Source: an uncultured bacterium (GTDB lineage: Bacteria; Bacillota; Clostridia; Oscillospirales; Oscillospiraceae). Taken from it: 33,604 nucleotides of DNA. The stretch covers positions 1-33,604 of the forward strand of contig CATKXO010000033.1 of NCBI GenBank assembly GCA_949840775.1, read 5' to 3'. The notes under the pieces were generated by a model. The model ran no database searches, had not been told where the DNA came from, and worked only from the letters and a program-made list of their open reading frames with translations. Each line of letters starts with the position of its first letter. The stretch's first letter is position 1. Below, in pieces: positions 1 through 33,604 of the stretch. The translations under genes were made by a program, and so were the position numbers.

Positions 1-105
1 AATCGCAGATTTGTTGCATACCGCGGTTTCAACAGATGGATAATTTTCATAATTATATGGGAAAACACCGCGTAAAAGCCTTTGTGTCTATAGGGAGGAT
101 AAAAT

Positions 106-1125
106 ATGAAAAAAAGAAATTTTGTAATCAGTCTGCTGCTATGTACGGTACTGATATTGGCAAGCTGTGGTGGAAAAACCGGAACCCAGCCGTCCTCTTC
201 CGCCAACGGAGGCGGAACAGAGCGTAAGAACGAATATACCATTGCCGGGGGACCTCAAGGAGGCAACTGGTACGGGTTGGCCGGCCAGCTTGTTTCTGAA
301 CTGAAGAGCGCCATGACCAATTACGATTTTGCCGTTATGCCCGGCGGCGGTATTGGGAATATATCCCTTACGCAAAATGGTGATGCGGATATTTCCACCA
401 CAGTGGCCCACTTGTACCGAGCTGCCACGGAGGGCAAAGCTCCTTATGATGACGGCACAGAATTTGATCAGCTGACCGCTCTGGCCAATATTGGGACAAG
501 CGACTCCTGCATGATTATTGTTAGGGAAGATATTCCCTTTGATTCATTCCAAGAGTTGGTTGAGGCTAAATATCCTGTTAAACTGGTAACAACGCTTCAA
601 AGCAGTACTCCCTACCTGGGTGCCGTTCGAATTTTGGATGAGTATGGCGTCTCGCTGGAAACCTTGACATCGTGGGGTGGAAGTTTGCAGTATTTGGATT
701 ACAGCGACGGATGTCAACTCATTTCAGACGGGCACGCGGACGGTATCATCGCGCCTGAGGTCGCCGCGATTGTAGAGTTGGCAACCTCTACCCCAATGAA
801 AATTCTTCCTTTGGACGAAAAAGTGATTGACAATCTGGTCGAAAAATACGGTTACAGCAAGAACTTTGTGGAAGCGGGCACTTACAGCTATTATAACGGG
901 GAGTTCTGGTCCATTGGTGAACCCAATATTTTGCTCTGCCGCAAAGACCTACCAGACGATATTGCTTACAAGGTATGTCAGTTGATTAGCGATAAGCCCG
1001 ACATTATCCGTGGCTGGGGAACTACGCACGCTTCCTTCGATCCGGACCATGCGCATGAGGATGTAGGCGGCGATCTTCATCCAGGTGCTGTTAAATTCTA
1101 TACAGAGCGTGGGAATCTCAGCTGA
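106..1125 (+). CDS. TAXI family TRAP transporter solute-binding lipoprotein
   Basis: This is the extracytoplasmic binding protein of a tripartite TRAP-type transporter of the TAXI class. It would capture a small organic anion outside the membrane and deliver it to the permease encoded just downstream. The 339-residue product begins with a charged n-region and hydrophobic core and has a lipobox LASC ending at Cys21, so it should be a lipid-anchored lipoprotein; a Ser/Gly-rich linker follows. The mature part has the TAXI-like features GGPQGGNWYGLAGQL near residues 48-62 and PGGGIGN near 79-85. An SD (AGGGAGGAT) lies just upstream of the ATG. The substrate cannot be read from sequence. Base composition is visibly AT-richer than the aromatic genes to the right. 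Family assignment is confident. Confidence 0.9.
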   Translation: MKKRNFVISLLLCTVLILASCGGKTGTQPSSSANGGGTERKNEYTIAGGPQGGNWYGLAGQLVSELKSAMTNYDFAVMPGGGIGNISLTQNGDADISTTVAHLYRAATEGKAPYDDGTEFDQLTALANIGTSDSCMIIVREDIPFDSFQELVEAKYPVKLVTTLQSSTPYLGAVRILDEYGVSLETLTSWGGSLQYLDYSDGCQLISDGHADGIIAPEVAAIVELATSTPMKILPLDEKVIDNLVEKYGYSKNFVEAGTYSYYNGEFWSIGEPNILLCRKDLPDDIAYKVCQLISDKPDIIRGWGTTHASFDPDHAHEDVGGDLHPGAVKFYTERGNLS

Positions 1126-1211
1126 CAAGCCAGTTTGATTTACGGCCGGCATTCCCCTCATGCCGGCCGTAAATTGGCTTCCAACCTATTGCGGAGAGAA
1201 AGGAGCGTTTT

Positions 1212-3092
1212 ATGCAGGAGCAGGATATATTGGAGGTCAAATATCGTGACAATCTTGTGATTACAATTATTTCAGTGGCATATGCCCTGTTCTTCTTATA
1301 TACTGGTTTTTTTGGCCTGTTTGAGGCGCCCATACAGCGCTCTGTTCATCTGATTTTTGCTGTTGTGCTGGGGCTGCTTTACTACAAGCCTCATGCAAAA
1401 CTGGATAAAACAGTGTTTACCATACTGGATGTTACCCTAGCGGCCGTAGCTGTGGCGGCGTTTGGATTCTTTGTAGTAAATAAGGATTTGATGAATAGTT
1501 GGATGATGTTTATCTCCAACTATACAGATCAAATGTTCCTTATATGTGTTGTATGTCTCCTTCTGCTTTTGGAGGTTGGGCGCCGTTCTACAGGGATTGC
1601 GCTGCCCATTGTAGCGATTGTGGTAATAGCATATGCCTATGGCGGCGGCTATCTCAGCGGAGTGTTTCATCACAGGGGTTTCTCTATGCGTCGAATTATG
1701 GAGTTTACATTTTGCGGATTTAACGGCGTATTCGGTTTACCCATATCAATGTGTTCTACGCTGATAGTCATTTTCATTATCTTTGGATGCGTCTATGAGG
1801 AAGCCGGAGGCGGACAATACTTGATGGATTTGGGGAAATTTTTGGCTGGCCGCTCCAGAGGAGGCCCCGCCAAAATTGCGGTAATTACCAGCAGTTTATT
1901 TGGCGCCATATCGGGCAGCGCAGTGGCAAATGTCTATGCCACAGGATCTTTCAGCATCCCCATGATGAAAAAATTGGGCTACCGTCCGGAATTTGCGGGT
2001 GCCGTAGAGGCCACCGCCAGCACCGGAGGCCAACTGGCTCCGCCTGTTATGGGTGCTGCGGCCTTTGTCATGGCAGAGTATATCGGCGTTCCATATGTGG
2101 AGATTATGATTGCAGCTTTGGTTCCGGCCCTTCTGTACTACCTTTCCTTGTTCCTCCAGGTGGATTTTGAATCGGCGCTGTATGGTATGAAGGGGTTAGA
2201 CAAAGAAGATATCCCATCATGGGAGAGTATTTGGAAGCGAAGCTATTTTCTGCTCCCCTTGATTTTTCTTGTAGCACTGCTTCTGAAAGGGTTCAGCGCT
2301 CCGCTGGCAGGTTCTTATGCGGTTTTATCCGTTATGATTGTAAGCTGCTTTTCTAGGGAGTCTTGGCTTACTCCACAAAAACTAATACGATCCTTTTCAC
2401 TAGCTGGCAAGCGGACGGTAATGATAGCGTCTTCCTGTGCTATTTCAGGTATTATAATTGGTGTTGTAGCTTACACTGGTCTGGGACTCAATTTTGTAGG
2501 GAGTGTCGCTGCTCTGGGAAATGGCAGCGTCTGGGTCGCGCCAGTGTTGGTGGCGTTGGCCTGCATCGTTTTAGGTATGGGAGTACCAACAACGGTTGCT
2601 TATATTGTAGTTGCTGCTGTGGCTGTGCCCGCACTGAAGGAGTTGGGATTTCACACTTTATCATGCCACATGTTTGCTTTCTATTTCGCTTTGGTTTCTA
2701 TGATTACACCTCCAGTGGCTCCAGCGTCTCTCGCCGCGTCAGAAATTGCCGGAACGAGATTTATGAAAACAGGATTTGAGGCCGCGAAGCTAGGCATTAT
2801 TACCTTTATCATTCCATTTATGTTTTTGTTTGCTCCAGAACTTCTAATGGTCGGCTCCCCTCAGGACATTGTTTTGGCAATTACTACCTCCTTGGTTGGA
2901 GTGACTGCATTCGCCGCCGGACTAAAGGGCTGGTTTTTGATTAAATTACCCAGGATTATCCGCTTACTGTTAATTATCTCCGGTATAAGTATGATACAGC
3001 CAGGGCTCACCACTGATTTGGTGGGCTTGGGAATGATTGGCGCTATTGGAGTATGGATTATCTTAAAACGGTTTAGGAAAAAGTCATGTTGA
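1212..3092 (+). CDS. TRAP transporter fused permease (4TM/12TM type)
   Basis: This is the membrane component of the TAXI-TRAP system: a single 626-residue protein in which the small (DctQ-like) and large (DctM-like) permease parts are fused, the usual form for TAXI systems. It has many hydrophobic segments along its length, and the DctM-like part carries conserved-looking stretches such as GAISGSAVANVYATGSFSIP (about 236-255), TGGQLAPPVMGAAAFVMAEY (about 271-290) and LGMGVPTTVAYIVVAAVAVP (about 455-474). It would use an ion gradient to import the ligand handed over by the upstream lipoprotein. The gene lies 86 bp after that lipoprotein with an AAAGGAG SD, and the two are probably co-transcribed. 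Composition is AT-rich like its partner. Confidence is high for family and low for substrate. Confidence 0.92.
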   Translation: MQEQDILEVKYRDNLVITIISVAYALFFLYTGFFGLFEAPIQRSVHLIFAVVLGLLYYKPHAKLDKTVFTILDVTLAAVAVAAFGFFVVNKDLMNSWMMFISNYTDQMFLICVVCLLLLLEVGRRSTGIALPIVAIVVIAYAYGGGYLSGVFHHRGFSMRRIMEFTFCGFNGVFGLPISMCSTLIVIFIIFGCVYEEAGGGQYLMDLGKFLAGRSRGGPAKIAVITSSLFGAISGSAVANVYATGSFSIPMMKKLGYRPEFAGAVEATASTGGQLAPPVMGAAAFVMAEYIGVPYVEIMIAALVPALLYYLSLFLQVDFESALYGMKGLDKEDIPSWESIWKRSYFLLPLIFLVALLLKGFSAPLAGSYAVLSVMIVSCFSRESWLTPQKLIRSFSLAGKRTVMIASSCAISGIIIGVVAYTGLGLNFVGSVAALGNGSVWVAPVLVALACIVLGMGVPTTVAYIVVAAVAVPALKELGFHTLSCHMFAFYFALVSMITPPVAPASLAASEIAGTRFMKTGFEAAKLGIITFIIPFMFLFAPELLMVGSPQDIVLAITTSLVGVTAFAAGLKGWFLIKLPRIIRLLLIISGISMIQPGLTTDLVGLGMIGAIGVWIILKRFRKKSC

Positions 3093-3133
3093 TTCTTCAA
3101 TTAAAGATTTTGCAATCTCCAGTCCTAACCTTA

Positions 3134-3358
3134 TGTAACTTGGTAAATGGCGGCAAAGCCTTGATTTTCAGGCGTTTCCGCCATTTGCCGTTTGGGAGAG
3201 TTCTTTGCACATCTCAGCGTATCCCGGCATGACTTTGCACAGAGGGTCAGTTTAGGGGGTACGGGTTTGATCAGGCCAATGCTGACCGCCAGGGCCTGGT
3301 TGATGCCACGGATATGTTTCTCGTCCAGCCTGCCGATGTAGCCAGACAGCCGCAGTGA
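3134..3358 (-). pseudogene. 3' fragment of a PemK/MazF-like toxin gene
   Basis: The minus strand encodes a short run containing RLSGYIGRLDEKHIRG and INQALAVSIGLIKP, which resembles the C-terminal end of PemK/MazF-family endoribonuclease toxins as found in Clostridia (YIGRL..ei..AL..SIGL). Reading upstream, an in-frame stop (TAA) occurs immediately before the homologous part, so the N-terminal two thirds including the catalytic region is missing. The frame continues past the expected end and stops near 3136. No antitoxin is recognisable. I read it as a decayed remnant in the scar between the AT-rich transporter block and the truncated ATPase. The family call rests on remembered motif similarity only. 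Confidence 0.5.
3145..3186. terminator. hairpin downstream of the TRAP permease
   Basis: Perfect 9-bp arms AAATGGCGG (3145-3153) and CCGCCATTT (3178-3186) flank a partly self-complementary interior (GCCT/AGGC). It lies 53 bp after the permease stop and could end that transcript, although no T-run follows it. Confidence 0.4.
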
Positions 3359-3539
3359 TTATGGCAATGGAACATACCCATTTTCTATTCTCCTCTATGT
3401 TTCACAAACACTCAGGAACGGCCTCTTTTTTGGTGCTGGGCTGCGAAAATATTCTGTGCGATCTGCTCTACTTTCCATATCACATTTGGTTGTCAAAATT
3501 GAGCAGTTACACCGATTTAAATAGCTTGTCCCGTGTCCT
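3187..3539. other. gene-free scar, AT-rich
   Basis: Apart from the toxin remnant on the minus strand up to 3358, I see no supported gene here. A 77-codon open frame on the plus strand (3355-3588) has no SD and no recognisable content, and it runs into the ATPase relic in the wrong frame. The composition changes from AT-rich to GC-rich at about 3540, where homology to the ATPase begins in mid-gene. This marks a deletion or insertion breakpoint. Confidence 0.5.
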
Positions 3540-4355
3540 TACGGCACCACACCCCACGTGGTGGAGCCCAAATATCCCGGCGCAGTAGAGCGCTATGTCA
3601 ATATGGGGGACTGCTACGACAAGGAGGCCCTGTGGCCGCTGCGCCAGCAGATCATGGAGTGCATGTCCGGCTACAAGGGCTGTTACCAGCGGGCCTACCG
3701 CTGTCTCGGGGCGGCGGCGGAGATCATGGAAGACCAGCGTTCAGCGCTGCTCACCGACGCGCTGTCTCAAAAGCTGGCCAAGCGGGCCCGGGGCATCCTG
3801 ACCCGGGAGGTCCCCCGGCGGAAAGGGGAGCTGCCCGGCCGGGTCAAGCTGCGCTTCCTGGGGGCGGTCACTCACCTGGGCAGTCTGTGCCTGTATGATA
3901 CCGCCCTGGCCCAGTGCCAGCGCGTCTACGCTCTGACAGACCCCTGCGGCCTGGCCCACGAGCTGCTGGTCCACCTTCTGGCCGGTCTGACCGCAAACGG
4001 CTATGACGTGGTGGCCTGTCCCGACCCCATGGCACCCGACCGGCTGGCCCACCTGCTGGCCCCCCAGCTCGGGCTGGCCTTCCTGACTGCCGGCGACGGC
4101 CAGGCTGTCCCCGGAACTCCCTGCCGCACCATCCGCCTGAACACCGCCGTTGACAGCGAGGTCCTGCGCCACAGCCGCCCCCGCCTCCGCTTCGTCAAAA
4201 AGGTATCTGCCGCCCTGATGGAGGAGGCTGTATCCTCTCTGGCTCTGGCCAAGGCCATGCACGACGACCTGGAGGCCATCTACAACCCACACGTGGACTT
4301 TGCCCTGGTAGAGAAGACTGCCCTGGATATCTGGGACGAGATTCTCACCTTTTAA
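3540..4355 (+). pseudogene. 5'-truncated PRK06851-like P-loop ATPase
   Basis: The reading frame from about 3540 gives YGTTPHVVEPKYPGAVERYV and continues to a stop at 4355. This matches the interior of a conserved Firmicute protein family of roughly 350-370 residues with two P-loop NTPase halves (PRK06851-like), in which a motif like DGTAPHVVDPKYPGAVD follows the first NTPase core. An in-frame TAG at 3522 and the loss of similarity before 3540 mean the first Walker A half is absent. The second half is also degenerate: where a GxxGxGKS loop is expected (VYALTDPCGLAHELL) there is no Lys-Ser/Thr. A GTG at 3558 could still start translation of about 265 residues, but no SD precedes it. I regard it as a relic. 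The original function is unknown; the family is often linked to sporulating species. Confidence 0.6.
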
Positions 4356-4423
4356 GTCCCGGCTTCCGCCGCCTGTGATTTCCGCCGCGCCGTAAATCCC
4401 GCTGGGACCCTGGAACAGAAAAG

Positions 4424-4454
4424 ACCTGGAGCGAAATGCCGCTCCAGGTTTTTC
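4424..4454. terminator. bidirectional terminator
   Basis: ACCTGGAGC (4424-4432) pairs with GCTCCAGGT (4441-4449), followed by TTTTTCTGTTCTT on the plus strand and CTTTTCTG on the minus strand. It ends the ATPase relic transcript and the convergent aromatic operon. Confidence 0.8.
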
Positions 4455-4459
4455 TGTTC

Positions 4460-4885
4460 TTATTCCGCCAGCAGCCGCAGGGCCTCCAGATAGCCCTCCA
4501 GCCCGCGGCCCTTGACGGTAGCCTTGCAGGCGGCCCGAATGTAGGACACCCGGCGGTAGTCCTCCCGGCTGTCCGGGTCGGAGATGTGCACCTCCACCGT
4601 GGGGATGGACACCGCCTTCACCGCGTCCAGCAGGGCCACGCTGGTATGGGTGTAGGCCCCCGGATTGATGATGATGCCGTCCGTCTTGTCAAAGTAAGCC
4701 TGCTGGATGGCGTCCACCAGGGCCCCCTCGTGGTTGGACTGGAAAAAGCTCACCTGAACCCCCAGCCTGTCCGCCTCAGCCTGAATCATGGCTTTCAGGT
4801 CCTCGTAGGTGGCTTTTCCATAGATTTCCGGCTGACGAATGCCCAAAAAGTTCAGATTTGGGCCGTTAATCACCAGAATGTTCAC
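4460..4885 (-). CDS. aroQ: type II 3-dehydroquinate dehydratase
   Basis: This enzyme catalyses trans-dehydration of 3-dehydroquinate to 3-dehydroshikimate, the third step of the shikimate pathway, in the cytoplasm. The 141-residue length is typical of the small dodecameric type II enzyme. Seen in sequence are the N-terminal signature GPNLNFLGIRQPEIYG (residues 8-23, with the catalytic Tyr), the substrate loop NPGAYTHTS and the HISD motif with the catalytic His. It is the last gene of the aromatic operon. Its ATG lies 20 bp inside the end of the upstream aroE-aroK gene, so translation is probably coupled. A bidirectional terminator follows immediately. Confident. Confidence 0.96.
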   Translation of the reverse strand: MNILVINGPNLNFLGIRQPEIYGKATYEDLKAMIQAEADRLGVQVSFFQSNHEGALVDAIQQAYFDKTDGIIINPGAYTHTSVALLDAVKAVSIPTVEVHISDPDSREDYRRVSYIRAACKATVKGRGLEGYLEALRLLAE

Positions 4886-6107
4886 AAAAATCCCTCCAAA
4901 TCAGCGCGGCGGTCTCGTCCAGCGGCACGCTGTTGTCGATCACTGCGTCGGCGGCAGCCTGATACAGGGGCTTCCGCACCCGGTACATCTCCTCTAAACT
5001 TCCCTTCTGAGACAGGGGCCTGCCCTCTTTCGGCAGCAGGGACAGGTCCCGGCGCAGGAAGTACACCCGCCCGGTGCGGCGCATGGCGGTCCGATTTTCC
5101 TTCTGGAGCACCGCCCCGCCTCCGGTGGCGATGATCTGCCCGCCCTGGGCACAGACATCGTCCAACACCATGCTCTCCAAATGCCGGAAGGTCTCCTCCC
5201 CCTCCTGCCTGAAAATCTCCGGGATAGAGGTACCTGCGGCGTCAACGATTCTTTCATCCAAATCGACAAAAGGCTTGCCGGACAGCCGGGCCAGCTCCCG
5301 GCCTACGGTAGTCTTGCCGCAGCCGGGCATCCCCGCCAGGACGATGTTGGTCCGGTCCTGCCAGAGTTCGGCAAAGATGCGCTCCGTCTCGCTGTCTGGG
5401 ACGGTCCGGTCAGAGAACAGCTCCTCCGCCCGCACCGCCTGCCGGACCAGCATGGGCAGTCCGCCGGAGCGGCGCAGGCCCAGCTCCCCGGCCTGAAGGA
5501 GCAGATTGGTACGGCCCGGATTGTAGATCACATCCACCACCGACTCCAGCCCGGGGAACCGCGCCAAATCCACAGGCCGGCCGTCCATATTGGGCCACAT
5601 ACCTACGGGGGTGGTGTTGATTAGCACTTCGGCATCTGCGTGGCGGTCCAGGTTTTCGTAGTTGTCCGGGCCGGAGCGGGAGATCACCACAATCTCCCTG
5701 GCCCCCTCCCGGGCGGCGGCGGCACGGGCTGTAAGAGAGGCCCCGCCGCTGCCCAGAATCAGCGCTTTTTTCCCCGCCAGAGAGATGTCCGCCCGGCGGA
5801 GCATGTAGAGAAAGCCGTCGATGTCGGTGTTGTAGCCGCAGAGCTTCCCCTCCCGGCGGACCAGGGTGTTGACGCTGCCGATAGCCTTCGCGCCCTCGTC
5901 GATTGCATCGCAGTACTTCATCACCTCCCGCTTGTAGGGGATGGTGACGTTCAGCCCGCCGATATTCTCCTGCCGGAGGAAGTCCCCCAGCTGATCGGGC
6001 TCCAGCTCAATCAGGCGGTAGTCCTCACAGCCCAGGTCCCGGTGGATGGGGACGGACCAACTGTGGCCCAGCTTCCGCCCCAGCAGGCCGTAAATCTTCT
6101 CTCCCAT
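4866..6107 (-). CDS. fused shikimate dehydrogenase-shikimate kinase (AroE-AroK)
   Basis: One 413-residue polypeptide carries two successive shikimate enzymes. Residues 1 to about 245 are a shikimate dehydrogenase (AroE): the catalytic Lys is in NVTIPYK (K59), SVNT and NTDIDGF form the substrate site (N80, D95), and GSGGAS at 119-124 is the nucleotide-binding loop. Residues from about 252 to the end are a shikimate kinase (AroK): Walker A GMPGCGKTT at 259-267, DLD at 282-284, and ATGGGAV near 327-333. The protein would convert dehydroshikimate to shikimate (NADPH) and then to shikimate-3-phosphate (ATP). It starts 3 bp after the pheA stop and overlaps aroQ. The AroE half is a little shorter than free-standing AroE. 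The domain order is clear. Confidence 0.94.
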   Translation of the reverse strand: MGEKIYGLLGRKLGHSWSVPIHRDLGCEDYRLIELEPDQLGDFLRQENIGGLNVTIPYKREVMKYCDAIDEGAKAIGSVNTLVRREGKLCGYNTDIDGFLYMLRRADISLAGKKALILGSGGASLTARAAAAREGAREIVVISRSGPDNYENLDRHADAEVLINTTPVGMWPNMDGRPVDLARFPGLESVVDVIYNPGRTNLLLQAGELGLRRSGGLPMLVRQAVRAEELFSDRTVPDSETERIFAELWQDRTNIVLAGMPGCGKTTVGRELARLSGKPFVDLDERIVDAAGTSIPEIFRQEGEETFRHLESMVLDDVCAQGGQIIATGGGAVLQKENRTAMRRTGRVYFLRRDLSLLPKEGRPLSQKGSLEEMYRVRKPLYQAAADAVIDNSVPLDETAALIWRDFCEHSGD

Positions 6108-6110
6108 GGC

Positions 6111-7247
6111 TCACACTTCCGCGTAGTTGCCCAAAAGCTGGAACTGGGCACAGCTGCGCTCCATCTCCTTCAGCATAGCCAGCACGCCGGGGGCCTTTAC
6201 TGAGGTCTCCAGCTCCAGGAAGAAGATAAACTCAAAGTCGCTCCCCGCCACCGGGCAGGACTCCAGCTTGGTCATATTGATATCCATAGCGGCCAGCTTG
6301 GAGATGATCTCATACAGGGCGCCGGGCCGGTTCTCAAAGGCCACAATCAGGCTGATCCGGTTGGCGCCGGCGTAGATCACCGGGTCTTTGGTGACGCAGA
6401 TGAACCGGGTGTAGTTGTTGTCGCTGTCCTGGATGGAGCCGTTGACGCACTCCAGGCCGTACAGGGCGGCGCAGGGGTGGGAGGAGATGGCGGCGGCGTG
6501 GCGGTTTCCGCTCTCGGCCACCAGCTTGGCGGCCATGGCGGTGTTGGCGCAGGGGACCACCTTCACATCCTTCAGCCCGCCCAGGAACCGGGAGCACTGG
6601 CCGATGGCCTGCTCATGGGAGTAAATTTCGGTGATCTCCTCCTGCTTCACCCCGGGCAGGGCCAGCAGCTCGTGGCGGATACACAGCCGGGTGGACCGGA
6701 CCACGGACAGGTCGTGCTCCTGAAGCAGCTGGTACACCTTGCGCACCGAGCCGTTGGAGCTGTTTTCAATGGGCAGCACGCCGAATTTGCACAGCCCGGA
6801 CTCCACGGCGGACACCACCGCGTCGAAGCTCTTCACATAGACGATGTTCCCCCTGGGGAGCAGCCGGTCACAGGCCACCTGGGAGTTGCCCCCCTCCACC
6901 CCCTGGCAGGCCACCATGCCCGTCTGGGGGAAGACCTCGCTGTTGGAGGCCAGAGCGGCCTTGACCCGCTCCTCCACCTTTGTGGGGGCGGAGATCAGCT
7001 CCGCCTGACGGGACCGGGCCAGCTCGAAGAGGGTGGAGTACAGGTGGTAGGCGTACCGCTCCTTGTCCCCGGCCTTCTCGGTGACCTTGGCCAGAATCTC
7101 CCGCTCCCGGGTCCGGTTCAGGATGGGCAGGTTGTGCTGATTTTTGTAGTCGGCCACCTCCTCGCTCAGGGCCATGCGCTTGAGGAAGAGGTCCAGCAGC
7201 TGGTCGTCTACCGCGTCGATCCTGGCGCGAATCTCAGAAAGTTCCAT
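6111..7247 (-). CDS. pheA: bifunctional chorismate mutase/prephenate dehydratase
   Basis: This protein makes phenylpyruvate, the Phe precursor, from chorismate via prephenate. Residues 1 to about 88 form an AroQ-type chorismate mutase with the expected charged residues (R7, R24, K35, R47, E48, corresponding to the E. coli P-protein active site). The middle is the prephenate dehydratase, with the conserved NNYTRF motif. The C-terminal part is an ACT regulatory domain (GALYEIISKLAAMDINMTKL followed by ESCPV, where many homologues have ESRP), which normally mediates Phe feedback inhibition. The 378-residue length fits the fusion. The ATG has a GGAGGG SD and lies 14 bp inside aroC. The mutase domain also supplies prephenate for the upstream TyrA, which has none. 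Confidence 0.95.
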   Translation of the reverse strand: MELSEIRARIDAVDDQLLDLFLKRMALSEEVADYKNQHNLPILNRTREREILAKVTEKAGDKERYAYHLYSTLFELARSRQAELISAPTKVEERVKAALASNSEVFPQTGMVACQGVEGGNSQVACDRLLPRGNIVYVKSFDAVVSAVESGLCKFGVLPIENSSNGSVRKVYQLLQEHDLSVVRSTRLCIRHELLALPGVKQEEITEIYSHEQAIGQCSRFLGGLKDVKVVPCANTAMAAKLVAESGNRHAAAISSHPCAALYGLECVNGSIQDSDNNYTRFICVTKDPVIYAGANRISLIVAFENRPGALYEIISKLAAMDINMTKLESCPVAGSDFEFIFFLELETSVKAPGVLAMLKEMERSCAQFQLLGNYAEV

Positions 7248-8325
7248 GATTTCCCTCCAATAGTAAGTCTAAGAGTACACAGGCGGTTACCGCCTCCACC
7301 ACCGGGACGGCCCGGTGGGCGATGCAGGGGTCGTGGCGGCCGTGAATCTCCAGGTCCGCGTTCTCCATGGCGGACAGGCTGACCGTTTTCTGCGGCTTGC
7401 CGATGGACGGCGTGGGCTTGACGGCCACCCGCAGCGTGATGGGCATCCCCGTGGTAATGCCGCCTAAAATCCCGCCGGCGTGGTTGGTAGTGGTGACAAT
7501 CCTGCCATTCTCCACGGCAAAAGCGTCGTTGTTTTGGGAACCGTGGAGACAGGGGGCAACGAATCCCTCGCCGAACTCCACCCCTTTTACAGCGGGTATC
7601 CCGAAGAGCGCCGCCGCCAGCCGGTTCTCCACCCCGTCGAACACGGGGTCGCCCAGCCCGGCGGGCAGGCCGATGGCGGAGCACTCCACAATGCCCCCCA
7701 CCGAGTCCAGCTCCTTTTTGGCCCGCTCGATCAGCTTTTGCATGAGCTCACCGTTCTTATCGTTCAGCACCGGGAAGGGCTTGGTGGCAACGGCCTCAAA
7801 GAGCTCGGGGGTAGGACAGTCCGGAAGGGGCGCGTCCAGATAGTTCCCCACCGAATACAGGTGGGCCCCCACATAGACCCCCCGCCGGGCCAGAATCTGC
7901 TTGGCGATCCCCCCGGCGATGCACAGGGGGGCGGTGAGCCGCCCGGAGAAGTGCCCCCCTCCCCGCATGTCAGCCTGGCCCTTCCACTTCACCCAGGCGG
8001 TGTAGTCGGCGTGGCCGGGCCGGGGCTTGTCGGCCAGCTCCGTGTAGTCCTGGGAGTGCTGGTCGCTGTTGCGGATCATGGCACACAGGGGCGCGCCGCA
8101 GGTCTTGCCGTCCAGCAGGCCGGAGAGAATTTCCGGCACATCTCCCTCGTTTCGTGCGGTGGACAGAGCGTTTTTCCCCGGCCTGCGCCGGTCCAGAAAC
8201 CGCTGGAGCTCCTCCAGGTCGATGGCCTCCCCGGCAGGCAGACCGTCGATGTTGACCCCGATGGCCGTCCCGTGGGACTGGCCGAAGACGGACACCTTTA
8301 ATATTTTTCCAAACTCAGAGGACAT
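7234..8325 (-). CDS. aroC: chorismate synthase
   Basis: Chorismate synthase converts 5-enolpyruvylshikimate-3-phosphate to chorismate using reduced FMN, the last common step of aromatic biosynthesis. The 363-residue protein has the family N-terminus (FGKILKVSVFGQSHG), RRPG and MRGGGHFSGRLTA, and a C-terminal GGITTGMPI and RHDPC. The start is fixed by a GGAGGG SD about 8 nt before the ATG. The first codons overlap the end of aroA by 11 bp and the stop overlaps pheA by 14 bp, consistent with translational coupling along the operon. Confident. Confidence 0.97.
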   Translation of the reverse strand: MSSEFGKILKVSVFGQSHGTAIGVNIDGLPAGEAIDLEELQRFLDRRRPGKNALSTARNEGDVPEILSGLLDGKTCGAPLCAMIRNSDQHSQDYTELADKPRPGHADYTAWVKWKGQADMRGGGHFSGRLTAPLCIAGGIAKQILARRGVYVGAHLYSVGNYLDAPLPDCPTPELFEAVATKPFPVLNDKNGELMQKLIERAKKELDSVGGIVECSAIGLPAGLGDPVFDGVENRLAAALFGIPAVKGVEFGEGFVAPCLHGSQNNDAFAVENGRIVTTTNHAGGILGGITTGMPITLRVAVKPTPSIGKPQKTVSLSAMENADLEIHGRHDPCIAHRAVPVVEAVTACVLLDLLLEGNHGTF

Positions 8326-9481
8326 CCAGCTTCCCTCCTAACATACGGTAGTCATCCCAGAAATTGGGGTAGGATTTTTTCACGCACTCCGCCCCCAGCA
8401 GGGTAACGGGCGCTTTACACCGGGTGGCGGCTACGGCGGCCATCATGGCGATGCGGTGGTCGTTATGGCAGTCCACCGTCACGCCCCCCGCCAGGCCGTC
8501 CCGGCCCGTAATCCTGAGGAAATCCGGGCCCTCCTCCACCTGAGCCCCCAGAGCGTTGAACACCTGGGTTACAGAGGCCAACCGGTCGCTCTCCTTTATC
8601 CGCAGCCGGGCGGCGTTGGTCAGCCGGGTAATTTCTCCTCCCCGAAGAGCCGCCATTACCGCCAAGGGCGGTACTAAATCAGGCCAATCGGAGACATCCA
8701 GCTCCACCTCTCCCGCCCCTTGCAGCTTGAGGAAGCAGGGAACGATTTCCATATCTCCCTGGGTGGAGAAGGCGTTCAGCCCCTCAAGCTCCACCGGGCT
8801 CCCCAGGGCAATGGCAGCATACCAGAACGCCGCCTGAGACCAGTCAGCCTCCACCGTGAGGTTACAGGGCCGGTATTCCTGTCTGCCGGGGACGGCAAAA
8901 CCGTCTTCCAGCACCTCGACCCGAACGCCGAACTTGTCCAGCACATCCAGAGTCATGTCCACATAGCCCCGGCTCTCCAGGGGGGAGGTAAGGATAATTT
9001 GGCTGTCCCCGTCCAGTAGGGGCAGAGCGTAAAGCAGGCCGGTGACAAACTGGCTGGACACATTGCCGGGCAAGCGGTACTCCCCCGGTTTCAGCTCCCC
9101 CCGGAGGGTGAGCGTCCTGTTCTTCTGCTCATAGGAGACGCCTTTCTCGTCGAAGATGTCGAAATAGGGCTGCTGGGGCCGCTCCATCAGCCGGCCATGG
9201 CCGGTGAAGATACCGCCTCCCCGGAGGGCCAGGGCGATCGGGATGAGAAATCGAAGGGTGGAGCCCGATTCCCCGCAGTCCAGCAGGGGCAGACCGTCCC
9301 CCGCCAATTTCAGGGCGGCGGCACAGCGTTGGGTAGCCTCGATATCCTCAGACGAGGCCAGATTGGAGATGGTCCCGCCTCCCGCTAGCAGCTGGGCCAA
9401 GATGGCCCGGTGGGCCTGGGACTTGCTGGGGGGCGGGGTGACGGTCCCCTCCAGGGGGCCGGGGATGATGCGGATGTTCAT
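8315..9481 (-). CDS. aroA: 3-phosphoshikimate 1-carboxyvinyltransferase (EPSP synthase)
   Basis: EPSP synthase transfers the enolpyruvyl group of PEP to shikimate-3-phosphate. I place the start at the ATG overlapping the aroB stop as ATGA (9478-9481); a GTG four codons earlier is possible but less likely. The 388-residue product is shorter than the E. coli enzyme, as in many clostridial forms. Seen are PPPSKSQAHRA near the N-terminus (substrate Lys-Ser and Arg), CGESGSTLRFLIP in place of the more common GNxGTxxR PEP loop (the glycine before the S/T is retained), LPGNVSSQFVTGLLYALP, and the C-terminal DHRIAMM. Confidence 0.95.
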   Translation of the reverse strand: MNIRIIPGPLEGTVTPPPSKSQAHRAILAQLLAGGGTISNLASSEDIEATQRCAAALKLAGDGLPLLDCGESGSTLRFLIPIALALRGGGIFTGHGRLMERPQQPYFDIFDEKGVSYEQKNRTLTLRGELKPGEYRLPGNVSSQFVTGLLYALPLLDGDSQIILTSPLESRGYVDMTLDVLDKFGVRVEVLEDGFAVPGRQEYRPCNLTVEADWSQAAFWYAAIALGSPVELEGLNAFSTQGDMEIVPCFLKLQGAGEVELDVSDWPDLVPPLAVMAALRGGEITRLTNAARLRIKESDRLASVTQVFNALGAQVEEGPDFLRITGRDGLAGGVTVDCHNDHRIAMMAAVAATRCKAPVTLLGAECVKKSYPNFWDDYRMLGGKLDVL

Positions 9482-10560
9482 TCCAGCGCCCACCCCGCTT
9501 CGATGACCGATTGCAGCTGGATCACAGGGATGGTTTTCAGCTCGCAGTGTCCGATCTTACTGGGCACCACAATGGTGATGTTATTCCCCGCCCGCTTCTT
9601 GTCAGACAGGGCGGCTTTCGCTAAGGCCTCGGGAGGGTACTCTGTAGAAGAGGGCAGTCCCAGGCTTTCCACGGCGCTCTCAATGCGGTCCGCTTCCCAT
9701 GTCTGCTTCGCCCCGTCTGTCAGCCACCCCAGGTTTTCCGTGGCTCGGGTCATGATGGCCAGCCCCGCCGCCACCGCGTGACCGTGGGGGATGGTAAAGC
9801 CGCTGCACTTCTCAATGGCGTGGCCGATGGTGTGGCCCAGGTTGAGGAGCTTCCGCTCCCCCTGCTCCTTCTCGTCCCGCTCCACTACGCCGGCCTTGTA
9901 GGCCACACAATGGGCAACGATCTCCTCCAGCATAGAGTCCCTCAGCCCGCCCTCCATTTTGGCGAACAGCCGCTCATCACTCAGTACAGCCGTCTTGAGC
10001 GCCTCGGCGGCCCCGTCGGCAAAGACGTGGCGGGGCAAGGTCTTGAGGCAGTCCGTATCACAGATGACGGCGGCGGGCTGGAGAAAGGCCCCGGCCAGGT
10101 TTTTCCCGGCGGACAGGTCGATGGCCGTCTTGCCCCCCACGGAGGAGTCCACCGCCGCCAGCAGAGTGGTGGGCAGCTGGACATACTTCACCCCCCGCAG
10201 GTACAGGGCGGCGGCCAGCCCCACCATGTCCCCGGTGACGCCGCCCCCCAACGCGGCCACGCAGCCGGTACGGGTGAGCTGCTCCTCCGCCAGGAACTCC
10301 AGAATGTTGGACAGGGTGTGGAAGTTTTTGCTCCCCTCCCCGGCGGGGAAGACATAGGTGCTGACCTTGTATCCCGCCTCCAAAAGGGAGTTTTTTACCG
10401 TCTCCAGGTACAGGGGGGCCACATTGCTTTCGGTCACCACCGCCATGTGGCACAGGGGAACTGCCTCCTTCAGCCGGGGGCCGCACTCCGCCAGCAGACC
10501 GGGGCCGATGGTCACGTCGTACTCCGGATTGGTGCGGACATGGATGGTTTGGATGGACAT
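9478..10560 (-). CDS. aroB: 3-dehydroquinate synthase
   Basis: AroB cyclises DAHP to 3-dehydroquinate using NAD+ and a divalent metal. The frame is open further upstream, but the start at 10560 (MSIQTIHVRTNPEYDV) is preceded by AAAAGGAG at a good distance and gives the usual 360-residue length. Diagnostic stretches are GEGSKNFHTL, GGGVTGDMVGLAAALYLRG (NAD binding), PTTLLAAVDSSVGGKTAIDL, and LLNLGHTIGHAIE with metal-ligand His residues. It ends in an ATGA overlap with aroA. Confidence 0.96.
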   Translation of the reverse strand: MSIQTIHVRTNPEYDVTIGPGLLAECGPRLKEAVPLCHMAVVTESNVAPLYLETVKNSLLEAGYKVSTYVFPAGEGSKNFHTLSNILEFLAEEQLTRTGCVAALGGGVTGDMVGLAAALYLRGVKYVQLPTTLLAAVDSSVGGKTAIDLSAGKNLAGAFLQPAAVICDTDCLKTLPRHVFADGAAEALKTAVLSDERLFAKMEGGLRDSMLEEIVAHCVAYKAGVVERDEKEQGERKLLNLGHTIGHAIEKCSGFTIPHGHAVAAGLAIMTRATENLGWLTDGAKQTWEADRIESAVESLGLPSSTEYPPEALAKAALSDKKRAGNNITIVVPSKIGHCELKTIPVIQLQSVIEAGWALE

Positions 10561-10588
10561 ATTTGGACGCTCCTTTTCTGATTTTGTG

Positions 10589-10610
10589 GGCCCGCCGCCC
10601 TCGGCGGGCC
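10589..10610 (-). repeat. intercistronic GC hairpin between tyrA and aroB
   Basis: GGCCCGCCG/CGGCGGGCC with a 4-nt loop and no following T-run lies in the only sizeable gap (105 bp) within the aromatic operon. It could be an mRNA processing or stabilising element; it does not look like a terminator. Confidence 0.4.
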
Positions 10611-10665
10611 ATGGGAGGGGCCAGGAGGTTTTGAAAGATGACCCGCCCAGGGGGGGCCACATGTT

Positions 10666-11502
10666 TTAATTCCCCCCCGCGCTGGCCTTCAGCTCCCGGC
10701 CCTCTTTGAGGAGGTCGTGGAGCCGCCCGGCGTCCCGTTCCTCCAGGGCGGAGCGGTACTCCTCCAGGTGGCCGATGAGGACCTCCAGCTCGTGGGTGAG
10801 GTAGTCCGCGTCGTCCAGAAACAGCTCAGTCCACATGTCCTCGTCCAGCCGGGCCACCCGGGTCATATCCTGAAAGCTCCCCGCCGAGAACCCCCGCCGT
10901 CGCTGGGCCTCGGGGGATTTGACGTAGGCGCTGGACACGATGTGGGCCAGCTGGGAGGTAAAGGCGATGATCCGGTCGTGCTCCTCCGGCTGGGAGAAGG
11001 TGAGCTTGGCAAAGCCCACATCCAGGAAGAAGGTCTGGAGGGTTTCCAGCAGCTTCATGTCCGTCCGCTTGTCCGGGGTGAGGATCATAGAGGCCCCCGC
11101 GTACAGGTCGTCGGTGGAGGCGGTAAAGCCCCCCCGCTCCCTTCCGGCCATAGGGTGGCCGCCGATGTAGGCAAAGCCCCGCTCCGCGGCGATGGGGGCA
11201 ATCTGCTCCACCACCACCCGCTTCACCCCGCACAGGTCCACCAGGATGGCAGACCTGCTGATTTCGGCCGCGTGGGCCCTCACCCAGTCCACCGCCGCCT
11301 GGGGACGGATGGCTGCCAGCACCAGATCGCACTGAGGGAGGGTCTCCCCGTTAAGCGGGCCGTCGATGGCCCCGCACATCCGGGCCAGCATCATGGTCTC
11401 CTGGTCCAGGTCGACGCCGTAGACGGTGTGGCCGGTGCGGTTTTTGATGCTCTTGGCCATGGACCCCCCGATCAGACCCAGGCCGACGATTCCCACTTTC
11501 AT
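10666..11502 (-). CDS. tyrA: prephenate dehydrogenase
   Basis: This enzyme oxidatively decarboxylates prephenate to 4-hydroxyphenylpyruvate, the Tyr precursor. The start at 11502 (MKVGIVGLGLIGGSMAKSI) overlaps the DAHP synthase stop as ATGA; the open frame upstream has no homology. The 278-residue protein has a Rossmann GxGxxG at residues 7-12 and HPMAGRERGGF, where the His and the Gly-rich loop belong to the active site. The C-terminal helical domain is present, but I see no C-terminal ACT domain. Control by Tyr would then have to come from attenuation or from DAHP synthase. Confidence 0.93.
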   Translation of the reverse strand: MKVGIVGLGLIGGSMAKSIKNRTGHTVYGVDLDQETMMLARMCGAIDGPLNGETLPQCDLVLAAIRPQAAVDWVRAHAAEISRSAILVDLCGVKRVVVEQIAPIAAERGFAYIGGHPMAGRERGGFTASTDDLYAGASMILTPDKRTDMKLLETLQTFFLDVGFAKLTFSQPEEHDRIIAFTSQLAHIVSSAYVKSPEAQRRRGFSAGSFQDMTRVARLDEDMWTELFLDDADYLTHELEVLIGHLEEYRSALEERDAGRLHDLLKEGRELKASAGGN

Positions 11503-12512
11503 GCTTCCATCCCCCTGATCGTGGCGTGGAGGGCCAGCAGCTTCCTGGCCAGAGGATCGAAAGCCTCTGGCTTGAGGGACTGGGGACCGTCGCACAGGGC
11601 GTGGGCGGGGTCGTTGTGGACCTCAATTTGAAGCCCGTCCGCCCCGGTGGCCACCGCCCCCATGGCCAGGGGCTCCACCAGCCAGTATTTTCCGGTGGCG
11701 TGGCTGGGATCCACGATGATGGGCAGGTGGGTCAGCTTGCGCAGAACAGGGATGGCCGCCAGGTCCAGGGTGTTGCGGGTGTAGCTCTCAAAGGTGCGAA
11801 TCCCCCGCTCGCAGAGGATTACCTTCTCGTTGCCCCCGGCCATGACGTACTCGGCGCTCATCAGCCACTCCTCATAGGTGGCGGACATGCCCCGCTTGAT
11901 CATTACCGGCTTGTCCTGGTGGCCCACCGCCTTGAGCAGGTCGAAATTCTGCATGTTCCGGGCGCCGATCTGGATCACGTCCACATCCTTGAACAGAGGC
12001 AGGTGGGTCACGTCCATCAGCTCAGTGACGATGGGCAGGCCGGTCTCCGCCCGGGCGGCCTTCAGATACTCCAGGCCGGTCTCCCCCAGCCCCTGGAAGG
12101 CGTAGGGGGAGGTGCGGGGCTTGAAGGCCCCGCCCCGGAGCATGGTGGCTCCGCTGGCCTTTACCGCCCTGGCAATGGCCACCACCTGGTCCTCGCTCTC
12201 CACCGAGCAGGGCCCGGCCATGATGGTCAGGTTCCCCCCGCCGATCTGGGTATTGCCTACCTGGATGACGGTGTCCTCCGGGTGGAATTTCCGGTTGGCG
12301 TTCTTATAGGGCTCCTGGACCCGCTTCACGTCCTCCACGATGTCCAGGGCGGCGATGAGGTCGATGTCCAGCTTGGAGGTGTCCCCCACCAGGCCCAGGA
12401 CGGTGTTGGCCTCGCCAATGCTGGTGTGGATGGTGATGCCCTTCTCCTGGAGCCAGGAGATCAGGCTGTCCAGCTGATTGGGATTGTGGTCGTGCTTTAA
12501 AATGACTATCAT
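11499..12512 (-). CDS. aroF: DAHP synthase (type I-beta with ferredoxin-like regulatory domain)
   Basis: This enzyme condenses PEP and erythrose-4-phosphate into DAHP, the first step of the shikimate pathway. The 337-residue protein has an N-terminal domain of about 65 residues (MIVILKHDHNPNQLDSLI...) of the ferredoxin-like type known from the Thermotoga enzyme, where it binds Tyr or Phe for feedback. The catalytic barrel follows, with MAGPCSVES, LRGGAFKPRTSPYAFQGLG, KRGMSATYEEWL and DPSHATGK. It is the first structural gene of the operon, with AGGAGG 8 nt before the ATG, directly after the attenuator. The symbol follows common Firmicute usage; aroG or aroH would be equally valid. Confidence 0.95.
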   Translation of the reverse strand: MIVILKHDHNPNQLDSLISWLQEKGITIHTSIGEANTVLGLVGDTSKLDIDLIAALDIVEDVKRVQEPYKNANRKFHPEDTVIQVGNTQIGGGNLTIMAGPCSVESEDQVVAIARAVKASGATMLRGGAFKPRTSPYAFQGLGETGLEYLKAARAETGLPIVTELMDVTHLPLFKDVDVIQIGARNMQNFDLLKAVGHQDKPVMIKRGMSATYEEWLMSAEYVMAGGNEKVILCERGIRTFESYTRNTLDLAAIPVLRKLTHLPIIVDPSHATGKYWLVEPLAMGAVATGADGLQIEVHNDPAHALCDGPQSLKPEAFDPLARKLLALHATIRGMEA

Positions 12513-12548
12513 AGCGGTGTCCTCCTAAATTATTCCAGTTTACCGTAC

Positions 12549-12577
12549 AAAAAACCCGCGGCCGGTTCGGCCGCGGG
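12549..12577 (-). terminator. attenuator terminator in aromatic operon leader
   Basis: On the minus strand, CCCGCGGCCG pairs with CGGCCGCGGG (plus-strand arms 12555-12564 and 12568-12577, 3-nt loop), followed directly by TTTTTT. It is a textbook intrinsic terminator but lies between the leader peptide and the first structural gene, 37 bp before the aroF ATG. It is therefore an attenuator, not an operon end. Confidence 0.88.
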
Positions 12578-12624
12578 TCGTCATGTACAAGATGGCTTCT
12601 GCCAAACCAAGCTCACATGCCCGC
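12573..12624 (-). promoter_or_regulatory. predicted antiterminator pairing
   Basis: In the minus-strand RNA, GCGGGCATGT (plus 12615-12624) overlaps the leader peptide stop codon. It can pair with ACATG and CCCGC (plus 12573-12586), leaving a 4-nt bulge. The CCCGC arm is the 5' arm of the attenuator, so this pairing excludes the terminator. A ribosome reaching the leader stop would cover the GCGGGCATGT strand and let the terminator form. The complementarity is seen directly; the mechanism is inferred. Confidence 0.65.
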
Positions 12625-12723
12625 TCTTTCAGCCAAACCGAAACAAGCCTTACCCCAAAAGTAGGTAAAGCCGTAAGTAAAGCTAAAATAGCGGTATTCA
12701 GCACTGCAAGTCTGTCTGGTCAT
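12613..12723 (-). CDS. aromatic-rich leader peptide of the shikimate/Phe/Tyr operon
   Basis: This is a 36-codon reading frame with GAGGG as SD 8 nt before the ATG, ending in TGA. Residues 10-23 read YRYFSFTYGFTYFW, and a further Phe is at 28. In total there are 4 Tyr, 5 Phe and 1 Trp codons in 36, with the cluster ending about 40 nt before the stop. It precedes a mutually exclusive antiterminator/terminator pair and the DAHP synthase gene. By analogy with pheL- and trpL-type leaders, scarcity of charged tRNA-Phe or tRNA-Tyr would stall the ribosome in the cluster and permit read-through. The peptide itself probably has no function after synthesis. An internal 8-bp hairpin (GCTTTACC/GGTAAGGC, plus 12664-12671 and 12647-12654) sits on the aromatic codons and could be the pause structure. 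Confidence 0.82.
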   Translation of the reverse strand: MTRQTCSAEYRYFSFTYGFTYFWGKACFGLAERAGM

Positions 12724-12747
12724 GTGTCAGTCCCTCTTTGCTTGTGG

Positions 12748-12762
12748 GTTATAAGAAGCATA
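12748..12762 (-). promoter_or_regulatory. probable -10 region of the aromatic operon
   Basis: TATAAC (12748-12753) lies 25 bp before the leader ATG. Just upstream is TGGTATGCT (extended -10 type, TATGCT at 12757-12762), which has TTCACT 17 bp before it. Neither -35 is strong, so the exact start is uncertain. Confidence 0.4.
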
Positions 12763-12785
12763 CCACTTTGCTCAGGAAAAGTGAA

Positions 12786-12823
12786 TTGTAAATTTCTACA
12801 AATTATCCGTCCTGTTCTCAGGA
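12786..12823. repeat. two small dyads between aro leader and mntP
   Basis: TTGTA-N6-TACAA (12786-12801) and TCCTG-N4-CAGGA (12810-12823) lie in the divergent intergenic region and could be operators for either direction. I found no manganese riboswitch or convincing promoter for mntP here. Confidence 0.3.
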
Positions 12824-12912
12824 TATTTGTGCTTTCAGCCGGCCTCTCACGCATATTTTTCCCTCTGGCGGAATAGATTGGCAGGGACGGTATGAGAGAG
12901 GAGCTTTTGCTG

Positions 12913-13473
12913 ATGCACCTGTATGAGCTTTTTATGATCGCGGTCAGCCTGTCCATGGACGCTTTCGCCGTCTCCATCTGCAAGGGGCTGTCCGCCGGCC
13001 GCCCCCGGCCAGAGCACTATTTGAGCTGCGGCGGCTGGTTCGGCAGCTTTCAGGCCCTGATGCCCCTTTTAGGCTGGCTGCTGGGGATGCGGTTTCAGCA
13101 CTTCATCGTCTCGGTGGACCACTGGGTTGCCTTTATCCTGCTGGGGATGATCGGCCTCAACATGATAAAGGAGGCCCGGAGCGGCGGAGCAGAGGAGCTG
13201 GGCACCTCCTTCTCCCCCCGGTCCATGCTCCCCCTGGCGGTGGCCACCTCTGTAGACGCTCTGGCGGTGGGGATCACCTTCGCTTTCCTCCAGGTGGAGA
13301 TTCTTCCCGCCGTCCTGCTCATCGGCGCGACCACCTTCACCCTGTCTGCCGCCGGCGTAAGGGTGGGCTCGGTCTTTGGAGGGCGGTTCAAAAGCAAAGC
13401 CGAGCTGCTGGGAGGGCTGATTCTCATGGGGATCGGGACAAAAATTTTGCTGGAGCATACACTGCTGGCCTGA
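12913..13473 (+). CDS. mntP: manganese efflux pump MntP
   Basis: MntP is an inner-membrane Mn(II) exporter with six transmembrane helices. The product shows the internally repeated signatures MDAFAVSICKGL near the N-terminus and SVDALAVGITFAF in the second half, each with the membrane Asp expected to bind Mn. I choose the ATG at 12913 (MHLYELFMIAVSLS) because GAGGAG lies about 9 nt upstream and it matches usual MntP N-termini; an ATG at 12892 is in frame with a poorer SD. It is divergent from the aromatic operon and has its own downstream neighbour promoter. Family confidence is high. Confidence 0.92.
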   Translation: MHLYELFMIAVSLSMDAFAVSICKGLSAGRPRPEHYLSCGGWFGSFQALMPLLGWLLGMRFQHFIVSVDHWVAFILLGMIGLNMIKEARSGGAEELGTSFSPRSMLPLAVATSVDALAVGITFAFLQVEILPAVLLIGATTFTLSAAGVRVGSVFGGRFKSKAELLGGLILMGIGTKILLEHTLLA

Positions 13474-13477
13474 ACAG

Positions 13478-13506
13478 TTGCTTTTTTCCATAAAATGTGC
13501 TATGCT
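13478..13506 (+). promoter_or_regulatory. sigma-A-type promoter for the symporter gene
   Basis: TTGCTT (13478-13483), a 17-bp spacer and TATGCT (13501-13506), followed 46 bp later by the SD and ATG. Confidence 0.6.
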
Positions 13507-13552
13507 GTAACTGCACGATTTTGTGTATCGTGGAAAGGGAAAGGAGAAAAGT

Positions 13553-14722
13553 ATGAAAAAATCGGATAATCTGCCCCTGAAGCTGCTCATCGGCATCGTC
13601 GTCGGCATCGTGGCCGGCCTGTTCCTGCCGGAGAGCGCCATGACCGTGGTGGTCACCCTGAAGTATGTGCTCAACCAGGTCATCATGTTCTGCGTGCCCC
13701 TCATCGTCATCGGCTTCATCGCCCCCTCCATCACCAAGATGGGCTCCAACGCCACCCGGATGCTGATGGTGGCCATCGTCATCGCCTACGTCAGCACTGT
13801 GCTGGCCACCCTCATGTCCATGGTGGCGGGCTATGTTCTGGTGCCCCACCTGCCCATCGCCACCAGCATGGAGGACCTGAAAAAGCTGCCCGACGTGGCC
13901 TTCCAGCTGGACATCCCCCAGATCATGCCCGTGATGAGCGCCCTGGTGTTCTCCGTTCTGGTGGGTCTGGCCGCCGTGTGGACCAAGGCGAAAACCGTGA
14001 TTGCCGTACTGGATGAGTTCCAGGAGATCGTGCTGACCGTGGTAAAAAAGGTGGTCATCCCCATTCTGCCCTTCTTTATCGCCCTCACCTTCTGCGGCCT
14101 GAGCTACGACGGCACCATCACCAAGCAGTTCCCCGTCTTCCTGCTGGCCATTGTCATTGTCATGGCGGGCCACTACATCTGGATGGCCGTCCTCTACGGC
14201 TTCGCCGGGGCCTACTCCGGCCGCAGCGCCATTGACGTGGTCAAGTACTACGGCCCCGCCTACCTCACCGCCGTGGGCACCATGTCCTCCGCCGCCACCC
14301 TGGCCGTGGCCCTGGACTGCGCCCGGAAGAGCCCCTCCCTCCGCCCCGACATGGTGGAGTTCGGCATCCCCCTGTTTGCCAACATCCATCTGTGCGGCTC
14401 CGCCCTGACTGAGACCTTCTTTGTGATGATCGTGTCCAAGGTCCTGTACGGCAAGCTGCCCGGCGTGGGCTCCATGATTCTGTTTATCCTGCTGCTGGGT
14501 ATCTTTGCCATCGGCGCCCCCGGCGTCCCCGGCGGCACAGTGATGGCCTCCCTGGGCCTGATCGTAGGCGTGCTGGGCTTTTCCGGCGACGGCACCGCCT
14601 TGATGCTGGCCATCTTCGCCCTCCAGGACAGCTTCGGCACCGCCTGCAATGTCACCGGCGACGGCGCCCTTACCCTGATCCTCACCGGCTACGCCGAGAA
14701 GCACAACATCAAAGCGGCATAA
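13553..14722 (+). CDS. dicarboxylate/amino acid:cation symporter (DAACS family)
   Basis: This is a multi-pass membrane transporter that would co-transport Na+ or H+ with a dicarboxylate or acidic/neutral amino acid. The start at 13553 (MKKSDNLPLK) has AAGGAGAA 5-6 nt upstream; the longer open frame has no SD. The 389-residue length and hydrophobic profile fit DAACS. The C-terminal half contains the re-entrant-loop type Ser-rich segment (TAVGTMSSAATLAVAL), a GAPGVPGGTV segment, and a late helix with QDSFGTACNVTGDGA, analogous to the DxxxTxxNVxGD substrate/Na+ motif. Substrate is not assignable. A strong terminator shared with bactofilin follows. Confidence 0.88.
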   Translation: MKKSDNLPLKLLIGIVVGIVAGLFLPESAMTVVVTLKYVLNQVIMFCVPLIVIGFIAPSITKMGSNATRMLMVAIVIAYVSTVLATLMSMVAGYVLVPHLPIATSMEDLKKLPDVAFQLDIPQIMPVMSALVFSVLVGLAAVWTKAKTVIAVLDEFQEIVLTVVKKVVIPILPFFIALTFCGLSYDGTITKQFPVFLLAIVIVMAGHYIWMAVLYGFAGAYSGRSAIDVVKYYGPAYLTAVGTMSSAATLAVALDCARKSPSLRPDMVEFGIPLFANIHLCGSALTETFFVMIVSKVLYGKLPGVGSMILFILLLGIFAIGAPGVPGGTVMASLGLIVGVLGFSGDGTALMLAIFALQDSFGTACNVTGDGALTLILTGYAEKHNIKAA

Positions 14723-14734
14723 GACGGCAAAAAA

Positions 14735-14775
14735 CGGCCCGGAGCAGTGAATGAACTGCTCCGGGCCGTTTTTTT
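14735..14775. terminator. bidirectional terminator (symporter/bactofilin)
   Basis: A perfect 14-bp stem CGGCCCGGAGCAGT/ACTGCTCCGGGCCG with a 6-nt loop is followed by TTTTTTT on the plus strand and preceded by an A-run. It sits between convergent genes and reaches the bactofilin stop. Confidence 0.93.
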
Positions 14776-15271
14776 ACTCCCCGTCTGCCGGGAACTCTTC
14801 GTCAATGCTGGGACTGACCTCAGAGGGCTGCACCACATAGGGCCGCTCCGGGGCGGCCAGCATCCTGCTGCTGCCGTCCAGCCGGCCGTTCTCCACCACC
14901 AGAGAGCAGGTGGACACGTCGCCGTGGATGCTGCCGGTGCGCTCCAGGCACAGGTTGTCCCGGGCGGTGATGCTGCCCTGGACCTCGCCGGCCACCCGGA
15001 CCGAGTCGGCGGTGATGGGCCCCTGGACCACGCCGGTGGTGGTCACGGTAACCGAGCCCTTCAGCTTAATCTCGCCCTCCAGCCGGCCCTCAATCTGGAC
15101 CATGCCCTCGCCCTCGATGGTGCCGGTAAAGGTCACCCCTTTGGCAATCACAGTATTGTCCTGAGGCTTGGGCAGGGGGGGCAGGGAGTCGAACGCATCC
15201 TCAAAGGTCTCTTCCTCAAAGGAAGGAGTACCCATCGGCTCAGGTCTGGTCTGTCCTCCGAAAAAACCCAT
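14774..15271 (-). CDS. bactofilin family polymer-forming protein
   Basis: This is a small cytoskeletal scaffold protein (bactofilin, DUF583) expected to polymerise at the membrane without nucleotide. The 165-residue product has a disordered Pro/Glu-rich N-terminal tail, then a right-handed beta-helix core from about 40 to 125 with regularly spaced G-I-x-G turns (TGTIEGEGMVQIEGRLEGEI, GVVQGPITADSVRVAGEVQG), and an acidic disordered tail. I choose the ATG at 15271, with AAGGAG 9 nt upstream, over a TTG two codons earlier. It is a single-gene unit with its own promoter at 15348-15376. The specific cellular role (cell shape, spore or envelope) cannot be read. Confidence 0.9.
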   Translation of the reverse strand: MGFFGGQTRPEPMGTPSFEEETFEDAFDSLPPLPKPQDNTVIAKGVTFTGTIEGEGMVQIEGRLEGEIKLKGSVTVTTTGVVQGPITADSVRVAGEVQGSITARDNLCLERTGSIHGDVSTCSLVVENGRLDGSSRMLAAPERPYVVQPSEVSPSIDEEFPADGE

Positions 15272-15347
15272 AATCAATCGCTCCTTACGTCATTTCATTT
15301 TATCGCGCCCTATGCCTGCCAAGGCCCGGCGCGCAGAGACTAAGAGG

Positions 15348-15376
15348 ATTATAGCAAACTTCTCCCCCCGGCGCAA
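15348..15376 (-). promoter_or_regulatory. sigma-A promoter for bactofilin
   Basis: On the minus strand, TTGCGC (plus 15371-15376), a 17-bp spacer and a consensus TATAAT (plus 15348-15353), about 77 bp before the ATG. Confidence 0.72.
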
Positions 15377-15435
15377 GGGTAAAAACGCTGAAATAGCGGA
15401 CCGCACAAAGCAAACCGTCCCAGGGATAAAAAGGA

Positions 15436-15463
15436 ATGACAAATGGGAAAAAAAGTGTATAAT
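15436..15463 (+). promoter_or_regulatory. sigma-A promoter for the debranching enzyme gene
   Basis: ATGACA (15436-15441), a 16-bp spacer and TATAAT (15458-15463). The transcript would begin about 30 nt before the ATG and contains the AAGGAGG SD. Confidence 0.72.
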
Positions 15464-15499
15464 GGAGGCAGCACTATTTTTAACAAGGAGGATCGAACC

Positions 15500-17608
15500 A
15501 TGCCGAAACCCGCTCCGTCCCCCACCGAGGGCGCGGCCCAGGTAGCCCTTCCCCGCACCATCCACCTGGTCCCCCTGGACCACATCGCCGGCTTCGATGT
15601 CCGGCCCGGCTTCTACGAGATCAACGGCGCCACCGCCATCCCCGGCGGCGTCAACTTCACGGTCCACTCCCACGGGGCCGTCTCCATTGAGCTGCTCCTG
15701 TTCCACCGGGAGCAGGACGAGCCCTTCGCCGTCATCCCCTTCCCCCAGCACTACCGCATCGGCAACGTCTACTCTATGATCGTCTTCAAGCTGAACATCG
15801 AGGAGTTTGAATACGCCTACCGGGTGGACGGCCCCTACGACCCCAAGAAGGGCCTGATCTTCGACCGCACCAAATACCTTCTGGACCCCTACGCCAAGGC
15901 GGTCACCGGCCAGAGCCAGTGGGGGTCCAAGGCCCCCTTCGGCCAGCACTACAAGGCCCGGGTGGTGAAGGATGACTTCGACTGGGCGGATATGCCCCAG
16001 CCCCTCATCCCTATGGAGGACCTGGTGATCTACGAACTCCACGTCCGGGGCTTTACCAAGGACCCCTCCTCCGGCGTGGCCCACCCCGGCACCTTCGCCG
16101 GCATCATGGAGAAGCTGGACTATCTGGAGGACCTGGGGGTCAACGCCATTGAGCTGATGCCCATCTTCGAGTTTGACGAGATGCAGGACTACCGGGAGGT
16201 GGACGGGAATGTCCTGTACAACTACTGGGGCTACAGCACCGTCAGCTTCTTCGCCCCCAACACCAGTTACACCGCCTCCACCGAGTACAACCGGGAGGGC
16301 AATGAGCTGAAAAAGCTCATCCAGGCCTGCAACCAGCGGGGGATTGAGGTCTATCTGGACGTGGTCTTCAACCACACCGCCGAGGGCAATGAAAAGGGCC
16401 CCTTCTTCTCCTTCAAGGGCTTCGACAACAACATCTATTACCTGCTCACCCCCGACGGCCAGTACTACAACTTCTCCGGCTGCGGCAATACCATGAACTG
16501 CAACCACCCCATTGTCCGGCAGATGATTCTGGACTGCCTGCGCTACTGGGTGACCACCTACCGGGTGGACGGCTTCCGCTTCGACCTGGCCTCCATCCTG
16601 GGCCGCAGTGAGGACGGCTCCCCTATGGGGGCCCCGCCCCTGCTCCAATCCCTGGCCTTTGACCCCATCCTGGGCAACGTAAAGCTCATTGCCGAGGCCT
16701 GGGACGCCGGCGGGCTGTATCAGGTGGGGGCCTTCCCCTCCTGGAACCGCTGGGCGGAGTGGAACGGCCGTTACCGGGACGACATCCGCCGCCACCTCAA
16801 GGGGGACGGGGGCCTTGCCCAGGGCGCCGCCCTGCGGATTGCCGGCTCTCAGGACATGTACGCCGCCCAGGGCCGGACCAACGCATCGGTGAACTTTATC
16901 ACCTGCCACGACGGCTTTACCCTGTGGGACCTGTACTGCTACAATGAAAAACACAATCTGGCCAACGGCTGGAACAACACCGACGGAGCCAACGACAACA
17001 ACTGCTGGAACTGCGGCACAGAGGGAGAGACGGACGACCCCGCCGTCAACGAGCTGCGTCGGCGGATGTGCCGCAACGCCTTCGCGCTGCTGATGTGTTC
17101 CAGGGGCACCCCCATGTTCCTGGCCGGGGACGAGTTCTGCAACACCCAGTTCGGCAACAACAACGCTTACTGTCAGGATAACATCATCTCCTGGCTGGAC
17201 TGGAGCCGGCTGGAGGAGAACCGGGACATGTTCGGCTTCTTCCGGTTCATGATCCGCTTCCGCAAGCAGTGGCAGGTGCTCCGCACCGAGACCGGCGGAG
17301 GCTCCTGCGGCTTTCCCGATGTCAGCTTCCACGGAACCGCGCCCTGGCGGGACAGGCCCTTCGACGGCCACGACCGCTACATCGGCGTGATGTTCTCCGG
17401 CTGGGAGCGGGATACCGGGCCCCAGGTGGTCTATGTGGCCTCCAACGCCTGGTGGGAGGACCTGACCGTCACTCTGCCCCAGCTGCCCGCCTCCATGTAC
17501 TGGGTCAGGGCGGTGGACACCTGGACGGCGGAACAGTCCGAAAGCCCTGTCAACGGCACGCAGACCGTCGTCAGAGGGCGGAGCGTGGCAGTATTCGTGG
17601 CAAGATAG
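15500..17608 (+). CDS. glgX: glycogen debranching enzyme / isoamylase-type GH13
   Basis: This enzyme is predicted to hydrolyse alpha-1,6 branch points of glycogen or limit dextrins. The start at 15500 follows AAGGAGG and lies downstream of the promoter, which excludes the longer frame from 15443. The 702-residue protein has an N-terminal carbohydrate-binding (CBM48-like) domain, then a GH13 barrel: DVVFNH (Asp about 287), GFRFDLAS with the nucleophile Asp near 362, AEAWDAGG with the acid/base Glu near 399, and TCHDGFTLWD with the third Asp near 471. The order matches the GlgX/isoamylase subfamily. No other glycogen gene is adjacent, so it is a monocistronic unit. The glgX symbol is by family; pullulanase-like specificity is possible. 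Confidence 0.9.
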   Translation: MPKPAPSPTEGAAQVALPRTIHLVPLDHIAGFDVRPGFYEINGATAIPGGVNFTVHSHGAVSIELLLFHREQDEPFAVIPFPQHYRIGNVYSMIVFKLNIEEFEYAYRVDGPYDPKKGLIFDRTKYLLDPYAKAVTGQSQWGSKAPFGQHYKARVVKDDFDWADMPQPLIPMEDLVIYELHVRGFTKDPSSGVAHPGTFAGIMEKLDYLEDLGVNAIELMPIFEFDEMQDYREVDGNVLYNYWGYSTVSFFAPNTSYTASTEYNREGNELKKLIQACNQRGIEVYLDVVFNHTAEGNEKGPFFSFKGFDNNIYYLLTPDGQYYNFSGCGNTMNCNHPIVRQMILDCLRYWVTTYRVDGFRFDLASILGRSEDGSPMGAPPLLQSLAFDPILGNVKLIAEAWDAGGLYQVGAFPSWNRWAEWNGRYRDDIRRHLKGDGGLAQGAALRIAGSQDMYAAQGRTNASVNFITCHDGFTLWDLYCYNEKHNLANGWNNTDGANDNNCWNCGTEGETDDPAVNELRRRMCRNAFALLMCSRGTPMFLAGDEFCNTQFGNNNAYCQDNIISWLDWSRLEENRDMFGFFRFMIRFRKQWQVLRTETGGGSCGFPDVSFHGTAPWRDRPFDGHDRYIGVMFSGWERDTGPQVVYVASNAWWEDLTVTLPQLPASMYWVRAVDTWTAEQSESPVNGTQTVVRGRSVAVFVAR

Positions 17609-17613
17609 TGAAT

Positions 17614-17634
17614 GGGGCGGCCTCCGGCCGCCCC
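17614..17634. terminator. hairpin between convergent glgX and the DUF4179 gene
   Basis: GGGGCGGCC (17614-17622) pairs with GGCCGCCCC (17626-17634). The following T-tract is weak (GTTTC), but the position between convergent stops suggests a shared terminator. Confidence 0.65.
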
Positions 17635-17655
17635 GTTTCAATCTATTTACCCCTA

Positions 17656-19086
17656 TCAACCTTGTTCCACCGGGATGGTCTCGTCCAGCAGCGTGAGGCA
17701 GGCCAGCTCCTCCAGGTCCACCGGCTCCTCAAACCGCCAGGTGTTGTAGGCCTCCCAGACCGGCTCACCGGAGCCGGTGCCAAAGGCCCGGTTGGAGTAG
17801 CGCCCGGAACCGGGCTCGGCGGCCACGGTGGAGCCGTCCTTTCTCACGGCATACAGCGGGACGCGGGAAAATCCCCCCTGGTCGGCGCTGGTTATGGTGA
17901 CGGACAGCGGGGAGACGGTCACCTGCTGCACCTGCCGGCCGGCCAGCTCGCCGGCCCAGTCCAGGGTGACGGAGCGGTGGTGCTCCAGCTGAAACTCGGC
18001 GGACCACTCCCCCTCCAGCTCTGTGCCCGGCCGGGTGCAGGTCCCGTAGACCCGGGCCTGACCGGCCCGGAGCAGCTCCAAATCCTCCGGTACGATCAGG
18101 GGGTAGAGGATATCCATTCCCCCCGGCACCAGAGTGGCCTGGAAGGTGTACTTCTCGCCGTCGTCCTTCCCCTCCAGGAGCAGGTCGCTGTAGAGCAGGC
18201 TCTCTCCCGACTCGTTCAGCGCCGCACCGATTCCCTCCGAAAAGCCCAGGCGGATGTGGAAACAGCCATCGCCGGCAAAGCCCATGGAGGACACCCACAT
18301 CTCCTCTGTGCCCTCAAGGGGCATGGGGTTCTGTTCCGGGGCCAGCACCACACGCCGGTCGGGGAGGACGGCGTCGGTATACGGGGAGTTGGAGATGCTG
18401 TCAGGCCGGAAGACGACCCGGTCCCCCTCTCCCACGGGCAGGCTGTCCAGCGTCCGTCCGGTGACGCCGGCACAGGAGACGCTTGCGTACACCTGCATCT
18501 CCCGGGTAGTCATCCCGGTGAGGGACAGCCGCGCCCCCTGGCCCGGCTCCTCCTCTGCGTACCGGACGCTGGTAGAGAACAGGGCGGTCCTGGTCTCCGG
18601 GTCGTAGGACAGCAGCTTGAAGCTGCTGGCAGGGGCGGTGGTGACCCGGACCCACGGCCCATCCTCCTCCCACGCCTTGGGGATGGCGTCGGCTTTCAGC
18701 TGGCCGCGCAGGTTCAGGTACTCGTTCAGCCGGTCCCCCTCCACGTCCCGCACAGAGAGGTAGAACCGGGCCTCCAGGTCGTCGGACAGGGCGCTGAGTA
18801 CCCGGACCTCAATGCCCTGGTCCCGGCACACCGCTCCGTCAATGGTCTGGGCATAGGGGGCGAAGAGCCCCAGCTGCTCCAGAAGTCCCTCCCACACGGC
18901 GGGGACTGCGGCGGCGGCCGCCGCCGTGATGGTCAGAACGGCGCACACCAGAATGGCCGCCGCCCGTCTGCTCAACCGCTTCGTCTGTTTCATCTCGGTT
19001 CCTCCTTCTATCATGTCATAGAGCCGGTCCAGCTCCTCCTGCCGGGGACCCAGCCGCTCCAGCTCATGCCTGTATCTGTCCCGCAT
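17656..19086 (-). CDS. DUF4179-type membrane protein, probable anti-sigma factor
   Basis: The 476-residue product has a short charged N-terminal segment (1 to about 40), one transmembrane helix (about 43-63, Ala/Val-rich), and a large Gly/Ala-poor extracellular part resembling DUF4179 proteins, which are commonly encoded next to ECF sigma factors in Clostridia. Its ATG lies 23 bp inside the end of the upstream ECF sigma gene, so the two are translationally coupled. This supports a role as the cognate membrane-bound inhibitor that senses an envelope signal. The N-terminal segment is short and I cannot identify a classical zinc anti-sigma motif, so the regulatory role is inferred from context. 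Confidence 0.72.
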   Translation of the reverse strand: MRDRYRHELERLGPRQEELDRLYDMIEGGTEMKQTKRLSRRAAAILVCAVLTITAAAAAAVPAVWEGLLEQLGLFAPYAQTIDGAVCRDQGIEVRVLSALSDDLEARFYLSVRDVEGDRLNEYLNLRGQLKADAIPKAWEEDGPWVRVTTAPASSFKLLSYDPETRTALFSTSVRYAEEEPGQGARLSLTGMTTREMQVYASVSCAGVTGRTLDSLPVGEGDRVVFRPDSISNSPYTDAVLPDRRVVLAPEQNPMPLEGTEEMWVSSMGFAGDGCFHIRLGFSEGIGAALNESGESLLYSDLLLEGKDDGEKYTFQATLVPGGMDILYPLIVPEDLELLRAGQARVYGTCTRPGTELEGEWSAEFQLEHHRSVTLDWAGELAGRQVQQVTVSPLSVTITSADQGGFSRVPLYAVRKDGSTVAAEPGSGRYSNRAFGTGSGEPVWEAYNTWRFEEPVDLEELACLTLLDETIPVEQG

Positions 19087-19558
19087 GTTTCTCCTCCTCC
19101 AGCTTTGCCCGCAGCAGTTTTCTGGCCCGGAAGAGCCGGGATTTTACCGTCCCCTCGCTCTTCCCCATGATTTTGGCAATCTCCGCCACGGAATAGTCCT
19201 CGTAGTAATACAGGTGAATGGGAATCCGGTAGCGGGCGGGCAGGGCCAGCACCGCCTCGGTGACGCTCCCCGTCCCCGTCTCCTCCGGTGCGGGCAGGTT
19301 GTCCTCCAGAGGCTCCTCCCGCCTCCGCCAGGGCAGGCGGAACAGGTCGCTGGCACAGTTGGAGGCCACCCGCAGAAGCCACGCTTTGGCGTGCTCCTCG
19401 CTCTCAAAGACCGGCCCGGCCTTCATCAAGCGGAGAAATACCTCCTGCATCACGTCCTCCGCATCTGTCCTGCTGCCTGTCCGGGCGTAGGCCAGGCGGT
19501 ACACAGCCGGGGCGTACCGCCGCGCCAGCGCCCCGGGATCGTTCCATGTGCGCTCCAT
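19064..19558 (-). CDS. ECF-type RNA polymerase sigma factor
   Basis: This is a 164-residue extracytoplasmic-function sigma factor. Region 2 is at about 10-75 (AYARTGSRTDAEDVMQEVFL, then AWLLRVASNCASDLFR) and region 4 at about 105-155 (LPARYRIPIHLYYYEDYSVA, followed by EIAKIMGKSEGTVKSRLFRA). The 80-100 linker is acidic and lacks region 3, as expected. It is followed by an overlapping membrane protein that probably restrains it. A SigW-like promoter (CGCAAC-N17-CGTATA) lies upstream, suggesting autoregulation. The ATG is preceded by GAAGGGGGGAG. Target genes cannot be inferred from this window. Confidence 0.93.
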   Translation of the reverse strand: MERTWNDPGALARRYAPAVYRLAYARTGSRTDAEDVMQEVFLRLMKAGPVFESEEHAKAWLLRVASNCASDLFRLPWRRREEPLEDNLPAPEETGTGSVTEAVLALPARYRIPIHLYYYEDYSVAEIAKIMGKSEGTVKSRLFRARKLLRAKLEEEKHAGQIQA

Positions 19559-19577
19559 GCTCTCCCCCCTTCACCTG

Positions 19578-19608
19578 ATTATACGGGATTTCCCCTGCTT
19601 TGGTTGCG
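19578..19608 (-). promoter_or_regulatory. putative ECF-type autoregulated promoter
   Basis: On the minus strand, CGCAAC (plus 19603-19608), a 17-bp spacer and CGTATA (plus 19580-19585) resemble the SigW-class TGAAAC/CGTA pattern. The same bases include TATAAT (plus 19578-19583), but no sigma-A -35 is correctly placed. Confidence 0.5.
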
Positions 19609-19617
19609 TTTTGACAA

Positions 19618-19657
19618 AAAAATTTTGCGGCGGTGACCGAAAGACGGTCGCCGCCGC
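19618..19657 (-). terminator. terminator of the spoVAC gene
   Basis: A 13-bp stem (plus arms 19627-19639 and 19645-19657, one G-U pair) with a 5-nt loop is followed on the minus strand by AAAATTTTTTT. It lies 11 bp after the spoVAC stop. Confidence 0.88.
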
Positions 19658-19667
19658 TTTGTCTCTG

Positions 19668-20111
19668 TTAAAAGGATTTCAGCAGGCACAGAATCAGCCC
19701 GTAGATCACACTGGCACTGATGCCGAAGACCAGCACCGGACCGGCCACGGTGAACAGCTTGGCCGCCGTTCCGGTAATCAACCCCTCGCTCTTGAACTCC
19801 AGGGCCGGGGACACCATGGCGTTGGCAAAGCCGGTGATGGGCACCAGAGTGCCCGCCCCCGCCCGCTTGGCCAGCTTGTCGAACAGCCCCAGCCCGGTGA
19901 GCAGGGCAGCAGCCAAAATCAGGGTGACGGAGGTGGCCGTCCCCGCCTGCTCCTTGTCCAGGCCGTAGCTCTGAAACAGGTTGGTCAGCCCCTGGCCGGC
20001 GGTACAGATGGCACCCCCCACCAAAAAGGCCCAGACGATATTTTTTCCCATGGGCGACGGCCTGGACTTCTCATTGACCAGCTTGCCGTAGTCCTGATTG
20101 GTCATGCTCAT
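19668..20111 (-). CDS. spoVAC: stage V sporulation protein AC homologue
   Basis: SpoVAC is a forespore membrane protein needed for dipicolinic acid uptake into spores. The 147-residue product has the family order: YGKLVNEKSRPSPMGKNIVW at the N-terminus, AFLVGGAICTAGQGL as the first membrane segment, LLTGLGLFDKLAKRAGAGTLVP followed by ITGFANAMVSPALEFKSEGL, and two further helices. The N-terminal extension before AFLVGG separates it from the shorter SpoVAEB paralogue. The start at 20111 has GGAG about 10 nt upstream; the longer frame to 20198 runs through the promoter region. It is alone, without spoVAD or spoVAEB beside it, and ends in its own terminator, so it may be a stand-alone or second copy. 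Confidence 0.9.
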   Translation of the reverse strand: MSMTNQDYGKLVNEKSRPSPMGKNIVWAFLVGGAICTAGQGLTNLFQSYGLDKEQAGTATSVTLILAAALLTGLGLFDKLAKRAGAGTLVPITGFANAMVSPALEFKSEGLITGTAAKLFTVAGPVLVFGISASVIYGLILCLLKSF

Positions 20112-20172
20112 CGTTTTCTCTCCTTCCGTTTTCTTAGCGTTTCCCCGGATGAAAAAAATATGCGGCGAAACA

Positions 20173-20202
20173 TCGTATGAAACAGCCTGTCTGCGCATAA
20201 AT
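20173..20202. promoter_or_regulatory. overlapping divergent SigF/SigG-like promoters
   Basis: Plus strand: GTATG (20175-20179), 16 bp, CATAAAT (20196-20202). Minus strand: TTATG (20196-20200), 16 bp, CATACGA (20173-20179). Both resemble the forespore SigG pattern (GHATR and CATNHTA). The symmetry would drive spoVAC leftward and the DUF6512 gene rightward. This is a consensus match by eye only. Confidence 0.4.
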
Positions 20203-20224
20203 TGTACCGGAAGGAGTGAGAGCG

Positions 20225-20740
20225 TTGTTCTATCCCAAACGACAGCTGACAGTCACCTGGATTGCCGCCCTGCTGGCAGGATGTGTCCTCCATTTTTTGT
20301 ATCAGTGGTGGCCTAATGCTGTCACCGCCCTGTTTTCCCCGGTGAATGAGAGCCTGTGGGAGCACGTGAAGCTGATATTCTGGCCCTTCCTGGGGGCCGC
20401 CCTGGTCCTCAACCGGGGGCGTCCCGGCGGGACACGCCCCTGGCTGCTGGTGCTGCCCCTGATGTGCGCCCTGATACTGGCTCTGGGCTGGGTCTATCAC
20501 GTCATGCTGGGCGGCGAGGCCATGTGGGTGGATATCGCCATCTACATTCTGGTGATGACCCTGGGATTCTGGCTGGCCACCCGGTTTTCCGGGCCTTTCA
20601 AAGGTATCAAATGGCTGCTGCCCATTGCCGCCGCCATCGCCCTGGCCCTGCTCATCGGCTGGTTCACCCTCTATCCCCCGGAGGGCCTGCTGTTCCGCGA
20701 CCTGGCCGCTGTGGGCTCCTGGCTGCCCCTGCCCTGCTGA
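20225..20740 (+). CDS. DUF6512 family integral membrane protein
   Basis: This is a hydrophobic protein of about 171 residues with five to six predicted transmembrane segments and the family signature ALFSPVNESLWEHVKLIFWP near the N-terminus (after the first helix). I recognise the DUF6512 family but know no function. The start is likely the TTG at 20225, which has AAGGAG 8 nt upstream; a GTG at 20216 is in frame but overlaps that SD. The gene is divergent from spoVAC and shares a promoter region with sporulation-like elements, so forespore expression is possible but unproven. Confidence 0.75.
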   Translation: MFYPKRQLTVTWIAALLAGCVLHFLYQWWPNAVTALFSPVNESLWEHVKLIFWPFLGAALVLNRGRPGGTRPWLLVLPLMCALILALGWVYHVMLGGEAMWVDIAIYILVMTLGFWLATRFSGPFKGIKWLLPIAAAIALALLIGWFTLYPPEGLLFRDLAAVGSWLPLPC

Positions 20741-20746
20741 AAACAG

Positions 20747-20775
20747 TTGTCTCCTCCCGCTCCTTCTGCTATACT
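20747..20775 (+). promoter_or_regulatory. sigma-A promoter for the PPTase gene
   Basis: TTGTCT (20747-20752), a 17-bp spacer and TATACT (20770-20775). The predicted transcription start near 20782 rules out the longer reading frame starting at 20747. Confidence 0.75.
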
Positions 20776-20797
20776 GAAAGGAGAGGGAGGGGATTTT

Positions 20798-21346
20798 TTG
20801 GTTATCTACAGCGCATCGGGCCTCACCGCCCGCGCCCAGGCCCGGGACCTGCTGGCCCTAGCGGCCGAGGAGACCTGGGGGCTGTCCCCTCTGCCCGGAA
20901 CTGCCCGGCAGGAGAGGGGCAAGCCCTATTTTCCAGAGCACCAGGACCTCCACTTCAACCTGAGCCACAGCGGGAAACTGGCCCTGTGCGCCCTGGACGG
21001 CGCTCCGGTGGGGGTGGACATCCAGATTGTACGGGAGTGGCGCCCCTCCCTGCCCCAGCGGGTGTGCTCACCGGAGGAGCTGGCCTGGCTGGAAAAACAG
21101 CCCGATTTGTGGCCCGCCTTCACACTGCTGTGGACCCTGAAGGAAGCCAGTGTCAAGGAGAGCGGCCGGGGGCTGGCTCCGTCCGTCCGGGACATCCGGG
21201 TCCCCCTGCCGGGAGCGGGGCCCGTCCTCTTTGACGGGCTGTGGTTTGGCACCTGGACCGGTCCGGGCTGGGCGGCGGCGGTGTGCGGGCACTCGAGGCC
21301 CCCGGAAAAATTTTTGAAAAAAGTGCTTGACATTCCCACTGTGTAA
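20798..21346 (+). CDS. Sfp-type 4'-phosphopantetheinyl transferase
   Basis: This enzyme transfers the phosphopantetheine arm of CoA to a Ser on carrier proteins of fatty acid, polyketide or nonribosomal peptide synthases. The 182-residue protein shows the family motifs HFNLSHSG (52-59), VGVDIQ (71-76, Mg-binding Asp74) and WTLKEASVK (112-120, with K115, E116 and K120). The start is the TTG at 20798, preceded by GGAGGGG and located just downstream of a clear promoter. It is shorter than Sfp (about 220 residues). No carrier protein or NRPS gene is nearby, so the partner is unknown. Confidence 0.88.
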   Translation: MVIYSASGLTARAQARDLLALAAEETWGLSPLPGTARQERGKPYFPEHQDLHFNLSHSGKLALCALDGAPVGVDIQIVREWRPSLPQRVCSPEELAWLEKQPDLWPAFTLLWTLKEASVKESGRGLAPSVRDIRVPLPGAGPVLFDGLWFGTWTGPGWAAAVCGHSRPPEKFLKKVLDIPTV

Positions 21347-21357
21347 GGGTTTATCCT
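21327..21357 (+). promoter_or_regulatory. MerR-type promoter, long spacer
   Basis: TTGACA (21327-21332) is followed after 19 bp by TATCCT (21352-21357), or after 17 bp by the poorer TTTATC. The spacer contains CCC-N9-GGG with a central CACTGTG. A 19-bp spacer is the hallmark of MerR-regulated promoters, which suggests autoregulation. The promoter overlaps the end of the PPTase gene. Confidence 0.5.
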
Positions 21358-21364
21358 GAATTTC

Positions 21365-21427
21365 GGAACCGGTTCCCACAACAAAACGCCCCCAATATCT
21401 GCGTTCCCGTCCCGCAGGGGCGGGAAC
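21365..21427 (+). repeat. palindrome and hairpin in the merR-type leader
   Basis: A 12-bp perfect palindrome GGAACCGGTTCC (21365-21376) and an 11-bp hairpin (GTTCCCG/CGGGAAC outer stem, 21403-21427) lie in the 5' untranslated region before the MerR gene. No T-run follows. Role unknown. Confidence 0.45.
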
Positions 21428-21481
21428 ATAGTGGAAAAGAACGATCCAAATGAATTGGGGAACAAATTCAGGAGGAATGTC

Positions 21482-22270
21482 ATGCTGACCATCGGTGATT
21501 TTTCCCGGCTGAGCCGGGTCACCCCCCGGATGCTCCGCCACTACGACGCCCTGGGCCTGCTCCGCCCGGAGGCGGTGGGGGAAAACGGTTACCGCTACTA
21601 CCGGCAGGAACAGCTGTCCGACCTGGTAAAAATCCAGTGGCTCAAGGGCTACGGCTTTTCCCTGGGGGAGATCGGGACGCTGCTGGGGCTGGAGGAGGAC
21701 CAGCTGCTCCCCCGCCTGCGGCAGCGGCGGCTGGACCTCTGCCGGGAACTGAACCGGCAGCAGGAAATCATCCACCAGATTGAGGCAGACATCCTCCGTA
21801 TGGAGGGAACAACATTTATGGAAAAGCAGTATCATGTGGTTTTGATTCAGGACCCGGAACAGAAGGTCTTCTCCATCCGGGAGACCATCGGCGTGGACCA
21901 GTACCACGACTTCTTTGCGCGGCTGTACCGGGAGGCGGGGGCCTGCGGACTAAAACAGGCGGGACCCATACAGATGCTCTACCACGACGAGGAGTTCAGC
22001 CATGAACACTCCGACGTGGAGGCCCAGATGGTGGTGGCCCAGGACGGCCCCGACGTGAAAATCAAGCCCGCCTGTCTCTGCGCGGCGGTCCGGCACAAGG
22101 GGCCCTATGAGAATCTGCACCTGGCCTATGACGCCCTGTGCGCCTGGCTGGGGGAACACACCGAATACCGGATGTGCGGCCCCGCCATGGACCGCTACTT
22201 CGGCGACCCGGACAACACGCCTGTTGACCAGCTGGAGACCGGGGTGCTCTTTCCGGTGGAGAAGGTATAA
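21482..22270 (+). CDS. MerR family regulator with GyrI-like effector domain
   Basis: The 262-residue product starts at 21482 (MLTIGDFSRLSRVTPRMLRH), with AGGAGG 6-7 nt upstream. Residues 1-70 form the winged helix-turn-helix of MerR proteins (MLRHYDALGLLRPEAVGENG, then YRYYR). A dimerisation coiled coil spans about 75-115 (RQRRLDLCRELNRQQEIIHQ). From about 122 to the end is a GyrI-like/multidrug-binding effector domain (KACLCAAVRHKGPYENLHLA region). Such BmrR/Mta-like regulators activate efflux genes on binding lipophilic drugs. The MATE-degV operon is convergent and next door, a possible but unproven target. A long-spacer promoter precedes the gene. Confidence 0.88.
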   Translation: MLTIGDFSRLSRVTPRMLRHYDALGLLRPEAVGENGYRYYRQEQLSDLVKIQWLKGYGFSLGEIGTLLGLEEDQLLPRLRQRRLDLCRELNRQQEIIHQIEADILRMEGTTFMEKQYHVVLIQDPEQKVFSIRETIGVDQYHDFFARLYREAGACGLKQAGPIQMLYHDEEFSHEHSDVEAQMVVAQDGPDVKIKPACLCAAVRHKGPYENLHLAYDALCAWLGEHTEYRMCGPAMDRYFGDPDNTPVDQLETGVLFPVEKV

Positions 22271-22273
22271 ACG

Positions 22274-22302
22274 AAGGGACGGCCTTTCAGCCGTCCCTTT
22301 TG
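22274..22302. terminator. bidirectional terminator (merR/degV)
   Basis: AAGGGACGGC (22274-22283) pairs with GCCGTCCCTT (22290-22299), 6-nt loop, followed by TTTTGTC on the plus strand. It lies between convergent genes and abuts the degV stop. Confidence 0.88.
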
Positions 22303-23148
22303 TCAATGCTTCTGGAAAAAGGCCACCGCAATGGCGCCGGGGCCCACGTGGGTGCCGATGGTGCCCCCCACGGTGCCGATGGGCAGGTGGTCGGCGTGGT
22401 CCGTCCACAGGGCGGCGCTGTCAGCGATGTACTTTTGCAGCAGGCCGCCGTCCAGCCCGGCGTAGCCCAGGCGGTAGGGCCGGGAGAAGTCCACTCCGCC
22501 GGTCTTCTCGATCTCCTGGACCAGCAGGTTGTTGCCGTTTTTGGACCCCCGGGCCTTGCCCAGCACCACCACCTCGCCCTTCTGGACGGCCACCACCGGC
22601 TTGATGGCCAGCAACCCGCCCACCAGGGCCACGGAGGCAGACACCCGGCCGCCACGCTTCAGGTACTCCAGGGTGTCCAGCAGGGCCACCAGGCGGATGT
22701 CCTGTTTCTCCTCCTCCAGCTTCGCGGCGATGGCGGCGGCCTCCAGCCCCTGGTCCAGCAGCTCCAGGGCCCGCTCCACCAGGATCAGCTCTCCGATGGT
22801 GGCGTTGGCGCTGTCCACCACAAAGACCTGGCCGGGGAACTCCTCTGCGGCGATGCAGGCGCTCTGCCAGGTGCCGGACAGCTTGGCGGACAGCACCACG
22901 GCCACCACGCTCTCCCCGGCCTCCACCGCCTGACGGAAAGCCTCCTCAAACCGGGCGGGCGGAATCTGGCTGGTGACAGGCAGGTCCTCCCCCTCTATCA
23001 GCTTCTCATAGAACTGGTGGTGGGTCAGGTTCACGCCGTCCTGATAGGTCTCCCCGCCAAAGGTCACGTCCATAGGCAGGACGGTCACCTCGGGCCGGTG
23101 GGGAGGCAGCAGGTCGCTGGCGGAATCGGTCATGATTCTAATCTTCAT
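22303..23148 (-). CDS. DegV family fatty-acid-binding protein
   Basis: DegV proteins bind a fatty acid and, in Firmicutes, act as FakB subunits that present it to the FakA kinase. The 281-residue protein has the N-terminal MTDSASDL, a TSQIPPARFEEAF segment and the conserved VVLSAKLSGTWQSA motif near 85-98 that contacts the carboxylate, then RGGRVSASVALVGGLLAIKP in the second domain. Its ATG lies 1 bp after the MATE gene stop, with an SD (GAGGAT) inside that gene's last codons, so the two form an operon. No fakA is present in the window. Confidence 0.92.
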   Translation of the reverse strand: MKIRIMTDSASDLLPPHRPEVTVLPMDVTFGGETYQDGVNLTHHQFYEKLIEGEDLPVTSQIPPARFEEAFRQAVEAGESVVAVVLSAKLSGTWQSACIAAEEFPGQVFVVDSANATIGELILVERALELLDQGLEAAAIAAKLEEEKQDIRLVALLDTLEYLKRGGRVSASVALVGGLLAIKPVVAVQKGEVVVLGKARGSKNGNNLLVQEIEKTGGVDFSRPYRLGYAGLDGGLLQKYIADSAALWTDHADHLPIGTVGGTIGTHVGPGAIAVAFFQKH

Positions 23149-23149
23149 G

Positions 23150-24505
23150 TTAAATCCTCATTTCTTGCCCCGGTTTTCCCGGGATCGGTTGATTGTACCA
23201 CGGTTCCCGCCGGAATACAAGGGAAAAAATGACAAGGCAGGCGGTGAGGGCATCGGCGGCGGACTGACAGGGCCACAGGGCCTCCCGGCCCAGGAGGAGG
23301 GGCAGGACCAGCAGCAGCACCGGGGGCAGCGCCACACTGCGCAGCAGGGAAAAGCACAGCGCCCGCCCGGTCTGGCGGGTGGCCTGCCACCAGGAGATCA
23401 TCAGAATGTTGAAGCCGGTGAGGAAAAAGCCGCAGAAGTAGGGGATGGACTTCTCTGCGGCAAAGGCCACCAGCACCGGGTCCTCCGGGGCGAAGAGGAG
23501 GAAAAACTGCCTGGAGGAGAAGAAGATCAGCAGGCAGCTCACCAGCCCCACCCCCAGGAACACCTTGGCGGAGAACCGGCGCATGGCCAGCCCCCGGTCC
23601 CGCTCCCCAGTGGCCATAAAGCGGCTGAACACCGGCTGGAGCCCCTCCGCCATCCCCAGGAACAGGGTCAGGAGGATGAGCATCAGGTAGCCGATGACCA
23701 GGTAGGCGGCCAGGCCCAGCTCCCCGTAGCCGCACCGGGCAATGGCCAGGTTGTACAGGAAGGTGACGATGCCGATGGAGAACTCCATCATAAAGGAGGG
23801 CACGCCGCACACCAGAATACTTCTGCCGTCGGACAGCCTGGGGCGAAAGGGGGCGAAGTACAGCGCCCCCCGCCGCCTCAAAAAGTGGGGCAGGAGGATG
23901 AGCACGCTGAAGATGGGCCCCAGAGCGGTGGCCAGGGCGGCCCCCCGGATGCCCATATCCAGGGGGTACATAAAGACGTAGTCCAGCAGGATATTGGACC
24001 CCGCCCCCAGCACCATGGCGGTCATGGCCAGCCTGGGCCGGCCGTCGTTCCGGGCCATGCCCCCCAGCAGAAAGCTGAACAGCTGAAAGGGGGCAAAGGT
24101 GACGATAAACCACAGGTAGGCACAGGCCATTTCCAGCACCTCCGGGGTGGCCCCCAGCAGCCGGGCCAGGGGGTGCAGAAACAGGTTGCCCAGCAGGGCC
24201 ACCAGCAGCCCCGCCCCGCCCAGCATCCAGGCGGCGGTGTTGAACAGCCTGCGGGCCCCCGCCCGGTCTCCCGCCCCCAGGCGGACAGCGATGAGCACCC
24301 CCGCCCCCGACCCGGCGGCGATGGCCACGGAGATGAGCACCTCAATCAGGGGCACCGCCACCGCGGCGGCGGCCATGGCCTCCCGGCCCAGCCGGTTGCC
24401 GATAAAGACGCCGTCCACAATGGTGTACACCGAGTTGAACAGCAGGCCGACCACCTGGGGGACGGCAAAGCGGAAAAACAATGTGCGGGGTGTGCCCTCG
24501 TACAT
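23150..24505 (-). CDS. MATE family efflux transporter
   Basis: This is a 12-helix Na+- or H+-coupled exporter of the multidrug and toxin extrusion family. The start at 24505 (MYEGTPRTLFFRFAVPQVVG) has GGGAGG 9 nt before it; the TTG at 24526 is part of the SD. The 451-residue length is normal. Typical stretches are FNSVYTIVDGVFIGNRLG (helix 1-2), the second-half repeat ILVCGVPSFMMEFSIGIVTF, and the loop region VIGYLMLILLTLFLGMAEGL. It has a consensus promoter and an approximately 110-nt leader with a short open frame and a hairpin. Substrates are unknown. Confidence 0.93.
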   Translation of the reverse strand: MYEGTPRTLFFRFAVPQVVGLLFNSVYTIVDGVFIGNRLGREAMAAAAVAVPLIEVLISVAIAAGSGAGVLIAVRLGAGDRAGARRLFNTAAWMLGGAGLLVALLGNLFLHPLARLLGATPEVLEMACAYLWFIVTFAPFQLFSFLLGGMARNDGRPRLAMTAMVLGAGSNILLDYVFMYPLDMGIRGAALATALGPIFSVLILLPHFLRRRGALYFAPFRPRLSDGRSILVCGVPSFMMEFSIGIVTFLYNLAIARCGYGELGLAAYLVIGYLMLILLTLFLGMAEGLQPVFSRFMATGERDRGLAMRRFSAKVFLGVGLVSCLLIFFSSRQFFLLFAPEDPVLVAFAAEKSIPYFCGFFLTGFNILMISWWQATRQTGRALCFSLLRSVALPPVLLLVLPLLLGREALWPCQSAADALTACLVIFSLVFRREPWYNQPIPGKPGQEMRI

Positions 24506-24545
24506 AGCAAAAAACCTCCCAAGCAAAAAAATAAAACGCCCCCGT

Positions 24546-24606
24546 CCGCTCCTTCTACGGCCTATGGAGCGGCAAAGACGTTAACCAGGTTACCCGGCGG
24601 TAACAT
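24546..24606 (-). promoter_or_regulatory. structured leader of the MATE gene with a 14-codon open frame
   Basis: A minus-strand frame from 24606 to the stop at 24562 encodes MLPPGNLVNVFAAP. Its ATG would lie only about 8 nt into the transcript, without an SD. Its end falls in a 7-bp hairpin CCGCTCC/GGAGCGG (plus 24566-24572 and 24546-24552), followed 9 nt later by TTTTATTTTTTT and then the MATE SD. It could be a stalling peptide or attenuator, but evidence is thin. Confidence 0.35.
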
Positions 24607-24620
24607 ATGAAGTTGAGGGT

Positions 24621-24649
24621 ATTGTAGCAGAGGGGGAAAGAAATGTCAA
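24621..24649 (-). promoter_or_regulatory. consensus sigma-A promoter of the MATE-degV operon
   Basis: On the minus strand, TTGACA (plus 24644-24649), a 17-bp spacer and TACAAT (plus 24621-24626). Confidence 0.88.
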
Positions 24650-24673
24650 GCCCCGTCCCCAAAAGGGACGGGG
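24650..24673 (-). terminator. terminator hairpin of the HPr-like gene
   Basis: GCCCCGTCCC/GGGACGGGGC with a 4-nt loop lies 8-31 bp after the stop and abuts the MATE promoter. The T-run is interrupted. Confidence 0.7.
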
Positions 24674-24680
24674 CCGTGAA

Positions 24681-24905
24681 TCAGCGGGCCATTTTTGTAA
24701 CCAGCTTCTGGAAGGAGCGGGGCGTGACATAGTCCTCCACCACCACGTGGGCCTTCTGGCCAATCAGGGCAAACAGCCCCAGCAGGGAACGGGCGTCCAG
24801 CATGATATCGCCGGCGCTGAGCCAGACCTCATAGGGAGTCTCGCAGGCCAGCCGGTTGATTTTTTCCACCTGAGCCTCGTCCCGGATTTCAATTTCTCTA
24901 TACAT
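24681..24905 (-). CDS. HPr-like protein without the phosphorylatable His
   Basis: The 74-residue product starts at 24905 with AAGGAGG upstream. It has an HPr fold pattern: a first strand (MYREIEIRD), then YEVWLSAGDIMLDARSLLGL, which matches the HPr segment around the regulatory Ser (DAKSILGL), and a final helix. The N-terminal loop that normally carries the active-site His (HARP) reads EAQVEKINRLA, with no His. It therefore cannot act as a standard PTS phosphocarrier. A regulatory or catabolite-repression (Crh-like) role is possible because the Ser is kept. Its own promoter is at 24978-25007. Confidence 0.75.
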   Translation of the reverse strand: MYREIEIRDEAQVEKINRLACETPYEVWLSAGDIMLDARSLLGLFALIGQKAHVVVEDYVTPRSFQKLVTKMAR

Positions 24906-24977
24906 TGCAAAGACCTCCTTGCATAAAACTCGGTTGTTGACAGCTTCCTTCAACCGCCGGTCTCAGCGGTTTCCCGT

Positions 24978-25007
24978 ATTGTAGCAGGACGGACCCGCCC
25001 GCGTCAA
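24978..25007 (-). promoter_or_regulatory. sigma-A promoter of the HPr-like gene
   Basis: On the minus strand, TTGACG (plus 25002-25007), an 18-bp spacer and TACAAT (plus 24978-24983). The leader contains a small AACCGC/GCGGTT hairpin. Confidence 0.72.
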
Positions 25008-25187
25008 CGTTTGTTTTTGTCGAAAGTGTCTATTTATCGATTCCGTTTTTATGCAATATATACAATTTTTGGCCCCAGACACGATTTTTACGAAAACATC
25101 TGTCTCCTGTACGGCGACACCTCCTTCACCGGGGACCGTTTCCACAAAAAACGGAGGAAAATGTTTTTTCGTTCTTCGCTTTTGCCA
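25008..25187. other. AT-rich intergenic stretch
   Basis: About 180 bp between the divergent promoters of the HPr-like gene and serC. I see no supported gene. A 71-codon frame on the plus strand overlaps the serC promoter and lacks a plausible content or SD at its first ATG. Confidence 0.5.
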
Positions 25188-25216
25188 TTGACACCCTATT
25201 TTTCCGGGGCTATAAT
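25188..25216 (+). promoter_or_regulatory. consensus sigma-A promoter of serC
   Basis: TTGACA (25188-25193), a 17-bp spacer and TATAAT (25211-25216): a perfect match to consensus. The untranslated leader is about 56 nt and shows no riboswitch or T-box. Confidence 0.92.
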
Positions 25217-25278
25217 ACAAAACTAGCAGCCGATACAATAAATATTATAAAAAATCCACTTAGAAAGGGGCTCTTCTC

Positions 25279-26364
25279 ATGAGCAATTCCCGCGTCTATA
25301 ATTTTGCCGCCGGCCCCTCCGTCCTTCCGCTGTCCGTTCTGGAGCGCGCCGGGGCGGAGATCACCAATTATCGGGGATCCGGCATGTCCGTGATGGAGAT
25401 GAGCCACCGGTCCAAGGCGTTCATGGATATATTCCAGGAGACCCAGGACAAGCTGCGCCGGCTGATGAACGTCCCGGAGGACTACCACATCCTCTTCCTC
25501 CAGACCGGAGCCTCCGGTCAGTTCTCCATGATCCCCCTGAACCTGATCGGGGAGACGGGCAGGGCCAACTACGCCGTCACCGGCAACTTCTCCGGTCTGG
25601 CCGCCAAGGAGGCCAAAAAGTACGGGCGGATCACCCTGGCCTGTGACACCGGTGACCGGAATCACAGCTACATCCCCCGGCAAGAGGAGCTGACGCTGGA
25701 CAAGGAGGCCGGTTACTTCTACTACTGCGCCAACAACACCATTTTCGGCACCGAGTGGGACTACGTCCCGGAGACCGGCGACGTGCCCCTGGTGTGCGAT
25801 ATGTCCTCCGACATCCTGTCTATGCCGGTGGATGTGTCCAAATTCGGCATCATCTACGCCGGGGCCCAGAAGAACATGGCCCCCGCCGGGCTGACGGTGG
25901 TCATCATCAGGGACGGCCTCCAGGGCCATGAGCTGCCCTACACCCCCCTGATGATGAACTACAAGACCATGATTGACAAGGACTCCATGTATAACACGCC
26001 CCCCTGCTGGTGCATCTACATGCTGGGCCTCACCCTAGACTGGGTGGCCGAAAACGGCGGGGCCGCAGGCATGGAGGCGCTGAAATGGCAGCGGGCCAAT
26101 ATGCTCTACGACACCCTGGAAAACTCCCGCCTGTTCCGCCTCCACGCCGAGAAGGGCTCCCGCTCCGGGATGAACGTCACGTTCCGCACCGGGGACGAGG
26201 CGCTGGACGCCAAGTTTGTCAGGGAGGCCACGGAGGCCGGGTTTGTCAACCTGAAGGGCCACCGGCTCACCGGCGGAATGCGGGCCTCCATCTACAACGC
26301 CATGCCCGTGGAGGGCGTGGAAAAGCTGTGCGATTTCATCCGGAGCTTTGACAAGAACAACTGA
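25279..26364 (+). CDS. serC: phosphoserine aminotransferase
   Basis: This PLP enzyme converts 3-phosphohydroxypyruvate and Glu to phosphoserine, the second step of serine synthesis; it can also serve pyridoxal synthesis. The 361-residue protein has the family N-terminus VYNFAAGPSVLP, EMSHRSKAF, LQTGASGQFSMIPLNL and the PLP-binding YAGAQKNMAPAGLTVVI, where K198 forms the Schiff base. AAGGGG lies 8 nt before the ATG. It is driven by a consensus promoter. The next enzyme of the pathway, SerA, is encoded about 1.25 kb downstream, after an unusual insertion of four elements. Confidence 0.96.
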   Translation: MSNSRVYNFAAGPSVLPLSVLERAGAEITNYRGSGMSVMEMSHRSKAFMDIFQETQDKLRRLMNVPEDYHILFLQTGASGQFSMIPLNLIGETGRANYAVTGNFSGLAAKEAKKYGRITLACDTGDRNHSYIPRQEELTLDKEAGYFYYCANNTIFGTEWDYVPETGDVPLVCDMSSDILSMPVDVSKFGIIYAGAQKNMAPAGLTVVIIRDGLQGHELPYTPLMMNYKTMIDKDSMYNTPPCWCIYMLGLTLDWVAENGGAAGMEALKWQRANMLYDTLENSRLFRLHAEKGSRSGMNVTFRTGDEALDAKFVREATEAGFVNLKGHRLTGGMRASIYNAMPVEGVEKLCDFIRSFDKNN

Positions 26365-26381
26365 GAAAGAAGACGGCATCT

Positions 26382-26888
26382 ATGTTCCGTAAGAATCATC
26401 TGCATCTCCTGGTCACCACCGCCCTGTTTGCTGCGGCCATTACGGTGATGACCGCCTATATGCTCCACATTCCCATCCCCACCGGGGGCTACATCCACCT
26501 GGGGGACGCCCTGATTTACCTGGCCGCCTGCCTGCTCCCCGCCCCCTATGCGGCGGCGGCCGCCGCCATCGGCGCGGGGCTGGCCGACCTGCTCACCGCC
26601 CCCATGTGGGTGCTGCCCACCCTGGCCATCAAGGCGGTGGTGGTGCTGTTCTTCACCAGCAAAACGGAGCGCATCCTCTGCCGCCGCAACTGCGCCGCCA
26701 TTGTCATCGCCGGGCTGTTCTCCCCCGCCGCCTACGCTCTGGCCGGCTGCGCCATGGCCGGGACCATGGCCGCCTTTGTTCCCCAGTTTCTGGGCACCCT
26801 GGTCCAGGGCATTGGCAGCGGCGCCCTGTTTCTCGTCATCGCCCCCGCGCTGGATGGGGTCCACCTTAAAGAGCGGGTAGGCGCATAA
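26382..26888 (+). CDS. ECF transporter S component (PF07155/TIGR04002-like)
   Basis: The 168-residue membrane protein resembles substrate-binding S components of energy-coupling factor vitamin transporters. It has about five or six helices, with the conserved-looking IPTGGYIHLGDALIYLAACL and GAGLADLLTAPMWVLPTLAI. Such proteins bind a vitamin or precursor and dock on a shared EcfAAT module encoded elsewhere. It follows serC by 17 bp with a poor SD (GAAAGAAG) and is likely co-transcribed. The substrate is unknown; a link to PLP or serine metabolism would be speculation. The 3' end overlaps the convergent small gene by 23 bp. Confidence 0.8.
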   Translation: MFRKNHLHLLVTTALFAAAITVMTAYMLHIPIPTGGYIHLGDALIYLAACLLPAPYAAAAAAIGAGLADLLTAPMWVLPTLAIKAVVVLFFTSKTERILCRRNCAAIVIAGLFSPAAYALAGCAMAGTMAAFVPQFLGTLVQGIGSGALFLVIAPALDGVHLKERVGA

Positions 26889-27129
26889 GCTCCCTGTAAA
26901 GTGAAAGCGCCGCCTGAAACAGGTGCTCCCCTTCAATGCTGCCCTGACCGGCCACACTGTCGATTAACAGACGCAATTCCCACTGCCGCTCCTTGTCCAG
27001 ATAAGCCTCTACTTTCACCCGCTGCTGCTCAATGCTCTGGAGCGTCTCCTGATACTCCTCATCCACAGCCAAGCTGCCCAGACGCTTCCTGCACACAAAT
27101 TCGTACAGGCATTTTGTCAGGTCGTCCAT
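26866..27129 (-). CDS. small DUF6809-like protein, XRE-linked
   Basis: The 87-residue product starts at 27129 (MDDLTKCLYEFVCRKRLGSL) with GGGAGG upstream; the longer frame runs through the promoter. It is a helical, charged protein with a central heptad-like part (EEYQETLQSIEQQRVKVEAY) and an end FQAALSLYRELM. This recalls the DUF6809 family, small proteins of Clostridia often encoded near mobile-element regulators; I am not certain. It is divergent from an XRE repressor, with a shared promoter and operators. Function unknown. Confidence 0.65.
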   Translation of the reverse strand: MDDLTKCLYEFVCRKRLGSLAVDEEYQETLQSIEQQRVKVEAYLDKERQWELRLLIDSVAGQGSIEGEHLFQAALSLYRELMRLPAL

Positions 27130-27147
27130 GGTGATTCCTCCCTTCAG

Positions 27148-27163
27148 ACACCCGATTGGGTGT
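27148..27163. promoter_or_regulatory. operator 1 of the XRE/DUF6809 pair
   Basis: A perfect dyad ACACCC-GATT-GGGTGT. It overlaps the -35 (TTGGGT, 27156-27161) of the rightward promoter and lies in the leader of the leftward one. Confidence 0.75.
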
Positions 27164-27204
27164 GTTTCTGTTCTTATTATAATACACCTATTTGGGTGTG
27201 TCAA
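27156..27204. promoter_or_regulatory. overlapping divergent sigma-A promoters
   Basis: Leftward: TTGACA (plus 27199-27204), 17 bp, TATAAT (plus 27176-27181), a perfect consensus. Rightward: TTGGGT (27156-27161), 16 bp, TATAAT (27178-27183). The two -10 boxes share the palindromic core ATTATAAT, so the two promoters should compete. Confidence 0.8.
27184..27199. promoter_or_regulatory. operator 2 of the XRE/DUF6809 pair
   Basis: ACACC-N6-GGTGT (ACACCTATTTGGGTGT), matching operator 1 at 13 of 16 positions, 36 bp away centre to centre. It lies in the spacer of the leftward promoter and at the start site of the rightward one. Confidence 0.75.
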
Positions 27205-27220
27205 GGGGGTTAGGATAAAA

Positions 27221-27433
27221 ATGCTGATACTGGCTGAGCGGCTTTCTCTTCTCCGCAAAGAACGAGATATGACGCAAAAAGAGGTAAGTCAGGAGCTGGG
27301 CATCTCATTAAACTCCTACCAACGTTACGAAACCGACGAGCGGGAGCCGACTGCCCCCATTCTTGTTCAAATGGCAAAGTTCTACAACGTCTCGCTGGAC
27401 TATCTGGTGGGGCTGACGGACGAGCGAAGATAA
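27221..27433 (+). CDS. XRE family helix-turn-helix repressor
   Basis: The 70-residue product starts at 27221 (MLILAERLSLLRKERDMTQK). It is essentially a single Cro/CI-type HTH: MTQKEVSQELGISLNSYQRY is the HTH core with the recognition helix, and VSLDYLVGLTDERR is the usual end of small XRE repressors in Clostridia. Two matching operators in the divergent promoter region indicate autorepression and control of the DUF6809-like neighbour. A palindromic repeat starts directly after its stop and may provide the terminator. Confidence 0.88.
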   Translation: MLILAERLSLLRKERDMTQKEVSQELGISLNSYQRYETDEREPTAPILVQMAKFYNVSLDYLVGLTDERR

Positions 27434-27435
27434 AA

Positions 27436-27575
27436 AGGCCCCCTTCGCAAAGGGGGCTCCCGGCGAAGCCGGGTGGGGGTTTTCCTAACAAAACAGATGC
27501 GTCTCGACAGGGGAAAACCCTCCGTCACCGGCTTTCAGCCGGCGCCACCTCCCTTTGCGAAGGGAGGCTTTGCGC
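27436..27575. repeat. palindromic MITE-like repeat element
   Basis: Four hairpins are arranged in mirror order: GCCCCCTT/AAGGGGGC (27438-27457), CCCGGC/GCCGGG (27460-27473), then CCGGCTTTCAGCCGG (27528-27542) and CCTCCCTT/AAGGGAGG (27548-27567). Inner GGGGGTTTTCC and GGGGAAAACCC face each other around a short unique centre. The two halves are imperfect inverted copies. This matches the compact, hyper-palindromic intergenic repeats seen in many copies in Oscillospiraceae genomes. It has no coding capacity and would need a transposase in trans if mobile. Confidence 0.8.
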
Positions 27576-27598
27576 TCCCCTTTTGGGAATATTACACT
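27570..27598 (+). promoter_or_regulatory. putative serA promoter formed at the repeat edge
   Basis: TTGCGC (27570-27575) is the last six bases of the repeat; TACACT (27593-27598) follows after 17 bp. The transcript would start about 11 nt before the serA ATG and carry the GAGGT SD. Confidence 0.45.
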
Positions 27599-27615
27599 GA
27601 TCCGAGGTAATTTCT

Positions 27616-28788
27616 ATGTACCGTATCAAAACTCTGAACAAAATCTCCTCCGTGGGCCTGTCCCGTCTGGACCCCGCCAACTTTCAGGTAGGGACCGACG
27701 TGGAAAACGAGGACGGCATCCTGGTTCGCTCCGCGCCCATGCACGACTACGTCTTCCCCGACTCCCTCCGGGCCATCGCCCGGGCGGGGGCGGGCACCAA
27801 CAACATCCCCATCGACCGCTGCTCTGAGAGCGGCATCGTGGTCTTCAACACCCCCGGCGCCAACGCCAACGCGGTGAAGGAGCTGGTCATTGCCGCCATG
27901 CTGGTGGCCTCCCGTGACATCCTGGGGGGCGCCGACTGGGTGCAGGAGCAGGCCCACACCCCCAAGGTGGACGTGGCCGCCGCCGTAGAAAAGGGCAAGG
28001 CCGCCTTCGCCGGGCCGGAGCTGTACCGGAAAACCCTGGGGGTCATCGGCCTGGGGGCCATCGGGGCGCTGGTGTGCAACATCGCCCTGGACCTGGGGAT
28101 GGATGTCTACGGCTACGACCCCTTCCTCTCGGTGGACGCCGCCCTGCGGCTGGACCGCCACGTCCATGTGGTGAAGGACGTGAACGAGCTGTATAAGGTA
28201 TCGGACTACGTCACCCTCCACATCCCCTACACCAACGCCACCAAGGACTTCATCAACGCCGAGGCCATCAATAAGATGAAGGGCCAGGTGCGCGTCCTCA
28301 ACCTGGCCCGGGGCGGCCTGGTGAACGACGAGGACATGATCGCCGCCCTGGAGGCCGGCCGGGTGGCCAAGTACGTCACCGACTTCCCCGACGAGACCAT
28401 CACCACCGTGAAAAACGTCATCGCTCTGCCCCACCTGGGGGCCTCCACCCCGGAGAGCGAGGAAAACTGCGCGGTGATGGCCGCCCGCCAGCTTCAGGAC
28501 TACCTCATCAACGGCAACATCAAGAACTCTGTCAACCTGCCCAACGTGTCTCAGGAGCGCAGCGGCATCGCTCGAATCTGCCTGATTCACAAGAACGTCC
28601 CCGCCATGCTGACCAGGATTATGACCACCCTGTCCGACGACCACATCAACGTGGAGAATATGACCAACAAGTCCAAGAAGGATTACGCCTACACTATGGT
28701 GGACGTGAACACCCGCCTCACCGAGGAGGCGGTGGAGGAGCTGCGCTCCATCCCCAATATGATCCGGGTGCGGGTGCTGAACCACTAA
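27616..28788 (+). CDS. serA: D-3-phosphoglycerate dehydrogenase (ACT-containing)
   Basis: SerA oxidises 3-phosphoglycerate with NAD+ to 3-phosphohydroxypyruvate, the first step of serine synthesis. The 390-residue protein has RAGAGTNNIP (57-65), the Rossmann GLGAIG (145-150), and the catalytic R232 in LARGGL, E260 and H273 (LPHLGASTPES). From about 315 an ACT domain (VPAMLTRIMTTLSDDHINVE) normally gives feedback by serine. It lacks the intervening ASB domain of longer forms. GAGGT precedes the ATG. It is separated from serC by a foreign-looking cassette and a palindromic repeat. Confidence 0.95.
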   Translation: MYRIKTLNKISSVGLSRLDPANFQVGTDVENEDGILVRSAPMHDYVFPDSLRAIARAGAGTNNIPIDRCSESGIVVFNTPGANANAVKELVIAAMLVASRDILGGADWVQEQAHTPKVDVAAAVEKGKAAFAGPELYRKTLGVIGLGAIGALVCNIALDLGMDVYGYDPFLSVDAALRLDRHVHVVKDVNELYKVSDYVTLHIPYTNATKDFINAEAINKMKGQVRVLNLARGGLVNDEDMIAALEAGRVAKYVTDFPDETITTVKNVIALPHLGASTPESEENCAVMAARQLQDYLINGNIKNSVNLPNVSQERSGIARICLIHKNVPAMLTRIMTTLSDDHINVENMTNKSKKDYAYTMVDVNTRLTEEAVEELRSIPNMIRVRVLNH

Positions 28789-28802
28789 AAGGAGTTTCTC
28801 TT

Positions 28803-29561
28803 ATGGTATTCATTTCCTGGAACGTCAACGGCCTGCGGGCCTGCATGAAAAAGGGGTTTTCGGACTTCTACCGGGAGCGCCGCCCAGACTTTCTCTGCCT
28901 TCAGGAGACCAAGATGGAGCAGGGCCAGGCGGACGTTCCCCTGGGGGAGGGCGTACTGGAGTTCTGGAACTCCGCCGAAAAGAAGGGCTACTCCGGCACC
29001 GCCGTCTTCACCCCCCACGCTCCCATCGCCGCGGCCTGTGGCATGGACCGGGAGCCCCACGACCACGAGGGGCGGCTCATCACCCTGGAGTACGAGAAGT
29101 TTTACCTGGTGTGCTGCTACACCCCCAACGCCCAGGACGGCCTGAAGCGGCTGGACTACCGGATGGAGTGGGAGGACGACCTGCGGGAATACCTCCTGTC
29201 CCTGGACCGGACCAAGCCGGTGGTCTACTGCGGCGACCTGAACGTGGCCCATCAGGAGATCGACCTGAAAAACCCCAAGACCAACCGGGGGAACGCCGGT
29301 TTCTCCGACCAGGAGCGGGAGAAAATGACCGCCCTGCTCTCCTCCGGCTTTACCGACACCTTCCGCCACCTCTACCCCGACCGGGAGGGGGCCTACTCCT
29401 GGTGGTCCTACCGCTTCAACGCCCGGAAGAACAACGCCGGGTGGCGCATCGACTACTTTATCGTCTCCCGCCGTCTGGAGGACAAAATCCTCCGGGCAGA
29501 GATTCTGGCGGACGTGGAGGGCAGCGACCACTGCCCCGTCCTGCTGGAGCTGGATATTTGA
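28803..29561 (+). CDS. xth: exodeoxyribonuclease III / AP endonuclease
   Basis: This is a Mg-dependent nuclease that cleaves 5' to abasic sites and degrades 3' ends, acting in base excision repair. The 252-residue protein has the full set of family motifs: ISWNVNGLRA (N7), LQETKM (E35), CGDLNVAHQEID (D145, N147), WRIDYFIVS and the final SDHCPV (catalytic Asp-His). It starts 14 bp after serA with an AAGGAG SD and is probably co-transcribed. Length and motifs are ordinary. In Firmicutes the gene is also called exoA. Confidence 0.95.
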   Translation: MVFISWNVNGLRACMKKGFSDFYRERRPDFLCLQETKMEQGQADVPLGEGVLEFWNSAEKKGYSGTAVFTPHAPIAAACGMDREPHDHEGRLITLEYEKFYLVCCYTPNAQDGLKRLDYRMEWEDDLREYLLSLDRTKPVVYCGDLNVAHQEIDLKNPKTNRGNAGFSDQEREKMTALLSSGFTDTFRHLYPDREGAYSWWSYRFNARKNNAGWRIDYFIVSRRLEDKILRAEILADVEGSDHCPVLLELDI

Positions 29562-29609
29562 CAGCAGGGGCGGCCTTGCCTCCCTTTAGAGCCGAAGACC
29601 TGCTCCAGA

Positions 29610-29626
29610 CAAGGGCGGAGCCCTTG
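29610..29626 (+). repeat. small hairpin between xth and the Nudix gene
   Basis: CAAGGGC/GCCCTTG with a 3-nt loop and no T-run. Possibly an mRNA element; the Nudix gene has only a weak SD (AGAAAGAAG). Confidence 0.35.
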
Positions 29627-29655
29627 CCCTACATTACAGAAAGAAGCGCGTTGGT

Positions 29656-30177
29656 ATGGAATTTCTATACTGTCCCCACTGCGGCACAAAAGCGGTCCCG
29701 AAGGAAATCGGTGACGAGGGCCTTGTCCCCTGGTGCTCTGCCTGTGCGCAACCCTTGTTCCCCATGTTCTCCACCTGTATCATCGCCCTGGCGGTGGACG
29801 AGAAGGCGGGGGAAGCTGCCCTGCTGCGGCAGAGCTACATCTCCACCCAGTACCACAATCTGGTCTCTGGCTATATGAAGCCCGGCGAGAGTGCAGAGGA
29901 GTGTGCCACCCGTGAGGTAGAGGAGGAGTTGGGCCTGATGGTAGAGGGTCTGACCCTCACCGGGACCTACTGGTTCGGCAAAAAGGACATGCTGATGGTC
30001 GGCTTTATCGCCCAAGTGCGGAAGCATGCCTTTCACCTGTCCGGCGAGGTGGACCAGGCCGCCTGGGTCCCCTTCGACCAGGTCCTGGACCTGCTCCACC
30101 CCTATCCCGCCATCTCCTACCGCGTGGCCCAACACTACCTCCAGCACCGGTACCAGGCAGCCCTGACTACAATTTAG
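29656..30177 (+). CDS. Nudix hydrolase with N-terminal zinc ribbon
   Basis: The 173-residue enzyme has a zinc ribbon (C6, C9, C27, C30) followed by a Nudix domain. The Nudix box at residues 72-94 matches Gx5Ex7REUxEExGU exactly (G72, E78, R86, E87, E90, E91, G93). The arrangement resembles the C-terminal part of NADH pyrophosphatase NudC, but the larger N-terminal domain of NudC is absent. The substrate (a nucleoside diphosphate derivative) cannot be predicted. It lies between xth and metF and ends 17 bp before metF. The family is certain, the specificity open. Confidence 0.9.
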   Translation: MEFLYCPHCGTKAVPKEIGDEGLVPWCSACAQPLFPMFSTCIIALAVDEKAGEAALLRQSYISTQYHNLVSGYMKPGESAEECATREVEEELGLMVEGLTLTGTYWFGKKDMLMVGFIAQVRKHAFHLSGEVDQAAWVPFDQVLDLLHPYPAISYRVAQHYLQHRYQAALTTI

Positions 30178-30194
30178 AAGGAAGGCTCTTGATC

Positions 30195-31061
30195 ATGAAA
30201 CTGCGTAACCTGTTCGGCCAGGGCCGGACCGTCTTCTCCTGCGAGGTCTTCCCCCCAAAGAAGACCTCCCCGGTGGACAGCATCTATCAGACCCTGGACG
30301 GTTTGAAGGATGTCCACCCCGATTTCATCAGCGTCACCTTCGGGGCCGGGGGCTCCCAGGTGAACCAGACCACCCATGAGATCGCCGCCCTCATCGAGAA
30401 TCAGTACCACATCCCCGCCATGGCCCACCTGACCTGCGTGGCTGCCGGGAAAGAGGACGTGGACCGGCTGCTGGCCCAGCTGAAAGCGGATGGGGTGGAG
30501 AACATCCTGGCCCTGCGGGGGGATGTGAACCCGGATTTCCCCCCGAAAACCGACTTCAAGTACGCCGCCGAGCTGGTTTCCTACATCCGGGCCCACGGGG
30601 ACTTCGGCGTGTCCGCCGCCTGCTACCCGGAGGGGCACCTGGAGAGTCCCGACCTGGTCAGCGACATCCGCCACCTCAAGGAGAAGGTGGACGCCGGCGC
30701 CCAGCACCTGGTGAGCCAGTTGTTTTTCGACAACGAGGACTTTTTCCGTTTTCTGGAGCGGGCCCGCATCGCGGGCATCGGCGTACCCATTGAGGCGGGC
30801 ATCATGCCGGTGCTCAGCGCCAAGTCCATCCAGCGGATGGTGTCTATGTGCGGGGCGTCCATGCCCGCCAAGCTCACCCGCATCCTGGCCAAATACGGCG
30901 ACCACCCCGACGCCCTGCGGGAGGCGGGCATCGCCTACGCCATCGACCAGATTGCCGACCTCATCGCTGGCGGGGTGGACGGCATCCATCTGTACACCAT
31001 GAACAACCCGGACGTGGCCCGGCAAATTGCCGGGAGCATCGCCTCTATCCGCAAACTGTAA
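30195..31061 (+). CDS. metF: methylenetetrahydrofolate reductase
   Basis: This FAD enzyme reduces 5,10-methylene-THF to 5-methyl-THF for methionine synthesis and, in some anaerobes, for the Wood-Ljungdahl methyl branch. The 288-residue protein has FSCEVFPPKK at the N-terminus (with the active-site Glu), SVTFGAGGS, HLTCVAAG, LALRGDVNPD, and a C-terminal GGVDGIHLYTMN. AAGGAAGG precedes the ATG at 30195; a TTG two codons earlier is possible. No companion (metV, folD or acs genes) is nearby, so a biosynthetic role is the simple reading. Confidence 0.94.
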   Translation: MKLRNLFGQGRTVFSCEVFPPKKTSPVDSIYQTLDGLKDVHPDFISVTFGAGGSQVNQTTHEIAALIENQYHIPAMAHLTCVAAGKEDVDRLLAQLKADGVENILALRGDVNPDFPPKTDFKYAAELVSYIRAHGDFGVSAACYPEGHLESPDLVSDIRHLKEKVDAGAQHLVSQLFFDNEDFFRFLERARIAGIGVPIEAGIMPVLSAKSIQRMVSMCGASMPAKLTRILAKYGDHPDALREAGIAYAIDQIADLIAGGVDGIHLYTMNNPDVARQIAGSIASIRKL

Positions 31062-31068
31062 TGAGAAC

Positions 31069-31090
31069 GGGCCGCCCGCAGGCGGCCCTT
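31069..31090 (+). terminator. terminator of metF
   Basis: GGGCCGCC (31069-31076) pairs with GGCGGCCC (31081-31088), 4-nt loop, followed by TTCATAATTTGTTT, a weak T-tract. Confidence 0.65.
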
Positions 31091-31179
31091 CATAATTTGT
31101 TTATGAAATTTTAAGGAGTTTTTTGTCGTTATTCCCACCGGATTGTGTTAAAATACCTCCTGTGAACGGAGGCGCTCTC

Positions 31180-31878
31180 ATGAAAAAACGACAAAAGCTC
31201 ATTATCCTGGCCGCCGCCCTCCTGCTGCTCATTGGCGGCGGGTGGTTTTTATATACCAGCGGCTTTTTCCAGGCCGTCCGGTCCCTGGAGACCCTGCGGG
31301 CCTATATCGCCCGCTTCGCCCCCTGCTCCCACCTGCTGTTCTTCCTGGTGCAGTTCCTGTCGGTGGTGCTGGCCCCCATTCCCAGCAACTTCGTCGCCGC
31401 GGCGGGGGGCGTTCTCTTTGGCACCGGCCCCGCCTTTCTGATTACCTTCTCGGCGGTAGTGGCCGGCTCCCTGCTCACCTTCTCCCTAGCCCGGGCCCTG
31501 GGCCGGGACTTCGCCGACCGGCTGGTCAGCCGTAAGTTGTCAGAAAAATATCAGGACATTTTGCGGGTCAAGGCCCCGGTCTTCCTCACCCTGGCCTTTC
31601 TCTTCCCCTTTTTCCCCGATGACATGCTGTGCATCCTGGCCGGGCTCACCAGTCTGTCCCTCCGCCGCTTCGCCCTGATCGTCCTGCTGGCCCGTCCCTG
31701 GGGGCTGCTCTTCGCAAGCGCTCTGGGCGGTTCTACCCTGGGGCTGTCTCCTTGGGTGATGGTCCCCCTCGCCCTTGCGGGACTGGTTCTCTTTCTTCTG
31801 GGGATGAAATACGGCAACACGGCGGAAGAGGCCGTCCTCCGCCGTTTGAAAGGGCACAAAACTGGGAAAACTGAATAG
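31180..31878 (+). CDS. TVP38/TMEM64 (VTT domain) family membrane protein
   Basis: The 232-residue integral membrane protein starts at 31180 (MKKRQKLIILAAALLLLIGG) with GGAGG upstream. It shows the VTT/SNARE-associated core: VVLAPIPSNFVAAAGGVLFG and a re-entrant region, then FLTLAFLFPFFPDDMLCILA, with the FPFFPDD motif that marks the TVP38 branch of the DedA superfamily. Members are implicated in lipid scrambling or undecaprenyl/phospholipid transport. It is a single gene with an extended -10 (TGTTAAAAT, ending at 31154) upstream. The specific role is unknown. Confidence 0.88.
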   Translation: MKKRQKLIILAAALLLLIGGGWFLYTSGFFQAVRSLETLRAYIARFAPCSHLLFFLVQFLSVVLAPIPSNFVAAAGGVLFGTGPAFLITFSAVVAGSLLTFSLARALGRDFADRLVSRKLSEKYQDILRVKAPVFLTLAFLFPFFPDDMLCILAGLTSLSLRRFALIVLLARPWGLLFASALGGSTLGLSPWVMVPLALAGLVLFLLGMKYGNTAEEAVLRRLKGHKTGKTE

Positions 31879-31882
31879 GCCC

Positions 31883-31915
31883 GTAAAATTTTTGGCACGT
31901 TTCCAAAAATTTTAC
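31883..31915. terminator. perfect 13-bp AT-rich inverted repeat
   Basis: GTAAAATTTTTGG (31883-31895) and CCAAAAATTTTAC (31903-31915), 7-bp loop, 4 bp after the TVP38 stop. It may terminate that transcript or be an operator for the following perR-like gene. Confidence 0.55.
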
Positions 31916-31925
31916 ATTTCTCCCC

Positions 31926-31964
31926 TTTACAAACTCCGGTTCTTATGATAGGATACCAGCATAA
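31926..31964 (+). promoter_or_regulatory. promoter and possible operator of perR-like/rubrerythrin operon
   Basis: TTTACA (31926-31931), a 17-bp spacer and TAGGAT (31949-31954). An inverted repeat TTATG-N12-CATAA (31943-31964) straddles the -10, a plausible autoregulatory site resembling a half-degenerate Per/Fur box. Confidence 0.45.
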
Positions 31965-31995
31965 CAAGAATAAATATCGTTAAGGAGGGCAACTC

Positions 31996-32418
31996 ATGGA
32001 GCGCACCGTTCGTTACAGCAAAAAACGGGAGGCCATCCTGAGCGCCATCCAGGGGACAAGCTGTCACCCCTCCGCCGAGTGGGTATACCGCCAGCTCAAG
32101 CCCCGGCACCCGGACCTCAGCCTGGGCACAGTCTACCGCAATCTGGACTTCTTCCGGCAGCGCGGCCAGGTCCAGAGCGTGGGGGTCGTCCAGGGACAGG
32201 AGCGGTTCGACGCCACCGTCACCCCCCACAGCCACTTCATTTGCAACTGCTGCGGCTCTGTCTCAGACCTGCCGGGCATCCACCCGGAGACCGGTTTGGA
32301 ACAGGCCGTCAGCTCGCAATACGGGTTTGCAGTGGAACGCTGCAAGCTCACATTCTACGGTTTATGTCCCAGCTGTTTGCACCAAGATCAAAATTTTAAG
32401 GAGGAATCATCATCATGA
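31996..32418 (+). CDS. perR: Fur family regulator, PerR-like
   Basis: The 140-residue protein has a winged helix N-terminal domain ([20 protein letters not shown], then [10 protein letters not shown]) and a metal-binding dimerisation domain. Ligand candidates match PerR: H24, D72 ([12 protein letters not shown]), H78, H80 and D91 for the regulatory Fe/Mn. Cys pairs C83-x2-C86 and C124-x2-C127 form the structural zinc site. PerR senses peroxide by metal-catalysed oxidation of its His. The downstream partner is a peroxide-reducing rubrerythrin, whose ATG overlaps the stop (ATGA), strongly supporting a peroxide-stress role. AAGGAGG precedes the ATG. Confidence is high for Fur family, good for PerR. 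Confidence 0.88.
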
Positions 32419-32957
32419 AAAAGTTTGTTTGCAGCGTGTGCGGCTATGTCTACGAGGGCGACGCGGCCCCCGCCAAGTGCCCCCAGTGCGGCGTCGGCCC
32501 TGAGAAGTTCGTAGAGCAAAAGGGCGAGATGTCCTGGGCCGCCGAGCACATCGTGGGTGTCGCTCAGGGCGTGGACCCCGAGATCCTGGAGGGCCTGCGC
32601 GCCAACTTCCAGGGCGAGTGCACCGAGGTGGGCATGTATCTGGCCATGGCCCGCGTCGCCCACCGCGAGGGCTACCCCGAGATCGGCCTGTACTGGGAGA
32701 AGGCCGCCTATGAGGAGGCCGAGCACGCCGCCAAGTTCGCCGAGCTGCTGGGCGAGGTGGTCACCGACTCCACCAAGAAGAACCTGGAGATGCGGGTGGA
32801 AGCCGAGAACGGCGCCACCGCCGGTAAGGTCGCCATCGCCAAGAAGGCCAAGGAGCTGGGCCTGGACGCCATCCATGACACCGTCCACGAGATGGCCCGG
32901 GACGAGGCCCGGCATGGTAAGGCATTTAAGGGGCTTTTGGAGCGGTATTTTGGCTGA
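32415..32957 (+). CDS. reverse rubrerythrin (rubredoxin domain first)
   Basis: The 180-residue protein begins with a rubredoxin-like iron site (C6, C9, C22, C25) and continues with a ferritin-like diiron four-helix domain (EYGMYLAMA-type region, [20 protein letters not shown] and [18 protein letters not shown]). This order is that of reverse rubrerythrins, NADH-dependent peroxidases of anaerobes. It overlaps the perR-like gene by 4 bp, and its SD lies within that gene. Oddly, the last 14 or so codons (from CAT GGT) use AT-ending codons, while almost all earlier codons end in G or C. This suggests that the 3' end was replaced by an integrated element. The protein appears intact. Confidence 0.94.
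32900..32957 (+). mobile_element. putative attL: left end of an integrative element in the rubrerythrin gene
   Basis: The abrupt switch in third-position usage near 32914, the following AT-rich sequence, GTGGGAAAA arm-type repeats and a tyrosine integrase together suggest that site-specific recombination occurred within the 3' end of the gene, with the element restoring the last codons. The exact core is not determinable without the other end. Confidence 0.5.
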
Positions 32958-33054
32958 TATTTAGATAAACGTAGATACGGCTAAATACAAATAAATACGC
33001 CCGATAATCAGCACATCAAGTTCATTTTACTGAATTTCAGACACTTGTTCACGA

Positions 33055-33088
33055 AACACGGATAGCGAAAAATCGCTATCCGTGTTTT
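33055..33088 (+). terminator. terminator after perR-like/rubrerythrin operon
   Basis: A perfect 14-bp stem (33055-33068 and 33073-33086) with a 4-nt loop AAAA and TTTT at the end. Confidence 0.9.
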
Positions 33089-33116
33089 GCTGTATTTATC
33101 TCAATTTATTTCTTTG

Positions 33117-33249
33117 GTGGGAAAAGCGTGGGAAATTTCTACTGCGTAGAGCGATTTTTGCCCAAAATGAATTTTTTCCCACAAAAAGCTCTGAACACAC
33201 TGGGCTGCAAGGAGTTCGAGGTTTTTATTTATATTTATATGTGGGAAAA
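33117..33249. repeat. arm-type repeats of the integrase
   Basis: GTGGGAAAA or GTGGGAAAT occurs at 33117-33125 (+), 33128-33136 (+), 33174-33182 (-) and 33241-33249 (+). The first two are 11 bp apart, one helical turn. Such repeats are bound by the N-terminal domain of Tn916-like integrases. Confidence 0.6.
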
Positions 33250-33252
33250 AAC

Positions 33253-33281
33253 TTGCATCGGCTTCTCTGTTGTGGTATGAT
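33253..33281 (+). promoter_or_regulatory. integrase promoter
   Basis: TTGCAT (33253-33258), a 17-bp spacer and TATGAT (33276-33281). The last arm-type repeat lies directly upstream, so integrase binding could repress its own gene. Confidence 0.7.
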
Positions 33282-33312
33282 GCTTATCAACACGATGTAA
33301 GGGGGATCAATA

Positions 33313-33604
33313 ATGAAAGGAAGTGTACGACTTAAAGGGAAGACTTGGTCATACCGTATTGATTTAGGGAAGATTGATGGAAAGAGAAAGCAAATAGAAA
33401 AGAGCGGCTATAAAACTGAGCGTGAAGCGCTTAAGGCGATGAATGATGTTATTCACCACTACAATCATACTGGTGAGTACGTTGAAAACCAAAAATTTAC
33501 TTTCCAAGAAAATTATGAACAGTTTATGGCCGAGGAAGCTCCGGCTACAAGGGCCTACGCTACAATCAAAAAGTATGAATCTCTTTATAGGTCTCATTTG
33601 AAAG
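33313..33604 (+). CDS. tyrosine-type site-specific integrase, N-terminal part
   Basis: The frame opens with ATG at 33313, preceded by AAGGGGG, and runs off the window (97 codons visible). The start MKGSVRLKGKTWSYRIDLGK with IDGKRKQIEKSGYKTEREAL is the three-stranded arm-binding (AP2-like) domain of integrases of integrative conjugative elements and phages. The following KFTFQENYEQFMAEEAPATR with AYATIKKYESLYRSHLK is the start of the SAM-like core-binding domain. The catalytic domain with R-H-R-Y lies beyond the window. Codon usage is AT-rich, unlike the host genes, in line with transfer. Confidence 0.88.
   Translation, partial: MKGSVRLKGKTWSYRIDLGKIDGKRKQIEKSGYKTEREALKAMNDVIHHYNHTGEYVENQKFTFQENYEQFMAEEAPATRAYATIKKYESLYRSHLK

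Follow-up and report, generated by a model that had tools for sequence, protein, structure and literature searches.

Control of amino acid operons by a translated leader peptide is best known from Proteobacteria, where the pheL- and trpL-type attenuators (Rfam Phe_leader and Trp_leader) are ribosome-mediated. Leaders that read more than one kind of residue, such as ilvL, are also known. T-boxes sense uncharged tRNA by binding it directly and have no leader peptide. The portion of PMC9413887 available to us describes His leader-peptide attenuators of the histidine operon in 17 genomes from the Bacillus cereus group, Eubacteriales, and Erysipelotrichales. The nearest published case that we found for a leader before aroF is uORFC-13-1, which the accessible part of PMC8632094 gives as 24 examples from Acholeplasma and environmental sequences only, with attenuation proposed by the authors.

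Here we describe a leader before aroF in a 33,604-nucleotide stretch of DNA from an uncultured member of the Oscillospiraceae (the window). The aroF leader is a new family, and by every feature that could be tested in silico its mechanism is classical ribosome-mediated attenuation. We recognized no description of a clostridial aroF leader in the literature searched, which largely left out subscription journals. As in pheL and trpL, the leader peptide is enriched in the amino acids under control, 1:2, 2:3, and 3:4 helices can be drawn, and a terminator stands before the first gene. Unlike them, the aroF element is predicted to read two residues together and to control the common pathway along with both end branches; its antiterminator uses the terminator loop, its stop codon comes after the core of segment 2, and it matches no Rfam family. 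It resembles uORFC-13-1 in having a short upstream ORF with at least one Phe codon, followed by a terminator and aroF; it differs in that the available text of PMC8632094 gives a Phe codon as the only control feature, and it is by this description that we set the two apart. With the His attenuators of Firmicutes, as far as PMC9413887 could be consulted, it shares leader-peptide control in groups that also use T-boxes. T-boxes (RF00230) likewise precede aroF in other members of the class, and none was found in the window.

The features of the window are as follows, in the order in which the minus strand is read.

12757 to 12785, minus strand: putative promoter, TTCACT, 17 nt, TATGCT, with a TG extended -10 at 12765-12764 (read by eye, coordinates checked)
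12732 to 12737, minus strand: leader Shine-Dalgarno (SD) sequence AGAGGG (from the sequence and the SD-like pattern in close relatives)
12613 to 12723, minus strand: leader ORF (ORF reading and conservation in relatives)
12682 to 12694, minus strand: segment 1 outer arm CCGCTATTTTAGC, partner 12633-12621 (minimum free energy fold, this window only)
12664 to 12672, minus strand: segment 1 inner arm GGCTTTACC, partner 12654-12646 (hairpin scan, consensus fold)
12646 to 12654, minus strand: inner arm partner GGTAAGGCT, strongly conserved (alignment, consensus fold)
12630 to 12640, minus strand: segment 2 core CGGTTTGGCTG, the 5' strand of the antiterminator, codons 28-32 (alignment, pairing tests)
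12615 to 12624, minus strand: segment 2 extension GCGGGCATGT, the pairing of the preliminary description (alignment pairing counts)
12593 to 12609, minus strand: small hairpin TGGTTT...AAGCCA in the spacer separating segment 2 from segment 3, conserved in only part of the relatives
12563 to 12586, minus strand: segment 3 ACATGACGACCCGCGGCCGAACCG, the terminator 5' arm and loop with the preceding flank (pairing tests)
12549 to 12579, minus strand: intrinsic terminator hairpin and six-T tract, segment 3:4 (fold, hairpin scan, alignment)
11502 to 12512, minus strand: aroF, 3-deoxy-7-phosphoheptulonate synthase (over the NCBIfam cut-off)
10666 to 11595, minus strand: tyrA, prephenate dehydrogenase (below curated cut-offs)
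9478 to 10662, minus strand: aroB, 3-dehydroquinate synthase (NCBIfam match)
8315 to 9493, minus strand: aroA, 3-phosphoshikimate 1-carboxyvinyltransferase (277.1 bits, cut-off 287.25)
7234 to 8325, minus strand: aroC, chorismate synthase (NCBIfam match)
6111 to 7247, minus strand: pheA, chorismate mutase-prephenate dehydratase (below curated cut-offs)
4866 to 6107, minus strand: aroE-aroK fusion (shikimate dehydrogenase and shikimate kinase matches in two halves, below curated cut-offs)

The seven aromatic genes lie on one strand and overlap or stand a few bases apart. The tyrA ORF as listed overlaps aroF, and its family match starts at residue 32. Several of the matches fall below the strict NCBIfam cut-offs; the kind of gene to which each match points is unambiguous. 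The preliminary description had called this the whole shikimate operon. Seven adjacent aromatic-pathway genes are indeed present, and no 3-dehydroquinate dehydratase is among them. The end products of the operon are Tyr and Phe, in agreement with the codons of the leader.

On the minus strand, a putative extended -10 promoter is followed by the SD sequence, the leader ORF, the terminator, and aroF. The leader ORF has 36 codons and a TGA stop (12723-12613), and its predicted product is MTRQTCSAEYRYFSFTYGFTYFWGKACFGLAERAGM*. Nine of the 14 residues at codons 10-23 are aromatic, so that frame, SD sequence, and aromatic run all stand as first described. We thus have a short ORF with start signals and clustered, conserved codons for the pathway products, predicted to be translated. 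A standard consensus scan (threshold, 9 of 12 matches) returned no promoter; the extended -10 was spotted by eye, and the same pattern recurs in 17 of 28 close loci, a count that includes the window. The attenuator reading had been said to depend on where transcription starts, and this likely promoter places the predicted start upstream of the leader. A divergent gene for an MntP-like manganese efflux pump (12892-13473, plus strand; match below curated cut-offs) shares the intergenic region with the leader.

We collected 110 aroF loci and examined 106 distinct ones, with three duplicates and one short locus dropped. Named relatives with aroF loci include Oscillibacter, which NCBI places in the Oscillospiraceae, class Clostridia. 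Within 350 nt of aroF, 89 of the 106 loci have an ORF in which 6 or more of 14 residues are aromatic; 70 reach 7 or more, and 50 reach 8 or more. The corresponding rates in random windows were 2.4%, 0.65%, and 0.04%, from 2443 windows of 350 nt drawn from the same first 110 loci and not from the class sample described below. The aromatic frame that the preliminary description wished to see conserved is therefore kept in relatives, in 70 of 106 loci. An ATG start could be assigned in each of the 33 distinct loci whose aroF is at least 70% alike (the close set), and an SD-like pattern, which itself helped to choose the starts, precedes 31 of these 33 leaders (absent in L014 and L020). For the 28 closest loci, pN/pS came to 0.61 across the full ORF and to 0.46 within the aromatic run.

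The peptide sequence varies widely between groups, while the Tyr and Phe content stays. This bears on an explanation by nascent-peptide arrest, in which the aromatic peptide itself would stall the ribosome on free Tyr, Phe, or another ligand and act through the same antiterminator; tnaC is a known case of ligand-responsive arrest. The leader does look translated, and in close relatives it ends in a well-kept GKAYFGLAE-like stretch, as such a peptide might. However, the need to encode the RNA helices can account for that stretch, and divergence of the peptide with retention of its Tyr and Phe content is what codon sensing expects. We see only a slight chance that arrest by the peptide is at work.

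Two groups of loci stand apart. Most of L098-L110 carry a second leader type (FAAFFYGYFYFFGF...KVKVLFAANN) and come from genomes labelled as one genus; in several of them the pairing stretch starts about 40 nt upstream of the stop, and by eye a FAA...FAAN repeat resembles the 1:2 helix. Four loci with an aromatic leader and aroF 62-67% alike (L043, L069, L071, and L074) lie on contigs titled Oligosphaeraceae, Kiritimatiellae, Lentisphaerae, and Thermoguttaceae, which reflects either transfer or mis-binned contigs.

As for the amino acids read, the 20-residue cores of 89 leaders contain 25.6% Phe, 16.9% Tyr, and 0.8% Trp. Tyr is present in 89 of 89 leaders and Phe in 88 of 89, whereas Trp occurs in 12 of 89 cores. 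The genome to which the window belongs (G000, 97% complete) gave no match to trpE and a weak match to trpB, below the cut-off. Because of this, that genome probably has no Trp synthesis from chorismate, and we predict a Trp auxotroph. The signals are probably Tyr and Phe. Sensing of Trp has no support, given 0.8% of the cores, no trpE, and no trpB over the cut-off; thus, of the residues first proposed, Tyr and Phe were borne out and Trp is unlikely.

The terminator lies between the leader ORF and the first gene. It is a 12-bp hairpin (12579-12553) with six T at 12554-12549, placed just before aroF as previously described. The hairpin noted on the aromatic codons also exists, at 12672-12646, with 10 pairs in the scan. 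The antiterminator core is an 11-bp helix between 12640-12630 and 12573-12563, the latter being the upper 5' arm of the terminator and its loop. The pairing first proposed for the antiterminator, GCGGGCATGT (12624-12615) with ACATG-ACGA-CCCGC (12586-12573), is present and includes the first base of the leader stop, at which it had been said to begin; it turned out to be an extension, the core being the helix formed by CGGTTTGGCTG. Folding of the 214-nt region gave a stability z of -4.8, and none of 200 dinucleotide shuffles was as stable, which answers the folding check suggested at the outset.

We aligned 33 elements (32 distinct sequences) for helix statistics. In the terminator, 98.7% of cells were paired, with double changes at 7 of 10 pairs. 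Standard pairs filled 95.1% of cells in the 11-bp 2:3 core, compared with 13-58% when the strands were slid by one to three columns. For the GCGGGCATGT extension, the figures were 79.0% and 27-52% (32 distinct sequences). Variation in the core was mostly one-sided (A or G opposite U), with changes on both sides in 2 of 11 pairs, and the number of pair types in the 33-element alignment was no higher than in shuffles. Covariation of the stems, which the preliminary description had named as a check, was seen at those 7 of 10 pairs in the terminator and 2 of 11 in the 2:3 core. The RNAalifold consensus displayed the 1:2 helix and the terminator and did not display the 2:3 helix.

The 2:3 core takes in the terminator loop, which the terminator stem does not constrain. 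We therefore applied a random-loop test to 84 loci and obtained p <=0.05 in 22 of 28 near loci and 17 of 56 far loci, with combined p values of 4e-19 (near) and 4e-14 (far) over loci that are related and so not independent. None of the 11 loci L098-L102 and L105-L110 reached p <=0.05. A duplex test against dinucleotide-shuffled upstream sequence was weak, with 30 of 84 loci reaching p 0.05. The terminator finder gave no hairpin in 13 of 106 loci, 5 of them with a leader, and picked the wrong one in some loci (e.g., L003); the random-loop test shares its terminators. From these comparisons, the same predicted design of segment 2 and loop recurs in loci with other sequences.

A simpler account would be a constitutive terminator that only lowers basal expression, overlapped by the ORF through chance. 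The hairpin is strong, and its predicted probability in ribosome-free window RNA is 0.98. Against this account, separate groups each show a loop that matches their segment 2, and relatives retain the aromatic content. We lend this account scarcely any credence.

Segment 2 starts about 25 nt before the leader stop in most close relatives of the window. In the window, too, about 25 nt separate the start of segment 2 from the stop codon downstream, and a ribosome at the stop would leave part of the segment uncovered, unlike E. coli trpL, in which a ribosome at the stop covers segment 2. In L019, L023, L047, and L052, the leader stop comes first and segment 2 starts 3-4 nt beyond its first base, as in the classical trpL layout.

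To model stalling, we grew the RNA to the terminator loop and stepped a ribosome along the leader codon by codon, each time masking the RNA as far as 12 nt beyond the codon in the A site. The folds are at equilibrium and are silent on kinetics. In the window, upstream RNA held segment 3 with a probability of 0.14 without a ribosome and 0.63-0.86 for stalls at codons 9-25, compared with 0.08-0.54 for codons before 9 and 0.19-0.56 after 25. The stalls predicted to cause antitermination (codons 9-25) span the whole aromatic run. Across 33 loci, mean values were 0.41 for free RNA, 0.60 for codons 1-3, 0.77 for the aromatic codons, and 0.30 for the last codons and the stop. Aromatic stalls were at least 0.1 above free RNA in 28 of 33 loci, above the last codons in all 33, and above codons 1-3 in 21; in the other 5 loci, they were not 0.1 above ribosome-free RNA. 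In L087, the ribosome-free probability of the terminator was only 0.22. The folds point to an antiterminator that excludes the terminator and is freed by a ribosome at the control codons.

The ORF, the terminator, the alternative helices, and their conservation were established in silico, and from them we infer transcription start, translation, stalling, and the effect on the operon. RNA polymerase would start near 12750, and a ribosome would then translate the leader. With sufficient Tyr and Phe, the ribosome would clear the aromatic run and leave; segment 1 (codons 10-20) could then pair with segment 2, the 3:4 terminator would form, and transcription would end at about 12549. If charged tRNA-Tyr or tRNA-Phe were scarce, the ribosome would stall in codons 10-23 and cover segment 1. 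Segment 2 (CGGTTTGGCTG plus the extension) would then pair with the terminator 5' arm and loop, no terminator would form, and aroF-tyrA-aroB-aroA-aroC-pheA-aroEK would be transcribed. Stalling by scarce charged tRNA is carried over from classical attenuators. Taken together, we put at roughly 90% the reading that this element would be a ribosome-mediated transcription attenuator sensing tyrosyl- and phenylalanyl-tRNA, as the modeled folds suggest. The attenuator of the preliminary description is thus supported by conservation, helices, and stall folding, and it would sense charged tRNA as the classical attenuators do.

We built a covariance model (R1) from 33 aroF-leader elements, with no gene information in it. 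At E 0.001, it matched 62 of 300 family genomes and 15 of 391 genomes of the class, taken as Clostridia (the window's own genome is in both). A first set of 30 family places comprises 29 upstream of aroF and 1 upstream of tyrA, and 28 of them differ from every sequence in the model. The family search gave 69 places, of which 50 were examined (30 plus 20) and 19 left out. Among the 50, 39 precede aroF, 2 precede aroB, 4 precede an acyl-CoA ligase gene, one each precedes tyrA and a phenylacetate-CoA ligase gene, and 3 have none of these genes downstream. The class search added 13 places, 9 of them upstream of aroF and 4 lacking a leader. Weaker matches are partly false, since 7 of the 33 further places have no aromatic leader (L160, L165, L167, L176, L178, L180, and L182).

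An even sample of the class gave 77 aroF loci from 82 other genomes with an aroF match, after exclusion of incomplete matches in G417, G434, G449, G468, and G362; one copy was taken per genome, not always the best scoring. An aromatic leader (at least 7 in 14) without a T-box motif was present in 37 of the 77 and a T-box motif in 12; a further 4 had 6 in 14, and 24 had neither. Three of the 12 T-box-motif loci also have an aromatic ORF of at least 7, probably by chance. Rfam scans covered 40 of the 77 loci, and the remainder were judged by motif only. One set of 20 loci had a T-box in 11 at E 0.001, of which 8 passed the gathering score; the other 20, 16 of which bear a leader, had none.

These counts bear on a third explanation, a leader that binds a ligand or protein (riboswitch, TRAP-like, or T-box) and in which the ORF is incidental. 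In other families of the class, aroF does have a T-box upstream (the 12 of 77 by motif and 11 of 20 scanned), and the window's own genome has T-box matches at other sites, 11 in all and 6 over the cut-off. However, the window matches no Rfam family at the gathering score, T-box RF00230, Phe_leader, and Trp_leader included; 20 class loci, 16 of them leader-bearing, gave no match at E 0.001; and the aromatic content of the ORF is far above chance. We consider such a leader very improbable. A T-box over the region, which the preliminary description had wanted checked, is thus absent, and a T-box or other Rfam element in the window is ruled out by 0 matches at the gathering score. Its premise that T-boxes are the rule does not hold at aroF in the class sample, where 37 of 77 genomes have a leader and 12 a T-box motif. 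For the attenuator family, this is unusually broad use at one gene.

Genomes of the same family carry aromatic leaders before ligase genes (L150, L152, L153, L154, and L157, and also L183-L186). In L150, the leader precedes a paaK-like (phenylacetate-CoA ligase) gene, and in L152, L153, L154, and L157, it precedes an acyl-CoA ligase gene, identified by running the L153 protein against NCBIfam, the other three being alike by eye. Such leaders include MNYSVTRTQQAFSFSFRFTGFFFGKAYMSLSDNG and MNRMIFSGYYYYYRAYFAAGSVLVG. Pairing of segment 2 with the terminator arm and loop is unbroken in L152 and has a mismatch or shift in L150, L153, L154, and L157. The ligase gene is followed by IorA and IorB, both over the cut-off, in L185 and L186, with a PaaK-like ligase further on in L185 (match below the cut-off); in L184, it is followed by an MFS transporter and a PaaK-like ligase (PaaK match below the cut-off). 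Of the genomes with ligase leaders, G163, G228, and G231 also have aroF, and aroF was not found in G078, G160, and G226, which are 64-82% complete. The ior locus of the window's own genome (L191, G000:C36) has no aromatic leader; a small ORF just upstream of it resembles, by eye, a TrpR/YerC-family regulator.

In the part of PMC13285125 available to us, indolepyruvate oxidoreductase (IOR) is cited for the conversion of phenylalanine to phenylacetate in Bacteroides, and IOR beside an AMP-forming ligase is said possibly to serve aromatic amino acid synthesis, with a ligase assay as support. The aromatic leaders before CoA ligase genes, some of which are followed by ior or PaaK-like genes, suggest an arylacetate salvage route to Tyr and Phe.

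We give even odds to a wider proposal: that the Tyr/Phe attenuator is the commonest control of aroF in Clostridia, ahead of T-boxes, and possibly ancestral, and that it has also spread, to aroB and tyrA operons and to operons for arylacetate salvage (acyl-CoA ligase, IorA, IorB, and PaaK), where it would mark IOR as biosynthetic. In the class sample, leader-peptide attenuation is commoner than the T-box at aroF (37 versus 12 of 77). The aroF leader would give a large bacterial group, many of whose carriers come from animal guts according to record titles, a widely conserved and easily tested regulator at the entry to aromatic amino acid synthesis. Its control codons tell which product is made, which lets the element hint at the direction of a pathway that is otherwise ambiguous, and a CoA ligase-IorA-IorB operon with a Tyr/Phe leader in this family predicts that the pathway there runs toward synthesis.
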